Source: Allobosea sp. WAO (GTDB lineage Bacteria > Pseudomonadota > Alphaproteobacteria > Rhizobiales > Beijerinckiaceae). Taken from it: a stretch of DNA of 64,000 nucleotides. Location: positions 310,001-374,000 of the forward strand of contig NZ_JXTJ01000007.1 of NCBI RefSeq assembly GCF_001509835.1. Direction: 5' to 3'. Positions 1-64,000 of the stretch are shown piece after piece. Each line of letters begins with the position of its first letter. The first letter of the stretch is position 1. A program made the position numbers and the translations under genes. Below the pieces are notes generated by a model, which was not told where the DNA came from, made no database searches, and saw nothing but the letters and a program-made list of their open reading frames with translations.

Positions 1-157
1 GGCGGACATTGAGCTTGTCGCGCAGGTTCGACCAGGAGACCTCGCGCACCAGTTCGAGATCGAGCCCCTCGACCTCGGCGAAGCCCTCATCCTTGGCGGC
101 GACGATCAGCGCGGAATCGATCAGCGGCATGAAGCCGACCCGCAGATGCAGCGTCAT
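1..157 (-). CDS. ABC transporter substrate-binding protein, nitrate/sulfonate/taurine type, 5' end only (partial)
   Basis: Only the first 52 codons are inside the window; the gene continues past base 1. The start MTLHLRVGFMPLIDSALIVA, followed by AKDEGFAEVEGLDLELVREVS, is typical of the mature N-terminus of NrtA/CmpA/SsuA-type binding proteins, which bind nitrate, bicarbonate or sulfonates for an ABC importer. No signal peptide is visible, so this may be the cytoplasmic NrtA-like sensor often found beside nasT (NasS). Its ATG overlaps the nasT stop by 4 bp (ATGA), so the two are translationally coupled. A NasS-type nitrate sensor is the most attractive reading because NasS and NasT act as a pair, but the rest of the gene is needed to tell it from a transporter subunit. 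Confidence 0.7.
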   Translation of the reverse strand, partial: MTLHLRVGFMPLIDSALIVAAKDEGFAEVEGLDLELVREVSWSNLRDKLNVR

Positions 158-738
158 TTCAGCACCTCGGCGGCCGTGATGATCGAACGGGCGATGTCGA
201 CGAGCTTGCGCTTCTCGTTCATCGCGGTCTTGCGCAGGAGGGCATAGGCCTCCTCCTCGGTCAGGCTCTTCAGCCGCATGACGATGCCCTTGGCGCGGTC
301 GATCGTCTTGCGGTCGTCGAGCTGCGAACGGGCCTCGTCGAGTTCCTGCTGGAGGCGGCTAAAGGCGTTGAAGCGGCTGATGCAGGTCTGCAGGATCGGT
401 TTCAGCCGCTCCTTCTTCAGCCCGTCGACGATATAGGCGGAGACCCCGGCCTCGACCGCCTCCTCGATCGAGGCCTCGTCGGATTGGTCGACGAACATGG
501 TGATCGGGCGCTTCACATGACGGCTGACCAGGAACATGTCGGCGAGCGCGTCGCGGCTCGGATTCTCGAGGTCGATGACCACGACATCGGGATCGTGCCG
601 CTCGATGGCGGCGACGAGGCCGTTGGTGCCTGCGAGCAGCACGATCTCATGCGGGCCCGCCTCGCGCAGGCCTTCCTGGATGATCGCGGCGCGAACCGGA
701 TTGGCATCGACGATCAGGATTTTGATGCTGCTGGCCAT
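154..738 (-). CDS. nasT: ANTAR-domain response regulator/antiterminator NasT
   Basis: 194-residue protein with an N-terminal receiver-like domain (about residues 5-110, starting MASSIKILIVDANPVRAAII), a short coiled linker (RLQQELDEARSQLDDRKTID) and a C-terminal ANTAR RNA-binding domain (RAKGIVMRLKSLTEEEAYAL). ANTAR proteins bind paired hairpins in nascent RNA and prevent termination; NasT does this for nitrate assimilation operons, held inactive by NasS when nitrate is absent. I chose the internal ATG at 738 because homologous sequence begins there; the in-frame extension to 867 is low-complexity and unlike the family. The 4-bp overlap with the downstream binding-protein gene fits a nasT-nasS (or nrtA) pair. 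Nitrogen control is inferred from family, not from a visible site. Confidence 0.85.
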   Translation of the reverse strand: MASSIKILIVDANPVRAAIIQEGLREAGPHEIVLLAGTNGLVAAIERHDPDVVVIDLENPSRDALADMFLVSRHVKRPITMFVDQSDEASIEEAVEAGVSAYIVDGLKKERLKPILQTCISRFNAFSRLQQELDEARSQLDDRKTIDRAKGIVMRLKSLTEEEAYALLRKTAMNEKRKLVDIARSIITAAEVLK

Positions 739-1005
739 CTCGCCCGGTGCGGAAGCAATGCCACGGCACTGCAGGATTTGGGCCAGAAGGGGAGCGCCGA
801 CAAGGCGCGCAGGCGACAATGCGTGACTTCGGACACTCGCGAGCGAAGCCGAGGCCTGATCAGTCAATCTGGAAAATGGCGCGAGCGACCGCGATCGACC
901 CGACGACGCAGCGTCGGCTCTTTTCGGCCTCTGGCCCGGGTTCGGGTAGACTGGCTAGCCTTCGCCAGCGGGCCGTCTCCGGCAATCATGCCTGCAATGG
1001 GGCCA

Positions 1006-2061
1006 TCATTCCGGCGTGAGTGGGTCATGCGTTGCGGGGCGCGCGGCCGCGATGCTCAAACGACCATGGCCGACATGAACGTGAGAACCCGCACCGCCGC
1101 CCCATAGCAGCCCAAGCTGCGAGACGATGTGGCCTCCGAACTGCTCATAGGGAATCCTGATCGAGGTCAGCCAGGGCGCCAGCCACGCGTTCAACGCGTT
1201 ACCATCGACGCCGACCAGCGAGCAGGCCTCCGGCACAGCGATGCCGTGCTCCCGCGCCAGCCGATAAGCTCCGTAGGCGATCAGGTCGCTGACGCAGAAG
1301 ATGCCGGCCGGCCAGCCGCCTGCCGAGGCGAGCGCGGTCGCTGCGGCATAGCCGACCTCGATATGATTCAGCCCCTCTGCGCCGACGCGCCGGACGGCGC
1401 CGGCCGGGATGCCGCACTCCTCAAGCCGGGCGATGAAACCGGCGGCCCGCTCAGCCGTGCTCGAGGCGTTCTGCGCGGCCATGAGGACCGCCGGGCGAGC
1501 AATGCCGCGAGCCAGCATGTAATCGGCGGCATCGGCTCCCGCGCGGCGATCGTCGATGCCGACGAATGTGCCGCCGCCGAAAGGGCTACGCCGGGCGACG
1601 AACACCAGCGGATCGCCGCGCTGGACCGCTTTCTGCAATCCGCGGCTGCGGACCGCACTGACCATGACATAGCCGGCGACGAACTGGCGGCGCATCGCGT
1701 CCAGGTATTCGTCCTGTAGCTCCGGCCGGTCATGGGTGTCGCACAGGATCGTCACATAGCCGGCATTGCGCAGTGCGGCCTCGGTCGAGACCGCAATCGC
1801 CGCCATGGCCGGGTTGTCGAGATTGGAGGACAGCATCGCGACGATACGGCTGGCCCGGCGCTTCAGAGCCTGCCCGACCGGGTTGGGTCGATAGCCCAGC
1901 CGCGCGATCGCGTCTTCGACCCGCGCGACCGTGTCGGCCGAGGCGCGCCCGCGCTTGCCGTTGACGACGCGCGAGACGGTCGCGACCGAGACGCCGGCCT
2001 CGCGCGCGACGGTGGCGAGCGAGGCGGCGGCAGGCTCTAAGCGCGCGAGCGTGGCGGTCAT
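1006..2061 (-). CDS. LacI-family transcriptional regulator of the adjacent sugar operon
   Basis: 351 residues, normal for LacI/GalR regulators. Residues 15-34 form the helix-turn-helix and hinge entry (LATVAREAGVSVATVSRVVN), then a periplasmic-binding-protein-like effector domain fills residues 70-340, with the usual late GVDG motif in CSLVGVDGNALNAW. It is transcribed away from the ABC transporter/GH31 operon starting at 2225, and a perfect 14-bp palindrome with a central CG lies between them, the layout of a local repressor. The inducer is presumably the imported oligosaccharide or a product of its hydrolysis. The C-terminus is a little Ala/Gly/His-rich and carries nothing recognisable. Confidence 0.88.
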   Translation of the reverse strand: MTATLARLEPAAASLATVAREAGVSVATVSRVVNGKRGRASADTVARVEDAIARLGYRPNPVGQALKRRASRIVAMLSSNLDNPAMAAIAVSTEAALRNAGYVTILCDTHDRPELQDEYLDAMRRQFVAGYVMVSAVRSRGLQKAVQRGDPLVFVARRSPFGGGTFVGIDDRRAGADAADYMLARGIARPAVLMAAQNASSTAERAAGFIARLEECGIPAGAVRRVGAEGLNHIEVGYAAATALASAGGWPAGIFCVSDLIAYGAYRLAREHGIAVPEACSLVGVDGNALNAWLAPWLTSIRIPYEQFGGHIVSQLGLLWGGGAGSHVHVGHGRLSIAAARPATHDPLTPE

Positions 2062-2143
2062 GCATCGGCCTCCCTGTTGCCCCGGCCTGATCAGGCCTGG
2101 CCGGGTCGAGCCGGCCTTGCAGCCATGCCGCGCACAGGTTGCG

Positions 2144-2172
2144 TTGACAAGTGCGGCAAACGTTTGCCTTAT
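2144..2172 (+). promoter_or_regulatory. LacI-type operator within the promoter of the sugar ABC/GH31 operon
   Basis: GGCAAACGTTTGCC at 2155-2168 is a perfect 14-bp palindrome with the central CG step bound by LacI/GalR regulators. A consensus -35 hexamer TTGACA lies at 2144-2149; the palindrome occupies the spacer up to the expected -10 region near 2167-2174, which is weak (CTTATG). A repressor bound here would block polymerase on the operon that starts at 2225. The site is 57-106 bp from both divergent starts, so it may also autoregulate the regulator gene. A second, weaker inverted repeat with arms GGCAC/GTGCC spans 2182-2199. Confidence 0.7.
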
Positions 2173-2224
2173 GTCAGTCTAGGCACCTTGCGAAGTGCCG
2201 GCAACGGTCAAGGGAAGAACGCAC

Positions 2225-3502
2225 ATGTTGAGGAAACACTGGATTTCCGCGCTCGCTCTGTCCGCGGGCCTCCTCGCCGCTGGCCTGGCGCAGGCGCAGA
2301 CGACGGTGCGCATCGCCTGGTACTCGGACGGCAATGAAGGCGAGGTCATCACCGACCTGCTCAAGCGCTTCGAGGCCCAGAACAAGGACATCAAGGTCGT
2401 GCTCGACCAGGTGCCCTACAAAGCCATCACCGAGAACCTGCCCGTCCAGCTCGCCTCCGGCCAAGGGCCGGACATCGCCCGCGTCGTCGATCTCGGCGGC
2501 GTCGCCCGCTACGCACTCGACCTGCGCCCGCATCTCAAGGACGCCGCCTATTGGGAGAAGAATTTCGGGCCGTTCCTGCCCTGGATGCGCCCTGAGGGCG
2601 ACAACAGCGCCATTACCGGCTTCATGACGCAGCTCACCGTCTCCGGCCCCTTCGTCAACAAGACGCTGTTCGAGCAGGCGAGCATCGCCATGCCGGGCGC
2701 CAAGGCGACCTGGGAGGAATGGGGCAAGGCGGTCAAGGACGTTGCCGCCAAGGTCCAGGCGCCGTTCCCGCTGGCGATGGACCGCTCCGGCCACCGCTTC
2801 TTCTCGGTCGCGATCTCCGAGGGCGCCAAGGTGTTCGACGCCAAAGGCGAGCCGGCGGTGATCGATGACGGTTTCAAGCGCGGTGCCAAGCTGGTCTATG
2901 ACTGGCACAACAACGGCGTGATGAAGAAGGAGCTCTGGGGCTCGGTCTCCGGCACCGCCTATCGCGGCGCCAATGACGAGTTCAAGAACGCCCAGGTGGT
3001 GATGTACCAGTCGGGCTCCTGGCAGATCGCCCAGTTCGACAAGACGGTCGGCGACGCCTTCGACTGGATCGCGGTTCCCGCCCCCTGCGGCGCCGCCGCC
3101 TGCTCGGGCATGCCTGGCGGAGCCGGCCTCGTCGCGATCAAGACGACGAAGAGCCCGGAAGCCGTCGCCAAGGTGATGGAGTATCTCGCCAGCGAGCCGG
3201 TGCTGAGCGAGTTCTATGCCCGCTCGCTGTTCGTGCCCGGCCATCTCGGCATCGCCGCGAAGGGGCTCGACTATCAGGGCGCCAGCGCCCCTGCCAAGGC
3301 TGCGCTCAAGGTGTTCTCGGATCAGGTCGCGCAGCTCTCGCCGGTCGCCTACCAGCTGCAGGGCTATGTCAACAACCGCGTGATCTTCAACGCGGTGATC
3401 AGCCGGCTCGGCCAGGCGATCTCGGGCGAGGGCAGCCTCGACGAGGCCTTCAAGCGGATCGAATCCGACATCGCCCAGCAGATCGCCGAGCGCAAGAAGT
3501 AA
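2225..3502 (+). CDS. Sugar ABC transporter, extracellular substrate-binding protein (family 1)
   Basis: 425 residues. A clear Sec signal peptide (MLRKHWISALALSAGLLAAG, cleavage after about residue 24 at AQA) is followed by a UgpB/MalE-type family 1 solute-binding fold; TTVRIAWYSDGNEGEVITDL and LASGQGPDIARVVDL are characteristic early blocks. I chose the ATG at 2225, preceded by AAGGGAAG at 2210-2217, over the in-frame GTG at 2195, which would put ten hydrophilic residues before the signal peptide. It is the first gene of an operon with two permeases, an ATPase and a GH31 glycosidase, so the ligand is probably an alpha-linked gluco-oligosaccharide. The exact sugar cannot be read from the sequence. 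Confidence 0.9.
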   Translation: MLRKHWISALALSAGLLAAGLAQAQTTVRIAWYSDGNEGEVITDLLKRFEAQNKDIKVVLDQVPYKAITENLPVQLASGQGPDIARVVDLGGVARYALDLRPHLKDAAYWEKNFGPFLPWMRPEGDNSAITGFMTQLTVSGPFVNKTLFEQASIAMPGAKATWEEWGKAVKDVAAKVQAPFPLAMDRSGHRFFSVAISEGAKVFDAKGEPAVIDDGFKRGAKLVYDWHNNGVMKKELWGSVSGTAYRGANDEFKNAQVVMYQSGSWQIAQFDKTVGDAFDWIAVPAPCGAAACSGMPGGAGLVAIKTTKSPEAVAKVMEYLASEPVLSEFYARSLFVPGHLGIAAKGLDYQGASAPAKAALKVFSDQVAQLSPVAYQLQGYVNNRVIFNAVISRLGQAISGEGSLDEAFKRIESDIAQQIAERKK

Positions 3503-3507
3503 GGCGG

Positions 3508-4536
3508 ATGACCTCCGACGCTCCCCTCCCGACGGCGCAAGCGGAGCGCGCTGGCGCAGCGAGCCTCTTCGCTGCGCCTCTCGCGATGCTGATGCGGCTG
3601 ATCGACTGGCCGATGCAGGCGCTGCAGCGGCTGATCGGCGAGCGGCGGATGGCCTATGTCTTCCTCCTGCCCAATCTCGCCTTCTTCTCGCTCTTCGTCT
3701 TCCTGCCGCTGATCATCAACTTCATCTTCTCGGTGACGGGCGGGGCGGGGCTGTTCCCCTCGGAGCGGCCCTTCGTCGGGGCGCAGCAATACGCCTATCT
3801 CTTCGATTGCGGCTCCTTCCTCGACGCTTCCTCCTGCCGCGAGGATCATTTCTGGCGCGGCGTTTCCAACACCGCCCGCTTCACCGTCTTCCAGGTCACG
3901 GCGATGGTGCTGTTCTCGCTGCTGACGGCGGTTGTGCTGAACATGAAGATCCGGGCGCGCGGCTTCTTCCGCGCCGTCTACTTCTTCCCGGTGCTGCTCT
4001 CGCCGGTGGTGGTGGCGCTGACCTGGAAATGGATCCTGCAGCGCGACGGCCTGCTCAACGCCGCGATCACCTCGCTCGGCGGCGAGCGCATCCTGTTCCT
4101 GGTCGATCCGAGCTGGGCGATGTTCTGGATCGTCTTCGTCTCGATCTGGGCCCATATGGGCTTCTACACGCTGATCCTGCTCGCCGGCCTGCAGGCGATC
4201 CCGGCCGACCTCTACGAGGCCGCCGAGATGGATGCGACGCCGCGCTGGCGTGTGTTCTGGCGCATCACCCTGCCATTGCTCTGGCCGAACATGATCGTCG
4301 TGATCGTGCTGGCGCTGATCCGCGGCGTGCAGACCTTCGACGAAGTCTTCGTCTTGACCGGTGGCGGCCCCGGTACGGCGACGCTGATGGTGGTGCACTA
4401 CATCTATGAAACCGCCTTCGCCAACCAGGTCCAGAATTTCGGCCTGGCGGCGGCCGCTTCGGTCGTGCTCGGCGTCGTGCTGTTTGCGTTGACGCTCCTC
4501 CAGCTCGCGGCGAGTCGCCGCAAGGGGGCGGCATGA
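3508..4536 (+). CDS. Sugar ABC transporter permease, MalF/UgpA-like
   Basis: 342 residues with about six membrane helices, the first at residues 48-75 (VFLLPNLAFFSLFVFLPLII). The EAA loop that docks on the ATPase is near residue 235 (DLYEAAEMDATPRWRVFWRI). A short N-terminal cytoplasmic extension and a loop after helix 1 containing two cysteines eleven residues apart (CGSFLDASSC) are additions to the minimal UgpA plan; the loop would be periplasmic, where a disulfide is possible. It follows the binding protein by 5 bp and overlaps the next permease by 4 bp (ATGA at 4533-4536), so subunits should be made together. Confidence 0.9.
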   Translation: MTSDAPLPTAQAERAGAASLFAAPLAMLMRLIDWPMQALQRLIGERRMAYVFLLPNLAFFSLFVFLPLIINFIFSVTGGAGLFPSERPFVGAQQYAYLFDCGSFLDASSCREDHFWRGVSNTARFTVFQVTAMVLFSLLTAVVLNMKIRARGFFRAVYFFPVLLSPVVVALTWKWILQRDGLLNAAITSLGGERILFLVDPSWAMFWIVFVSIWAHMGFYTLILLAGLQAIPADLYEAAEMDATPRWRVFWRITLPLLWPNMIVVIVLALIRGVQTFDEVFVLTGGGPGTATLMVVHYIYETAFANQVQNFGLAAAASVVLGVVLFALTLLQLAASRRKGAA

Positions 4537-5585
4537 ACAGGCTCGCCCGCATGGCGGTGGCCCGCCGCAATCCCGGCCGCTGGCACTGGACCGACATCGC
4601 CGCCTACAGCTATCTCGCCCTCGGCGTCGTCCTGATGTTCGGCCCCGTGCTCTGGCTCGGACTGTCCTCGTTCAAGACGCAGGCCGGCCTGCTCGAATTC
4701 CCGCCCTCGCTGCTGCCGATGTCGCAAAAAGAGGTCCGGGTCGAGGGCCATGCCCAGCCGCTGCCGCTCTTCGAAGTGACAATGGAGGACGGCTCGAAAC
4801 GGGTGCTGGCGCAAGTCCGCCGCATCGGCATCCAGGCGCAAATGATCGACCCCGCCAATCCCGGCCAGAGCATCCGCGTGCCGATCGACAAACGCACCCC
4901 GGTGCGCGAGTTCAAGCTCGCGACCGAGAACTATACCGAGCCGCTGGAGCGCTTCGCCTTCATGCGCTTCCTCTGGAATTCGGTCTTCGTCACGGTCGTG
5001 GCGACGCTGATCACGCTGGTGATCAACTCGATGGCCGCCTATGCGCTCTCGATCTACGAGTTCCGCGGCAAGACGGCGGTGATGCTGATGGTGATCGGTA
5101 CGCTGATGATCCCGATCACCATCATCCTGGTGCCGGTCTATCTCGTCATCACCAAGCTCGGCCTGGTCAATTCGCTCTGGGCGGTGATCCTGCCGGGGGC
5201 GGCGACGCCGACCGGCGTCTTCCTCTTGCGCCAGTACATGCTGACCCTGCCGCGCGACCTGATCGAGGCGGCGCGCATGGACAAGGCCTCGGAGTGGCAG
5301 ATCTACTGGCGCATCGTCATGCCGCTCGCCATGCCGGCGCTGGCCGTGCTCGCGATCTTCTCGATCATGTGGCGCTGGAACGAGTTCCTCTGGCCGCTCG
5401 CGGTGCTGACCAAGACCGAGGCCTATACGCTGCAGATCGGCCTCAACGCCTTCCAGGGCGAATTGCAGACGCAGTGGCATTACCTGCTCGCGATGACGGT
5501 GGTGACCTTGCTTCCGGTCGCGCTGGTCTTCGTCTTCCTGCAGCGCTTCATCACCACCGGCATCGCCAATACGGGAATGAAATAA
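4533..5585 (+). CDS. Sugar ABC transporter permease, MalG/UgpE-like, with periplasmic insertion
   Basis: 350 residues, about 70 longer than a standard UgpE. Helix 1 is at about residues 22-45; the remaining helices begin near residue 145 (LWNSVFVTVVATLITLVINS). Between them, residues 60-130 form a hydrophilic domain (for example KEVRVEGHAQPLPLFEVTME) that should face the periplasm. The EAA loop is present near residue 243 (DLIEAARMDKASEWQIYWRI). Alpha-glucoside permeases of the AglG/MalG group are also larger than UgpE, which fits the neighbouring GH31 gene. Start and stop overlap the flanking genes by 4 bp and 1 bp. Confidence 0.9.
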   Translation: MNRLARMAVARRNPGRWHWTDIAAYSYLALGVVLMFGPVLWLGLSSFKTQAGLLEFPPSLLPMSQKEVRVEGHAQPLPLFEVTMEDGSKRVLAQVRRIGIQAQMIDPANPGQSIRVPIDKRTPVREFKLATENYTEPLERFAFMRFLWNSVFVTVVATLITLVINSMAAYALSIYEFRGKTAVMLMVIGTLMIPITIILVPVYLVITKLGLVNSLWAVILPGAATPTGVFLLRQYMLTLPRDLIEAARMDKASEWQIYWRIVMPLAMPALAVLAIFSIMWRWNEFLWPLAVLTKTEAYTLQIGLNAFQGELQTQWHYLLAMTVVTLLPVALVFVFLQRFITTGIANTGMK

Positions 5586-6652
5586 TGGCGGGACTGAGCC
5601 TCTCCGGCGTCCGCAAGGCCTATGGCGCGACCACGGTGCTGCACGGCATCGACCTCGATGTCGCCGATGGCGAGTTCGTCGTCTTCGTCGGCCCCTCCGG
5701 CTGCGGGAAGTCGACGCTGCTGCGCTCGATCGCCGGGCTGGAGAGCATCACCGGCGGCACGATCGCGATCGACGGCACCGATGTCACCGGGCTGCCGGCC
5801 TCCGAGCGCGGCCTCGCCATGGTGTTCCAGTCCTATGCGCTCTACCCGCATATGAGCGTCTACGCGAACATGGCCTTCGCGCTGGAGAACATGGGCTTCA
5901 AGCGCGACGAGATCGACAAAAGGGTGAAGCGCGCCGCCGGCATGCTGCGCCTGACCGACTATCTCGAGCGCAAGCCCAAGGCGCTTTCCGGCGGCCAGCG
6001 CCAGCGCGTCGCCATCGGCCGCGCCATTGTGCGCGATCCAAAAATCTTCCTGTTCGACGAGCCGCTCTCGAACCTCGACGCCGAACTGCGCGTCGCCACC
6101 CGCAAGGAGCTCGCCGCGCTCCATGCCGAGATCGGCGGCACGATGATCTACGTCACCCATGACCAGGTCGAGGCGATGACGCTGGCGCATCGCATCGTCG
6201 TGCTGCAGGGCGGCAAGATCGAGCAGGTCGGCACGCCGCTCGAACTCTACAACCGGCCGGACAACCTGTTCGTCGCCGGCTTCATCGGCTCGCCGCGCAT
6301 GAATCTGCTGCCGGGCAAGGTGGTGAGGCCGGGCGCGGTCGCGCTGGGCGAGGCCGGCCACCAGATCCCCTGCCAGACCGGGAGCCTTGCTGCGGGAGCC
6401 TCGGTCACGCTCGGCATTCGGCCGGAGCACCTTGCGCTCGCTTCGCAGGATGGCGGCGTGCCGCTCGCGATCGAGCTGGTCGAGCGCCTCGGCGGCGAGA
6501 GCTATCTCTATGGCGCTTCGCGCGGCCTGCCGCAGATCACGCTCCGGCTCGACGGCCAGAGCGAGCACCAGCGCGGCTCCGCCGTCGCGCTCGCCTTCCC
6601 GCAGCAGCATCTGCACCTGTTCGACGAGAACGGCCGGGCTGTCCGGTCCTGA
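5585..6652 (+). CDS. Sugar ABC transporter ATP-binding protein, MalK/UgpC-like
   Basis: 355 residues, the family's usual length. Walker [10 protein letters not shown] is at 36-44, Q-loop Gln82, signature LSGGQ at 134-138, Walker B FLFDEP at 155-160 and switch His192; all are intact. Residues 240-355 form the TOBE/OB regulatory domain seen in MalK and UgpC. The ATG at 5585 shares one base with the preceding stop (TAATG), which fixes the start; the long upstream in-frame extension is a shadow of the permease gene. It energises the importer encoded at 2225-5585. Confidence 0.93.
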   Translation: MAGLSLSGVRKAYGATTVLHGIDLDVADGEFVVFVGPSGCGKSTLLRSIAGLESITGGTIAIDGTDVTGLPASERGLAMVFQSYALYPHMSVYANMAFALENMGFKRDEIDKRVKRAAGMLRLTDYLERKPKALSGGQRQRVAIGRAIVRDPKIFLFDEPLSNLDAELRVATRKELAALHAEIGGTMIYVTHDQVEAMTLAHRIVVLQGGKIEQVGTPLELYNRPDNLFVAGFIGSPRMNLLPGKVVRPGAVALGEAGHQIPCQTGSLAAGASVTLGIRPEHLALASQDGGVPLAIELVERLGGESYLYGASRGLPQITLRLDGQSEHQRGSAVALAFPQQHLHLFDENGRAVRS

Positions 6653-6672
6653 CGACTGACTAGAGAGATCCC

Positions 6673-8961
6673 ATGAAAGCCCTGACGCAAGGCCGCTACC
6701 TCGGCCGCGACGGCGAAGCCGCCTTGTTCGATGTCGGCCTCGGCGCGACCATCGCTGTCCGCATCCTCGAAGGCGATATCGGCCGGGTGACGCTGAAGCC
6801 GCAGGACGGCTACCGCCTCGACCGCGGCTGGTCGATCGCGCCGGGCGGGCTCGAGCCGCCTTATGAAGGGCGTCCGCGTGATGATCTTTCCGGTTTTGCC
6901 TGCCCGCAGGCGAGCGTCAGCGAGAATGAAGGCAAGGTCACGCTGTCAGCCGGCGGCCTCTCCGCCGAGGTGACGCTCTCGCCCTTCGGCATCGCCTGGC
7001 GGCGCGAGGGCGAGGCCACTTCCTTCCTGCAGGATCGCACGACACAGGCCTATCTGATCTCGCCGCGGACCGGCGCGCTCGCCCATTTCATGGCGCGCGA
7101 CTATGCCGAGCGGCATTACGGGCTCGGCGACAAAGCCGGCCCGCTCGACCGGACCGGACGGCGCTTTGCCATCGACGCGGTCGACCCCTGCGGCTTCGAT
7201 GCCGAGCTTTCAGACCCGCTCTACAAGATGCTGCCCTTCTTCATCGTCGACGGGAAGGCGGGCGCCCATGGCGTCTTCTACGACAACCTCTCGACCGGCA
7301 GCGTCGATCTCGGCTGCACGCTCGATAATTACCATGGCCTGTTCCGCTCCTGGAAAGGCGACGATGGCGATCTCGACTACTATGTCATGGCCGGCCCGAC
7401 GGTGCCTGATGTCGTCAGGCGCTTTTCCTGGCTGACCGGCGGCCAGGCTTTCGCGCCGCGCTGGTCCTTCGGCTTCGGCGTGACCTCGATGGCGATCGCC
7501 GATGCTCCCGATGCCGACGCAAGGATCAGCGACTTCGTCGCCAAGTGCCGCAAGCACGCCATCCCCTGCGACAGCTTCCATTTCGGCTCGGGCTATACCC
7601 AGATCGGCCATCGCCGCTACGCCTTCAACTGGAACCGCGACAAGTTCCCGGATCCGAAGGGCACGATGAAGCGGCTGAACGACGCCGGCATGCACACCGT
7701 CGCCAATCTGAAGCCCTGCCTGCTCGACGACCATCCGCGCCTGAACGAGGCGCTGGAGCAGGGCTTCCTGGTCAAGGACTCCAAGACCGGCGAGCCGGCC
7801 GTGGCGCAGTTCTGGGACGGGCTCGGCTTCCATATCGACTTCACCAACCCGAAGGGCCGGGCCTGGTGGCGCGCCGGCATCGAGAGCGCGCTGCTCGACC
7901 ACGGCTTCACCACGGTCTGGAACGACAACAACGAATACGAGATCTGGGACGAGGACGCCGTCTGTGATGGCGACGGCCGCCCCTTCCGGCAGGCGCTGGC
8001 CCGCCCGGCGCAGCCGCTCTTGATGACCAAGCTCTCCTATGAGGCGCAAGCCGCGCGCGAGCCGGGCAAGCGGCAATATGCGATCACGCGCGGAGGCTGC
8101 GCCGGCATCTCGCGCTATGCCCAGACCTGGTCCGGCGACAACGAGACCGCCTGGAAGACGCTGCGCTACAACCTGACGCAGGGGCTCAATATGAGCCTGT
8201 CGGGCATGTTCTCGATCGGCCATGATGTCGGCGGCTTCCATGGGCCGACGCCCGGCCCCGAGCTGTTCGTCCGCTTCAACGAGTTCTGCGCGCTCTGGCC
8301 GCGCATGGTGATGAACTCCTGGAACGATGACGGCGTCGTCAACCTGCCCTGGATGTATCCGGAGATGATCCCGCAGGTGCGCGAGGCGATCTCGCTGCGC
8401 TACCGGCTGATGCCCTATCTCTACACCCAGATGTGGCGGGCGAGCCGCGACGGCATACCGGCCGTGCGCCCGCTGTTCTACGACTTCCCGCAGGATGCGG
8501 CGGCGGTTGCGGTCGGCGACGTCTTCATGCTCGGCCCGGACGTGCTGGTCGCGCCGGTGCTGGAGGAAGGGGCACGCGAGCGCTCTGTCTACCTGCCGGT
8601 GCATGAAGGCGGCTGGTACGACTGGCATAGCGGCGCGCATCATCCGGGCGGGGCCGTCGTCACGGTCGATGCGCCGCTCGGGCGCCTGCCGCTCTTCCTG
8701 CGCGCCGGGGCGCTGATCCCGCTCGGAAATCGCGCGCAGACGGACAATTGGCGCGGGCTACTGGTATGTGGCCTCGTCGAAGGAGCCACTGGCGAACTCT
8801 ACGAGGATGATGGCGAGACCGCCGATTGGCGTGGTGAGGGCTCTACTTCGATCCGCTTCGTGGTCCGCGGCGGCGAACTCGTGATCGAACAGGGACAACG
8901 CGGCACAGGCTCGGTCGACAGCATTGATATCCTGGACATCGAATCAGGCGATTATCGATAG
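6673..8961 (+). CDS. Glycoside hydrolase family 31 (alpha-glucosidase/alpha-xylosidase type)
   Basis: 762 residues with the GH31 plan: N-terminal beta-sandwich, TIM-barrel catalytic domain, C-terminal beta domains. The catalytic nucleophile is Asp418 in VWNDNNEYE and the acid/base is Asp489 in WSGDNETAW, so the enzyme should be active. No signal peptide is visible, so it acts on sugars after import. It lies 20 bp after the ABC ATPase gene with its own Shine-Dalgarno (GAGAGA), making it the last gene of the LacI-controlled operon. Alpha-glucosidase is the likeliest activity; alpha-xylosidase or another GH31 specificity cannot be excluded. Confidence 0.92.
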   Translation: MKALTQGRYLGRDGEAALFDVGLGATIAVRILEGDIGRVTLKPQDGYRLDRGWSIAPGGLEPPYEGRPRDDLSGFACPQASVSENEGKVTLSAGGLSAEVTLSPFGIAWRREGEATSFLQDRTTQAYLISPRTGALAHFMARDYAERHYGLGDKAGPLDRTGRRFAIDAVDPCGFDAELSDPLYKMLPFFIVDGKAGAHGVFYDNLSTGSVDLGCTLDNYHGLFRSWKGDDGDLDYYVMAGPTVPDVVRRFSWLTGGQAFAPRWSFGFGVTSMAIADAPDADARISDFVAKCRKHAIPCDSFHFGSGYTQIGHRRYAFNWNRDKFPDPKGTMKRLNDAGMHTVANLKPCLLDDHPRLNEALEQGFLVKDSKTGEPAVAQFWDGLGFHIDFTNPKGRAWWRAGIESALLDHGFTTVWNDNNEYEIWDEDAVCDGDGRPFRQALARPAQPLLMTKLSYEAQAAREPGKRQYAITRGGCAGISRYAQTWSGDNETAWKTLRYNLTQGLNMSLSGMFSIGHDVGGFHGPTPGPELFVRFNEFCALWPRMVMNSWNDDGVVNLPWMYPEMIPQVREAISLRYRLMPYLYTQMWRASRDGIPAVRPLFYDFPQDAAAVAVGDVFMLGPDVLVAPVLEEGARERSVYLPVHEGGWYDWHSGAHHPGGAVVTVDAPLGRLPLFLRAGALIPLGNRAQTDNWRGLLVCGLVEGATGELYEDDGETADWRGEGSTSIRFVVRGGELVIEQGQRGTGSVDSIDILDIESGDYR

Positions 8962-9414
8962 AGAGAGGTCGCCCGGGCATCGGCAAGCTTCTGCGACGAG
9001 CATGCAGGAGAGCTGATCGCGGGTCGGGGTAGCCGGCGAGGACATGGCTGTTTCCGACCCGCTTGATGCCGGTTTTTTGACGCCGATTGCATTGTCCTTC
9101 TCGCGATCAGGCCGCGCTTGACCGATCGAACGATGCGCCATTGCCGCTCTCTCCCCCGGAAAGCCCAATGGAATGGGTCATCAAGGGCACCGTCTGCCCC
9201 AACCCGCGCACAGGTCTCCTAGAGTGCGTTCGGCGTTCGCGAGTTCACGCCTGCGAATTGCCCCGAAATGACCTGCGCCTCCGTCAAATCGCGCCATGTT
9301 CCTGGAAGCCTATGCCGACGGACGTCAGCGCGCGCGTCGAAATGTGTCGCGGAAGACACTATTGCCCAAGAAGTGTGCGCAGTCATGCGAAGCGTTCTTG
9401 CGTGACCTTTTGTC
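8962..9414. other. Intergenic stretch before the autotransporter, no gene recognised
   Basis: About 450 bp between the GH31 stop and the first possible start of the autotransporter. The open frames here have no recognisable protein sequence, and I see no tRNA, strong hairpin plus T-run, or repeat. It must hold the promoter of the autotransporter gene unless that gene is silent, but I cannot point to convincing -35/-10 elements. Confidence 0.5.
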
Positions 9415-11901
9415 ATGGACTCGGCCCGCTCTAGCGTCGCCGTGAGATTGACTGGCGATTCGGCTATGCGGCACTGCGACATGAAGACTTCTGAAGTGGC
9501 GAAGTGCGAGCAGCCGGCGGTCCGCCGGCGGATTCCTCCCAAATCGCGGTTCGTGCATTCGGTGTCGGTCGCAGCTCTTCTCTGCGGCTTTTCCGCGGCA
9601 GGCACGACTGATGCCCAGGCTGCGTGCATCCTTGCGGGCGCGAACGTCACCTGCAGCGGTGCTGCCAACCCCTTGGCACCATCCTATTCGCGCCCTGGAA
9701 ACAACCTCACTGTGACCATCAACCCCGGCGCAAGCATCGGCGTGCTGCTTGGCGTGGGCGGGACCGCGATGAGCTTTACCGGAAGCAACGTGTCGCTGAC
9801 CAACAGCGGCACCGTCGATCCGATGCTTCTGGGCCAGCTCTCGATCCTGTCCTCCGGTCTCGTGGTCGGCAATGCAAGCGTCAGCACTGTCTCGGTGACG
9901 AACAACAGCGGCGCTACGCTGGGAGGTACCTCCGGCCTTCTCGGGGTGAACCTGAGCGGACTGACCGGCATGGCCCTCACGCTGCAGAACGGGACAGGCG
10001 GCACTTCGACCATCACGAACAGCGGTCTGATCCGCTCGTCCGCGCTTGCCGGTCTCACGGTTGCCACTGGCGACATGCCTGTCGTCGCGGCCTATGGCGG
10101 CGGGCAGGTCAGCTTCACCAACAACGCCGGCGCGACGATCAACGGTCGGGTCGCCTTCCAGGCCCCCGGAACGCCCGGCCAGGGCAACAGCTTCACCAAT
10201 GCGGGTACGATCACGGGCGGCGTGTCGCTGGGTGCCGGCGCGACCAACACATTCACGGCGCTCACCGGATCCTCGGTCTCTGCTGGTTCAGGCTCCAACG
10301 GCAATGCCCTCGGCGTAGTCGGCCTCCCCGGCGTCAGCATAGGTTTCGCGGCGGCCGGCATCGTCGATGGCGGGCTCGGGGGGGCCAACACCCTCGTCCT
10401 CGGTCGGGACCCCGGCCAGCCGACGGGCTCGCTCACGCTCGGCAACTACATCAACTTCGACACGCTCCAGATCCAGAACGGCGACTGGTCGCTGACCGGC
10501 GCGACGACGGCATCCTCGGTCAGCCTCATGGGTGGCACTGCGATGGTCGGCAGCGCTGCGCCTTTCGGATCGCTCACGATCCAGGCCGATGGCGGCGGCC
10601 TGGATTCGTCCGTGGCGGGCCTCAATCTGACCAATGCGATCGCGATCGGCTCGGGCGGCCTGACAGGCAAGGCGTCAAACAGCTACGTGCTGTCGGGCGT
10701 GCTTTCCGGTGCGGGCGGCCTGACGAAAACCGGCGCCGGGACGCTGACCCTGACCGGCGCGAACACCTATACTGGTGACACGGTCATCAATGCCGGCACG
10801 CTGGCGCTCGGCGCAGGCGGAAGCCTGGCCAGCGGCGGCGCCGTCAATCTCGCCGGTGCGGGTGCCTCGTTCGACATCAGCGCTTCGGGCGCGGTCCAGA
10901 CCATCGGCGCCCTGTCCGGCGTCGCCGGCACCTCCGTCACGCTCGGCGCCAACAGTCTGACCCTCGGCTCGGCGGCAAACGCGACCTTCGGCGGCTCGAT
11001 CTCCGGCACGGGCGCTATCGTCAAGCAGGACTGGGGCACCCAGACGCTGACCGGCACGAACACCTACACCGGCGGCACGACCATCACTGCCGGGACATTG
11101 GCGCTCGGGGCAGGCGGCAGTCTGGCCAGCGGCGGCGCCGTCAATCTCGCCACGGCCGGCACGAGCTTCGACATCAGCGCTGCGGGGGCGGGCCAGACCA
11201 TCGGTGCCTTGTCCGGCGTCGCCGGCACGGCCATCTCGCTCGGCACCACCGGGCTGACCCTCGGCGGCGCGACCAACCAGACCTTCGGCGGCTCGATCGG
11301 CGGCACCGGGGGTATCACCAAGCAGGGCGCGGGCACGCAGACCCTGACCGGCGCGAATGCCTATACCGGCGGCACGACCATCAATGCCGGCACGCTGGCC
11401 CTCGGCGCCGGCGGCAGCCTGGCGAGCGGCGGCGCCGTCAATCTCGCCGGTGTGGGCACCTCCTTCGACATCAGCGCCGCAGGCGCGAACCCGACGATCG
11501 GCGCACTGGCCGGCGTCGCCGGGACCACCGTCGCGCTCGGCGCCAACACGCTGAGCTTGGGCGGCGCGCCAGTCCTTCGGCGGCAGCATTGGTGGCACGG
11601 GCGGTCTTATCAAACAGGGCACGGGCACGCAGACCCTGACTGGCGCGAACACCTATACCGGCGGCACGACCATCAATGCCGGCACGCTGGCCCTCGGCGC
11701 TGGCGGCAGCCTGGCGAGCGGCGCCGCCGTCAATCTCGCCGGTGTGGGCACCTCCTTCGACATCAGCGCCGCAGGCGCGAACCCGACGATCGGCGCACTG
11801 TCCGGCGTCGCCGGCGCCACCATCTCGCTCGGCGCCAATACGCTGAGCTTGGGCGGCGCGCCAGTCCTTCGGCGGCAGCATCGGCGGCACGGGTGGCCTG
11901 A
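9415..11901 (+). CDS. Autotransporter (AIDA/PATR-repeat type), N-terminal part, frameshifted
   Basis: The 5' section of a giant type V secretion protein. An extended signal peptide (basic PKSRF then VHSVSVAALLCGFSAAGTT, cleavage near AQA) is followed by a Gly/Ser/Thr/Asn-rich beta-helix passenger with autotransporter-associated repeats such as LTGANTYTGDTVINAGTLAL. ATG 9415 gives the longest frame; ATG 9481 (MKTSEVAKCE) is an alternative, and neither has a clear Shine-Dalgarno. The frame is correct only to about 11569; a 5-bp loss there turns the rest into an Arg/His-rich shadow ending at 11901. The proper continuation passes through frame 2 (about 11571-11861) and then frame 3, so the barrel is not made from this start without frame correction. 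Confidence 0.7.
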   Translation: MDSARSSVAVRLTGDSAMRHCDMKTSEVAKCEQPAVRRRIPPKSRFVHSVSVAALLCGFSAAGTTDAQAACILAGANVTCSGAANPLAPSYSRPGNNLTVTINPGASIGVLLGVGGTAMSFTGSNVSLTNSGTVDPMLLGQLSILSSGLVVGNASVSTVSVTNNSGATLGGTSGLLGVNLSGLTGMALTLQNGTGGTSTITNSGLIRSSALAGLTVATGDMPVVAAYGGGQVSFTNNAGATINGRVAFQAPGTPGQGNSFTNAGTITGGVSLGAGATNTFTALTGSSVSAGSGSNGNALGVVGLPGVSIGFAAAGIVDGGLGGANTLVLGRDPGQPTGSLTLGNYINFDTLQIQNGDWSLTGATTASSVSLMGGTAMVGSAAPFGSLTIQADGGGLDSSVAGLNLTNAIAIGSGGLTGKASNSYVLSGVLSGAGGLTKTGAGTLTLTGANTYTGDTVINAGTLALGAGGSLASGGAVNLAGAGASFDISASGAVQTIGALSGVAGTSVTLGANSLTLGSAANATFGGSISGTGAIVKQDWGTQTLTGTNTYTGGTTITAGTLALGAGGSLASGGAVNLATAGTSFDISAAGAGQTIGALSGVAGTAISLGTTGLTLGGATNQTFGGSIGGTGGITKQGAGTQTLTGANAYTGGTTINAGTLALGAGGSLASGGAVNLAGVGTSFDISAAGANPTIGALAGVAGTTVALGANTLSLGGAPVLRRQHWWHGRSYQTGHGHADPDWREHLYRRHDHQCRHAGPRRWRQPGERRRRQSRRCGHLLRHQRRRREPDDRRTVRRRRRHHLARRQYAELGRRASPSAAASAARVA

Positions 11902-12260
11902 TCAAGCAGGGCACTGGCACGCAGACCCTGGCCGGCGCCAGCACCTATACGGGCGGCACGACCATCAATGCCGGCACGTTGGCTCTCGGCGCCGGCGGCA
12001 GCCTCGCCGCAACTGGGGCCGTGCAACTCGGAGCTGCGGGCGCCGGCTTCGACATCAGCGCCGCGGGTGCGAGCCAGACCATCGGCGCGCTGTCCGGCGT
12101 CGCCGGCACCACCGTCGCGCTCGGTGCCAACACGCTAACCCTCGGCGACGCGAGCAACCAGAGCTTCGCCGGCTCGATCACTGGCACGGGCGGCCTCGTC
12201 AAGCAGGGCTCGGGCACTCAGACGCTGGCAGGCGCCTCCTACAGTTACACGGGCGCGACC
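10690..12260 (+). repeat. Tandem 297-bp passenger repeats, two units shortened to 292 bp
   Basis: About five direct repeats encode a 99-residue unit containing TNTYTGGTTI, GTLALGAGGSLASGGAVNL and SFDISAAGA-like blocks. Measured at the FGGS/FAGS codons, the steps are 297 bp (10987 to 11284), 292 bp (to 11576), 292 bp (to 11868) and 297 bp (to 12165). The two short units lose 5 bp at the same place (GCGACCAACCAG becomes GCGCCAG) and so each shifts the frame. Neighbouring units differ by only a few bases over 150 bp, so recombination or misassembly between them is easy. Confidence 0.9.
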
Positions 12261-15200
12261 TCGGTCGCGGGCGGTACGCTGCGGGTCGAGAGCGCGCTGA
12301 GCAGCTCGGCGGTTACCGTCGCCTCTGGCGCGACGCTGGCTGGCTCGGGCAGCATCGCGGGCGCGGTGACGGTTTCCGGCGGCGGCATCCTGGCGCCGGG
12401 CTCGAGCCCGGGCACGCTCACCGTCGGTTCGCTCGTGCTGAACGACACGTCGCGGCTCTCCTACGAGCTCGGCACGCCAGGCACTGTCGGCAGCGGGGTC
12501 AACGACCTCATCGAGGTCACCGGCAACCTCAAGTTCGACGGCGTGCTCGACCTCTCGCCGCAATCGGGATTCAGCAACGGCACCTACCGGCTGTTCAACT
12601 ATGGCGGGGCGCTGATCGACAGCGGCCTGGTCTTCGGCATCGTGCCCACGGGCTATGATTTCCGCGTGGATACGACGACCACGGGCCAGATCAACCTGAT
12701 CACCACCACCGCGACGCTGCAGTACTGGAACGGCACCACCACCACTGCCAACGGCACCGTCCATGGCGGCAGCGGCATCTGGAACGCGGCCGGCAGGAAC
12801 TGGACCAACACCTCCGGCAGCATCGACACGACCTGGAACGACCTGACGGCGGTGTTCGCCGGGGCAGCCGGCGGCACGGTGACGATCGCGACCAACCAGC
12901 AGATCGCCGGGCTGCAATTCGGCACGAACGGCTATGTTCTGAACGGCCCGGGCGCGCTGCTGATCTCGGCGGCCGGCACCGAGCTGCGCGTCGACACAGG
13001 CCTTTCGGCGACGATCAACGCCGGCATCCAGGGCGGCGGCAGCCTGATGAAGACCGGCGGCGGCACGATCGTGCTCAGCGCGGCCAATAGCTATACCGGC
13101 GGTCCCATCATCAATGCCGGCACGCTCTCGGTCTCGCGGAACGAGAACCTCGGCGATGCCGCCGCAGGCCTGACCTTCAACGGCGGCACATTGGCGACGA
13201 CGGCAAGCTTCGCCATGTTCCGCCCGGTGACGCTCGACGGCGCCGGCAGCGTCGATGTCGCGGCCAGCACGGAACTCGAGCTCGGCGGCTCCGTCGTGGG
13301 CCTGGGCAGCCTGACCAAGCTCGGCAGCGGAACGCTCGTCCTGTCGGGACCCAACACCCATTCCGGCGGCACCACCATCTCCGCCGGCGTACTGCAGGCC
13401 GGCAGCGCCGCTGCGCTCGGCACCGGCAGACTGACGTTCGACGGCGGCACCCTCCGCGCCGGCACGAGCTTCATCAACGACTTCGCCAATGCCGTGGCGG
13501 TCAATGCCACCGGCGGCACGCTCGACGTCAACGGCCAGGTGGTCACCCTGTCCGGCAGCATTGCAGACGGCAGCGCTGCCGGCGGCACGCTCGCCTTCGT
13601 CAACAGCGACAGCCATATCGGCGCGGCCGTGCTCGGCGGCAGCAACAGCTACAGTGGCGCCACTTCGGTCGGCGCCGGCGTGACCTTGACAGCGGCCTCC
13701 AACGGCGCCTTCTCAGCGAACTCGGACGTGACGCTGGCCGCCGCCAATGCGGCACTGATGGCCGATGGCCATACCGTCACCGTGCGCTCGCTCTCGGGCA
13801 GCGGCGTCGTCGCCAATGGCAGCGCCACGGCCTCCGGCACATTGACCTTCGCGCCGCCCACCGGCTCGGCGAACTTCACCGGGACGATCATCGACGGCGA
13901 GCCCGGCGACCGCGCGCTGGCACTGGTCAAGGCCGGCGCCGGCACGCAGATCCTGAGCGGGACAAACACCTATACCGGCGGCACCACGATCACCGGCGGC
14001 ACGCTGCAGATCGGCGCCGGCGGCACCACGGGCTCGATCATGGGCGACGTCGTCAATGACGGCACGCTCGCCTTCGACCGTTCGGACGCGGTCACCTTCG
14101 CCGGCGCGATCTCCGGCGGCGGCGCGCTTGCGCACCTGGGCGACGGCACGCTGACCCTGACCGGCGGCAACAGCTACACCGGTGGCACGACGATCGCCTC
14201 CGGCACGCTCAAGGTCGGCGCCGGCGGCACTACGGGCTCGATCGCCGGCAATGTCGTCAATAACGGCAGGCTCGCCTTCGATCGCTCGGACGCCGTCAGC
14301 TTCTCTGGCGTGATCTCGGGCAGCGGCGCGGTTGCGCATCTCGGCGCCGGCTCCCTGACCCTCTCCGGCAGCAACAGCTATACCGGCGGCACCACGATCG
14401 CCAAGGGTACGCTAACCGGCTCCGCGGCGAGCTTCGGCCGCGGTACGATCCTGAACAATGGCGCGCTGGTGATCGATCAGCCCAGCCTCGCCATCTTCGC
14501 CAATGCGATCGATGGCAGCGGCAGTTTCACCAAGACCGGCGCCGGCGACCTCAAGCTGACCGGAACGAGCGGGCTGACCGGCGCGACAACGGTCGCCGCC
14601 GGCCGGCTCTCGGTCAACGGCTCGCTGTCGCGCTCCGCCGTCACGGTGCTCTCCGGCGCCGAGCTCGGCGGCAACGGCACGGTCGGCCCGACGACGGTCA
14701 GATCCGGCGGCACGCTGGCGCCCGGCAACTCCATCGGCACGATCACGATCGACGGCGATCTCGTGATGGCGCCGGGCTCGACCTTCGCCGCCGAGATCGG
14801 CGGCAACGGCATCACCGACCGCATCATCGTCACCGGCCAGGCGACGCTGACCGGCAGCAGCGTCACGATCTCCGCGCTCGACCCGCAGACCAGCTACCAG
14901 GCGGGCCAGCGCTATGCGCTCATCAGCGCGACCGGCGGGATCAATGGCGGTTTCACGGCGGTAACGAGCACGTCGGCCTTCCTCGATCTCGGCCTCGATC
15001 CGCGTACCGGCGAGGCCGGCATCTCCATCAAGGTGAAGCAGGGCGATCCGGCTGCCGATCCCGGCGCCGGCACGGCCCCCGTGATCTTCCAGACGGTGGC
15101 GCAGACCCGCAACCAGTACGTCACGGCGCTGGCGCTGAACACGCTGCCGCAGGTTGGCGGCACGCTCGCGCTCTACAACAGCCTGCTGATGCTCGATGCC

Positions 15201-16244
15201 GCCTCGGCGCGCACCGCCTTCGGCCAGCTCTCGGGCGAGATCCATGCTTCGACCCAGACCGCGCTGGCCGAGGAGAGCGGTGCGCTGCGCACCACCGCGA
15301 TCGACCGGCTGCGCTCGGCCTTCGGCACGGTCGGCGCCGCCCCGATGGCGACGCTGAACTACGGCTTCACCGCCGATCTGGCGCCGGCCGTGAAGGGCCC
15401 GATGCCGCTGCCGCGCACCGACCGTTTCGCGGTCTGGGGGCAGGGCTACGGCTCCTGGGGGCGGATCGACGGCGACGGCAACGCCTCGAAGCTGACGCGC
15501 TCGACCGGCGGCCTGATGGTCGGCGCCGACATGGCCGTGTTCGATACGATGCGTATCGGTGTCCTCGCCGGCTACAGCCACAGCGAGTTCAAAACGAATG
15601 GCCTGCTGGCCTCCGGCGAGAGCGACAATTACCATCTCGGCGTATATGGCGGCGGGCAATGGGGTGCGTTCGGCCTGCGCACCGGCGCGAGCTATACCTG
15701 GCACGACGTCTCGACCCGGCGCACTGTCTCCTTCGCCGGATTCGGTGAACGGCTGACCGGCGATTATCAGGCGGGCACGGCGCAGATCTTCGGCGAGCTT
15801 GGCTATCGCTTCGATCTCGCGCGGATCGCGCTCGAGCCCTTCGCCGGCCTGGCCTATGTCAACCTGCAGACGGACGGCTTGCGCGAGATCGGCGGGTTGG
15901 CGGCGCTCTCCGGCCGCGGCGACGATACCAGCGTCGGCTATTCGACGCTCGGCCTGCGCGCATCGACCAGCCTCATGCTGGGCGGCATGGACCTAACATT
16001 GCGCGGCGCATTGGCCTGGCGCCACGCCTTCGGCGACGTCAATCCGGTGGCGACGCTGGCCTTCTCGGGCTCGAACGCCTTCGCGGTATCCGGCCTACCG
16101 ATCGCGCGGAACGCCGCGCTGGTGGAAGCCGGCCTCGACCTCGCCATCGGCAAGGGCGCGACGCTCGGCGTCTCCTACACCGGACAGATGGCCAAGGACG
16201 CTCAGGACCACGCCTTCAAGGCGAACCTCGCGGTGAGGTTCTGA
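11979..16244 (+). CDS. Autotransporter, C-terminal part: passenger repeats and beta-barrel, separated by frameshifts
   Basis: A 1421-codon open frame continuing the protein begun at 9415 after two frameshifts near 11570 and 11862. It holds the rest of the repeat passenger, including three 68-residue units around 13930-14410, a linker, and a C-terminal autotransporter barrel (about the last 280 residues, from FAVWGQGYGSWGRIDGDGNA) ending in the required aromatic residue (NLAVRF). The nominal ATG at 11979 is inside a repeat unit and gives no signal peptide, so alone this fragment could not reach the outer membrane. With both lesions corrected the whole protein would be about 2280 residues. It may be a pseudogene, a phase-variable gene, or an assembly artefact. 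Confidence 0.75.
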   Translation: MALGAGGSLAATGAVQLGAAGAGFDISAAGASQTIGALSGVAGTTVALGANTLTLGDASNQSFAGSITGTGGLVKQGSGTQTLAGASYSYTGATSVAGGTLRVESALSSSAVTVASGATLAGSGSIAGAVTVSGGGILAPGSSPGTLTVGSLVLNDTSRLSYELGTPGTVGSGVNDLIEVTGNLKFDGVLDLSPQSGFSNGTYRLFNYGGALIDSGLVFGIVPTGYDFRVDTTTTGQINLITTTATLQYWNGTTTTANGTVHGGSGIWNAAGRNWTNTSGSIDTTWNDLTAVFAGAAGGTVTIATNQQIAGLQFGTNGYVLNGPGALLISAAGTELRVDTGLSATINAGIQGGGSLMKTGGGTIVLSAANSYTGGPIINAGTLSVSRNENLGDAAAGLTFNGGTLATTASFAMFRPVTLDGAGSVDVAASTELELGGSVVGLGSLTKLGSGTLVLSGPNTHSGGTTISAGVLQAGSAAALGTGRLTFDGGTLRAGTSFINDFANAVAVNATGGTLDVNGQVVTLSGSIADGSAAGGTLAFVNSDSHIGAAVLGGSNSYSGATSVGAGVTLTAASNGAFSANSDVTLAAANAALMADGHTVTVRSLSGSGVVANGSATASGTLTFAPPTGSANFTGTIIDGEPGDRALALVKAGAGTQILSGTNTYTGGTTITGGTLQIGAGGTTGSIMGDVVNDGTLAFDRSDAVTFAGAISGGGALAHLGDGTLTLTGGNSYTGGTTIASGTLKVGAGGTTGSIAGNVVNNGRLAFDRSDAVSFSGVISGSGAVAHLGAGSLTLSGSNSYTGGTTIAKGTLTGSAASFGRGTILNNGALVIDQPSLAIFANAIDGSGSFTKTGAGDLKLTGTSGLTGATTVAAGRLSVNGSLSRSAVTVLSGAELGGNGTVGPTTVRSGGTLAPGNSIGTITIDGDLVMAPGSTFAAEIGGNGITDRIIVTGQATLTGSSVTISALDPQTSYQAGQRYALISATGGINGGFTAVTSTSAFLDLGLDPRTGEAGISIKVKQGDPAADPGAGTAPVIFQTVAQTRNQYVTALALNTLPQVGGTLALYNSLLMLDAASARTAFGQLSGEIHASTQTALAEESGALRTTAIDRLRSAFGTVGAAPMATLNYGFTADLAPAVKGPMPLPRTDRFAVWGQGYGSWGRIDGDGNASKLTRSTGGLMVGADMAVFDTMRIGVLAGYSHSEFKTNGLLASGESDNYHLGVYGGGQWGAFGLRTGASYTWHDVSTRRTVSFAGFGERLTGDYQAGTAQIFGELGYRFDLARIALEPFAGLAYVNLQTDGLREIGGLAALSGRGDDTSVGYSTLGLRASTSLMLGGMDLTLRGALAWRHAFGDVNPVATLAFSGSNAFAVSGLPIARNAALVEAGLDLAIGKGATLGVSYTGQMAKDAQDHAFKANLAVRF
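13931..14410 (+). repeat. Second tandem repeat in the passenger, 204-bp units
   Basis: Tyr-Thr-Gly-Gly-Thr-Thr blocks recur at 13971, 14175 and 14379, exactly 204 bp (68 codons) apart, with shared GTLAFDRSDAVTFAGAISGG-type text between them. Unlike the 297/292-bp array, this array keeps the reading frame. Confidence 0.85.
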
Positions 16245-16276
16245 GCGCAGTCGACGCGATACGCGCCCAATGATCA

Positions 16277-16304
16277 GACAGCGCCGCCCTTGGGCGGCGC
16301 TGTC
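16277..16304. terminator. Strong hairpin after the autotransporter (likely bidirectional terminator)
   Basis: GACAGCGCCGCCC (16277-16289) and GGGCGGCGCTGTC (16292-16304) are perfect inverted repeats, 13 bp per arm with a two-base spacer. It lies 33 bp after the autotransporter stop, where that gene faces the minus-strand tRNA. Only a short TTT follows on the plus strand. Confidence 0.7.
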
Positions 16305-16773
16305 GTTTCAGCCGAGTCCTGCACGGGCGCGGAAGTATAGGGCGAGCCGCGCGCGCTGATCGTCCGAAGAGCTCGCGACCCATGAAAACATTGCCGGTTC
16401 GCGTGACTTCGCCATCCGCAGCGCGCCAGCGCGACCAGCATCAGGTCGCGACTTATGTCCCGCATGTCGGCGTGCTGGCAAACTGCCGACGACAGCTTGT
16501 GGCGCGGGGCCGCCCCCCAAGGCTCGACCATCGCAAATGACCGGGTTGGGTCGCCTGCCGGCGCTTTCGGCGAACGTCCGGCTGCAAAGGTGTCGACGCG
16601 CTCCCGCTATTCGCGCGGCGCCATCGGAAAGAGCCCGACAGTGGCGAAGGCCCGAATCGCCCACCGAGGCGGCGAGAACAGCCGCTGAACAGAGTTGGGG
16701 AACGCGATAGGGAACGCGGGGAACGCGCGTTTAGCGGCAGGCCGCCACAACAAGCTGAGCTTCAAAGGGAAAT
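16305..16773. other. Intergenic stretch without a convincing gene; holds a decayed repeat fragment
   Basis: About 470 bp between the autotransporter terminator and tRNA-Gly. The short open frames lack start signals and resemble no family I know. TGCCGGTTCGCGTGAC at 16392-16407 also occurs, inverted, inside the palindromic element at 17571-17645, so this is probably a degraded copy of that dispersed repeat. Confidence 0.45.
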
Positions 16774-16848
16774 TGGAGCGGGCGATCGGGATCGAACCGA
16801 CGACATTCAGCTTGGGAAGCTGACGTTCTACCACTGAACTACGCCCGC
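16774..16848 (-). tRNA. tRNA-Gly (anticodon CCC)
   Basis: On the minus strand a 75-nt cloverleaf begins GCGGGCG and closes with the matching CGCCCGC, discriminator T and an encoded CCA (16774-16776). The anticodon arm is TCAGC-TTCCCAA-GCTGA, giving anticodon CCC; the T-arm contains GGTTCGATCCC. It reads GGG glycine codons. It stands alone, facing the autotransporter. Confidence 0.95.
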
Positions 16849-16960
16849 GTACCCGTCGATATAGCCGGGTGGCGGCCGGCCCCGCAAGCCGGCCTGCGCA
16901 AGATTGTCGAGGAAATCGAGCGACGCCGCGGCAGTCGCCCCGCGCGGCGCCGATAAGGGC

Positions 16961-17266
16961 CTACCAGCAGCCGTAGTAGCCGCAGCGGCCATAGCCGTAG
17001 TAGCCATAGCGCGAGCGCGACGAGGCCGCGATGACCGCGCCACCGACCGCACCCGCCACGACGCCGGCCGCCACCGCATTGCTGGCCTGAGCGTTGGAAC
17101 GGCGGAAGCTCTGGAAGACGTCGCTGCGGCAGCGCTCGAAGGCGCGCGTGCCGGGACGATGGCCGGCATCGAGGCAGACGGTATCGGCTTCCGCCGCCGA
17201 TTGCTCGACGGTCTGGCAGCCGGCGAGACCGGCCGCGAGGACGCCGGCGATGATGAGCGCGCGCAT
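16961..17266 (-). CDS. Small glycine-zipper lipoprotein
   Basis: 101 residues. The N-terminus MRALIIAGVLAAGLAGCQTV is a lipoprotein signal with lipobox LAGC, Cys17 being the lipidated residue. The middle carries Cys30 and Cys47; residues 66-83 (AAGVVAGAVGGAVIAASS) form a glycine-zipper membrane motif; the tail is Tyr/Gly-rich (YGYYGYGRCGYYGCW). The ATG at 17266 has an excellent Shine-Dalgarno (AGGAAGG on the minus strand, 17273-17279), which rules out the longer frame to 17419. It is probably an outer-membrane or periplasmic lipoprotein. Function is not known, and neighbours give no clue. Confidence 0.75.
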   Translation of the reverse strand: MRALIIAGVLAAGLAGCQTVEQSAAEADTVCLDAGHRPGTRAFERCRSDVFQSFRRSNAQASNAVAAGVVAGAVGGAVIAASSRSRYGYYGYGRCGYYGCW

Positions 17267-17570
17267 GAAAAATCCTTCCTCTGCAAATAGATGGCCACGA
17301 AAGCCATGGAGCGGATGGGCGTCAAATGCGCCCCACCGGTGACACGGACAAGAACGCGCCGCCGATCGTTGACCGGCGTCGCATCCGGTCCTTGGCGCCA
17401 TTTGACACGAAATCGCCATTTTGTCGCAAGGATGCTTGCCGATTGGACAAGCGATCGGGATTCGCAGCTAACAAACGATTGGCTGGCCGCGCATTAACGC
17501 AGCCAAGTTGGGCCCAGATCGCCGCGTCCTACCGGACGCGAACTGGCGATCTATCGCTTTGTCGAAGCGT

Positions 17571-17645
17571 CGAATTTCTCGGAAAAGTGGCTTCCACCTC
17601 GCATTTTCGTCACGCGAACCGGCATCCAATTCGCTCGAAAATGCT
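17571..17645. repeat. Palindromic dispersed intergenic element
   Basis: Read on the minus strand it begins directly after the dcd stop and contains GCATTTTCG (17601-17609) and CGAAAATGC (17636-17644) as perfect 9-bp arms around GAGCGAATTGGATGCCGGTT-type sequence. This text resembles a short repeat common between genes in Hyphomicrobiales. A 16-base part recurs at 16392-16407. It may terminate dcd transcription. The rest of the 17267-17570 gap shows no gene. Confidence 0.6.
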
Positions 17646-18818
17646 CTAGCTGCGGAAGTGCTTGGAGAGCTTCAGGGCCTGGCCCTGGTAGTTGGAGGTG
17701 CCGATCTCGCCATAGAGCGCGTCCGGCTCGGCCGCCATCTTCTCGAAGGCGAGGCGACCGACGACCTGCCCGTCCTCCAGGACGAAAGGCACCTCATGGC
17801 TGCGCACTTCGAGCACGCCGCGGCTGCCGGGCGCGCCATCGGCGCCGACGCCGAAGCCGGGATCGAAGAAGCCGGCATAATGCACCCGGAACTCGCCCAT
17901 GCTGGGGTCGATCGGCGCCATCTCGGCGGCGAAGCCCGCCGGAATGTGCAGGCGCTCCTTCGAGGCAAGGATGTAAAACTGGTGGGGATCGAGGATCAGG
18001 CGCTTGCGGCCCCTGGTGTAGAGCGGCGTCCAGAAATCCTCGACGGCGTACTGGCCGACGCGATCGACATCGATGACATCGGTGAAGCGCTGGGCCTGGT
18101 AGCCGATGATCTCGTCGTCGCCGGCGCCGGCGAGATGGATGCGGAAGACGAGGCCGTTGCGGATCGTCGCCGGCCCGTCGACCAGCGGCGTGCGTTCATG
18201 GACGAGGCGCAGGTCCCGGTCCGAGACACGAAAACCCGAAGCCTCCTCCTGGCTCCCGCCGCGGCGGCGGAAGCGGAGCTGGTTGAGCCGGCTGCCCTTG
18301 CGCACCTTGATCGAGAAGCTCGACGGCGAGATCTCGGCATAGAGCTTGCCGGAATAGCCGCCGGCGACACTGTCGAAGACCTCGCTGCGGTCGGCGATCA
18401 GCCGCGTGAAGACGTCAAGGCGGCCCGTCGAGCTCTTCGGATTGGCGAAGGCGGAGATCGTCGCCGGCAGGTCGACCAGCGACTCCATCAGCTCGACGAC
18501 ATAGACGCAGTTCTTCTCGAGAATGGCGCCGTGCTCGAGCGAGACCTCGTCCTGGGCGAGGTCCTCGAGGACCTGCTCTACGCTCTTGTTCAGCCCGGGC
18601 AGGAAGCTGGCGCGAACGCGATAGGCCTTGTCGCCGAGGCGCAAATCAAGGCTCGCCGGCTGGTACTGGCTCTCGTCGATCGTCCCCGAGCTTGACCGCA
18701 CCATGCCGCGGCTAACGAGGGTCCGGATGTCCTGGCGCGGCAGCACGCCGGACTTGCCGCTGAGCGAGGCGGAGGCCGGCTCCGCGAGCTCGGTCGGCAT
18801 GTCGGAGGATGTCACCAT
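17646..18818 (-). CDS. dcd: 2'-deoxycytidine 5'-triphosphate deaminase, long alphaproteobacterial form
   Basis: 390 residues, about twice the E. coli Dcd length. It looks like two dUTPase/Dcd jelly-roll modules in tandem: module one (about 25-195) carries SGVLPRQDIRTLVSRGMV and GGYSGKLYAEISPSSFSI, module two (about 200-390) carries GFFDPGFGVGADG and the ending EIGTSNYQGQALKLSKHF. The enzyme converts dCTP to dUTP (or dUMP) and feeds dTMP synthesis. I chose the ATG at 18818 because AGAGG lies ten bases upstream; another ATG is at 18800. It diverges from apaG. Confidence 0.88.
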   Translation of the reverse strand: MVTSSDMPTELAEPASASLSGKSGVLPRQDIRTLVSRGMVRSSSGTIDESQYQPASLDLRLGDKAYRVRASFLPGLNKSVEQVLEDLAQDEVSLEHGAILEKNCVYVVELMESLVDLPATISAFANPKSSTGRLDVFTRLIADRSEVFDSVAGGYSGKLYAEISPSSFSIKVRKGSRLNQLRFRRRGGSQEEASGFRVSDRDLRLVHERTPLVDGPATIRNGLVFRIHLAGAGDDEIIGYQAQRFTDVIDVDRVGQYAVEDFWTPLYTRGRKRLILDPHQFYILASKERLHIPAGFAAEMAPIDPSMGEFRVHYAGFFDPGFGVGADGAPGSRGVLEVRSHEVPFVLEDGQVVGRLAFEKMAAEPDALYGEIGTSNYQGQALKLSKHFRS

Positions 18819-19033
18819 TGGGCCAGAACCTCTAAACAGGCGGCGATCATACAGCAAGCCCAACGCCTTCGCGCCTGCGAGACCATTTTCGCCCCAGTTG
18901 TCCACGCCGGAAATGCGCTGGCGCAGGGTCCTGCCCAAGCTTCGCGCTTGAGCCCGAAGCCGGCTCCGGGGCATAACGGCTGAACGACATCCGGCGGGAG
19001 AAGACCGCGCCTGCGGGCACGGAGCCTCAGATC

Positions 19034-19426
19034 ATGTACCAGGCCGAAACCCATGGCGTGCGGGTCACCGTCTCGCCGAAATTCATGGAGGCCGAGTCGA
19101 CGCCGGAGCAGGGCCGGTATTTCTGGGCCTATACGATCGAGATCGTGAACCTCTCCGAGCGCACGATGCAGCTGATGACGCGGCACTGGGTGATCACCGA
19201 TGGCCGCGGCGAGGTCCACGAAGTCCGTGGCGAGGGCGTCGTCGGCAAGCAGCCGGTACTGCAGCCCGGCGAGAGCTTCAGCTATACCTCCGGCTGCCCG
19301 CTGATGACGCCGGACGGCAGCATGAGCGGCTCCTACGCCATGCTCGGCGAAGACGGCGCGGCCTTCGAGGTCGAAGTGCCGCTGTTTCCACTCGATTCAC
19401 CTTACGTGAAGAAGGTCCTGCATTGA
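19034..19426 (+). CDS. apaG: ApaG domain protein
   Basis: 130 residues, typical of ApaG (about 125-130). The single FN3-like beta-sandwich is recognisable from YFWAYTIEIVNLSERTMQLM, RHWVITDGRGEVHEVRGEGV and GSMSGSYAMLGEDGAAFEV. In E. coli apaG sits near apaH and ksgA and is linked to cobalt/magnesium resistance; the fold also occurs in some F-box proteins. Here it overlaps argE by four bases (TTGA), an arrangement that couples the two without an evident biochemical link. Confidence 0.93.
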   Translation: MYQAETHGVRVTVSPKFMEAESTPEQGRYFWAYTIEIVNLSERTMQLMTRHWVITDGRGEVHEVRGEGVVGKQPVLQPGESFSYTSGCPLMTPDGSMSGSYAMLGEDGAAFEVEVPLFPLDSPYVKKVLH

Positions 19427-20601
19427 ACGTCTCCCCCGCTCCCGTCGGGCAGCGCTATGCGCCGCTCGACATGCTCGCCCGGCTCGTCGCCTTCGACACG
19501 GTCAGCCACAAATCCAACCTGCCGCTGATCGACTTCGTCGAGGATTATCTTTCCGGCTGGGGCGTCGCCTCGACCCGTTTCCCCAATGCCACCGGCGACA
19601 AGGCCGCGCTGTTCGCGACGATCGGCCCGCAGGATCGCGGCGGGGTGCTGCTCTCCGGCCATACCGATGTGGTGCCGGTCGAGGGACAGGCCTGGTCGCG
19701 CGACCCGTTCACGCTGCATGTCGAGAACGGCCGGGCCTATGGCCGCGGCGCCGTCGACATGAAGGGCTTCGTCGCGCTAGCGCTTGCGCTCGTGCCGGAT
19801 TTCCTGGCGGCCGGGCTCAAGACGCCGATTCACCTATTCTTCTCCTATGACGAGGAGGTCACCTGCCTCGGCGTCGTCGACGGCATCGCCGAGATGGGCA
19901 GGAGCCTGCCGCGGCCGCGTGCGGTCTTCGTCGGCGAGCCGACATCGCTCGACATCGCCGATGCGCATAAGGGCATCCGCACCTTCTTCACCGGGATCAC
20001 CGGCTTCGCCGCGCATTCCTCGAAGCCGCATCTCGGCGCCAGCGCCGTGCATGCCGGTACGAGGCTGGCAGCCGAGCTCGTCCGCCTCGCCGATGAGCGC
20101 GAGACGCAGATCGACGAGAGCGGGCGGTTCGACCCGCCCTATGACACGATCCATGTCGGCAAGTTCCAGGGCGGCATCGCCCGCAACATCCTGGCCGATC
20201 GCTGCGATCTGTCCTGGGAGGTCCGCACCCTGCCCGGCTCCGATCCCGAGGCGGTGCCGACCCGCTTCGCCGCCCTGTCGCAGGAAGTGCTCGCCCGGAT
20301 GCAGAAGACGGCGCCGAGCGCCGCGATCGAGACCGTGATGAGCTCGGACGTTCCCGGCCTCGCCCCCGATCCCGGCTCGGAGGCCGAGACGCTGGCGATG
20401 CGGCTGGCCGGTCGCAACAGTACCATCGCCGTGGCCTATGCCACTGAGGCAGGCCATTTCCAGCGCGCCGGCCTGCCGACCGTGGTCTGCGGGCCCGGCT
20501 CGATCGATCAGGCGCATCAGCCGGACGAGTACATCACGCTGGAACAGTTTTCCGCCGGCGAGGCCTTCATGCGGCGGCTGATGGAACAGTGCCTGGCGTA
20601 A
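19423..20601 (+). CDS. argE: Acetylornithine deacetylase (M20 family)
   Basis: 392 residues, normal length. Metal and catalytic residues of the M20 fold are present: His80 and Asp82 in LLSGHTDVVPV, Asp112 in GRGAVDMKG, Glu144-Glu145 in SYDEEVTCLG, and the late EAGHFQRAG block. It removes the acetyl group from N-acetylornithine in arginine synthesis. The start is TTG at 19423, overlapping apaG and preceded by AAGAAGG; the first ATG is 16 codons later at 19471. argD and argF lie just downstream on the other strand, giving a local arginine cluster. Confidence 0.9.
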   Translation: MNVSPAPVGQRYAPLDMLARLVAFDTVSHKSNLPLIDFVEDYLSGWGVASTRFPNATGDKAALFATIGPQDRGGVLLSGHTDVVPVEGQAWSRDPFTLHVENGRAYGRGAVDMKGFVALALALVPDFLAAGLKTPIHLFFSYDEEVTCLGVVDGIAEMGRSLPRPRAVFVGEPTSLDIADAHKGIRTFFTGITGFAAHSSKPHLGASAVHAGTRLAAELVRLADERETQIDESGRFDPPYDTIHVGKFQGGIARNILADRCDLSWEVRTLPGSDPEAVPTRFAALSQEVLARMQKTAPSAAIETVMSSDVPGLAPDPGSEAETLAMRLAGRNSTIAVAYATEAGHFQRAGLPTVVCGPGSIDQAHQPDEYITLEQFSAGEAFMRRLMEQCLA

Positions 20602-20609
20602 GTAATACC

Positions 20610-20700
20610 GTCATGGTCGGGCTTGTCCCGACCATCCACGTCTTTGCTGTCTGAGGCCGGAGTTCAAGACGTGGATGCTCGCCACAAGGGCGAGCATGAC
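20610..20700. repeat. Cloverleaf-like palindromic intergenic element between argE and hslO
   Basis: Outer arms GTCATG/CATGAC (20610-20615, 20695-20700), a central 12-bp pair CATCCACGTCTT/AAGACGTGGATG (20633-20644, 20666-20677) and two side hairpins, GGTCGGG-CTTGT-CCCGACC (20615-20633) and GCTCGCC-ACAAG-GGCGAGC (20677-20695). The whole 91 bp can fold as a multi-branched structure on either strand. It fills the gap between two convergent genes. Confidence 0.8.
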
Positions 20701-20709
20701 GCGCCCGGT

Positions 20710-21714
20710 TCACCCTCCCGCCGAAATCTCCGCCTCGACCTCGGCCGGGTCGAAACCGTAGCGCCGTGAGCAGAACTCGCAGGTGACGGCCAGCGAGCCG
20801 TCATCGGCGATCATCGCCTTGCGATCCTCGGGCGGGAAGCCTCTGAGCATGCCGAGCACGCGCTCGCGCGAGCAGCGGCAGGCATCGTGTACCGGAACCG
20901 GCTCGAAGACATGGGCGCCGCGCTCGTGGAAGAGCCGGTAGAGCAGACGCTCGCTCTCCAGCGTCGGATCGAGCAATTCATGATCCTCGATCGTGCCGAC
21001 CAGCGAGCGGGTCTCGGCCCAGGCGTCGTCGGCGATGCCGTCATTGTCCTCGCTCGCCAGGATCTCATGCCCTTCCGGCGCATCACCGGGGTGCAGGTCG
21101 GCGGCACGCATCCGGTCCGGCGAGTTCGGCATGAACTGCACGATCAGCCCGCCGGCGCGCCAGGCGAGACCGCCACCGGTCAAGACCGTGCCGACGCCGA
21201 GGCGGATCCGGCTCGGGATCTGCTCGGACTGGCGGAAATACTGGTGGCCGGCCTCTTCAAGGCTCTGGCCGTCGAGGGCGACCACGCCCTGATAGCGCGT
21301 CGCCTCCGAGCCCTGGTCGACGGTCATGGCGAGATGGCCGCGGCCGAGCAGCTCGCCGGTCGAGAGCGCATCGGCGTCGATCGCCTGCGCCAGGCGGTCG
21401 GCATCGTAATGCGCCATGGCGCGGTAGCTGTCGGGTGCATTGAAGTCGACGACCAGCATCGAGATCGGCCCGTCGCTCTTGGTCTGGAGCTGGAAACGGC
21501 CTTCGGACTTGAGCGTCGTGCCGAGCATCACGGTCAGCGCCGCCGCCTCGCCGAGGACGCGGGCGACGGGCTCGGGATAGTGATGGCGCTCGAGGATCTG
21601 GTCGAGCGAGGCACCGAGCCTGACGACGCGGCCGCGAATGTCGAGCGCCGGCACCGCGAAGGGCAGGACCCTGTCGTCGGGCGCCGGGGCGCCGATCGGA
21701 TCGTTCTCCGCCAT
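20710..21714 (-). CDS. hslO: Redox-regulated chaperone Hsp33
   Basis: 334 residues, slightly longer than E. coli Hsp33 (about 290). The C-terminal zinc redox switch is intact: Cys279 and Cys281 in HDACRCSRERV, Cys312 and Cys315 in VTCEFCSRRYG. Under oxidation the zinc is released and the protein holds unfolding clients in the cytoplasm. The ATG at 21714 shares one base with the argF stop (TGATG), so the longer frame from 21738 is unlikely. argD-argF-hslO is a common alphaproteobacterial operon. Confidence 0.93.
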   Translation of the reverse strand: MAENDPIGAPAPDDRVLPFAVPALDIRGRVVRLGASLDQILERHHYPEPVARVLGEAAALTVMLGTTLKSEGRFQLQTKSDGPISMLVVDFNAPDSYRAMAHYDADRLAQAIDADALSTGELLGRGHLAMTVDQGSEATRYQGVVALDGQSLEEAGHQYFRQSEQIPSRIRLGVGTVLTGGGLAWRAGGLIVQFMPNSPDRMRAADLHPGDAPEGHEILASEDNDGIADDAWAETRSLVGTIEDHELLDPTLESERLLYRLFHERGAHVFEPVPVHDACRCSRERVLGMLRGFPPEDRKAMIADDGSLAVTCEFCSRRYGFDPAEVEAEISAGG

Positions 21715-22649
21715 CAGGCCGCCACCGCGCCGAAGCACCAGGCCAGGATGCCCTTCTGCGCATGCAGCCGGTTCTCGGCCTCGTCGAACACCGCCGATTG
21801 CGGCCCGTCCATCACCGCGTCGGTGACTTCCTCACCACGCGATGCCGGCAGGCAGTGCATGAAGATCGCGTCCTTCTCGGCGCGGCCGAGCAGGCGCTCG
21901 TCGACCTGGAAGGGACGCAGCAGGTTGTGGCGCGTGCCTTCCTCGTCGCCCATCGAGACCCAGCAATCGGTGATGACGCAATCGGCGCCCTCGACGGCGG
22001 CCTCCGGCCGCGTCGTCAGGGAGAGTTTCGCGCCCTGCTTGCGGGCCCAGTCGATCAGCGCCGGCGGCGGCGCCAGCTCTTCCGGGGTCGCGATGGCGAG
22101 CTCGAAATCGAGCCGGCCGGCGGCATGCACCCAGGAGGTCAGGACATTGTTGGTATCGCCGGTCCAGGCGATGCGCTTGCCCTTGATCGGCCCCTTGCGC
22201 TCCTCGAAGGTCATGACATCGGCCATGACCTGGCAGGGATGCTGGCGCTTGGTCAGGCCGTTGATCACCGGAACCGTGGCGTATTTCGCCATCTCGACCA
22301 CGGAATCATGGTCGAGCATGCGGATCATGATCGCATCGACATAGCGCGACAGCACCCGCGCCGTATCGGCGATGGTCTCGCGCTCGCCGAGCTCGATCTC
22401 CTGGCCGGTCACCATCATCGGCGAGCCGCCGAGTTCGCGGATGCCGACATCGAAGGAGACGCGGGTACGCAGCGAGGGCTGCTCGAAGATCATCGCGATG
22501 ACCTTGCCTTCGAGCAGGCGGTCGCCGGCCGCGGCGGGGGTACGCCGGCGGGTCTTGATCTCCTCGCCGGCCTTGAGAATGGCCCGGAGTTCCCCGGCAG
22601 AAAAATCCGAGAGATCGAGAAAGTGACGCACTGGGGTCCCCATGCTCAT
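21714..22649 (-). CDS. argF: Ornithine carbamoyltransferase
   Basis: 311 residues, the usual size. It makes citrulline from ornithine and carbamoyl phosphate. The ornithine-site motif HCLPA is present ([20 protein letters not shown]), as is the C-terminal [11 protein letters not shown] block. The carbamoyl-phosphate loop reads SLRTR ([15 protein letters not shown]) instead of the usual STRTR. The ATG at 22649 overlaps the argD stop by four bases (ATGA), and its own stop overlaps hslO, so the three genes are tightly coupled. Confidence 0.92.
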
Positions 22650-23866
22650 TCCGCCGCCGGCCGGGCGAGCGTCGCCTCGACGGCGCTGGCCGCCGCGTCG
22701 AGCCGCGCGAGCGCCTCGCCAACCTCTGCATCGCCGATGATCAGCGGCGGCAGCAGGCGCACGACATTGTCGCCGGCCGCGACGACGAGCAGGCCGGCGG
22801 CGCGCGCCTCGGCGACGAAATCGGTGTTCGGGGTGCGCAGCTTCAGGCCGAGCATCAGGCCCTGGCCGCGAATCTCCTCGATCACGTCGGGATGCTTGTC
22901 CTTGAGCTCGGCTAGCGACTGCTTCAGCCGCAAGCTGATCTGCGCGACGCGCTCGATGAAACCGGGCTCGAGGATGACGTCGAGCACGGCATTGCCGACC
23001 GCCATCGCCAGCGGGTTGCCGCCGAAGGTTGTGCCGTGCGTACCGAGCACCATGCCGGAAGCGGCCGCCTCGGTGGCGAGGCAGGCGCCCATCGGGAAGC
23101 CGCCGCCAATGCCCTTGGCGATCGCCATGATATCGGGCGCGACGCCGTTATGCTCATAGGCGAAGAACTTGCCGGTGCGGCCGACGCCGGTCTGGATCTC
23201 GTCGAAGATCAGGAGCAGGCCGTGCTCATCGCAGAGCTCGCGCAGCAGCTTGAGGAAGCGCATCGGCACCGAGCGCAGGCCGCCCTCGCCCTGGATCGGC
23301 TCGATCATCAGCGCGGCCGTCTCGGGCGTGATCGCCGCCCGCAGCGCCTTCTCGTCATCGAAGGGCACCTGGTCGAAGCCATCGACCTTGGGGCCGAAGC
23401 CGTCGATGTACTTCTGCTGGCCGCCGGCGGCGATGGTCGCCAGCGTGCGGCCATGGAAGGCGCCCTCGAAGGTGATGATGCGGTAGCGCTCGGGATGGCC
23501 CTGCGCCGCATGATATTTGCGCGCCATCTTGATCGCGCACTCGTTCGCCTCGGCGCCCGAATTGGTGAAGAAGACGCGTTCGGCGAAGGTCGCCTCGCAG
23601 AGCCGGCGGGCGAGCTTCTCGCCATCGGGCATCGTGTAGAGGTTGGAGGTGTGCCAGATGCGCTGGGCCTGCTCGGTCAGCGCCTTGACCAGATGCGGAT
23701 GGGCGTGGCCGAGCGCGTTGACGGCGATGCCGGCGCCGAAATCGAGATAGCGCTGGCCATCGGCAGTGATCGCCCAGGCGCCTTCGCCGCGCTCGAAAGC
23801 GACGGGCGCGCGCGCATAGGTCGGCAGCAGAACGGAGGAATTGGCGGAAACGGAAGCGGAGCTCAT
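22646..23866 (-). CDS. argD: Acetylornithine aminotransferase
   Basis: 406 residues, class III PLP aminotransferase. Visible are the phosphate-binding block [15 protein letters not shown], Asp222 in [15 protein letters not shown], the PLP lysine Lys251 in [16 protein letters not shown], and [10 protein letters not shown]. It makes N-acetylornithine from the semialdehyde. I chose ATG 23866 ([11 protein letters not shown]), which has GAGGA upstream; the extension to 23947 is Pro/Arg-rich and unlike the family. It leads the argD-argF-hslO operon. An Arg-rich open frame ends in an ATGA overlap with this start (see findings). Confidence 0.93.
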
Positions 23867-24148
23867 GGAGCGAGGTCCTCGCGACGGAACGTAACGGAAA
23901 GCGCAGGGCGCCGGGGTGTGAAGCGGTAGTTCGGGGCGCGGCGGCAATCTGCCAGCACGATGCGACCCCGCGGCGACGTTATCGTCGCAGGCCTTTCCCG
24001 TTTTCTCGTCGCGCCGTCAGCCGCATCGCTCGAAAGTCCGGATCGCTCAAAACATAAGCGCCGCCCCAAGGGCGGCCGCATTGAGAAGACTATGCAAAAG
24101 CGGTCCGGCACTGTCAATTCCGGCCCGGCCCCGCAGCGTTGCCAAATA

Positions 24149-24342
24149 GACTCACCCGGCTGCGGGATCGAAGGTTTGTCTGGGGAAAAGCCGATTTCCG
24201 ATTCGGCGACTCTTGTGGGCGAGTCAAGCCATCTTGTATGGTCCCCTTTGTCAGATACGACATCTCGTGCGGCGTCTCCAGTATCGTCAGTTCCGAGCGT
24301 AGCGGTTTCCGTTCTCCGACGGACGCTGCCGATATCGGATTC
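24149..24342. promoter_or_regulatory. Cluster of five GANTC (CcrM methylation) sites upstream of gcrA
   Basis: GACTC 24149-24153, GATTC 24200-24204, GACTC 24208-24212, GAGTC 24221-24225 and GATTC 24338-24342. By base composition well under one would be expected in this 194-bp stretch. In Caulobacter the methylation state of GANTC sites couples cell-cycle promoters to replication, acting through GcrA. The rest of the 23867-24406 gap between argD and gcrA contains a 7-bp hairpin (24060-24076) and no convincing gene. Confidence 0.7.
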
Positions 24343-24406
24343 CGCCATGATCTTTCCCTATGCCTCGCCCGCTATCGGCAAGGCATGACGAAGACAGGTG
24401 AAATCG

Positions 24407-24958
24407 ATGAGCGAAGCTGGAGCCTGGACCGACGAACGCGTCGAACTGCTCAAGAAGCTCTGGAATGACGGACTGAGCGCCAGCCAGATCGCCGGCGAGC
24501 TCGGCAACGTCACCCGCAATGCTGTCATCGGCAAGGTCCACCGTCTCGGCCTTTCGGGCCGCGCCAAGAATCCTGGCTCGGCCGCGCCGCGCCCGCGCAA
24601 GCCCACGACCCGTCCGCCGGCCCATCCGATGGCGAGCCCGGCTGCGGGCGGCGGCGGCATGACCCGCGGCAACACCGCGCTCGCCCCGCAATTCGTCCCG
24701 GAGATCGAGGCGGAGCCGGAAGCAGAGCACGTCCCGGCAGCCCCGGCCGAAGAGGTTGTGATCCCGTTCTCCGAGCGCGTCACCATCATGGACCTGCGCG
24801 AATACATGTGCCGCTGGCCGATGGGCGACCCGACCTCGCCGGAATTCCGCTTCTGCGGCGGCCGCTCGCTGACCGGCATGCCCTATTGCGGCTATCACGC
24901 CCGCATCGCCTACCAGCCGGCCACCGACCGCCGGCGCGACCGCAAGGTGCGCGCCTGA
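24407..24958 (+). CDS. gcrA: Cell-cycle regulator GcrA
   Basis: 183 residues. The N-terminal helix-turn-helix (AWTDERVELLKKLWNDGLSA then SQIAGELGNVTRNAVIGKVH) and the Cys-rich C-terminus (EYMCRWPMGDP, FRFCGGRSL, PYCGYHARIAYQP) are diagnostic. A Pro/Ala/Glu-rich linker joins them. GcrA binds sigma-70 holoenzyme and activates promoters with CcrM-methylated GANTC sites. ATG 24407 has AGGTG upstream; the in-frame GTG at 24398 overlaps that site and is less likely. Five GANTC sites upstream suggest the gene is tuned by methylation itself. Confidence 0.95.
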   Translation: MSEAGAWTDERVELLKKLWNDGLSASQIAGELGNVTRNAVIGKVHRLGLSGRAKNPGSAAPRPRKPTTRPPAHPMASPAAGGGGMTRGNTALAPQFVPEIEAEPEAEHVPAAPAEEVVIPFSERVTIMDLREYMCRWPMGDPTSPEFRFCGGRSLTGMPYCGYHARIAYQPATDRRRDRKVRA

Positions 24959-24987
24959 TCCGGCGAGCCCCAGCGCAGACGATTGGG

Positions 24988-25010
24988 AGCCGGCCCTCGG
25001 GCCGGCTTTT
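24988..25010 (+). terminator. Rho-independent terminator after gcrA
   Basis: AGCCGGCCC (24988-24996) pairs perfectly with GGGCCGGCT (24999-25007), and the stem runs straight into TTTT (25007-25010). It lies 30 bp after the gcrA stop and separates it from the next small gene. Confidence 0.85.
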
Positions 25011-25030
25011 CCATTGGTGGAGAGACGCTG

Positions 25031-25156
25031 ATGCGCGCCACTGAATGCCCCGCGCCCGTCGAGTATGTCAGCGCCGAAAAGCTCTCGCCGCTCGCCTCGG
25101 AGGCCTACCGCTCGGTCCTTACCCGCCTCGCGGCCAATTTCGCGGAAGCGCCATGA
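25031..25156 (+). CDS. Small protein of 41 residues, translationally coupled to the YnfA-type gene
   Basis: ATG at 25031 with a good Shine-Dalgarno (GGAGAG, 25019-25024) opens 41 codons: [20 protein letters not shown] followed by [20 protein letters not shown] and a final Pro. The stop TGA overlaps the next gene's ATG by four bases (ATGA at 25153-25156). Sequence is soluble, amphipathic in its second half (a likely helix [17 protein letters not shown]), with one Cys. I do not recognise it. It may be a genuine small partner of the membrane protein or mainly a translation-coupling device; the ribosome site and exact overlap argue against chance. Confidence 0.6.
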
Positions 25157-25473
25157 CCAGCTTTGCGATCTATCTTGGCGCGGCGTTGGCAGAGATCGCG
25201 GGCTGCTTTACGTTCTGGGCCTGGCTCAAGCTCGGCAAGTCGGTCTGGTGGCTGCTGCCGGGGCTGGTGGCGCTGGCGCTCTTCGCCTGGCTGCTGACGC
25301 TGATCGACAGCGCCGCCGCCGGGCGTGCCTTCGCCGCTTATGGCGGAATCTACATCGTCGCGTCGCTGGCCTGGATGTGGCTGGTCGAGAAAGTGCCGCC
25401 GGACCGCTTCGATCTCGCGGGCGCGGCCCTCTGCCTCGCCGGCGCGGCGGTGATCGTCGCCGCGCCGCGTTGA
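25153..25473 (+). CDS. YnfA/UPF0060 family small membrane protein
   Basis: 106 residues with four predicted membrane helices, as in the family. The conserved opening [20 protein letters not shown], the middle block [20 protein letters not shown] and the ending [18 protein letters not shown] are typical. YnfA proteins resemble small multidrug-resistance transporters, and some have been reported to export quaternary compounds; the native role is uncertain. ATG 25153 overlaps the 41-codon gene's stop; the longer frame from 25045 is a shadow of that gene. Confidence 0.9.
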
Positions 25474-25488
25474 GCGTCGAACCTTCAG

Positions 25489-25600
25489 CCCTCATCCTGA
25501 GGAGCGATCACAAATCGCGTCTCGAAGGATGTTCTAGCTGGTTCTGGAGCCTCCTGGACCATCCTTCGAAACGCCGCTTCGCGGCTCCTCAGGATGAGGG
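25489..25600. repeat. Long palindromic intergenic element between ynfA-type gene and phoB
   Basis: Outer arms CCCTCATCCTGAGGAGC (25489-25505) and GCTCCTCAGGATGAGGG (25584-25600) are perfect over 17 bp; inner arms TCGAAGGATG (25522-25531) and CATCCTTCGA (25560-25569) are perfect over 10 bp. This resembles a repeat family scattered through Bradyrhizobium/Bosea-type genomes. It sits between convergent genes, within 16 bp of each stop. Confidence 0.85.
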
Positions 25601-25612
25601 CAGACTCAGCGC

Positions 25613-26311
25613 TCAGCCCCGGGCGAACGTCTCGTCGAAGGCGTAGCCGGCGCCGCGCACGGTGCGCAGCGGGTCCTTGGCGTCGTCTGGGGTGATCGCC
25701 TTGCGCAGGCGCCCGACATGCACGTCGACAGTGCGCTCATCGATATAGACGTCGCGACCCCAGACGGCGTCGAGCAGCTGGGCCCGCGAATAGACCCGGC
25801 CGGGGGCCTGCATCAGGAATTCGAGCAGGCGGAACTCGGTCGGACCGAGATGCAGCTCGGCACCGGCGCGGCGAACCCGCCGCGTCGTGCGGTCGAGTTC
25901 GAGATCGCCGGCGGTCAGCATGCCGACGACATGGCCGGGCTTGACCCGGCGTAGCAACGCCTGGATGCGGGCGATCAGCTCCGGCAACGAGAACGGCTTG
26001 ACGACATAGTCGTCGGCGCCGGTGGCGAGGCCGCGCACGCGCTCGGTCTCCTCGCCGCGCGCCGTCAGCATGATGATCGGCACGCGTTCGGTATCACGAC
26101 GGGCCCGCAGGCGCCGGCAGAGCTCGATGCCGGAAAGACCGGGCAGCATCCAGTCGAGCAGGACGAGATCGGGGGTGTGATCGCGCAGGTGCAGCTCGGC
26201 ATCGTCGCCACGCGCGACACTGTCGACCTCGAAGCCCTCGGCTTCGAGATTGTAGCGGAGCAGCAGGGTCAGCGGCTCCTCGTCCTCGACGATCAGGATG
26301 CGTGCAGGCAT
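25613..26311 (-). CDS. phoB: Phosphate regulon response regulator PhoB
   Basis: 232 residues, the family's length. Receiver domain 4-120 with phosphoacceptor Asp53 (LVLLDWMLPG) and the Lys in VVKPFS; OmpR-type winged helix 135-228 (LHLGPTEFRLLEFLMQAPGR, RTVDVHVGRLRKA). Phosphorylated by PhoR, it binds Pho boxes such as the one before pstS. It ends the phoR-pstSCAB-phoU-phoB gene group, 29 bp after phoU. Confidence 0.95.
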   Translation of the reverse strand: MPARILIVEDEEPLTLLLRYNLEAEGFEVDSVARGDDAELHLRDHTPDLVLLDWMLPGLSGIELCRRLRARRDTERVPIIMLTARGEETERVRGLATGADDYVVKPFSLPELIARIQALLRRVKPGHVVGMLTAGDLELDRTTRRVRRAGAELHLGPTEFRLLEFLMQAPGRVYSRAQLLDAVWGRDVYIDERTVDVHVGRLRKAITPDDAKDPLRTVRGAGYAFDETFARG

Positions 26312-26340
26312 GTCCGGCCTCCGCTCAGGCGCCCGTCCGC

Positions 26341-27063
26341 TCAGCCATTGGCTGCGGGCAGGTCGACCAGGATGTTGGTGGTGTCGAGCTTGGGACGGCT
26401 CTCCTCCACCGACTGGCCGGTGATTAGGTAATGGATCGTTTCGGCGATGTTGGTGGTGTGGTCGCCGATGCGCTCGACGTTCTTGGCGCAGAACAGAAGA
26501 TGCGTGCAGAAGGTGATGTTGCGCGGATCTTCCATCATATACGTTAGGAGCTCGCGGAACAGCGAGGTGTAGAGCGCGTCGATCTCGTCGTCGCGGCGCC
26601 AGACCTCCATCGCCTTCTGTTCGTTGCTGGCGGCATAGGCGTCGAGTACGTCCTTGAGCTGAGCCTGGACCAGCCGGCTCATGTGCTCGAGCCCGACCAC
26701 GGCGCGGTGCGGCGGCGAGAACTGGCCTGAGATCGCGACCGCGCGCTTGGCGATGTTCTTGGCGAGGTCGCCGACGCGCTCGATGTCGGCGGCGATGCGG
26801 ATCGCCGAGATCAGCTCGCGCAGGTCGTTGGCGAGCGGCTGGCGGCGGGCGATGGTCAGCACCGCCTTCTCCTCGACGTCGCGCTGGAGATTGTCGAGCC
26901 GCTGGTCGGCGGTGATGACCTTCTGGGCCAGCGCGGTGTCGCGGCGCACCAGCGCCACGGTGGAATCGCCGAGCATGCGCTCGGACATGCCGCCCATCTC
27001 GGCCAGGCTGCGGCGCAGCCCTTCGAGGTCGGCATCATAGGAACGGACGATATGATCGGACAT
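26341..27063 (-). CDS. phoU: Phosphate signalling protein PhoU
   Basis: 240 residues, two repeated three-helix PhoU domains (about 10-110 and 120-215). Metal-contact blocks ADIERVGDLAKNIAKRAVA and KNVERIGDHTTNIAETIHYL are clearly repeated versions of the E/D-x-x-x-D motif. PhoU relays PstSCAB transport status to PhoR and keeps the regulon off when phosphate is plentiful. It lies between pstB and phoB on the same strand. Confidence 0.95.
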   Translation of the reverse strand: MSDHIVRSYDADLEGLRRSLAEMGGMSERMLGDSTVALVRRDTALAQKVITADQRLDNLQRDVEEKAVLTIARRQPLANDLRELISAIRIAADIERVGDLAKNIAKRAVAISGQFSPPHRAVVGLEHMSRLVQAQLKDVLDAYAASNEQKAMEVWRRDDEIDALYTSLFRELLTYMMEDPRNITFCTHLLFCAKNVERIGDHTTNIAETIHYLITGQSVEESRPKLDTTNILVDLPAANG

Positions 27064-27104
27064 CGGGGCGGATCCTGTGGCGGGAGCGAGCGGACTTGCA
27101 GGCG

Positions 27105-27905
27105 TCAGCCGAAGCGGCCGGTGACGTAGTCCTGCGTCTGCTTCTTGTTGGGGTTCATGAAGATGGTGTTGGTCGCGTCGAATTCGACGACCTCGCCGAG
27201 ATACATGAAGGCGGTGTACTGCGAGACGCGCGCCGCCTGCTGCATGTTGTGGGTGACGATGACGATGGTGAAATCGGTCTTCAGCTGCTCGAGCAGGTCC
27301 TCGATCTTGCCGGTCGAGATCGGGTCGAGCGCCGAGGTCGGCTCGTCGAACAGGATCACCTCGGGCTTCTGCGCGATGGTACGGGCGATGCAGAGGCGCT
27401 GCTGCTGGCCGCCCGAGAGGCCCATGCCGGAGCTCTTCAGCTTGTCCTTGACCTCGTCCCAGAGCGCGGAGCGGCGCAGCGCGCCCTCGACGCGGTCGTC
27501 GAGCTCCGACTTCGGCGGCTTCTCGTAGAGGCGGATGCCGAAGGCGACATTGTCGTAGATCGACATCGGGAACGGCGTCGGCTTCTGGAAGACCATGCCG
27601 ATGCGCGAGCGCAGCTCGTTGACGTCGACATCGTTGGAGATGACGTTGCGGCCGTCGAGCAGGACCTCGCCGGTGGCGCGCTGCTCCGGATAGAGCGAGT
27701 AGATCCGGTTGAAGATGCGCAGCAAGGTCGACTTGCCGCAGCCGGAGGGGCCGATCAGCGCGGTGACGTGGCGGTCACGGAAGCTGAGATTGACGTTCTT
27801 CAGCGCCTTGTGCTCGCCATAGTAGAAATCGAGATTCTTCACCGCGATCCGGATCGGCGCCTGGGCGTCGAGGACCTGCGGGCTGAGTTCCAGGGTCGAG
27901 AGCAT
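27105..27905 (-). CDS. pstB: Phosphate ABC transporter ATP-binding protein PstB
   Basis: 266 residues from ATG 27905; ATG 27911 two codons earlier is also possible but its Shine-Dalgarno (GGAAGG) would be only three bases away, against nine for 27905. Intact Walker [13 protein letters not shown]-loop [19 protein letters not shown], signature LSGGQQQR, Walker [14 protein letters not shown] and switch His in [14 protein letters not shown]. The long N-terminus before [17 protein letters not shown] is usual for PstB. It powers phosphate import with PstC and PstA. Confidence 0.95.
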
Positions 27906-27935
27906 CGACATGTTCCTTCCGATCGGACGTGGTGC

Positions 27936-28769
27936 TCACTTGCCGCCGCGCACGATGCGCCGGGCGATAAGCGAGAGCAAAAGGATCGAGACGGTGATGA
28001 TCAGCGAACCGGCCCAGGCGAGCTGCTGCCAGTTCTCGTAAGGGGCCGAGGCGAACTGATAGATCGTCACGGGCAGGTTGGAGACGCCGCCGACCAGCGT
28101 CGGCGAGAACCAGAAATTGTTGTTCAGCGCGGTGAAGAGCAGCGGCGCGGTCTCGCCGGCGATGCGCGCCAGCGCCAGGAGGATGCCGGTGACCATGCCG
28201 GACTTCGCGGCCCGCCAGGTGATCGCGGTGATGACCACGGAAGGTGGGGCGCCGAGCGCCGAGCCGGCCTCGCGCAGCGGCGCCGGGACGAGGCGCAGCA
28301 TGTCCTCGGTGGTGCGCACGATGACCGGGATCGCGATGATGCCGAGCGCGACGCCACCAGCCCAGCCGGAATAGCCGCGGAAGGGCTCGACCAGGATGAC
28401 GTAGACGAACAGGCCGATCAGGATCGAGGGCGCCGAGAGCAGGATGTCGTTGATGAAGCGGATCAGGTTGGCGAGCTTCGAGCCCCGGCCGTATTCGGCG
28501 AGATAGGTACCGGCGAGGCCGCCGCCCTCGGTTCCGGGGCCGGGCGTGATCTGCGTGAAGGTGCCGGCCGAGAGGCCGCCAATGCCCTTCACCACCAGCA
28601 TGCCGAGGATCCAGAACAGCACGGTGATGGCGACGAGGGTGAACGCCGTGGCGATGATCTTCATCAGCCGGTCGGCATTGCGGCGCGCCGGGCGCACGCG
28701 GCCCCACGGGCCTTCGGGGGTCATCACCATCGCAGGCGCGGCGGAGGCGGAAGGAGGCGTCAGGTTCAT
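27936..28769 (-). CDS. pstA: Phosphate ABC transporter permease PstA
   Basis: 277 residues from ATG 28769, with six membrane helices after a 35-residue cytoplasmic N-terminus. Family blocks include [39 protein letters not shown], the ATPase-docking loop [16 protein letters not shown], and [19 protein letters not shown]. The GTG/ATG possibilities further upstream run into pstC in another frame and are shadows. It pairs with PstC to form the inner-membrane channel. Confidence 0.94.
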
Positions 28770-28783
28770 GGCTCGCGCTTCCC

Positions 28784-29752
28784 TCAGAACGACTTGACGC
28801 GCGCGACCAGGATGCGCGCGATGACGAGGACGACGAAGGTGACGAAGAACAGGATGCAGCCGAGCGCGATCAGCGCATGAAGCTGCAGGCCGAGCGCCTC
28901 GTTGAACTCGTTGGCGATGCGCGAGGCGATGGTCGAGCCGGGGTCCATGACCGAGGCCGAGAGCCGGTTGGCGTTGCCGACTACGAAGGTCACAGCCATG
29001 GTCTCGCCGAGCGCGCGGCCGAGGCCGAGCATGATCGCGCCGATGATCGAGACGCCGGCCTGCGGCACGAGCACATGGCGGACGACCTCCCAGGTCGTCG
29101 CCCCGATGCCGTAGGCGCTTTCGCGCAGCACCGAGGGAATCTGCTCGAGCATGTCGCGGGTGATCGAGGCGATGAACGGGATGATCATGAACGCCAGGAT
29201 GATGCCGGCGGTCAGGATGCCGAGGCCCGAGGGCGAGCGCGAGTACAGGACGGTGCCGACGATCGGCATGCCCTCGACGATGTTCGAGAGCGGGATCTGC
29301 ACATAGGCCGCAAAGAGCGGCACGAAGACGAAGAGCCCCCACATGCCGTAGATGATCGAGGGCACGGCGGCGAGCAGCTCGATCGCGGTCGAGACCGGCC
29401 GCTTGAACCAGGGCGGGGCGAGCTGGGTCAGGAAGACGGCGATGCCGAGCGAGAGCGGGACGCCGACGACGAGGGCGATCAGCGCGGTTGACAAGGTGCC
29501 GACGATCGCGGGGAAGGCGCCGTACTGCTCGTTCTGGGTGTCCCAGACGCTCGAGGTCAGGAAGCCGAAGCCGAATTCGCGGAAGGCCGGCCAGCCGCCG
29601 GCAACCATGGCGCCGATGATGCCCGCGAGCAGGACCAGCACGAAGAGCGCCGCCAGGAAGCTGGCATTGCGGAAGACAAGGTCGAAGGTGCCTTTCGGGG
29701 TCCTGCGGATGGCGGGCAATCCCGATGCCATCTGGTCAGTCACGGCAGCCAT
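28784..29752 (-). CDS. pstC: Phosphate ABC transporter permease PstC
   Basis: 322 residues with six membrane helices. Recognisable blocks are [40 protein letters not shown], the docking loop [20 protein letters not shown] and [23 protein letters not shown] 29752 has GGAG eight bases upstream; a second ATG at 29731 ([10 protein letters not shown]) is less well served. It is 14 bp from pstA and 77 bp from pstS on the same strand. Confidence 0.95.
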
Positions 29753-29829
29753 CGAAGGAACTCCGGTCGGTTTCAGGCGGGTCGAAGGGGCCGGAACCGG
29801 CCCCTTCCTTTAACGTGGTCGCAGGGCGA

Positions 29830-30855
29830 TCAGAAGATCGGCTTGCCGGCCGGGTCGGTGACGCCCTTCCAGGCGTTGCGGACCTGGTCCTTGACGTTGG
29901 CCGGCAGCGGCACGTAGTCGAGATCGAGCGCCAGCTTGTCGCCGCTCTTATAGGCCCAGTCGACGAACTTCAGCGCGGCCTGGGTCTCTTCCGGCTTCTC
30001 CGGCTTGGCATGGATCAGCAGGAAGGTGGCCGAGGTGATCGGCCAGGCCTGCGCGCCCTTCTGGTTGTTCAGCGAGATGCCGAAGCCGGGAGCCTCGTTC
30101 CAGTTGGCGTTGGCAGCAGCGGCCTGGAAGGACTTGTCGTCCGGCGCCGGGAAGTTGCCGTCGGCGTTCTGGACGAGCGCATGGGCGAGCTTGTTCTGCT
30201 TGGCATAGGCGTACTCGACATAGCCGATCGAGTTGGCGACCTGCTTCACCGAGGCGGAGACGCCCTCATTGCCTTTGCCGCCGATGCCGACCGGCCACTG
30301 CACGGCGGTGTTGGTGCCGATCTTCGACTTCCACTCCGGCGAGACGCGCGAGAGATAGTCGGTCCAGACGAAGGTCGTGCCCGAGCCGTCGGAGCGGTAG
30401 ACCGGGCTGATATTGGCCTCGGGCAGGGTCAGGCCGGGGTTCAGAGCGGCGATCTTGGGATCGTTCCACTTCTTGATCGTGCCGAGATAGATCTCGGCGA
30501 TCAGCGGGCCGGTCAGCTTCAGCTTGCCGGCCTCGATGCCGGGAACGTTGATCGCGGGAACGACGCCGCCCATCACGGTCGGGAACTGGATCAGGCCGTC
30601 CTTGGTCAGGTCCTCGCCCTTGAGCGGGGCGTCGGTGGCGCCGAAGGCGACGGTCTTGGCCTTGATCTGGCGGATGCCGCCACCCGAGCCGATCGACTGG
30701 TAGTTGAGACCGATATTGGTCTCCTTCTTATAGGCCTCGGCCCATTTGGCGTAGATCGGGAAGGGGAAGGTCGCGCCGGCGCCGGTGATGTCGGCAGCCT
30801 GGGCGGCGCCGGAGATCCCGACAGCCGCGGCCGCGAGAATGAGAAGTTTGCGCAT
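29830..30855 (-). CDS. pstS: Phosphate-binding periplasmic protein PstS
   Basis: 341 residues. Signal peptide MRKLLILAAAAVGISGAAQA with cleavage at AQA-AD, then the mature start ITGAGATFPFPIYAKWAEAY, a PstS hallmark. Phosphate-contact blocks GSGGGIRQIKAKTVAFGATD and VYRSDGSGTTFVWTDYLSRV are present. Shine-Dalgarno GAGAGGA lies eight bases before the ATG. A near-perfect Pho box 54 bp upstream places it under PhoB. Confidence 0.96.
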   Translation of the reverse strand: MRKLLILAAAAVGISGAAQAADITGAGATFPFPIYAKWAEAYKKETNIGLNYQSIGSGGGIRQIKAKTVAFGATDAPLKGEDLTKDGLIQFPTVMGGVVPAINVPGIEAGKLKLTGPLIAEIYLGTIKKWNDPKIAALNPGLTLPEANISPVYRSDGSGTTFVWTDYLSRVSPEWKSKIGTNTAVQWPVGIGGKGNEGVSASVKQVANSIGYVEYAYAKQNKLAHALVQNADGNFPAPDDKSFQAAAANANWNEAPGFGISLNNQKGAQAWPITSATFLLIHAKPEKPEETQAALKFVDWAYKSGDKLALDLDYVPLPANVKDQVRNAWKGVTDPAGKPIF

Positions 30856-30908
30856 GAGATATCCTCTCTGGGTCGCAAGGTGTCGCGGCGCGCAAAAACA
30901 CCGCCGAT

Positions 30909-30926
30909 ATGACAGGCAGATGACAG
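30909..30926 (-). promoter_or_regulatory. Pho box upstream of pstS
   Basis: On the minus strand the 18 bases read CTGTCATCTGCCTGTCAT, two perfect CTGTCAT repeats spaced by four bases, which is the PhoB consensus. It lies 54 bp before the pstS ATG, in the spacing expected for an activator overlapping the -35 region. Confidence 0.9.
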
Positions 30927-30963
30927 ATCGTCATCAAGCCGCAGCGGCAGCCGTCACATTGCG

Positions 30964-32013
30964 TTAACGGCTTGCCTCGGGCAGCAGCGGCAGGATCGCG
31001 CGGAAGGTCGCGCCCTCGCCGACGACGCTCTCGATCGTCAGCCGGCCGCGATGGCGCAGGACGATGTGCTTGACGATGGCGAGGCCTAGCCCGGTGCCGC
31101 CGGCCTCGCGGCTGGCGGCGTTGTCGACACGGTAGAAGCGCTCGGTCAGGCGCGGCAGGTGCTCGGAGGCGATGCCGGGCCCGTCGTCGCGGACGCTGAA
31201 CGAGGCCTCGGCGCCGCCCTCGATCCTGATCACGACCTTGCCGCCGGGCCGGCCGTACTTGATCGCGTTCTCGACGAGGTTCTCCATCAGCCGCAGCAAT
31301 TCGTCGCGGTCCCCGGCGACGACCACGGGCTGCGGCGGCAGGTCGAGCACCAGCGTGACGTCGCGCTCGCGCGCCATCAGGACCAGCGCGTCGAGGATCG
31401 TCCGGGCGATCTCGCCGAGCGCGACCGGGGTCTGCGGCGCCAGATGGGCCTTGAGCTCGATGCGCGAGAGCGAGAGCAGGTCATCGACCAGGCGCGCCAT
31501 GCGCAAGGCCTGCTGGCGCATGATCTGCAGGAAGCGCTCGCGAGCCTTCTCGTCGTTGCGGGCCGGCCCCTGCAGGGTCTCGATAAAGCCGAGGACCGAG
31601 GCGAGCGGCGTGCGCAATTCATGGCTGGCATTGGCGACGAAGTCGACGCGCATACGCTCGGTCAGACGCTGCTCGCTGAGGTCCTCGAAGGTCAGCAGCA
31701 CCGCGCGGCGCTCACCCCTGCCGGCCAGCGCGGCGATGTGGATGCGGAAGGTGCGCTCGATCGGAACACGCTCGATCAGCTCGATCGCTCGCCGGCCGCC
31801 TTGGCGCGACACCAGCTCGATGGCGTCGATCAGATCGGGATCGCGCATCACCAGCGCCAGCGGCTTGCCCATTTCGAGCCCGGCGATCAACGAGCGCGCG
31901 ACCGGGCTCAGCGCCTGGATCGCTCCGTGCTCGTCGAGCAGGATCACGGCGGCCCCGACCGCCTCGATCAAGGCGGCGGTGACGGGAGCAAGGGGGTCGA
32001 CCAGATCGTGCAT
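30964..32013 (-). CDS. phoR: Phosphate regulon sensor kinase PhoR-like, without membrane helices
   Basis: 349 residues. PAS-like domain about 8-115, then HisKA with phospho-acceptor His131 (SHELRTPLAS) and HATPase with N-box NLVENAIKYG, G1 DDGPGI and G2 GGTGLGLAIVKH. No hydrophobic segment long enough for a membrane helix precedes the PAS domain, and the frame is closed by a stop seven codons before the ATG, so a membrane anchor has not been missed upstream. Most PhoR proteins have one or two N-terminal helices. Its place before pstSCAB-phoU-phoB supports the identification. Confidence 0.88.
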   Translation of the reverse strand: MHDLVDPLAPVTAALIEAVGAAVILLDEHGAIQALSPVARSLIAGLEMGKPLALVMRDPDLIDAIELVSRQGGRRAIELIERVPIERTFRIHIAALAGRGERRAVLLTFEDLSEQRLTERMRVDFVANASHELRTPLASVLGFIETLQGPARNDEKARERFLQIMRQQALRMARLVDDLLSLSRIELKAHLAPQTPVALGEIARTILDALVLMARERDVTLVLDLPPQPVVVAGDRDELLRLMENLVENAIKYGRPGGKVVIRIEGGAEASFSVRDDGPGIASEHLPRLTERFYRVDNAASREAGGTGLGLAIVKHIVLRHRGRLTIESVVGEGATFRAILPLLPEASR

Positions 32014-32107
32014 GCCTGTCTCGCCGCGAGGCTACTGCTGCCGCGCCCTCCCAGAGTAGGACGCAAAGCAAAAGTGAATGGTGTTCACACTGCCGTCACG
32101 AGGCCCT

Positions 32108-33082
32108 TCAGCGCTCGTGCCGCCGGATGCGCCGGCCCATCTCATTCAGCGCCAGCAGCACCAGCGCCAGGATGAAGGGCAGGATGTAGTAGATGATCCG
32201 GAACAGCAGCAAAGCCCCGAGCACATGCTCGAAGGGCAGGCGGCTGAGGGCGATCAGCATCGTCGCCTCGAAGACGCCGAGCCCGCCCGGCGCGTGGCTG
32301 GCGATGCCGATCAGGCAGGCGAAGATATATGCGGCGAGGAAGCTCTCATAGGGCAGGTTGTGCCCGCCCGGCAGCAGGACGAAGAGCACGGCCGCGGCGG
32401 CCGAGACCTCGCAGGCACCGAGCAGCATCTGGCCCAGCGTCACGCCGAGGCCGGGCAGAGGCAGGTTCCAGCCGCGCACCCGCAAGGTGCGCTCGCCGGT
32501 CGCGACCCAGAAGAGATAGCCGACGATGACGACGCCAGTGACGGCACCGATCGCCTGGATCACCAAAGGCGAGGTGCGCGCCAGCTGCGCGACCGAATCC
32601 GTCGCGTAGAACAGGCTGAGGCAGAAGATCATGCCGAGCCCGAGCCAGAAGGTCAGGCCGGCGATCACGGTCAGGCTCGCGACCTCGGAGGCGCGCACAC
32701 CCTTGGCGGCATAGACCCAGTAGCGCACCGTACCGCCGGTGACGATCGGGAAGCCGAGCGTGAAGGAGACCGAGTAACTGGTGAAGGAGCCGAGCGCGGT
32801 GGTGCGGTACGGGATCGACAGGCCGAGTCGGCGCAAGGCGAGCGCGTCATAGCCGGTGAGCAGGAGATAGCTCAGCGCGGTGAAGGCCAGCGCCAGCGAA
32901 AGCTGCCGGAGGCTGGCATTGGCGAAGGCCTTGGCGAGCTCGCCGGGCTCGATCTCGCGGACGATGAAGTAGAGCACGACCAGCGAGGCCAGGAAGATGA
33001 TAGCGCTGGCGAGCGGGCCGAGCCACCACCAGCGGCTGCGCTTGCGCAGCGGCATTCCTGGCTCGTGCGGGCCGAAAGACAT
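32108..33082 (-). CDS. YbhN/UPF0104 family membrane protein (lysylphosphatidylglycerol synthase-type transmembrane domain)
   Basis: 324 residues with about eight membrane helices, matching the flippase half of MprF-like proteins without the synthase half. Typical blocks are LTGYDALALRRLGLSIPYRT, LGFPIVTGGTVRYWVYAAKG and GIASHAPGGLGVFEATMLIA. ATG 33082 (MSFGPHEPGMP) has AAGAG six bases upstream; the in-frame extension to 33220 is Arg/Pro-rich. Related proteins move lipids or isoprenoid carriers, but the substrate here cannot be told. It lies 94 bp upstream of phoR on the same strand. Confidence 0.85.
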   Translation of the reverse strand: MSFGPHEPGMPLRKRSRWWWLGPLASAIIFLASLVVLYFIVREIEPGELAKAFANASLRQLSLALAFTALSYLLLTGYDALALRRLGLSIPYRTTALGSFTSYSVSFTLGFPIVTGGTVRYWVYAAKGVRASEVASLTVIAGLTFWLGLGMIFCLSLFYATDSVAQLARTSPLVIQAIGAVTGVVIVGYLFWVATGERTLRVRGWNLPLPGLGVTLGQMLLGACEVSAAAAVLFVLLPGGHNLPYESFLAAYIFACLIGIASHAPGGLGVFEATMLIALSRLPFEHVLGALLLFRIIYYILPFILALVLLALNEMGRRIRRHER

Positions 33083-33326
33083 GCGGGCTCTTGTCGTGTT
33101 GCTGCCCGGGTCTCGGCGGGCAAGGCGGATTGCAGGCGGGAGGGCGGGACCGCCCGGACCCGAGAGATAGCGCCTCGGCGGCGAACCACAAGCGCGAGCC
33201 GCGCGGCGAATGCGCGCCATGAGGCCCGCGCAGGGCTACCGGACCGCCCTTTGCGACGGTCCGGTGACAGCCCGGAACGGACCCGCGGCACCCAGCCGGG
33301 CTCTCTACCAATATGCCGGAACGCTC

Positions 33327-33428
33327 GTCATCCTGGACAAGCGGCGCAGCCGCGCAGCTCCGGGATCCATCGTCGGGCGCTGCGCTCTACGATGGATCCC
33401 GGGCTGCGCTTCGCTCGCCCAGGATGAC
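33327..33428. repeat. Palindromic intergenic element between the ABC-F and YbhN-type genes
   Basis: Outer arms GTCATCCTGG (33327-33336) and CCAGGATGAC (33419-33428); inner arms CCGGGATCCATCGT (33360-33373) and ACGATGGATCCCGG (33389-33402), perfect over 14 bp. The remaining 33083-33326 sequence shows no gene. Confidence 0.85.
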
Positions 33429-33462
33429 GTCCGTTTCCGAACCAAGACAAGGAGCACCAAGA

Positions 33463-34983
33463 CTAACCCTGCCCGGCCGCCCGGGCGAAAAAGGCTTCCG
33501 GCCCCTCGACCTCGAGCAGGCGCCGGTTCTCGATCTGCCAGAAGCGGTTGCCGACCGCCCGGACGAAGCTGCGGTCATGCGAGACCAGGAGGCAGCAGGT
33601 TTCCTGCGCGGTGAGCTCGGCTTCGAGCGCCTCCTGGCCTTCGATGTCGAGATGGTTGGTCGGCTCGTCGAGCAGATAGAAGTTCGGCCGGGCGAGGCGC
33701 AGCGCCAGCATGGCGAGGCGCGCCTTCTGGCCACCCGACAGCACCCGGATCGGGCTCTCCTGCAGGTCGATCGCGATGCCGGCGCCGGCGAGCAGGCTGC
33801 GTGCCGGCTGGTCGCCGACATCGAAGCGGCGGCTGATCAGTCGATGCGGCGTCTCGCCATCGGGATACTCGCTCAGCTGCTGGCTGGCGAAGCCAGGGAC
33901 CAGCGAGGGCGTCGCCCTGACGCCAGTAATCTCCTGCCCGGCGATCGCCGCCTGGATCAGGTTGATCAGACACGACTTGCCGGCGCCGTTGGCGCCGAGC
34001 AGCACGATGCGGTCGCCGGGGCAGATCCAGCGCTTGCCCGTCCTGAACAGCAGGGTTCCGTCCGGCGTCGTGACGGGAAGGTCCTCGAGTGTCAGCAGGG
34101 CGCGCGCATGCGTGCCGGCATGGCTGAGCCTGATCGCGCCGGCCGAGCGCTCGCGATGCGCCGGCCGGGCCGCCTCCTCCAGCATCCCGGCCCGCTGCCT
34201 GAGCTGCTTGGTCTTGCCGAGCAGGAGGTCGCTGCCGGAATTGATGCCGATATTGTTGAGCTTGGCGGCCTGACGCCGCAATTGCTGGGCGGTCTTGATG
34301 TCGCGCTGATAGCGGCGCGCATCGGCGGCGTCGATCTCGTCGAGGGCGATGCGGGCCTGCGAATAGGGCAGCGGGAAGGATTGCGACCGCTCATGGCGCA
34401 GGAACAGCGTCCGGTTGCTGACGGCGTCGAGGAAGGCGCGGTCGTGGCTGGCGACGACCACGGCCATGTCGCGCGGCAAAGCGGCCAGCCAAGTCTCGAG
34501 CTCGCCGATCCTTTCAAGGTCGAGATGGTTGGTCGGCTCGTCGAGCAGCAGGAGATCCGGCTCTGCCACGCTGGCGCGGGCGAGCATGGCAAGCCGCTGC
34601 CAGCCTCCGCTCAATTCCCGAAGCCGGCGCTGGCGCAGCGCTTCGGGCACGCCGAGGGAATCGAGCGCGACCTCGACGCGCCAGTGCTCGCTCTGGGCCT
34701 GGTCCGCCGGCAGCGCGCCGAGCACCAGCTCCCGGAACGGCAATTCCGCAAGCCGTGGCGGGATATCCTGCTCGACATGGCCGATGCGCAGGCCGCGCGA
34801 GCGGGTGATCTCGCCACTGCCGGGTTCGGCCGTGCCGGCAAGGCAGCGCAGCAGGGTCGACTTGCCGCGGCCGTTGGCGGCGACGAGGCCGAGCCGGTCG
34901 CCCGGGCCGATCGCAAGGGAGAGGTCGGAGAACAGCGGCGCGCCCAGCGTGATGCCGAGCTTCCGCAGATTGATCATGGTCAT
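33463..34983 (-). CDS. ABC-F family ATP-binding protein
   Basis: 506 residues with two ABC domains and no membrane segments. First Walker A ANGRGKST (37-44) and signature LSGGWQRL, second Walker A GANGAGKSC and signature LSGGQKAR; both Walker B motifs read LLDEPTNHLD. The roughly 80-residue charged linker between domains (from about YSQARIALDEIDAADARRYQ) is the part that enters the ribosomal E/P site. ABC-F proteins rescue or protect ribosomes, and some give antibiotic resistance. A leader peptide 212 bp upstream suggests ribosome-dependent induction. Starts at 34983 (ATG) or 34977. Confidence 0.88.
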   Translation of the reverse strand: MTMINLRKLGITLGAPLFSDLSLAIGPGDRLGLVAANGRGKSTLLRCLAGTAEPGSGEITRSRGLRIGHVEQDIPPRLAELPFRELVLGALPADQAQSEHWRVEVALDSLGVPEALRQRRLRELSGGWQRLAMLARASVAEPDLLLLDEPTNHLDLERIGELETWLAALPRDMAVVVASHDRAFLDAVSNRTLFLRHERSQSFPLPYSQARIALDEIDAADARRYQRDIKTAQQLRRQAAKLNNIGINSGSDLLLGKTKQLRQRAGMLEEAARPAHRERSAGAIRLSHAGTHARALLTLEDLPVTTPDGTLLFRTGKRWICPGDRIVLLGANGAGKSCLINLIQAAIAGQEITGVRATPSLVPGFASQQLSEYPDGETPHRLISRRFDVGDQPARSLLAGAGIAIDLQESPIRVLSGGQKARLAMLALRLARPNFYLLDEPTNHLDIEGQEALEAELTAQETCCLLVSHDRSFVRAVGNRFWQIENRRLLEVEGPEAFFARAAGQG

Positions 34984-35194
34984 GGTTCAGGTCTCTGGAC
35001 TGCCCGAGCCGTCATCCGACGGGGCGCGCCCCGGCGCCCCATGCCTCGAATGCGAAACGCCGGAACGGCGTCGGCTCGATTGAGTGGAACAGGGCGCAGA
35101 TCATCCGAGCCATGAGGCCGGACGCATGCGCCACCACGAAGGGCAGACCGAAAAGAGAACCGAAAGGGATCGCCTCTGAGGTCAGCCCTGCAAG

Positions 35195-35254
35195 CTAGCC
35201 TTGCAGGGCCTGAACGGGGCCGCGCTGACGATGGTGACGAAAGAACGTGATCAC
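35195..35254 (-). CDS. Leader peptide upstream of the ABC-F gene (19 residues)
   Basis: GTG at 35254 preceded by AAAGGAGG (minus strand, 35260-35267) at five bases opens MITFFRHHRQRGPVQALQG and stops at TAG (35195-35197). The stop lies in the loop of a perfect 10-bp hairpin, GCCCTGCAAG/CTTGCAGGGC (35185-35209), so a ribosome finishing or stalling on the peptide would open the stem. Such leaders control several resistance genes, including ABC-F genes, by attenuation. The peptide itself probably has no function beyond its translation. I see no homolog by eye. Confidence 0.6.
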   Translation of the reverse strand: MITFFRHHRQRGPVQALQG

Positions 35255-35289
35255 GCAGCCCTCCTTTCTCGTGTGGGTCGACGCAAGGG

Positions 35290-35317
35290 AATTAGCGCCG
35301 TTCGACGAAAGCGACAA
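35290..35317 (-). promoter_or_regulatory. Candidate promoter for the leader peptide/ABC-F transcript
   Basis: On the minus strand TTGTCG (35312-35317) and CTAATT (35290-35295) are separated by 16 bp, a plausible sigma-70 -35/-10 pair. Transcription would begin near 35283, about 16 bases before the leader's Shine-Dalgarno. The -35 overlaps the last codons region of the upstream gene, which ends at 35321. Confidence 0.4.
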
Positions 35318-35320
35318 GCC

Positions 35321-35887
35321 TCACGCGGTCTTGCGGAAGATCCGGAGCGTCTTGAACTCACCGATTTCCTCGACGGGACGCGACTTCGCCCATTCCTCGA
35401 TTATCGGCTTGGCCGTCTCATAGGCGAAGGAGCCGGTGTAGAACAGGATATGGCCGCCGGCATCGGTCTGGTCGGTGAAGAGCTGCATGACCTCGAGATC
35501 GGTCAACGCACCATAGGCGTCGTTCTTCTCGCTGCGGAACTCGCAGGAATGGAACAGGGTGACGATGTCGAAGCGCGGCAGCAGCTTGGCATTGCTGGTG
35601 TAGATGTCGCCGAAATAGGCACTGTAGCTCTTGGTGATCGTCGGGTTGTCGATCGCCAGCTTGACGAAGGCGTCATATTCCTTCGGCGAGGCGGTGATCC
35701 CGAGCACGGTGCAATCCAGTTCCGGCTCGGCGCAGCGGATGCCGATGTAATGATGGCCGCCGGTGCCGAAATGATAGATCCGCTTGCCGGTGATGCCCTC
35801 TTCCTCGAGCCATTCGACGAAGTGCACGTCGCAGGGGCACTGCTCGACCCGCAGGCCCCAATAGACGTCCCAGATGTGCATCTGCAT
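35321..35887 (-). CDS. Protein of unknown function, possibly Rossmann/methyltransferase-like
   Basis: 188 residues, soluble, with no signal peptide or membrane segment. RIYHFGTGGHHYIGIRCAEP looks like a Gly-rich loop after a beta strand, and RFDIVTLFHSCEFRSEKND could be a motif-III-like strand of a class I methyltransferase, but the canonical Asp/Glu pattern is not convincing. There are several Tyr, His and Cys residues (EQCPCDVHFVEWLEEEG). ATG 35887 has CGGAG seven bases upstream, so translation is credible. It precedes the ABC-F leader on the same strand. Function not recognised. Confidence 0.75.
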   Translation of the reverse strand: MQMHIWDVYWGLRVEQCPCDVHFVEWLEEEGITGKRIYHFGTGGHHYIGIRCAEPELDCTVLGITASPKEYDAFVKLAIDNPTITKSYSAYFGDIYTSNAKLLPRFDIVTLFHSCEFRSEKNDAYGALTDLEVMQLFTDQTDAGGHILFYTGSFAYETAKPIIEEWAKSRPVEEIGEFKTLRIFRKTA

Positions 35888-35968
35888 GGCAAAACTCCGT
35901 GAAGGCTGGGGGAAAGAAGCGCCGGGCGAGGCTGAACGCCGGCTGAATGCAAGGTTGGTTGGAGATCG

Positions 35969-37759
35969 TCAGCCGCCGCCGGCCTCGGCCAGGACGACTG
36001 GACGCGCCGGCTCGGCGACGATGCGGGCGACGCCGCCGGCACGGCGCATGGTGAGATGGCGGCAGGAGACCTCGGCGAAGCCCGGGCTCTGGCCGATCAG
36101 CAGCATGATCGCCTGCGGGCGCGTCGCCCTGATATGCGCCAGCAGTTCCAGCGCCGCCTCGGTCTCCAGCCCGCTGGTCGCCTCGTCGAGCACGAGGATG
36201 TCGGGATTGGCGAGTTCGGCCCGCGCCAAGGCCAGGCGCTGCCGATCGCCGGTGGTCAGCGCCTTGTCCCAGTCGCGCGGCTGGTCGATCTGCGGCACGA
36301 GGCCGGAAAGCCCGTAGCTGCGCAGCGCTTCCTTGGCCGCCTCGACACTATGGTCGCCGGCAGGATCGAGCGCGGCGCGCAGGCTGCCTTCCGAGAGATG
36401 CAGTTTCTGCGGCAGCACCGCGAGCCGCGCCTCGGCCGGCAGCGCGACGCTGCCCCTGCCCCAGGGCCAGAGCCCGGCGACCGCCTGGATCAGCGCCGCC
36501 TTGCCATGGCCGAGCTCGCCCGCGACATGCAGCGTCGCGCCCGGCGGCAGTTCGACCGCGAAATCGGCCAGAAGGGTCCGCCCATCGCGGTCGGTGAGAG
36601 TGAGATCACCCAGCCGCAGGCAACCATCGGCGCTGGTCTCGACCGCGATCTCGCCGCCGGAATGGCCATGATCGAGTGCGCCGAGCGCGACCGCGAGCTC
36701 GTTGACCCGCCGCGCCGAGGCGAGCCATTCGGCGATGCGCATGAAATTGTCGAGCACCCAGTTGAAAGCATTTTGGACGGCGACAAAGGCGGCGGCGACC
36801 TGGACGACATCGCCGAGCGACATCTCGCCGGAGAGATATTTTGGGGCGGCTAGCAGGAGCGGCACCACCGGGACCAGCGCGCCGCTGCCATTGGTGATCC
36901 AGGTCAAGCGGCCGCGCTGGCGGATCATGGCGAGCCAGCGCCCGACGAGATTGTCATAGGTCGCGGCGACGGCGCGGCGCTCCCCGGTCTCGGAGCGCGA
37001 CAACGCGATGGTTTCGCCATGGTCGCGGATGCGCATCAGCGAGAAGCGCAGGCGCGCCTCGCCCTCGTTGCGGGCGGCGATCAGGCGCGGCAGCGGCCGG
37101 CCGACCCAGGTGATCAGGCTGGAGACCAGCACGGCATAGACGATCGCCGCCAGCACCATATAGGCGGGAATCTCGAAGGTCGTGCCCCCGGCCGAGACGG
37201 TCAGCGAGCCGCCGATGCTCCAGAGGATGCCGATGAAGGTGATCGCGGTGATCACCGCCGAGAGCAGGCCGATGGCGAAGTCGACCACCGGCTCGGTCGC
37301 CCAGCGGACATCGTCGGCGATGCGGTATTCGGGATTGGCCGGCTCGTAGCCGGAGAGGCCGAGCCGGTAGAAACGGCGCTCGCCGATCCAGCCATCGGCG
37401 AGCCTTGCCGTGACCCAGGCGCGCCAATGGACCTGGAATGTTTCCCGTGAAACCAGGATGACGACGCCGAGGCCGGCAGCGATCAGCACCAGCACGGGGA
37501 AGACCGCCATGGCGATCAGCGCGCTTTCGCCGTCTTTTTTCTCGAGCGCGTCGAAGAACCAGCCATTCCAGCGGTTGACGGTGACATTGGCGAAGACGGC
37601 GAGGATGATCGCGCTCGCCAGCGAGATCGACCAGAACCAGGCCTTGCCGGCGTTGGCGCCACCCCAGAAGCCGCCGGTCAGCCGGGCAAAGCTCTTCGCG
37701 ACCTGCCAGTCCGATGGCAGGCCGGCGTCCCTGGCATGCTGGTCGAGCGCCTTCAGCAC
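35969..37759 (-). CDS. ABC transporter with fused permease and ATPase, BacA/SbmA-YddA group, degenerate ATPase motifs
   Basis: 596 residues. The N-terminal membrane domain (about 1-360, six helices) is of the SbmA/BacA type: NVTVNRWNGWFFDALEKKDG, WRAWVTARLADGWIGERRFY, NPEYRIADDVRWATEPVVDF. The C-terminal ABC domain has the Walker lysine but Ala instead of Ser/Thr after it (GELGHGKAAL), a signature LTTGDRQRLALARAE, an intact Walker B NPDILVLDEATSGLE, and Gln in the switch-His position (LLIGQSPG). BacA relatives import peptides or alter very-long-chain lipid handling. ATP turnover may be weak or lost in this copy. Confidence 0.82.
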   Translation of the reverse strand: MLKALDQHARDAGLPSDWQVAKSFARLTGGFWGGANAGKAWFWSISLASAIILAVFANVTVNRWNGWFFDALEKKDGESALIAMAVFPVLVLIAAGLGVVILVSRETFQVHWRAWVTARLADGWIGERRFYRLGLSGYEPANPEYRIADDVRWATEPVVDFAIGLLSAVITAITFIGILWSIGGSLTVSAGGTTFEIPAYMVLAAIVYAVLVSSLITWVGRPLPRLIAARNEGEARLRFSLMRIRDHGETIALSRSETGERRAVAATYDNLVGRWLAMIRQRGRLTWITNGSGALVPVVPLLLAAPKYLSGEMSLGDVVQVAAAFVAVQNAFNWVLDNFMRIAEWLASARRVNELAVALGALDHGHSGGEIAVETSADGCLRLGDLTLTDRDGRTLLADFAVELPPGATLHVAGELGHGKAALIQAVAGLWPWGRGSVALPAEARLAVLPQKLHLSEGSLRAALDPAGDHSVEAAKEALRSYGLSGLVPQIDQPRDWDKALTTGDRQRLALARAELANPDILVLDEATSGLETEAALELLAHIRATRPQAIMLLIGQSPGFAEVSCRHLTMRRAGGVARIVAEPARPVVLAEAGGG

Positions 37760-37903
37760 AACCTTCTGATCCCCCCGGATCGCGACATCGCGGGCGGCGG
37801 CCTGCCAGGTTTTCCCAGTTCAGGCCGCGCCCATGATGCCGCTTAGTCAGCCGGGGATGAACTGTGGCTGAATGAAAGCGCGAACGGCGTCGGGCGGGAG
37901 CCT

Positions 37904-38377
37904 TCAGGCCGCCTTCGCTTCCTCGCCGAGGATCCGCGCCAGGCTCTCCAGCAGCTCGCGCGAGCCTTCCTCGCGATGGACCGGGCCGTCCTTGCCGTCG
38001 AGATAGGCGCCCTGCTCGGTGAAGACGAGCTTCGTACCGCTGCCCTCGGGCAGATACTCCATGGTCAGCAGCGAGCCGGAAAGCGGCACACCGTCGATCG
38101 CCATCGCATAGGCGAGGATGATGCGCTCGTTCGGCTGGATCACCTGATAGACCGATTCATTGGTGATCGGCGGGCCGCCCTGGTAGCGGAAACGGCTACG
38201 CTCGAAGCCGCCGACGCGGAAATCGACGTCGAACTGCTCGACCGTCCAACCCTCGCCCTCGGCGAACCAGCGCCGCTTGATCGCTGGATCGGCGAAGGCG
38301 GCAAAGACCTTGGCGGGCGACGCGGCATAGCTACGCTCGATGGTGAAGCTCGCATGGGTGACGGGAGTCCTGCTCAT
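37904..38377 (-). CDS. SRPBCC/AHSA1-family protein (second copy)
   Basis: 157 residues. ASFTIERSYAASPAKVFAAF and DPAIKRRWFAEGEGWTVEQF open a START-like AHSA1 fold, which binds hydrophobic ligands. The closing half holds GTKLVFTEQGAYLDGKDGPV. ATG 38377 follows AAAAGGA by nine bases; the in-frame GTG at 38395 would overlap that site. About half its residues match the AHSA1 protein at 39157-39630, so the two are probably old duplicates within one cluster (arsR, AHSA1, GST, AHSA1). Confidence 0.85.
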   Translation of the reverse strand: MSRTPVTHASFTIERSYAASPAKVFAAFADPAIKRRWFAEGEGWTVEQFDVDFRVGGFERSRFRYQGGPPITNESVYQVIQPNERIILAYAMAIDGVPLSGSLLTMEYLPEGSGTKLVFTEQGAYLDGKDGPVHREEGSRELLESLARILGEEAKAA

Positions 38378-38416
38378 GAGCGTTTTCCTTTTCACTGCAC
38401 GGTTGGTTGTCAGAGA

Positions 38417-39091
38417 TCAGCGGCTAAGCCCGGCATCGCCCTCGCGACGCGGGAAGAATTCGAAGAATGGTTCGGCTTCGGCGAGGGCGCGGGCATAGGA
38501 GGGGCGCGTGCGCAGGCGCTCGAAATAGGCCCAGAGGCGCGGATGGCTGTCGCGGAAGGACAAAGCGCGCTCGGCATAGAACAGGGCCGGCGCGGCCGCG
38601 CAGTCGGCCATGCTGAAAGCCTCGCCCAATGCCCATTGCCGCCCACCGATCTCGGCTTCCAGCACGTCATAGGTGGAGGCAAGCGTCGCCTTGGCCTCGG
38701 CGACGCCGACAGCGTCCCGGCTCTCCTCCGGCCGGAGCCGGTCGAGCACCACCTTTTGCATGGGAATGGCGACGTAGAGATCAAAGAGCCGGTCGAGCCG
38801 ACGGATCTCGAGCGCCGCGACAGGGTTTTCCGGCAGAAGCGTAACCGGGCCGGGGTAATGCAGGGCGAGATGCTCGATGATCAGGCTGGTCTCCGGCACG
38901 AGCTTGCCGAGCCGATCGTCGCGCAGCAGCGGGAACTTGCCGAGCGGCCAGAGCTTCAGGAAATCGGCCCGCTCGTCGGGATCGCCGAGATTGACGAGAT
39001 GCGGCGTGAACGGCGTTTCGTTCTCATAGAGCGCCACCAGCACCTTCTGGCAGAAGCCGGAGAGCGGATGGAAAAAGAGCGTCAGGGACAT
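38417..39091 (-). CDS. Glutathione S-transferase family protein
   Basis: 224 residues, the normal GST size. N-terminal thioredoxin-like domain 1-82 (MSLTLFFHPLSGFCQKVLVA; Ser11 or Cys14 could be the glutathione-activating residue; GKFPLLRDDRLGKLVPETSL is the conserved cis-Pro and Glu-Ser glutathione site) and an all-helical domain 90-215 with the usual FSMADCAAAPALFYAE block. ATG 39091; longer frames upstream read through the neighbouring gene. It sits between two AHSA1 genes and likely belongs to the arsR transcript. Confidence 0.88.
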   Translation of the reverse strand: MSLTLFFHPLSGFCQKVLVALYENETPFTPHLVNLGDPDERADFLKLWPLGKFPLLRDDRLGKLVPETSLIIEHLALHYPGPVTLLPENPVAALEIRRLDRLFDLYVAIPMQKVVLDRLRPEESRDAVGVAEAKATLASTYDVLEAEIGGRQWALGEAFSMADCAAAPALFYAERALSFRDSHPRLWAYFERLRTRPSYARALAEAEPFFEFFPRREGDAGLSR

Positions 39092-39156
39092 GGCTTCGCG
39101 TTCCTGCTTTCCGAGAAGGGAGCGGGTTGAAAGGACTTGGTCGATAGGACGGCTGT

Positions 39157-39630
39157 TCAGGCGGGCGCCTGCTCCAGCGCGAGATAATCGGCGAGTCGGT
39201 CGAAGCCGGTGCCCGTGCCCTGCTCGCGCCAATCGGGCTTGTCGTGCCCGTCGAGAAAGGCCGCCTGCTCGGTGAAGAGGAGGCGCGTGCCGGCGCCCTC
39301 GCGCCGGAACTCGATCGTCGCCAGCGAGACCGACAGGCGCACATCGTCGCGCAGCAATTCGTAGCTGTAGACGATGCGCTCGTCCGTCAGGATCTCCTGG
39401 AAGGTCGCGTTCATTGCGTAGACGCCGCCCGGCCCCGGCGCGCCGCGCATGGTCTCGCTGCCGCCCTCACGGAAATCGAGCTGGTGCTGGCCGAGACCAC
39501 CCTCGTCATGGCAGGCCGACCAGCGCCTTTTGGCGACGGGATCAGCGAAGGCGGCGAAGACGCGGGCAGGGCTCGCATCATAGCGACGCTCGATCGCAAA
39601 GCTGGCATGGACGACCGATCGCTCCGTCAT
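39157..39630 (-). CDS. SRPBCC/AHSA1-family protein (first copy)
   Basis: 157 residues. HASFAIERRYDASPARVFAA and FADPVAKRRWSACHDEGG are the AHSA1 opening; GTRLLFTEQAAFLDGHDKPD closes it, closely like the copy at 37904-38377. ATG 39630 overlaps the ArsR-type regulator's stop by four bases (ATGA at 39627-39630), so regulator and AHSA1 protein are coupled, an arrangement seen for many ArsR-AHSA1 pairs. Ligand unknown. Confidence 0.87.
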   Translation of the reverse strand: MTERSVVHASFAIERRYDASPARVFAAFADPVAKRRWSACHDEGGLGQHQLDFREGGSETMRGAPGPGGVYAMNATFQEILTDERIVYSYELLRDDVRLSVSLATIEFRREGAGTRLLFTEQAAFLDGHDKPDWREQGTGTGFDRLADYLALEQAPA

Positions 39631-39980
39631 GTGCCGTTCCCTTCCTCGGTTTCCGTGCCCTGCTCGGCGAGAAAGGCGCCGAGCCTGTCGAAGCGCCGCT
39701 CCCAGAGCGTGCGGCGCTCGCTGATCCAGCGCTCGGCCGCCCGCAGGGCCTGCGTCTCCAGCTGGCAATTGCGGACCCGCCCGATCTTCTGGGAACGCAC
39801 CAGCCCGGCGCCTTCGAGCACGGCGAGGTGCTGGACCACGGCCGACAGCGTCATCTGCAAGGGAGCGGCGAGCTCGCTGACGCTGGCCGGCCCCTCGCTG
39901 AGCCTCTGCACCATCTGCCGGCGGTTCGGATCCGCCAGGGCCTGGAACATCAGATCGAGCTGGTCTGGTTGGTGAAGCAT
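39627..39980 (-). CDS. ArsR-family winged-helix regulator
   Basis: 117 residues. LMFQALADPNRRQMVQRLSE, then the recognition region SVSELAAPLQMTLSAVVQHL and the wing AGLVRSQKIGRVRNCQLE, define the ArsR/SmtB fold. No metal-binding Cys pair is present, so it belongs to the non-metal ArsR subgroup usually found next to AHSA1 genes. It probably represses its own operon (39980 down to 37904). Confidence 0.9.
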   Translation of the reverse strand: MLHQPDQLDLMFQALADPNRRQMVQRLSEGPASVSELAAPLQMTLSAVVQHLAVLEGAGLVRSQKIGRVRNCQLETQALRAAERWISERRTLWERRFDRLGAFLAEQGTETEEGNGT

Positions 39981-40170
39981 GCGCTTAAGTATCTCGGCTC
40001 GAGCAGGCTGTCCAGAGAAACTTTAGCGCCTGCTAAAGTTTCCTGCCGGAAGCACGGCGCGACATCCGGCGCATTGCCTCCGAGTGCTGCGAGCGGCTAT
40101 GAGTCCCGGCACGCTCCCTTACCCTGCGTGCGCCATTTCACCGTCTGCGCCAGCCGCCGGAGCTTTCGCC

Positions 40171-41214
40171 ATGCGCATCGAGAACGATCCGAAACTCGAC
40201 TTCCGGGACGTGCTGATCCGGCCGAAGCGCTCGACGCTCGGCAGCCGTTCGGAAGTCGACGTCAACCGCAGCTTCCATTTCGCCCATACCGGCCGCGAAT
40301 GGAGCGGCTTCCCGCTGATCGCCGCCAATATGGACGTGGTCGGCACCATGGCGATGGCGCGCGCCCTGCTGAAGCACGGCGCCATGGTCGCCCTGCACAA
40401 GCATTACAGCGCGGAGGAGCTGATCGCCTTCTTCAAGGAGCCGGGGTCGGCCAACGCCTTCTATTCGCTGGGCACGACCGATTCCGACCATGACAAGCTG
40501 AAAGCGGTCCATGCCAAGGCGCCGATCGACAAGATCTGCCTCGACGTCGCCAATGGCTACACCGAGAAGTTCGTCGACACGGTCAAGGCGACGCGCGAGG
40601 CCTTCCCGAACGCCGCGATCATGGCCGGCAACGTCGTCACCGGCGACATGACCGAGGCGCTGATCCTGGCCGGCGCCGACATCGTCAAGGTCGGCATCGG
40701 CCCGGGCTCGGTCTGCACCACCCGCAAGATGACCGGCGTCGGCTATCCGCAGCTCTCGGCAATCATCGAATGCGCCGATGCGGCCCATGGGCTCAAGGGC
40801 CTGGTCTGCGGCGATGGCGGGCTGACTGTGCCGGGCGACGTCGCCAAGGCCTATGGCGGCGGTTCCGATTTCGTGATGATGGGCGGCATGCTTGCCGGCC
40901 ATGACGAATGCGAGGGCGAGATCCGTTATGAGGAGCGCGACGGCGAGAAGGTGCCGGTCGCGATGGTGTTCTACGGCATGTCCTCGGACACGGCGATGAA
41001 CAAGTACGCGGGCGGCGTCGCCAAGTACCGGGCCTCCGAGGGCAAGACCGTCGAGGTGGCCTATCGCGGCCCGGTCGAGGGTACGATGCAGGAGATCATG
41101 GGCGGGGTGCGCTCGGCGATGACCTATATCGGCGCGGTTCGTCTCAAAGAGATGTCGAAGCGCACCAGCTTCATCCTGGTCGGCGCGCAGCTCAACACCG
41201 TGTTCGGCAATTGA
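40171..41214 (+). CDS. guaC: GMP reductase
   Basis: 347 residues, the exact size of class I GMP reductases; IMP dehydrogenases are longer because of CBS domains, absent here. The catalytic cysteine lies in [20 protein letters not shown], and ending blocks [20 protein letters not shown] and [17 protein letters not shown] match GuaC. It reduces GMP to IMP with NADPH, recycling purines. ATG 40171 gives the family start [20 protein letters not shown]. It overlaps the next gene by four bases. Confidence 0.93.
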
Positions 41215-42467
41215 GCGAACCCGACATCGCCATCATCGGCGCAGGCCCGGCCGGGCTGATCGCGGCGGAGCGGCTGGCGCAGGCCGGGCGGCGCGTCGCG
41301 CTCTATGAGCGCATGCCCTCGCCGGCGCGAAAATTCCTGCTCGCCGGGCGCGGCGGGCTCAACCTGACGCATTCCGAGGCGCTCGACGGCTTTCTCGACC
41401 GCTATGGCGAGGCCCGCCACTGGCTCGAGCCGGCGATCAGAGCCTTCCCACCGCAGGCGCTGCGCGACTGGGCCGACGGGCTCGGCGCCGAGAGCTTCGT
41501 CGGTTCAAGCGGCCGGGTCTTCCCGAAGGCGATGAAGGCCTCGCCCCTGCTGCGGGCCTGGCTGACACGGCTCGACGGGCTCGGCGTCAGCCTGCATTCC
41601 GGCCGGCTCTGGACGGGCTGGGACGAGAGCGGCGCCCTGCGCTTCGAGAATCGCGACGGGACGGTCGAAACGCTTCGCCCCGGCGCCAAGCTGCTGGCGC
41701 TCGGCGGTGCGAGCTGGCCGAGGCTCGGCTCGGATGGCGGCTGGCAGGCGATGCTGGCGGCGAAGGGCGTCGCGATCGCGCCGCTGCGCCCAGCCAATGC
41801 CGGTTTCTCGGTCGACTGGTCGGCGTTGATGCGCGAGCGCTTCGCCGGACAGCCGCTGAAGCGGATCGCCCTCTCCTTTGCCGGGCGGCACGCCATGGGC
41901 GAGGCGATGATCGACGCCGACGGTATCGAGGGCGGCGCGATCTATGCCCTCTCGGGGCCGCTGCGCGAAGCGATCGCACGCGATGGCCATGCCGAGCTTG
42001 CCGTCGATCTGCGGCCCGATCTCGACGCGGCCGCGCTCGCCGCCCGCCTCGAACGCCGCCGGGCCGGCGAGACGCTGAGCAACCATCTGCGCAAGGCGGC
42101 AGGGCTTTCGCCGGTCGCGATCGCGGTGCTGCGCGAGGCCACCGAAGGCCCGCTGCCGACCGAGCCAGCGGCTCTCGCCAGGCTGATCAAGGCGGCGTCG
42201 CTGCGCCTGACCGGGATGGCGCCGATCGCGCGCGCCATCTCGACGGCTGGCGGCATCCTCGCCGACGAGTTCGACGCGGGCTTCATGCTGAAGCGTGTGC
42301 CCGGCGTCTTCGTTGCCGGCGAGATGCTCGACTGGGAGGCGCCGACCGGCGGATTCCTGCTGCAGGCCTGCTTCGCGACAGGTGTCGCCGCGGCCGAGGG
42401 GATCGAGAGGCTTCTCGCCTCCCCGTCATTCCGGGGCGGGCCGGAGGCCCGAGCCCGGAACCCATGA
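41211..42467 (+). CDS. HI0933-type NAD(P)/FAD-dependent oxidoreductase
   Basis: 418 residues. FAD-binding start [20 protein letters not shown], then [20 protein letters not shown], and the late block [20 protein letters not shown]. This is the flavoprotein family TIGR03862 near HI0933; substrate unknown. The start is TTG 41211, overlapping the guaC stop (TTGA). The last 14 residues ([14 protein letters not shown]) and the stop codon come from a palindromic repeat beginning at 42425, so the natural C-terminus probably lay near residue 404 before the repeat arrived. Confidence 0.87.
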
Positions 42468-42570
42468 ACACGACATTTCTGGATGGCCGATTCGGCCCAG
42501 ACGCCGCCTGTTCCAGCCGCGTCGAGTTCATGAGTTCCGGGCTCGCTGCTGCGCAGTGCCCCGGAAAGAC
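42425..42570. repeat. Palindromic intergenic element overlapping the flavoprotein 3' end
   Basis: Outer arms GTCATTCCGGGGC (42425-42437) and GCCCCGGAAAGAC (42558-42570) match at 12 of 13; inner arms at 42451-42474 and 42521-42544, starting GAGCCCGGAAC and ending GTTCCGGGCTC, match at about 21 of 24. Lies between the convergent flavoprotein gene and mutS and extends 43 bp into the former. Confidence 0.85.
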
Positions 42571-42582
42571 GGCGCGGCAATC

Positions 42583-45315
42583 TCAGCCCAGCCCCTTCAG
42601 CCGATAAAGCGCTTCCAGCGCCTCGCGCGGCGTCATCTCGTCGAGGTCGAGCCCGGCAAGCGTCTCCCTGAGCAAATCGGGGCCGGACGCGACCACGGGC
42701 GCGGGAGGCGGGCTGCGCAATTGCGCGGCGAAGAGCGGGAGATCGTCGACCAGCGCCGCCACCGGCTTCTCGCGCTCGCTCTTCTCGAGCTCGCCGAGAA
42801 TGGCGCGGGCGCGCTCGACCACGGCCGGGGGCAGGCCGGCGAGCTTGGCGACCTGGATGCCGTAGGAGCGATCGGCGGCGCCGGGCACGACCTCGTGCAG
42901 GAAAACGACTTCTCCATTCCATTCGGTGACGCGCACGGTGGCGTTGGCGACCCGGTCGAGCCGCTCGGCCAACGCGGTCAGCTCGTGGTAGTGTGTCGCG
43001 AACAGGGCCCGGCAGCGATTGGCCTCGTGCAGATGCTCGATCGCCGCCCAGGCGATGGAAAGCCCGTCGAAGGTCGCGGTGCCGCGCCCGATCTCGTCGA
43101 GAATGACTAGGGCCCGCGGCCCGGCCTGGTTCAGGATCGCCGCGGTCTCGACCATCTCGACCATGAAGGTCGAACGTCCCCGGGCGAGATCGTCGGCGGC
43201 GCCGACACGCGAGAACAAGCGGTCGACGACGCCGATATGGGCGCTCTGCGCCGGCACGAAGGAGCCCATCTGCGCCAGCACGGCGATCAGCGCGTTCTGG
43301 CGCAGGAAGGTCGATTTACCGGCCATGTTCGGGCCGGTGATCAGGCAGATGCGGCCATCCTGGCGCTTGCCGGCGGGCGAAAGCTCGCTGTCATTGGCGA
43401 CGAAGGGCTGTCCCTCGCGCTTCAGCGCCGCCTCGACGACCGGGTGGCGGCCCGCCTTGATCGAAAAGGCGGCGCCCTCGTCGACGAGCGGCCGGGTCCA
43501 GCCGCCATCGACCGCGAGCTCAGCCAGCGCGGCGGCGACGTCGATCGCGGCCAGCGCCAGCGCCGCCCCCTTGATCGGCTCGGCCTGATCGAGCACGGCC
43601 GCGGTCAGTTCGGCGAAGATCGACAGTTCCAGCTTCAGCGCCCGGTCGGCGGCCGAGGCGATCTTGGCCTCGAGCTCGCCTAGCTCGACCGAGGAGAACC
43701 GCATCGCATCCGACATGGTCTGGCGGTGCACGAAGACGGCGCGCCAAGGCTCTCTCAGGAAGCTTTCGCCGACCGCCTGCGGCACCTCGACGAAGTAGCC
43801 GAGCATGGAATTGTGTTTGATCCGTAGCGTGCGGCAGTCGGTCTCGGCGGCGTAGCGGGCCTGGAGTTGGGCGATGACCTTGCGGGAATCGACCTGCAGC
43901 AGCCGCAGTTCGTCGAGGGCAGGATCAAAGCCCTCGCGCACGAAGCGGCCGTCGCGCCGCAGCAGTGGCAATTCGTCGGCGAGCGTCGCCGAAAGGCGCG
44001 CGCCGAGATCAGGGTCGGTACGGCCGAGCGCCAGCGCCGCCTCGCGCAGTTCCGGTGGAATCTCGGCATGGCGCAGGAGGGCGGCGGCGATGGCGCGCGC
44101 CGCCTCCAGCCCGGCGCCGAGCGCGGCGAGATCGCGTGGGCCGCCGCGGTCGAGCGCGAGGCGCGACAAGGCCCGGGCGATGTCGGGAACGCGGGCGAGA
44201 TCGCGGCGCAGATCCTCGCGCAGCCCGGGAGACTCGACCAAAGCAGCGACGGCATCGTGCCGGCGGCCGATCTCGGCAGGATCGGTCAGCGGCCCCGCCA
44301 GGCGCTCGGCGAGAAGCCGGCTGCCGCCGGGCGTCTGCGTCCGGTCGATGGTGGCGAGCAGGCTGCCGGCGCGCTCGCCGGAGAGGGTGCGCGTCAGTTC
44401 GAGATTGGTCCGCGTCGCCGCGTCGATCAGCATGGCCGCGCTCTCGCCCTCGCGGCGAGGAGCGGAGAGCGGCGGACGGGCGCCGAACTGGGTGCGTTCG
44501 ACATAGGCGAGCGCGGCAGCGGCGGCGGCGATCTCGGCGCGGCTGAAGGCGCCGAAGGCATCGAGCGTGGCGACGCCGAAGAACTCCTTCAGCCGCCTTT
44601 CGCCGGAAGCCGGATCGAGCCCCTCGCGTGCCAGCGGCGTCACCGCCGCAGGCGTGTCGCGCCAGACCTCCTTGAGCTCCGGATCATCGTAGATCGCGTC
44701 CGGGCAGACGATCTCGCGCGGCTCCAGCCGCGCCAGCTCGACCGAGAGCCCGCGCGCATCGGTTTCCAGCACGCTGAAACGGCCGGTCGAGATGTCGACG
44801 GCGGCGATGCCATAGGCATAGCTGACATCGCTGAGCCGGCGCCGCGCCACGGCGACGAGCAGGCTGGCGCGGCCGGGCTCGAGCAGGCGCTCCTCGGTGA
44901 TGGTCCCGGGCGTGACGAGGCGGACGACATCGCGCTTCACCACCGATTTGGCGCCGCGCTTCTTGGCCTCGGCCGGATCTTCGGTCTGTTCGCAAACCGC
45001 GACGCGGTGGCCGGCGGCGATCAGGCGCTGGAGATAGTCGTCGGCGCGGTCGACCGGCACGCCGCACATGGCGATGTCCTCGCCGAGATGCTTGCCACGC
45101 TTGGTCAGCACGATGCCGAGCGTGCGCGAGGCGATCTCGGCGTCCTGGAAGAACAGTTCGTAGAAATCGCCCATCCGGTAGAACAGCAGGCTGTCCGGAT
45201 TAGCGGTCTTGATCTCCATATACTGCGCCATCATCGGCGTGACGCGGCCGGAATCGGCGCTCGCGCCGGCGGCGGCAGGAGGGGGCGTGGTGTCGCGGGG
45301 AGAGGTGCTGTGCAT
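42583..45315 (-). CDS. mutS: DNA mismatch repair protein MutS
   Basis: 910 residues, a normal alphaproteobacterial length. The mismatch-probing Phe-x-Glu is in [11 protein letters not shown] near residue 50; the ATPase domain has Walker [16 protein letters not shown], Walker [21 protein letters not shown] and the helix-loop [10 protein letters not shown]. It recognises mismatches and recruits MutL. The C-terminal helix-turn-helix [18 protein letters not shown] is complete. It diverges from the chemoreceptor gene. Confidence 0.96.
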
Positions 45316-45417
45316 CGCGCCGGCACGCTATCAAATCGCGCCGGCAAGGCCATCCGTTAGGGAGACTTTCAACAATTGAAAGCAGGCTGACCTGGCCATT
45401 TTCGGCCGAAGGCCCCC

Positions 45418-47250
45418 ATGTCGCTGCTGATCAACCTCGTCGAGAGCCTTTCCTTCCTGCTGCTCGCCGCGCTGGTGGTGACGGTCGTCGCGCCCTGGCT
45501 CGACCAGCGGCCGATCCTGCGCCAGGTCACGATCGGCGCCCTGTTCGCCGCGGCCGCGCTGTGCAGCATGGCCTTCCCGTTCGTGGTGGAAGCCGGCGTC
45601 GTCGTCGATTCCCGCAACACGCTCGCCATCCTCGCCGGGCCGATCGGCGGGCCGATTTCAGCGGTGCTGACGGCCCTGCCGCTCGCGGCACTGCGCTACA
45701 GCCAGGGCGGCGCCGGCATGGCGACTGGCCTCGCCGGCATCTTCCTCAATGCGCTCGCCGGCGTCGCCTATGCGGCATGGCTTTACCGGCAGCGTCGCTC
45801 TTTTGGGCTGAGCGACTTCGTGGTGCTGAGCGGGATCGGGGCGCTTTGCCTCCTGCTCTCGGTGCTGTTCATGCCGGACGCGGCAGTCGCCGAGCGCTTC
45901 CTGCGCAAGGCCGTGCCGATGATCATCCTGGTCAACACGATCGGCACGATCCTGGTCGGGCTCGTCGTGCACAATGACCGCGAGCGCCGTGAGAACGCCT
46001 ATCGGCTGCGGACGCTGATGCAGCGGGCGCCGGGCACGCTCTACCAGCGAATCGTCCATCCCGACGGCTCGTTGAGCTATCATTTCGCCTCCTTCGCCAT
46101 CGACCGGCTGCTGGGAATCACCAAGGAGGAGGTCGAGCGCGATCCGCAAATCTGGCTCGGCAAGATGCTGCCCGAGGACCGGGCGCGCTTCGAGGCGGCG
46201 CACGCGGACCCGAGGGGCTATGGCGATTTCTGGCGGTTCGAGGCGCGCTATGCCGGCATCGACGGCGCGATCGTCTGGCTACGCAGCGAGGCGTCGAGCC
46301 GCCGCCTCGCCGACGGCACGGTGATCTGGGACGGCATCCTGCTCGACATCACGCCCGAGAAGACGCTCGAGACCCGGCGCGACGAGATCGAAACCTTGCG
46401 TCGCTCGGCGCTCGAAGAGCTCGCGGCCAATCTCGAAGTCACCGTCGGCAAAGCCTTGCGGCAGGTCGGCGAATCGGCCCGCGACATGCACGAGGCGGCA
46501 CAGCAGATGGCAGCGAATGCCGACCATACCACCCAGCGGGCAGTCGACGTCACCCAGCAGGCGCAGCTCGCCTCGCACCGGGTCGGCAGCGTCGCGCTGG
46601 CGGCCGAGGAGATCGACGCCTCGATCCGCGAGCTCACCCGGCAGACAGGGCTGGCGGCCGAGAAGGCGCAGGAGGCGGCGAGCCATGTCCGCTCGACCCG
46701 GCGCGACGTCAACGGCCTCGCCCTCGCCGCCGACCAGGTCGGTGCCGTGCTCGACTTCATCGAGGACATCGCCGCGCGCACCAACCTCCTGGCGCTGAAC
46801 GCCACGATCGAGGCGGCGCGGGCCGGCACGGCCGGGCGCGGCTTCGCGGTGGTCGCCGGCGAGGTCAAGAACCTCGCCGAGCAGACCCAGAAGGCGACCC
46901 GCGACATCGCTGCGACGCTGCAGGAGATCCGTGCCGCCGCCGCGACCGCGGCCGAGGCCGTCGGGCAGATCGAAGTGACGATGGGCACGATCGAGACGAC
47001 CTCGGGGGCGATCGCGCGGGTCGTCAACACGCAGGGCACGATCGCCTCCGGCATCGCCGCCGACGCGCAGGCGGTCGCCGGCTCGACGACGACGGTGACC
47101 GGCAATGTCGCGGCCCTCGGCGACGAAGCGCGCTCGACCGGGGAAACCGCCTCGCGGGTGGTCGAGGCGGCGCGGCGGGTCAGCGAGCAATCGGTCGAGC
47201 TGGATCGCTATGTGGGCGACTTCGTATCACGGGTGCGCGGCCGCCTCTGA
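45418..47250 (+). CDS. Chemoreceptor (MCP) with 5TMR-LYT membrane domain and PAS domain
   Basis: 610 residues. Residues 1-190 are a five-helix 5TM-5TMR_LYT sensor ([20 protein letters not shown] and [20 protein letters not shown]), normally found in LytS-type kinases and diguanylate cyclases. A PAS/PAC unit follows at about 200-320 ([20 protein letters not shown]), then a signalling domain to 605 with the receptor tip around [20 protein letters not shown] and [14 protein letters not shown]. No HAMP domain or periplasmic ligand domain is seen. The partner ligand could be a small amphipathic or membrane-soluble molecule. Start ATG 45418; no very strong ribosome site. Confidence 0.87.
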
Positions 47251-47363
47251 ACGCTTCGGCGTCCCCCGACTTTCTCCGGCGAGGCACGAGTCACGGTCAG
47301 CGATAGCGCCTTGTGGAGCGGGCGGGCGCTGCCCTATGGTCGTTTCCCCCCGAGGAAACGCCT

Positions 47364-49667
47364 GTGAAAAAGAACAAACGCATGAACGACCGCCCCCCGA
47401 TCAAGCGCACCCGCCCGACCTTCACCGACCAGGAAGCGTTGCTGTTCCACTCGGAGGGCCGGCCGGGCAAACTCGAGATCGTTCCGACCGTGCCGATGGC
47501 GACGCAACGCGACCTCTCGCTGGCCTATTCGCCCGGCGTCGCCGTTCCCGTCCTCGCCATCGCCGAGGATCCCAGCCGCGCCTATGACTACACCGCCCGC
47601 GCCAATCTCGTCGCAGTGATCTCGAACGGCACCGCCATTCTGGGCCTGGGCAATCTCGGCGCGCTCGCCTCCAAGCCGGTGATGGAAGGCAAGTCGATCC
47701 TGTTCAAGCGCTTCGCCGATGTCGATTCGATCGATCTCGAGGTCGACACCGAGGACGCCGACAAGTTCATCGAGGCGGTGCGCTATCTCGGCCCGTCCTT
47801 TGGCGGCATCAATCTCGAGGACATCAAGGCTCCGGAATGCTTCATCATCGAGCAGCGCCTGCGCGAGCTGATGGACATCCCGGTCTTCCATGACGACCAG
47901 CACGGCACCGCGATCATCGCCGCCGCCGGCCTGATCAACGCGCTCGACCTGACGGGCCGCGACGTCAAGACCACGAAGCTCGTCATCAACGGCGCCGGCG
48001 CCGCCGCCATCGCCTGCATCGAGCTCTTGAAGGCGATGGGCTTCAAGCCCGACAACGTCATCCTCTGCGACACCAAGGGCGTGATCTACCAAGGCCGCAC
48101 CGAGGGCATGAACCAGTGGAAATCGGCCCATGCGGCCGTGACCGACCGGCGTACACTGGCGCAGGCCATGGAGGGCGCCGACGCGTTCTTCGGCCTCTCC
48201 CAGAAGGGCTCGGTGACCCCCGAAATGGTCGCCTCCATGGCCGAGAACCCGATCATCTTCGCGATGGCAAATCCCGACCCGGAGATCACCCCGGAAGAGG
48301 TCGCGGCAGTGCGCGACGACGCGATCATGGCGACCGGGCGCTCGGATTATCCGAACCAGGTCAACAACGTGCTGGGCTTCCCCTTCATCTTCCGCGGCGC
48401 GCTCGACGTGCGCGCCACGACGATCAACATGGAGATGAAGATCGCGGCAGCCGAGGCGCTCGCCTTCCTGGCGCGCGAGGATGTGCCGGACGAGGTCGCC
48501 GCCGCCTATCAGGGCGCGCGCCCGCGCTACGGCAAGGAGTACATCATCCCGGTGCCGTTCGATCCGCGGCTGATCCATGTCGTGCCGATGGCCGTCGCCA
48601 AGGCGGCGATGGAGACCGGCGTCGCGGGCAAGCCGATCGTCGACACCGCCGCCTATAAGGCGCAGCTCTCGGCGCGGCGCGATCCGGTCGCCGGCACCCT
48701 CAACCGCATCACCGAGCGCGTCCGCCGTTATCCGAAGCGCGTCGTCTTCGCCGAGGGCGAGGAGGAGCAGGTGATCCGCGCTGCCGCCTCCTTCGTCAAC
48801 CAGGGGCTCGGCAAGGCGATCCTCGTCGGCCGCGAGGAGCGGATCAGCGAGGCGGCGACCTTCCTCGGCGTCGATCTCGAGGCCAAGGGCATCGAGATTC
48901 AGAACGCCAGGCTGTCGCACCGCAATAGCGCCTATGCGCAATATCTCTACGAGCGGCTGCAGCGGCAGGGCTATCTGTTCCGCGACTGCCAGCGCCTGAT
49001 CAACCAGGACCGCAATCATTTCGCCGCGGCGATGGTGGCGCTCGGCGATGCCGACGCGATGGTGACGGGCGTTACCCGCAACTACTCGATCGCGCTCGAG
49101 GAGGTCCGCCGCGTCATCGACGAGAAGCCGGGCCATCGCGTCATTGGCGTCTCCGTGGTGGTCGCGCGCGGGCGCACCGTGCTCGTCGCCGATACCGCGA
49201 TCCACGAGATGCCGACGGCCCGCGAGCTTTCCGAGATCGCGATCGAGGCCGCCGGCGTGGCAAGGCGTCTGGGCTATGAGCCGAGGGTCGCGATGCTCGC
49301 CTTTTCCTCCTTCGGGCACCCGCCCGGCGAGCGATCGGCAAAGGTGCGCGAAGCGGTCGCCATCCTCGACAACCAGCGCGTCGATTTCGAGTATGACGGC
49401 GAGATGGCGGCCGATGTCGCGCTGAACCGCGATCTGATGGGCCAGTACCCGTTCTGCCGCCTGACCGGCCCGGCCAATGTCCTGGTGATGCCGGCGTTCC
49501 ACTCGGCCTCGATCTCGACCAAGATGCTGCAGGAGCTCGGCGGCTCGACCGTGATCGGCCCGCTGATCGTCGGCCTCGACAAGCCGGTGCAGATCGTGCC
49601 GCTCGGCGCCAAGGATTCCGACATCGTCAACATGGCGGCGCTGGCGGCGTTCAATATCGGCGGGTGA
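47364..49667 (+). CDS. maeB: NADP-dependent malic enzyme with phosphotransacetylase-like C-terminus
   Basis: 767 residues. The malic enzyme part (about 20-430) holds [40 protein letters not shown] and a Rossmann [15 protein letters not shown]; residues 445-767 form a phosphotransacetylase-like domain ([40 protein letters not shown]). It decarboxylates malate to pyruvate; the C-terminal domain is regulatory rather than catalytic in characterised cases. I chose GTG 47364 ([10 protein letters not shown]), with GAGGAAA eight bases upstream, over GTG 47313 and ATG 47382. Confidence 0.92.
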
Positions 49668-49680
49668 GACAGCGCGCGTC

Positions 49681-49784
49681 ATGCCCGGGCCCGACCCGGG
49701 CATCTCATGACGAAAAAGGCGCCCGTGAAGGGCGCCTTATCCTGCAAGAGATTCTCGGGTCTGCGCTGCGCTTCGCCCGAGAAT
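49681..49784. repeat. Set of hairpins between convergent maeB and the LpoA-like gene
   Basis: Three perfect 9-bp stems in a row: ATGCCCGGG/CCCGGGCAT (49681-49703), AAGGCGCCC/GGGCGCCTT (49716-49738) and ATTCTCGGG/CCCGAGAAT (49751-49784). The first and third match the GTCAT-palindrome style of the other intergenic elements in this window. Confidence 0.75.
49713..49740 (-). terminator. Intrinsic terminator for the LpoA-like lipoprotein gene
   Basis: On the minus strand the stem AAGGCGCCC/GGGCGCCTT is followed by five T (plus-strand A at 49713-49717). It lies about 62 bp after the minus-strand stop at 49802. On the plus strand only TTAT follows, so it acts mainly leftward. Confidence 0.8.
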
Positions 49785-49801
49785 GACGCTCCGATGGCGC
49801 C

Positions 49802-51034
49802 TCAGTTCGTCCGAGGGCCGAGATCGCGCGGGGCAGCGTTGACCGTGACGATCTGGCCGTTGCGCAATTCGAGGACGGCAAGGCCGCGCTCGTTCAGCCC
49901 ATCCGGGCGGAAGCGAAAGACGCCATCGGCGCCGGCGAAGCCTGAGGGATTGGTCAGAACGGATTCGGAGAAGCGCTGGCTGCCTTGCGTGCGAGCGAGC
50001 GCGGCAGCGAGCGAGACCGCGTCATAGGAGAGTGTCGCGGTGCGGGTCGGCGAGCTGTTGAAACGCTTCTGGTAGCGGCCGGCGAAGGCGTTGAAGCCGG
50101 CCGTATCGGGCGAAGCGAACCAGCCGCCCTGGATGGCAGGAATGCGGGCAACGGCGGCGTCGTTCCAGACGCCGGTGCCGAGCGGCTTGACCTTGGCCGG
50201 GTCGTAGCCGGCCTGCTGCAGGATCAGGCCGAGCTGCGGCATGGCATTGGCATCGCCCGGCACGAACAGCGCATCGGCCTGCTGCAGGGCAGGTGTCAGC
50301 CGGCCGGCCGAAGCGCGCATGCTGTTGGCGTCGGCCCCGAAGCGCTCGATCACCACGGCGCGGGCTCCGCGATCGGCCACCGCCTGCTGGAAGGCGGCCT
50401 CGACGACCTTGCCATAGGCGGTGTCCGGTACCATCGCGGCGAAGGATTTCCGGCCTTGCGAGGAGGCGTAGGCGATCACCCGGTTGACGTCGTTCTCGGG
50501 CGGGAAGGAGAGCAGGTAGACGCCGCGCGAGGCGACGTTGCTGTCGCTGGAGAAGGCGATCACCGGCTTGCCGGCACCGCGGGCCACCTGCGCGACGGCC
50601 TGGACCGAGGGCGCGAAGAGCGGGCCGATGATCAGCTCGGCGCCTTCGCGCAGCGCCGCCTGGGCGGCTGCCTGGGCACCGTCGGGCGTGCCGCGATCGT
50701 CCTTGACCAGCAAGGTCAGGTCGGCCCCGGGGAATTCGGCGAGCGCCATCTCGGCAGCGTTCTTCAGGGAGTTGCCGACCGTCGCGCCGGCGCCTTCCGC
50801 CGTCAGCGGCAGGATCAGTCCGACCTTGACCGAGCCGGTCCCGAGCGTCGGGCCGGTCGGGGCCGCAGGAGCGCCACCGCCCGCGCTGTCGAAGCCTGGC
50901 AAACCGGAGGGGCCGCCGCTGCAGGCGGTGAGCAGGAGCGTAGCGCCGCTGGCCAGAATCAGCCGCCGCGAGACGCCGGCGAGGGGCGCCTGATCTGGAA
51001 TTCCAACTGGGCGCGACACGGGCTTCGTCTCCAC
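49802..51034 (-). CDS. Penicillin-binding protein activator-like lipoprotein (LpoA/YraM-like, type 1 periplasmic-binding fold)
   Basis: 410 residues, GTG start at 51034. A Tat/Sec-like basic region then RRLILASGATLLLTACSGG, lipobox LTAC with Cys38 lipidated. The mature part is a Leu/Ile/Val-binding-protein fold (VKVGLILPLTAEGAGATVGN, ELIIGPLFAPSVQAVAQVAR, DALFVPGDANAMPQLGLILQ). In E. coli the order rsmI-lpoA(yraM)-yraN is known; here the gene diverges from rsmI-yraN-gshB, supporting an LpoA-like role in peptidoglycan synthase activation rather than amino-acid uptake. No transporter genes adjoin it. Confidence 0.8.
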   Translation of the reverse strand: METKPVSRPVGIPDQAPLAGVSRRLILASGATLLLTACSGGPSGLPGFDSAGGGAPAAPTGPTLGTGSVKVGLILPLTAEGAGATVGNSLKNAAEMALAEFPGADLTLLVKDDRGTPDGAQAAAQAALREGAELIIGPLFAPSVQAVAQVARGAGKPVIAFSSDSNVASRGVYLLSFPPENDVNRVIAYASSQGRKSFAAMVPDTAYGKVVEAAFQQAVADRGARAVVIERFGADANSMRASAGRLTPALQQADALFVPGDANAMPQLGLILQQAGYDPAKVKPLGTGVWNDAAVARIPAIQGGWFASPDTAGFNAFAGRYQKRFNSSPTRTATLSYDAVSLAAALARTQGSQRFSESVLTNPSGFAGADGVFRFRPDGLNERGLAVLELRNGQIVTVNAAPRDLGPRTN

Positions 51035-51193
51035 TGCTGGCGGGGCGCATCGTCACGACGGCGCCCGGCGGTGCATATCCCCCCGGACCACGGGAAAATA
51101 CCTGCCAGCCAGGGATGGTATTTTCAAGCTGTTAACTATGAGTTGCCGCCGGCGCGATGGCTTCCCGGCAGCGGCTGTGGCAGTTTCGCCGCC

Positions 51194-52126
51194 ATGTCAG
51201 CGCCTTCCCCCGCCGCGCCGCTCCCGGGCCGCGCCAAAGATACCCCGGCAAGCTACACGGCCTTCGGGCTGCGGGCCGAGGCCGAGCCGCTGGCGCCCGG
51301 CCTGCACATCGTCGCAACGCCGATCGGCAATCTCAAGGACATCTCGTTCCGGGCGCTGTCGACCCTCGCCGCCGCCGATGCGGTACTGGCCGAGGATACC
51401 CGCACCTCTAAGACGCTGCTGGCGCATTACGGCATCGCGACGCCGCTCCTGCCCTATCACGAGCACAATGCGGCGCAGATGCGCCCGAAGATCCTGGAAA
51501 GGCTGCGCCAGGGCGGCAAGCTCGCGCTGATCTCCGATGCCGGCACGCCATTGGTCTCCGACCCCGGCTACAAGCTGGTCGCGGAACTGGTGGCGGAAGG
51601 CCTGCCGGTCACCGGCATTCCCGGCCCCTCCGCGGTGCTGGCGGCGCTGGTGCTCGCCGGCCTGCCGACCGACCGCTTCTTCTTCGAAGGCTTCCTGCCG
51701 CCGAAGAGCGCGGCGCGGAAGGCGCGGCTGACCGAGCTTTCCGCGATCCCCGGCACGCTCGTCTTCTTCGAATCGCCGCGGCGGCTCGCCGAGATGCTGG
51801 GCGACGCCGCGACGGTGCTCGGAGAGCGGCCGGGCGCAGTCGCACGCGAGCTGACCAAATACTACGAGAACGTCCGGCGCGGTCGACTTTCCGAACTCGC
51901 CGTCCATTACGGAGAGGCCGAGGAAGCCCGCGGCGAGATCGTGGTGATCATCGGCCCGCCGGACGCCGCTGCCCTCGCCCCGAGCGGCGCCGCGCTCGAC
52001 GAGGCGCTGCGGGCAGCGCTCGAAAAACTCTCGCTGAAGGAAGCGGTGGCGCAGGTCACCGCGGCCAGCGGCCAGCCGCGCCGGCTGGTCTATGCCCGCG
52101 CGCTCGAGCTGACGCGGACGCCGTGA
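51194..52126 (+). CDS. rsmI: 16S rRNA (cytidine-2'-O)-methyltransferase RsmI
   Basis: 310 residues. Family start [57 protein letters not shown] and [20 protein letters not shown] are all RsmI (YraL) signatures of the tetrapyrrole-methylase fold. It methylates C1402 of 16S rRNA. ATG 51194 is chosen because homologous sequence begins about 30 codons later; the very long upstream open frame is a shadow of the divergent gene. It overlaps yraN by four bases (GTGA). Confidence 0.95.
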
Positions 52127-52503
52127 GCGAGTCGGCCCGCAGCCGACGCGCCCGCCATTCCGGCCTGTCCGGGCGGCGCGGCGAATGGCTCGCCGTGCTC
52201 TATCTCAGCGCCAAGGGCTATCGCCTGCTGGAACGGCGCTTCGGCGGCAAGGGCGGCGAGATCGACCTGATCATGACACGCGGCAACAGCATCGCCTTCG
52301 TCGAGGTGAAGCGCCGCGCCGCGCTCGACGCGGCGGCGGGCGCGATCACCGCCGACAAAAGGCGCCTGATCGAGGCGGGCATCAGGCAGTGGCTGGCGCG
52401 CAATCCCTGGGCGATGCAGCGCCATTTGCGGGCCGATGCCGTCTTCCTCGCGCCCTGGCGGCTGCCGCGCCATGTCCCCGCCGTCTTCGAGCTCACGCTC
52501 TGA
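52123..52503 (+). CDS. YraN/UPF0102 family protein (endonuclease-like fold)
   Basis: 126 residues, GTG start at 52123. [20 protein letters not shown] and [20 protein letters not shown] show the E...EID...EVK pattern of the restriction-endonuclease-like fold. The biochemical role is not firmly known. It is coupled to rsmI by the GTGA overlap, a conserved pairing in many proteobacteria. Confidence 0.93.
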
Positions 52504-52571
52504 CGCAGGACGAGCCCCTTGCGCTGGCGCGGCGGCAGGCTCGATAAAGCGCTCACAACCGGAGCGCTCCC

Positions 52572-53519
52572 ATGCCGTTGAACGTCGCCATCCAGATGGA
52601 CCCGATCGAGAAGGTCCGCATTGCCGGCGACACCGGCTTCTCGCTGATGCTGGAGGCGCAGGCGCGCGGCCACCGGCTCTTTACCTACACCCCCGACAAG
52701 CTCACCCTGCGCGACGGCAAGGTCACCGCCGTGATCAACCCGGTCGAGGTCCGCGATGTCGAGGGCGACCACTACACGCTGGGTCAGCCCGAGCGCACCG
52801 ACCTCTCGACGCTCGACGTGGTGTTGCTGCGCCAGGACCCGCCCTTCGACATGGCCTATGTCTCCTCGACGCATATGCTCGAGCGCATCCATCCCAAGAC
52901 GCTGGTGGTCAACGACCCCGCCGAGGTCCGCAATGCGCCGGAGAAGCTGTTCGTCACCCATTTCCCGGAGCTGATGCCGCCGACCCTGATCACCCGCGAC
53001 AAGGCCGAGATCGAGGCCTTCCGCGAGGAGTTCGGCGAGATCGTGATGAAGCCGCTCTACGGCCATGGCGGCGCGACCGTGTTCAAGACCGGCAAGGGCG
53101 ATCCGAATTTCGGCTCGCTCTGCGACCTCTTCGCCAACCTCTTCCGCGAGCCCTGGGTGGTCCAGGCCTTCCTGAAGGAGGTCACCGCGGGCGACAAGCG
53201 CATCATCCTGATCGACGGCAAGGCCGCCGGCGCGGTCAACCGCGTGCCGGCGGAAGGCGACCTGCGCGCCAATATGGTGCGCGGCGGCGCGGCCCGGCCG
53301 ACCGACCTCTCGAAGCGCGAGCTCGAAATCTGCGAGCGCATCGGCCCGGCGCTCAGGGAGCGCGGCCTCTTGCTGGTCGGCATCGACGTGATCGGCGGCA
53401 AGCTGACCGAGATCAACGTCACCGCCCCGACCGGGGTCCGCGCCATCAAGAAGCTCGGCGGACCGGATCTCGCGGCGCAGCTCTTCGACGTGATCGAGGC
53501 GAAGCGGGCGGCGCTCTGA
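52572..53519 (+). CDS. gshB: Glutathione synthetase
   Basis: 315 residues, the usual GshB length. Opening [20 protein letters not shown], then [20 protein letters not shown], and the ATP-grasp core [40 protein letters not shown] and [20 protein letters not shown]. It joins gamma-glutamylcysteine to glycine in the cytoplasm. It follows yraN by 68 bp. The GST at 38417 is a possible user of its product. Confidence 0.96.
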
Positions 53520-53529
53520 GCGCCCCGGC

Positions 53530-54315
53530 TCAGCCCGTGGCGGCGACAGCCGTCCCGTTCAGCGGGTTCTCCGGGTCCCAGCGATAGCGCATCGTCTCGA
53601 AGCGCATCGCCATCGCGTCGACCAGCAGCAGCCTGCCGACCAGCGGCTCGCCGAAACCGGCGATCGTCCGCAGCACTTCCAGCGCCATCAGCGAGCCCAT
53701 CACGCCCGGCAACGCGCCCAGAATGCCGGCTTCGGCGCAGGGGGCGATCGTGCCGGGCGGCGGCTCGTTGGGGAACAGGCAGCGATAGGTCGGGTTGGGC
53801 TCGCCATCCGGCCCGGTCTCATGTGCCCTGATCGTGGTCAGCGAGCCGTCGAAGCGTCCGAGCGCCGCCGTGACCAGCGGCTTGCCCTCATGAAAGCAGG
53901 CATCGGAGACCGCATAGCGCGTGGCGAAATTATCCGAGCCCTCGGCGACGACGTCGTAGAAGGCGACGAGCGCGCGGGCGTTGTGCGGGTCGATCCGCGT
54001 GACGTATTCCTCGATCTGCACATGCGGGTTCAGCCGCTTGACGAAACCGGCGGCCGCCACCGCCTTGCGGGCGCCGACATCCTCCGTGCCGAAGATGATC
54101 TGTCGCTGCAGGTTCGACAGCGAGACATGGTCGTCGTCGACGATGCCGATGGTGCCGACGCCGGCGGCAGCGAGATAGGCGAGCAACGGCGCCCCGAGCC
54201 CGCCCGCGCCGATCACCAGCACCCGCGCACGCTTCAGCCGTGCCTGCCCGGGGCCGCCGATCTCCGGCAGCACCAGATGGCGGGCATAGCGCTCGATCTC
54301 GGCGTCGCTCAGCAT
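53530..54315 (-). CDS. ThiF/MoeB/HesA-family adenylyltransferase
   Basis: 261 residues. Nucleotide-binding loop VLVIGAGGLGAPLLAYLAAA, then DDDHVSLSNLQRQIIFGTED, SDNFATRYAVSDACFHEGKP, and a conserved Cys in APCAEAGILGALPGVMGS. Such E1-like enzymes adenylate the C-terminal Gly of ThiS, MoaD or similar carriers. The paired CxxC zinc motifs of MoeB are not evident, so ThiF-like or sulphur-carrier activation in general is as far as I can go. ATG 54315 has GAGG at five bases; ATG 54318 is an alternative. Confidence 0.87.
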   Translation of the reverse strand: MLSDAEIERYARHLVLPEIGGPGQARLKRARVLVIGAGGLGAPLLAYLAAAGVGTIGIVDDDHVSLSNLQRQIIFGTEDVGARKAVAAAGFVKRLNPHVQIEEYVTRIDPHNARALVAFYDVVAEGSDNFATRYAVSDACFHEGKPLVTAALGRFDGSLTTIRAHETGPDGEPNPTYRCLFPNEPPPGTIAPCAEAGILGALPGVMGSLMALEVLRTIAGFGEPLVGRLLLVDAMAMRFETMRYRWDPENPLNGTAVAATG

Positions 54316-54493
54316 CATGCCCTCAGGATTAGGCCGATCGCGCCCGCGCAGCAATCGGGTGCTCGCGATCCGTAGCGCGGAATTCGGCTGCCCGGGAATC
54401 GGGTGCCATGCCGTGACAGGAAGCGGGTGTCTGCCCCATCCCGCCGGCTGCGATCACCGCGCCGCAGTTTCCTGCGGCATGAAAGGCAAAGCC

Positions 54494-55264
54494 ATGACGG
54501 TTCTCAAAGACAAGATCGCGCTTATCACCGGGGCGAGCTCCGGGATCGGGCGCGCCGCCGCCCGCCTGTTCGCCAGCGAAGGCGCAAGGGTGGTGGTGAC
54601 GGCGCGGCGCCAGGACGAGCTCGACCAGCTGGCGGCGGAGATCGCCGCATCGGGCGGCGAGGCGCTGGCCATTGCCGGCGACATCCGCGACGAGGCGTTG
54701 GCGCAGCGTCTGGTCGAGGCGGCAACGGAGCGCTTCGGCGGGCTCGACATCGCTTTCAACAATGCCGGCGTGGTCGGCGAGCTGGCACCGGTCGCGGAGA
54801 TGTCCTCGGCCGCCTGGCGCGAGCTGATCGAGATCAACCTGACGAGCGCCTTCCTCGGTGCGAAATACCAGGTGCCGGCGCTGCAGGCGCGCGGTGGCGG
54901 CTCGCTGATCTTCACCTCGAGCTTCGTCGGCTACACCGCCGGGCTTTCCGGCATGTCCGCCTATGCCGCCGGCAAGGCCGGGCAGATCGGGCTGGTGAAG
55001 GCACTCGCCGCCGAACTCGGGAGCCAGGGAATCCGGGTCAACGCCTTGCTGCCGGGCGGCACAGATACGCCGGCGAGCTTCACCAACGCGCCCGATGCCG
55101 GGCCGGAGGTGCTGGCCTTCGTCGAGGGCCTCCACGCGCTGAAGCGCATGGCGAAGCCCGAGGAGATCGCCAGGGCTGCCTTGTTCCTGGCCTCGGATGC
55201 GTCGAGCTTCGTCGCCGGCACGGCCTTCCTCGCCGATGGCGGGGTCTCGATCCAGCGCGGCTGA
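54494..55264 (+). CDS. SDR-family oxidoreductase
   Basis: 256 residues, classical short-chain dehydrogenase. NAD(P) loop TGASSGIG at 12-19, NNAG motif in IAFNNAGVVGELA, catalytic Ser in IFTSSFVGYT and Tyr-x-x-x-Lys in SAYAAGKAGQ, and GTAFLADGGVSIQRG at the end. ATG 54494 follows AAAGG by seven bases; another ATG lies five codons upstream at 54479. The substrate cannot be deduced; it stands alone between thiF-like and the nucleoside operon. Confidence 0.9.
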   Translation: MTVLKDKIALITGASSGIGRAAARLFASEGARVVVTARRQDELDQLAAEIAASGGEALAIAGDIRDEALAQRLVEAATERFGGLDIAFNNAGVVGELAPVAEMSSAAWRELIEINLTSAFLGAKYQVPALQARGGGSLIFTSSFVGYTAGLSGMSAYAAGKAGQIGLVKALAAELGSQGIRVNALLPGGTDTPASFTNAPDAGPEVLAFVEGLHALKRMAKPEEIARAALFLASDASSFVAGTAFLADGGVSIQRG

Positions 55265-55401
55265 CGGAACCCCGGAAGCTCTTGCGAAACGCCAGGCGGC
55301 GTGCCTCTCGCGCAGCCGCTTGGCCCTTTCGAAAAGCCGTGCCATCGTGACCGCATAAGGGGGCAGCGGAACTGCTCCATGCGTGACAGGGGAACGGTTC
55401 C

Positions 55402-56403
55402 ATGCGCCTGAAATCCCTCGCCCTGGCCCTGGCCGGCGTCGCTCTTTCGGCGTTCGCCGCCACCGCCCAGACCGCGATCAAGCCCGCGGTCGTCTACGAC
55501 AAGGGCGGCAAGTTCGACAAATCCTTCAACGAGGGCGTCTTCATCGGCGCCGAGAAGTTCAAGACCGACACCGGCGTCGAGTTCCGCGATTTCGAGCCGA
55601 CCAACGACGCGCAGATCGAGCAGGCGCTGCGCCGCTTCGCGCGCGACGGCCATTCGCCGATCATCGCGGTCGGCTTCTCGCAGGCGACCGCGCTGCAGAA
55701 GGTCGCGGCCGAGTTCCCGGACCTGAAGTTCACCATCATCGACATGGTGGTCGAGCTGCCGAACGTGCAGTCGGTCGTGTTCAAGGAGCATGAGGGCTCG
55801 TATCTCGTCGGGCTGCTCGCCGGCCTCGCCTCGAAGACCGGCAAGGTCGGCTTCGTCGGCGGCATGGACATCCCGCTGATCCGCAAATTCGCCTGCGGCT
55901 ATGTCCAGGGCGTCAAGGCGGCGAAGAAGGACGCCGAGATCTTCCAGAACATGACCGGCTCGACCCCGGCCGCCTGGAACGACCCGGTCAAGGGCGGCGA
56001 GCTCGCCAAGTCGCAGATCGATCGTGGCGCCGACGTGGTCTACCACGCTGCCGGCGGGACCGGCATCGGCGTGCTGCGCGCCGCTGCGGACGCCGGCAAG
56101 CTCGGCATCGGCGTCGATTCGAACCAGAACATGCTGCATCCCGGCAAGGTGCTGACCTCGATGCTGAAGCGCGTCGACGTCGCCGCCTACAACTCCTTCA
56201 AGGCGGCGCGCGAGGGCAGCTGGAAGCCCGGCGTCTCGGTGCTCGGGCTGAAGGAGGACGGCGTCGGCTGGGCGCTCGACGACAACAACAAGGCGCTGAT
56301 CAGCGCCGAGATGAAGGCGGCCGCCGACAAGGCCAGAGCCGACATCATCGCCGGCTCGGTCAAGGTCCACGACTATATGTCGGACTCCAAGTGCACGATG
56401 TAA
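55402..56403 (+). CDS. BMP/PnrA-family nucleoside ABC transporter binding protein
   Basis: 333 residues. Signal peptide MRLKSLALALAGVALSAFAA ending near ATAQ, with no lipobox, so a soluble periplasmic protein. KPAVVYDKGGKFDKSFNEGV, FVGGMDIPLIRKFACGYVQG and VVYHAAGGTGIGVLRAAADA are BMP-family purine-nucleoside-binding blocks. It begins an operon with an MBL-fold enzyme, ABC ATPase, two permeases and four nucleoside-catabolic enzymes, which fits nucleoside import well. Confidence 0.92.
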   Translation: MRLKSLALALAGVALSAFAATAQTAIKPAVVYDKGGKFDKSFNEGVFIGAEKFKTDTGVEFRDFEPTNDAQIEQALRRFARDGHSPIIAVGFSQATALQKVAAEFPDLKFTIIDMVVELPNVQSVVFKEHEGSYLVGLLAGLASKTGKVGFVGGMDIPLIRKFACGYVQGVKAAKKDAEIFQNMTGSTPAAWNDPVKGGELAKSQIDRGADVVYHAAGGTGIGVLRAAADAGKLGIGVDSNQNMLHPGKVLTSMLKRVDVAAYNSFKAAREGSWKPGVSVLGLKEDGVGWALDDNNKALISAEMKAAADKARADIIAGSVKVHDYMSDSKCTM

Positions 56404-56428
56404 CGGCTCGCACCGCCGCATCGGCGCG

Positions 56429-57162
56429 ATGAAGATCACCATCCACGGCTCGGGCGACGCGTTCGGCTCCGGCGGCCGCTTCAACACCTGCCTCCAGATC
56501 GAGGCGGGCGAGGCGAAGCTGCTGCTCGATTGCGGCTCCTCCAGCATGGTCGCGCTCAACCGGGCCGGCGTCGTGCGCAACCAGCTCTCGACCCTGCTGT
56601 TCACGCATTTCCACGGCGACCATTTCGGCGGGCTGCCGGCCTTCCTGCTCGAAGCACAGTTCCTCTCGCGCCGGCGCGAGCCTTTGACCATCGCCGGCCC
56701 GGAAGGCATCGAGCACCGGGCCCGGCATGCGCTCGAAACCGATTTCCCCGGCGCCTCCAGCAATCGCTGGCGCTTCCCGATCACTTATGTGGAGGTCACG
56801 CCCGAGGCTCCGGCGGAGCTCGACGGCATCGCGGTCGAAGCCTTTGCGATGGTGCATGACGAGCGCGCCGGCCCCTGCCAGGGCTACAGGCTGAGGCAAG
56901 GCGGCAAGACCTTCGCCTATTCCGGCGACACCGCCTGGACCGACGCGCTGATCCCGCTCGCCGCGGGTGCCGATGCGCTGCTCGTCGAGTGCTACACATT
57001 CGACCGGGTGCTGGCCAACCATCTCGACTACCGCTCGCTCGCGGCCCATCGCGACGCGCTCGACACGCCGCGCCTCATCCTGACCCATATGGGGCCGGAT
57101 ATGCTGGCGCATAGCGAGCCGCTGCCCGAAACCCGCGCCCATGACGGCATGGTCCTCTTCCT

Positions 57163-57166
<4 letters not shown>
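56429..57166 (+). CDS. MBL-fold metallo-hydrolase (RNase Z-like) within the nucleoside operon
   Basis: 245 residues. Metal motif HFHGDH in LLFTHFHGDHFGGLPAFLLE, Asp in FAYSGDTAWTDALIPLAAGA and final His in LILTHMGPDMLAHSE, so the di-metal site is complete. The opening KITIHGSGDAFGSGGRFNTC is like RNase Z/ElaC-type and related phosphodiesterases, but the long substrate arm of RNase Z is not seen. It lies 25 bp after the binding-protein gene and overlaps the ABC ATPase by four bases (ATGA). A nucleotide or cyclic-phosphate hydrolase feeding the pathway is a reasonable guess. Confidence 0.88.
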
Positions 57167-58694
<1,528 letters not shown>

Positions 58695-58698
<4 letters not shown>

Positions 58699-59795
58699 GC
58701 GCCGCACCGATCGAGCTGCCGCGCTGGGCCGACACCGCGCTCGTGCCTGTTGTCTCGGTCGCGGCCGCGCTGCTGGTCGCCGGGCTCGTCGTGCTCGGCA
58801 TCGGCGAGAGCCCGCTGGAGGCGACGGCGCTGCTGCTGAAAGGTTCGCTCGGCAGCCTCGAAGGGCTGGGATTCACGCTCTATTACGCCACCAATTTCGT
58901 CTTCACGGGGCTCGCCGTCGCTGTCGCCTTCCATGCCGGGCTGTTCAATATCGGCGGCGAGGGCCAGGCGACGGTCGCCGGCATCTTCGCGGCACTGGCC
59001 TGCCTCTGGCTCGCGCCCCTCCCCGGCATCCTCCTGGTACCGCTCGCCATCCTCGCCGCGGCGGCGGGCGGCGCGGTCTGGGCCTTCATTCCCGGCTATC
59101 TGCAGGCGATGCGCGGCAGCCATGTCGTGATCACCACGATCATGTTCAACTTCATCGCCGCGACGCTGATCGTCTACCTCCTGGTCGAGGTGATCGGGAA
59201 GCCGGGCTCGATGCAGCCCGAGACCGCCGACTTCGCCAAGCATGCGACGCTGACGCCGATGCATCAGCTCTTGGCGCCGTTCGGCCTGAAGCTGCCGACG
59301 ACGCCCTTGAACAGCGCCTTCCTGCTGGCGCTCGCCGCGCTCGTCGCAGTCTGGCTGCTGATCTACCGCTCCCGCCTCGGCTATGCGATCCGCACCGTCG
59401 GCGCCAATCCGCGCGCCGCCGCCTATGCCGGCATCTCGCCGGCCAAGATCACCATGGTGGCGATGGCGCTTTCGGGGGCGCTAGCCGGCGGGCTCGCGGT
59501 CAACGAGGTGATGGGCGTGCAGCATCGGCTGGTGCTCGATTTCACCGCCGGCTACGGCTTCGTCGGCATCGCGGTGGCGCTGATGGGCCGCGGCCACCCG
59601 GTCGGCGTCGGGCTCGCGGCGCTGCTCTTCGGGGCACTCTACCAGGGCGGCGCCGAGCTCTCCTTCGACAAGCCGACCATCACCCGCGAGATGGTGGTGG
59701 TGATCGGCGGCGTGGTGATCCTGTTCGCGGGGGCGCTGGAAGGGCTGTTCCGGCGGCTGGTCGCGGGCACGCTGCGGCCCGGACGCGGAGGCTAG
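58695..59795 (+). CDS. Nucleoside ABC transporter permease (YufP-like)
   Basis: 366 residues with eight to ten membrane helices of the BPD_transp_2 type. FHAGLFNIGGEGQATVAGIF, MRGSHVVITTIMFNFIAATL and TVGANPRAAAYAGISPAKIT are diagnostic. A hydrophilic loop at about residues 165-195 (GKPGSMQPETADFAKHATLT) is likely periplasmic. ATGA overlap with the ATPase gene and three bases from the second permease. Confidence 0.93.
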
Positions 59796-59798
59796 GCG

Positions 59799-60770
59799 AT
59801 GGAGATCGTCCAGACCCTCGCCGTCATCCTCGACTCGACCATCAGGCTCTCGGTGCCGCTTCTTTGCGCCGCCATGGCCGGGCTCTGGTCGGAGCGGGCG
59901 GGCGTCGTCGATATCGGGCTCGAGGGCAAGATGCTGATCGCCGCCTTCGCCTCGGCGGTGATCGCCTACAAGACCGGCTCGGCCTGGGCTGGGCTCGGCG
60001 CCGGCATCGCCGCTTCCGTCGCGCTCTCGCTGGTCCATGGCTTTGCCGCGATCACCTGGCGCGGCAACCAGATCGTCTCCGGCGTCGCCATCAACATGCT
60101 GGCGGCTGGGCTGACCGTGATCCTCGGCAATGCCTGGTACGGCCAGGGCGGGCGCACGCCGCCTCTGGAGGGCGCGGCGCGCTTCGGCGAGATCGAACTG
60201 CCGCTGGTCGAAACGCTGAAATCCGTCCCCGTCCTCGGGCCGCTCTACGACATCGCCGTCTCCGGCCACGCCGCCCCGGTCTATCTCGCCTTGCTCTGCG
60301 TCGTGCTGACGGCGCTGGTATTGAAGCACACCCGCTTCGGCCTGCGCCTGCGCGCCGTCGGCGAAAACCCGGCGGCGGTCGACACGGCCGGCGTCTCGGT
60401 CGCCGGGCTGCGCTATGCCGCCGTGATCATCTGCGGCGCGCTCTGCGGCCTCGGCGGAACCTATCTCGCCGTCTCGCAATCGGCCGGCTTCCTGCCGCAG
60501 ATGACAGCCGGCAAGGGCTTCATCGCGCTGGCCGCGGTGATCTTCGCCAATTGGCGGCCCTGGCCGGCGCTCTTCGCCTGCCTGCTCTTCGGCCTGCTCG
60601 ACGCGATCGCGATCCGCCTGCAGGGCGTTGCGCTACCAGGCATCGGCCAGGTACCTGTGCAGGCGATCCAAGCCCTGCCCTATGTGATGACGGTGGTCCT
60701 GCTCGCCGGCTTCATCGGCAAGGCAGTGCCGCCCAAGGCCTCCGGCCTGCCCTATGTCAAGGAACGCTGA
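59799..60770 (+). CDS. Nucleoside ABC transporter permease (YufQ-like)
   Basis: 323 residues, about eight helices. ERAGVVDIGLEGKMLIAAFA, WRGNQIVSGVAINMLAAGLT, AVGENPAAVDTAGVSVAGLR and GLGGTYLAVSQSAGFLPQMT are the family blocks. It follows the first permease by three bases (TAGGCG-ATG) and completes the importer together with the binding protein at 55402 and the ATPase at 57163. Confidence 0.93.
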   Translation: MEIVQTLAVILDSTIRLSVPLLCAAMAGLWSERAGVVDIGLEGKMLIAAFASAVIAYKTGSAWAGLGAGIAASVALSLVHGFAAITWRGNQIVSGVAINMLAAGLTVILGNAWYGQGGRTPPLEGAARFGEIELPLVETLKSVPVLGPLYDIAVSGHAAPVYLALLCVVLTALVLKHTRFGLRLRAVGENPAAVDTAGVSVAGLRYAAVIICGALCGLGGTYLAVSQSAGFLPQMTAGKGFIALAAVIFANWRPWPALFACLLFGLLDAIAIRLQGVALPGIGQVPVQAIQALPYVMTVVLLAGFIGKAVPPKASGLPYVKER

Positions 60771-60777
60771 ACCCGCC

Positions 60778-61191
60778 ATGGGCCCCGCCACGACCGAAAT
60801 CGACGCCCTCTTCACTGCCGCGCAGGCCGCGCAGGCGCGCGCCTATGCACCCTATTCACGCTTCCCGGTCGGCGCCGCGATCCTCGCCGCAGACGGGAGC
60901 GTCCATGCCGGCTGCAATGTCGAGAACGCCGCCTATCCGGTCGGCGCCTGCGCCGAGGCCGGGGCGATCTCGGCGATGGTCGCAGGCGGCGCCCGCGCGA
61001 TCCGCGCCATCCTGGTCATCGGGCCGGGCGAGGAGCTGGTGACGCCCTGCGGCGCCTGCCGCCAGCGTATCCGCGAATTCGCGGCGCCGGAGACGCCGGT
61101 GCTGATCGCCGGGCCGGACGGGGTGCGGGCGCGCTTTTCGCTCGCCGAGCTGTTGCCAGCCTCCTTCGGACCGGCCAATTTGCCGAAGTGA
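60778..61191 (+). CDS. cdd: Cytidine deaminase
   Basis: 137 residues. Zinc and catalytic motif NVENAAYPVGACAEAGAISA (Cys-Ala-Glu) and the second zinc pair PCGACRQ are intact. The opening ARAYAPYSRFPVGAAILAAD is typical for tetrameric bacterial Cdd. It deaminates cytidine and deoxycytidine to uridine and deoxyuridine. ATG 60778, seven bases after the permease stop; a longer frame overlapping the permease is unlikely. Confidence 0.94.
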   Translation: MGPATTEIDALFTAAQAAQARAYAPYSRFPVGAAILAADGSVHAGCNVENAAYPVGACAEAGAISAMVAGGARAIRAILVIGPGEELVTPCGACRQRIREFAAPETPVLIAGPDGVRARFSLAELLPASFGPANLPK

Positions 61192-61251
61192 TTTGCGGCG
61201 CCCGAGAGCCGCCTGAGACGGCGCGCGCGGCGCGCCGATGGAGCGTACATT

Positions 61252-62064
61252 ATGGCGGCGGATCCGCTTTTCGACCAAGCGGCATCGGTCCTGATCGACC
61301 GTGGCATCGATGGCGGCATCGACTGCGCGATCGTGCTCGGCACCGGGCTCGGGCGCATCGTCGACGATATGACCGATACGGTCTCGATACCGTTCGCTGA
61401 GATTCCCGGCTTTCCGCAGGGCTCGGTCTCCGGCCATGCCAAGCAGGTCAGCTATGGCCTGCTCTACGGCAAGAAGGTGCTGATCTTCGAGGGCCGGGCG
61501 CATTTCTACGAGACCGGCGATCCGGCGATCATGCGCGTGCCGCTCGGCCTTCTGACAGCGTTCGGCTCGCCGCCTTTGGTGCTGACCAATGCCGCCGGTT
61601 CGCTGCGGCCGGATCTGCGGCCCGGCAGCCTGGCGCTGATCACCGACCACATCAACTTCAACGGGCCGAACCCGCTGGTCGGCGATGTCGGCGACGGCCG
61701 CTTCGTGCCGATGGTCGACGCCTATGATCCGCATCTGCGCGCCCGGCTGAAGAAGGCCGCCGCCACCAGCGGCGCCAATATGGGCGAAGGCGTCTATATG
61801 TGGTTCAGCGGGCCGAGCTTCGAGACGCCGGCCGAGATCAGGATGGCGAAGCTGCTCGGCGCCGATCTCGTCGGCATGTCGACGGTGCCGGAGGTGATCC
61901 TGGCGCGGCGGCACGGGCTACGCGTCGCCGGCATCTCGATCATCACCAACATGGCTGCCGGCATGCTCGGCGGCGCGCCGAGCCATGGCGAGACCCGCGA
62001 CGTCGCCGCCGCCGCGACCGCCGGGCTGCGCCGCGTCTTCCGCGCCTTCCTGACGGACCTCTGA
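61252..62064 (+). CDS. Purine-nucleoside phosphorylase (trimeric, PunA type)
   Basis: 270 residues. CAIVLGTGLGRIVDDM, the phosphate His in GHAKQVSYGLLYG, LIFEGRAHFYETGDP, VLTNAAGSLRPDLRPGSLAL, the base-contact Glu in FSGPSFETPAEIRM and GMSTVPEVILARRHGLRVAG with the Asn in IITNMAAGMLGG. It splits purine nucleosides with phosphate into base and (deoxy)ribose 1-phosphate. ATG 61252, 60 bp after cdd and one base before the deoC start codon. Confidence 0.93.
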   Translation: MAADPLFDQAASVLIDRGIDGGIDCAIVLGTGLGRIVDDMTDTVSIPFAEIPGFPQGSVSGHAKQVSYGLLYGKKVLIFEGRAHFYETGDPAIMRVPLGLLTAFGSPPLVLTNAAGSLRPDLRPGSLALITDHINFNGPNPLVGDVGDGRFVPMVDAYDPHLRARLKKAAATSGANMGEGVYMWFSGPSFETPAEIRMAKLLGADLVGMSTVPEVILARRHGLRVAGISIITNMAAGMLGGAPSHGETRDVAAAATAGLRRVFRAFLTDL

Positions 62065-62065
62065 C

Positions 62066-62830
62066 GTGACTGAAGACAGCGATCTCGCGCTGCGCGCCCT
62101 CAGGCTGCTCGACCTGACCGATCTTTCGGAACGGGCGACGGAGACCGGCGCGCTGCAACTCTGCACCCGCGCCGTCGCGCCGCCCGGGCCGGTGGCGGCG
62201 ATCTGCTTGTGGCCGCAATTCGTCAAGACGGCACGAAGGGCGCTGCGCGAGCAGCCGGTCCAGATCGCGACCGTGATCAATTTCCCGGCCGGCGGCAGCA
62301 ATTGCAGCCTGATCGAGAACGACCTGTCCGAGGCGCTCGCCGATGGCTCCGACGAGATCGACCTCGTGCTGCCCTGGCGCGCCTTCCTCGCCGGCGACCT
62401 CGCCAGCGCCCGCGACATGGTGGCCGAGGCCAGGGCGCGCTGCGGCGACAAGACGCTGAAGGTCATTCTCGAAACCGGCGAGTACCCCGACCAGGGTGCC
62501 GTGCGTGCGGCTTCCGAGCTCGCCATCGCCGCCGGCGCCGACTTCATCAAGACCTCGACCGGCAAGACCGCAACCTCGGCAACTCCCGAGGCGGCGCGGA
62601 CCATGCTGGAGGCGATCAAGGCGTCGGGCCGGCCGGTCGGGCTGAAGCCGTCAGGCGGCCTGCGGACGCTCGCCGATGCGCGGACCTATCTCGATCTCGC
62701 CGACGAGATCATGGGGCCGGGCTGGGCGACGCCGAGAACCTTCCGCTTCGGCGCCAGCGGGCTCTATGGCGTGCTCGCCGACATCATCGCCGGCACCGTC
62801 GCGGGCGAACGCACCGACGGAGCCTATTGA
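62066..62830 (+). CDS. deoC: Deoxyribose-phosphate aldolase
   Basis: 254 residues. The Schiff-base lysine is in DFIKTSTGKTATSATPEAAR, and VATVINFPAGGSN-like text (QIATVINFPAGGSNCSLIEN) and DEIDLVLPWRAFLAGDL are family blocks. It cleaves deoxyribose 5-phosphate to glyceraldehyde 3-phosphate and acetaldehyde. GTG start at 62066; stop TGA shares a base with the deoA ATG (TGATG). No deoB gene is seen inside the window. Confidence 0.94.
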   Translation: MTEDSDLALRALRLLDLTDLSERATETGALQLCTRAVAPPGPVAAICLWPQFVKTARRALREQPVQIATVINFPAGGSNCSLIENDLSEALADGSDEIDLVLPWRAFLAGDLASARDMVAEARARCGDKTLKVILETGEYPDQGAVRAASELAIAAGADFIKTSTGKTATSATPEAARTMLEAIKASGRPVGLKPSGGLRTLADARTYLDLADEIMGPGWATPRTFRFGASGLYGVLADIIAGTVAGERTDGAY

Positions 62831-64000
62831 TGCGCCTGCCCCAGGAGATCATCACTGCCAAGCGCGACGGTGCAAAGCTCGCCGCCGCCGATATCCGGCA
62901 GATGGTCGCCGGCCTGACCGATGGCGGCATCAGCGAGGGCCAGGCTGCGGCCTTCGCCATGGCGATCTTCTTCAGCGGCATGGACGCTGAGGAACGCGTC
63001 GCGATGACGCTGGCGATGCGCGATTCCGGCACGGTGCTCGACTGGAGCGACCTGCCGGGCCCGGCGCTCGACAAGCATTCGACCGGTGGCGTCGGCGATA
63101 CGGTCAGCCTGCCGCTGGCGGCGGCGGTCGCGGCCTGCGGCGGCCATGTGCCGATGATCTCGGGGCGCGGCCTCGGCCATACCGGCGGCACGCTCGACAA
63201 GCTTGATGCCGTACCGGGCTATCTCACCCAGCCCGGGCTCGAGCTTTTCCGCAAGGTGGTGCGCGAGGCCGGCTGCGCCATCATCGGCCAGACCGCCGAT
63301 CTCGCCCCGGCCGACCGCCGTCTCTACGCCATCCGCGACGTCACCGGCACGGTCGAGACCATCCCGCTGCTGACCTCCTCGATCCTGTCGAAGAAGCTCG
63401 CTGCCGGGCTGCACGGCCTCGCCATGGACGTGAAGTTCGGCTCCGGCGCCTTCCTGCCGCCACTGGAGAAGGCGCGCGAACTCGCCGCGGCGCTGGTCAG
63501 CGTCGCCAATGGTGCAGGCCTGCCGACCACGGCGCTGCTGACCGACATGGACGAGCCGCTCGCCTCCGCCGCCGGCAACGGGCTCGAGGTCGCCTATGCG
63601 CTCGACCATTTGACCGGGCGCCGGCGCGAGCCGCGCTTCCACGAGGTGACGGTGGCACTCGCCGCGCAGATGCTGCTTCTCGGCAAGCTCGCCGCGACCA
63701 TCGAGGAGGCGACGGCGAAGATCGAGGCCACCTTCGCCAGTGGCGCGGCGGCCGAGCGCTTCGCCCGCATGGTTGTGGCGCTGGGCGGCCCGGCCGATCT
63801 GCTGGAGCGCCCGCAGGCGCACCTTGCCGCGGCACCGTTGGTCCGGCCGGTGCTGCCGGAACGCGCCGGCATCGTCACGAAGATCGACACGCGCGCCGTC
63901 GGGCTCGCCGTGGTCGCGCTCGGTGGCGGGCGGACGCGCCCGCAGGACGCGATCGACCATGCCGTAGGCATCGTCGAACTCGCCGGCATCGGCGACAGCG
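62830..64000 (+). CDS. deoA: Thymidine phosphorylase, 3' end outside the window (partial)
   Basis: The first 390 codons are present. MRLPQEIITAKRDGAKLAAA, the phosphate loop KHSTGGVGDTVSLPLAAAVA, SGRGLGHTGGTLDKLDAVPG, and LHGLAMDVKFGSGAFLPPLE are DeoA signatures; full-length proteins are about 435-440 residues. It converts thymidine and phosphate to thymine and deoxyribose 1-phosphate. ATG overlaps the deoC stop by one base. Confidence 0.95.
   Translation, partial: MRLPQEIITAKRDGAKLAAADIRQMVAGLTDGGISEGQAAAFAMAIFFSGMDAEERVAMTLAMRDSGTVLDWSDLPGPALDKHSTGGVGDTVSLPLAAAVAACGGHVPMISGRGLGHTGGTLDKLDAVPGYLTQPGLELFRKVVREAGCAIIGQTADLAPADRRLYAIRDVTGTVETIPLLTSSILSKKLAAGLHGLAMDVKFGSGAFLPPLEKARELAAALVSVANGAGLPTTALLTDMDEPLASAAGNGLEVAYALDHLTGRRREPRFHEVTVALAAQMLLLGKLAATIEEATAKIEATFASGAAAERFARMVVALGGPADLLERPQAHLAAAPLVRPVLPERAGIVTKIDTRAVGLAVVALGGGRTRPQDAIDHAVGIVELAGIGDS

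Follow-up and report, generated by a model that had tools for sequence, protein, structure and literature searches.

Does a short reading frame that lies ahead of an ABC-F ATPase gene control that gene, and by what means? The question arises on the minus strand of the window, the whole 64,000-nucleotide stretch of Allobosea sp. WAO DNA that was analyzed. An earlier note, made from the sequence alone, had pointed to a 19-codon frame with a Shine-Dalgarno sequence, a hairpin, and an ABC-F gene downstream, and all of these are present where it had put them. The most likely answer from comparing relatives is that a conserved leader would turn the ABC-F gene on when a ribosome is stuck on the leader.

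Anatomy of the leader locus

The features are listed in the direction of transcription.

35289..35317 (minus strand): possible promoter, TTGTCG-17-TAATTC, just 5' of the leader, weakly indicated
35259..35264 (minus strand): leader Shine-Dalgarno sequence, GGAGGG, read from the sequence
35195..35254 (minus strand): leader ORF, MITFFRHHRQRGPVQALQG, 19 codons, GTG start at 35254 and TAG stop at 35197..35195
35216..35221 (minus strand): Gly-Pro codons, residues 12-13, two codons 5' of arm A, proposed stall site
35200..35209 (minus strand): segment A, left arm of the hairpin, with compensatory pairs, present in the minimum-energy fold of the window
35180..35194 (minus strand): segment B, the right arm extended by TGACC, able to pair with either A or C
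35141..35159 (minus strand): segment C, TTCTCTTTTCGGTCTGCCC, pairs with B or D
34991..35005 (minus strand): segment D, GGGCAGTCCAGAGAC, just 5' of the ABC-F start
33463..34983 (minus strand): ABC-F ATPase, 506 amino acids, best NCBIfam model NF000355, the gene proposed to be regulated

The GTG start is spaced five bases from GGAGG. The leader stop of the window lies in the loop (35199..35195) of a perfect 10-bp stem with its right arm at 35194..35185, and the ABC-F start at 34983 is 211 nt beyond that stop. The upstream ORF ends at 35321, and the leader Shine-Dalgarno sequence follows 56 nt further on. A consensus scan of 33000..36200 identified no promoter. Among the 73 relatives with less than 70% identity, TTG peaks at -52..-50 from the start of the element (9, 10, and 11 of 73) and TA at -29..-27 (14, 9, and 17 of 73), and the mean of the best promoter hexamer score was 7.4 for the real sequences versus 6.8 for shuffled ones. 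One tRNA was the only Rfam match in the window to reach its gathering score, and the three matches over 34950..35330 had E values of 2.9-3.9, far under the gathering scores.

The leader is conserved with one clade of ABC-F genes

The window by itself is not decisive against chance. The combination of a Shine-Dalgarno sequence, a short ORF, GPxxA, and a stem occurs once, and 30 shuffles gave it 0.57 times on average. With the loop fixed at 5 nt there is a single perfect 10-bp stem, compared to 0 or 1 in 10 shuffles; with loops of 3-8 nt such stems number 11, compared to 0-4 in five shuffles. It is conservation, as judged across relatives, that settles the reality of the leader, which is accepted because it is kept in those relatives and not because it is rare in the window.

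A DNA search with 35330..34950 gave matches in 13 of 61 genomes, 12 of them in the genus; in four more distant congeneric genomes, the main match covers the leader and the sequence that follows, from 35271 to about 35128. A covariance model was built from 30 leaders that have the hairpin, which makes the A:B pairing as such partly a product of construction but not the compensatory changes. Of 397 genomes of the order, 57 scored at least 39.8 bits with the model. The next best genome reached 26.6 bits, and 77 of the 397 passed at E values up to 0.01, those beyond the 57 being weak. An ABC-F gene is downstream in all 57 strong-match genomes, about 1.5 kb later in G190 and in pieces in at least two (G172 and G341). 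A protein search identified an ABC-F ortholog at an E value of 1e-110 or better in 61 of the 397 genomes, and the leader is present in every one of them, 55 by the model and six diverged ones by eye and script. At the class level, 11 of 385 genomes match the model at 1e-4. One is the window's own genome, nine with 36 bits or more adjoin an ABC-F gene, and one at 30.5 bits is without ABC-F. The element is also present in other families and orders. Within the genus, the ABC-F gene is present in 36 of 61 genomes, and the leader was found in all 31 of the 36 that were checked. The gene is also on 12 plasmid records, six of them typed conjugative, and the three records examined (two from Sinorhizobium meliloti and one from Ketogulonicigenium vulgare) carry the leader. 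These comparisons tie the leader to a single ABC-F clade in Hyphomicrobiales and, from sparser sampling, in other orders such as Rhodobacterales.

Four weak model matches of at most 30.5 bits (L112, L140, L141, and L142) have no ABC-F match and were rejected as false. In L136 and L149, both from G190, a 401-codon opposite-strand ORF, perhaps an insertion element, occupies the ~1.5 kb between leader and ABC-F. The ABC-F matches at L095 (G172), L128 (G341), L132 (G261), and L109 (G593) are in pieces, with an internal deletion or frame break, and their leaders still keep the Gly-Pro motif and the hairpin; such copies behind intact leaders suggest gene decay in some species.

The positional counts come from 94 loci, obtained by removing L112, L140, and L141 (no ABC-F), L136 (insertion), and L109 from 99 aligned matches; L109 was left out by the hairpin pattern, and its motif is visible by eye. 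The 94 loci are 92 distinct regions, with L022/L099 and L024/L082 as repeats. L073 and L077 are outside the 100 sources of the alignment, and their genomes enter as L001 and L007. A larger set of 121 loci adds 27 chosen by ABC-F protein or plasmid match. In these, the leader was placed via the Gly-Pro codons and the stem, so that leaders lacking Gly-Pro could be missed; all 27 gave one.

The earlier note had named conservation of the leader or its Shine-Dalgarno sequence in relatives that keep the ABC-F gene as a test. Alongside the leader in 61 of 61 genomes, a Shine-Dalgarno-like run is located 5-8 nt 5' of the start codon in 89 of the 94 loci, the script leaving five unassigned. The placement of the stop codon in the stem loop is correct for the window and is not a general trait, since the stop is in the loop at only 18 of 94 loci and directly 3' of arm B at 71. 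A chance ORF and hairpin without function would account for a pattern that is not rare enough in the window alone, but not for a leader that accompanies 61 of 61 close ABC-F orthologs, nor for the frame-specific synonymous excess, compensatory arms, and swap tests described below. We regard it as scarcely credible.

The leader is selected as a peptide

Single-base codon differences were counted over codons -7 to -1 before the hairpin in the 94 loci (71 distinct strings, of which L096 is misplaced). The leader frame has 5027 synonymous and 1191 nonsynonymous differences, and the two alternative frames give 1183/4735 and 524/4545, all counted pairwise and not as independent events. By this codon comparison the leader is selected as a peptide, and in this frame only.

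Gly-Pro is present in 76 of 76 distinct 12-residue stretches from the 121 loci (L096 corrected), and it is encoded by four different Gly and four different Pro codons. Its distance to the hairpin is fixed, two codons ahead of arm A. The conserved motif reads R-[QT]-x-Gly-Pro-[VI], with Arg at -7 in 62, Gln or Thr at -6 in 70, and Val or Ile at -2 in 63 of the 76 peptides. Where a start was assigned (89 loci), 9-15 residues of variable sequence stand ahead of Gly-Pro. Arg/Lys-x-Arg/Lys, the charge pattern of macrolide arrest, is found in 49 of the 76 and His-His in 30. The suggestion that the His-His-Arg-Gln-Arg stretch is the stalling or codon-sensing part was not borne out. A fixed Gly-Pro next to a variable His-His indicates that what matters is the part of the peptide closest to the catalytic center and not the His pair, and the same two counts make the sensing of His codons unlikely. 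A classic amino-acid attenuator that senses His or Arg codons could point to HHRQR in the window peptide, but the leaders have no conserved run of control codons, their codons vary synonymously while Gly-Pro stays fixed, and the ABC-F gene is not biosynthetic. We consider it very improbable.

Four RNA segments pair in alternative ways

The hairpin had been put forward as the controlling element. The A:B hairpin exists, but it is not the switch alone: C and D pair as well, with B and with each other, and mask the stretch ahead of the ABC-F start. Segment C, GGTCTGCCC plus the preceding pyrimidine run, can pair with B (GGGCTGACC) or with D (GGGCAGTCCAGAGAC). Pairing energies in the window are -25.0 kcal/mol for C:D and -19.6 kcal/mol for B:C. 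In the unconstrained minimum-energy fold of the window locus (-143.7 kcal/mol, z of -3.6 versus shuffles), A:B and C:D are both formed, most of 34984..35005 is base-paired, and the ABC-F ATG is open.

There are 23 distinct A:B arm pairs in the 121 loci (L096 misplaced in this set as well), and they include the compensatory pairs GCCCTGCA/TGCAGGGC, GCCCCGCG/CGCGGGGC, and GCCCCACG/CGTGGGGC. Pairs 1-3 are invariant, the eighth is broken in 2 of 23, and a non-standard ninth pair is common, as in the 20 loci with GCCCCGCGC/TCGCGGGGC.

The other two pairings were examined in 52 representatives by swapping partners between genomes; L025, L028, and L108 were excluded because segment C could not be placed. 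The value for C:D was -17.95 kcal/mol with its own partner and -15.35 kcal/mol when swapped, with 0 of 20,000 permutations as good. The corresponding B:C values were -19.32 and -18.19 kcal/mol, with 19 of 20,000 permutations as good; the permutations are not tree-aware, and ancestry is handled by thinning of the set alone. The controls gave no swap gain for C versus neighboring windows (43 and 52 representatives), for B versus D, or for the leader start versus C. The own pair was better than the median swap in just 67% (C:D) and 69% (B:C) of the 52 representatives, so that only some of them contribute to the signal. C:D is weak at some loci (L110, -5.4; L111, -5.9; L105, -7.6 kcal/mol). B, C, and D have changed together in L104 and L129 (GATCG/CGATC), and C and D pair over 11 of 12 bases in L132. 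Across the compared loci A:B, B:C, and C:D co-vary.

Two variants of the element were observed. The hairpin-to-ABC-F distance is 288 nt in L025 and 287 nt in L028 compared to ~144 nt in near relatives; the extra ~140 nt begins ~10-15 nt after the hairpin and is perhaps a small repeat element between B and C. A second leader subtype has the GCCCCGCG/CGCGGGGC arms (L143-L147, L150-L167, and L169, with one G-U variant in L144), and the ABC-F orthologs paired with it are ~55-60% identical. Both subtypes occur in the window's genus, in different genomes.

A probable translational attenuation mechanism

The leader and the four segments are quite probably a translational attenuator of the ABC-F gene. 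Comparison and folding give the traits of such a device, namely a peptide conserved at the amino-acid level and mutually exclusive pairings, one of which masks the start region of the main gene. With no translation of the leader, A would pair with B and C with D, and the region before the ABC-F start would be masked. A ribosome at the leader stop would cover A and, in most relatives, B; C:D would form and the masking would stay. A ribosome stalled at Gly-Pro would cover arm A with its front edge. With Pro in the P site, the ribosome footprint would cover about 7 nt of A. Segment B would then be free to pair with C, D would be released, and the ABC-F gene would be translated. The inducer would most likely be a ribosome-targeting antibiotic that acts at the peptidyl transferase center or the tunnel entrance. 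We infer the translation of the leader, the stall and where precisely it occurs, what induces it, the ON/OFF behavior, and resistance.

Folding was used to estimate how far the ABC-F start region is unpaired. The values in the window were 0.314 with A free, 0.491 with A covered, and 0.317 with A and B absent. The same values for 92 loci, which exclude L025 and L028 as the two longest, were 0.391, 0.449, and 0.377. Covering A raised the accessibility in 47 loci, lowered it in 17, and changed it little in 28, and the nearest relative, L002, goes the opposite way from the window (0.366 to 0.320). These predictions agree weakly with the mechanism, in direction, and the shift is small.

Control could instead act on transcription, with translation of the leader governing intrinsic or Rho termination and not access to the ABC-F start. 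In Sinorhizobium, a DUF1127 gene is controlled through a uORF and premature termination (PMC12218461), which offers a precedent. However, a consensus scan for intrinsic-type sites found nothing terminator-like on the coding strand between the leader and ABC-F, which is the reason that translational control is preferred, and segment D beside the start codon co-varies with C. We judge transcription attenuation to be rather improbable.

A second alternative is a sub-case of the attenuator in which the inducer alone differs. Gly-Pro would stall the ribosome without a drug, the switch would be ON by default, and the ABC-F protein would free the leader ribosome and shut the switch; the cell would keep ABC-F in balance with its own substrate. 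R-G-P, present in 55 of 76 peptides, recalls the RAPP, RGPP, and RAGP arrest motifs covered in PMC12992588 and PMC10987492, and MsrD represses its own leader-controlled expression (PMC10314930). Conversely, the variable stretch of 9-15 residues before Gly-Pro (89 loci) suits drug-assisted arrest, the fourth residue is Pro or Gly in only 1 of 76 peptides, and 21 have a residue other than Arg ahead of Gly. Intrinsic arrest with feedback is on the unlikely side. Equally tentative is its extension, that a new short drug-free Gly-Pro arrest peptide might gauge how its own ABC-F resolves stalls, and so make the protein a self-titrating stall-rescue factor of Alphaproteobacteria through the four-segment switch.

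The drug-responsive translational attenuator is the preferred reading. The proteobacterial ABC-F attenuator that had been proposed at the outset keeps its selected leader peptide, its link to ABC-F, and an anatomy that fits stall control; its induction by antibiotics is presumed.

The ABC-F gene

The ABC-F protein scored 281.7 bits with NF000355, the ribosomal-protection-like ABC-F model, which is under the cut-off of 380 and yet the best NCBIfam match. Lower scores were obtained with PRK10636 (206), Uup (199), PRK15064 (198), and EttA (178). The best Foldseek match of the predicted structure (mean pLDDT 88.8) was VmlR2 on the ribosome, with EttA and PoxtA about equal, and the fold search on this model does not separate resistance from housekeeping ABC-Fs. 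Linker residues 241-257 are invariant at 12 of 17 positions in 31 aligned orthologs, and the window protein is 91% identical to the ABC-F of a Bosea MAG, which places the genome near Bosea.

The same genome carries a separate EttA-like ABC-F (942 bits) and a PRK10636-like (YheS-like) one (550 bits). A further ABC-F of 537 amino acids (G000:C34:665131-666645, L064) scores 338 bits with the ribosomal-protection-like model, more than the window gene. The only strong leader-model match of this genome is the one in the window. Downstream of the ABC-F gene, at 32108-33220 (minus strand), is a 370-amino acid protein similar to MprF in its flippase half (220.8 bits against a cut-off of 600).

Known resistance ABC-Fs tend to vary within genera, according to PMC6723617. 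The patchy presence of this ABC-F, in 36 of 61 genomes of the genus and on 12 plasmid records, resembles that of resistance ABC-Fs. By this analogy the protein may confer antibiotic resistance, to which its patchy presence is the only pointer.

The leaders form a conserved peptide family in soil and plant bacteria, with a fixed candidate stall site and a base-pairing switch. Control of this type has so far been described chiefly for antibiotic-resistance genes in other bacteria. The inducer, once identified, would tell what this uncharacterized ABC-F acts on. The leader and ABC-F pair is present on pSymA in two S. meliloti strains (M162 and M270) and is thus testable in a non-pathogenic model species.

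Comparison with known systems

A search of open-licence PubMed Central gave no earlier account of this leader, and a ribosome-profiling study of Sinorhizobium (PMC10117765) does not use the term ABC-F in its main text. The RQH (RAPP-like) peptides, including ApdP of Alphaproteobacteria, have the motif (R/Q/H)-(A/G/D)-(P/G/S)-(P/G), are upstream of sec or yidC genes, and arrest the ribosome when the third residue occupies the P site (PMC10987492); RGPP is the strongest of the RAPP-like motifs (PMC12992588). Arg/Gln/His-Gly-Pro is found in 60 of 76 leader peptides. However, 75 of 76 have no Pro or Gly at the fourth place, and every strong match examined precedes ABC-F and not sec or yidC. Because of these two mismatches, in the fourth residue and in the gene context, the leader is not classed as RAPP-like.

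In the literature surveyed, accounts of ABC-F genes under leader control concern Gram-positive bacteria. The same sources have uORFs controlling the resistance ABC-Fs vmlR, msrD, vgaA, and ARE5, mainly by premature transcription terminators, and vmlR also by translation attenuation (PMC9226507). The locus described here likewise has a leader peptide ahead of an ABC-F gene, but the consensus scan found no terminator and the sequence just ahead of the ABC-F start is paired. In Escherichia coli, a ribosome stalled on the toiL uORF unmasks the topAI ribosome-binding site, and the toiL sequence itself pairs there (PMC12121999). Both systems are Gram-negative and have a uORF whose stalled ribosome unmasks a site, as proposed here. 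They differ in that toiL itself pairs with the topAI site and topAI belongs to a toxin-antitoxin pair.

Our leader also resembles ErmCL/ermC in general design. ErmCL is a short leader with an internal stall, and alternative hairpins mask the start of a ribosome-protecting gene; the same traits are seen here, with the stall inside the leader being our proposal. The differences are another peptide with a fixed Gly-Pro, another regulated gene, a host in Alphaproteobacteria, and induction by a drug that is inferred in our case. PMC11264731 and PMC12121999 describe the erm-type RNA switch that frees translation, and the four segments would act as a switch of this kind on the ABC-F gene.
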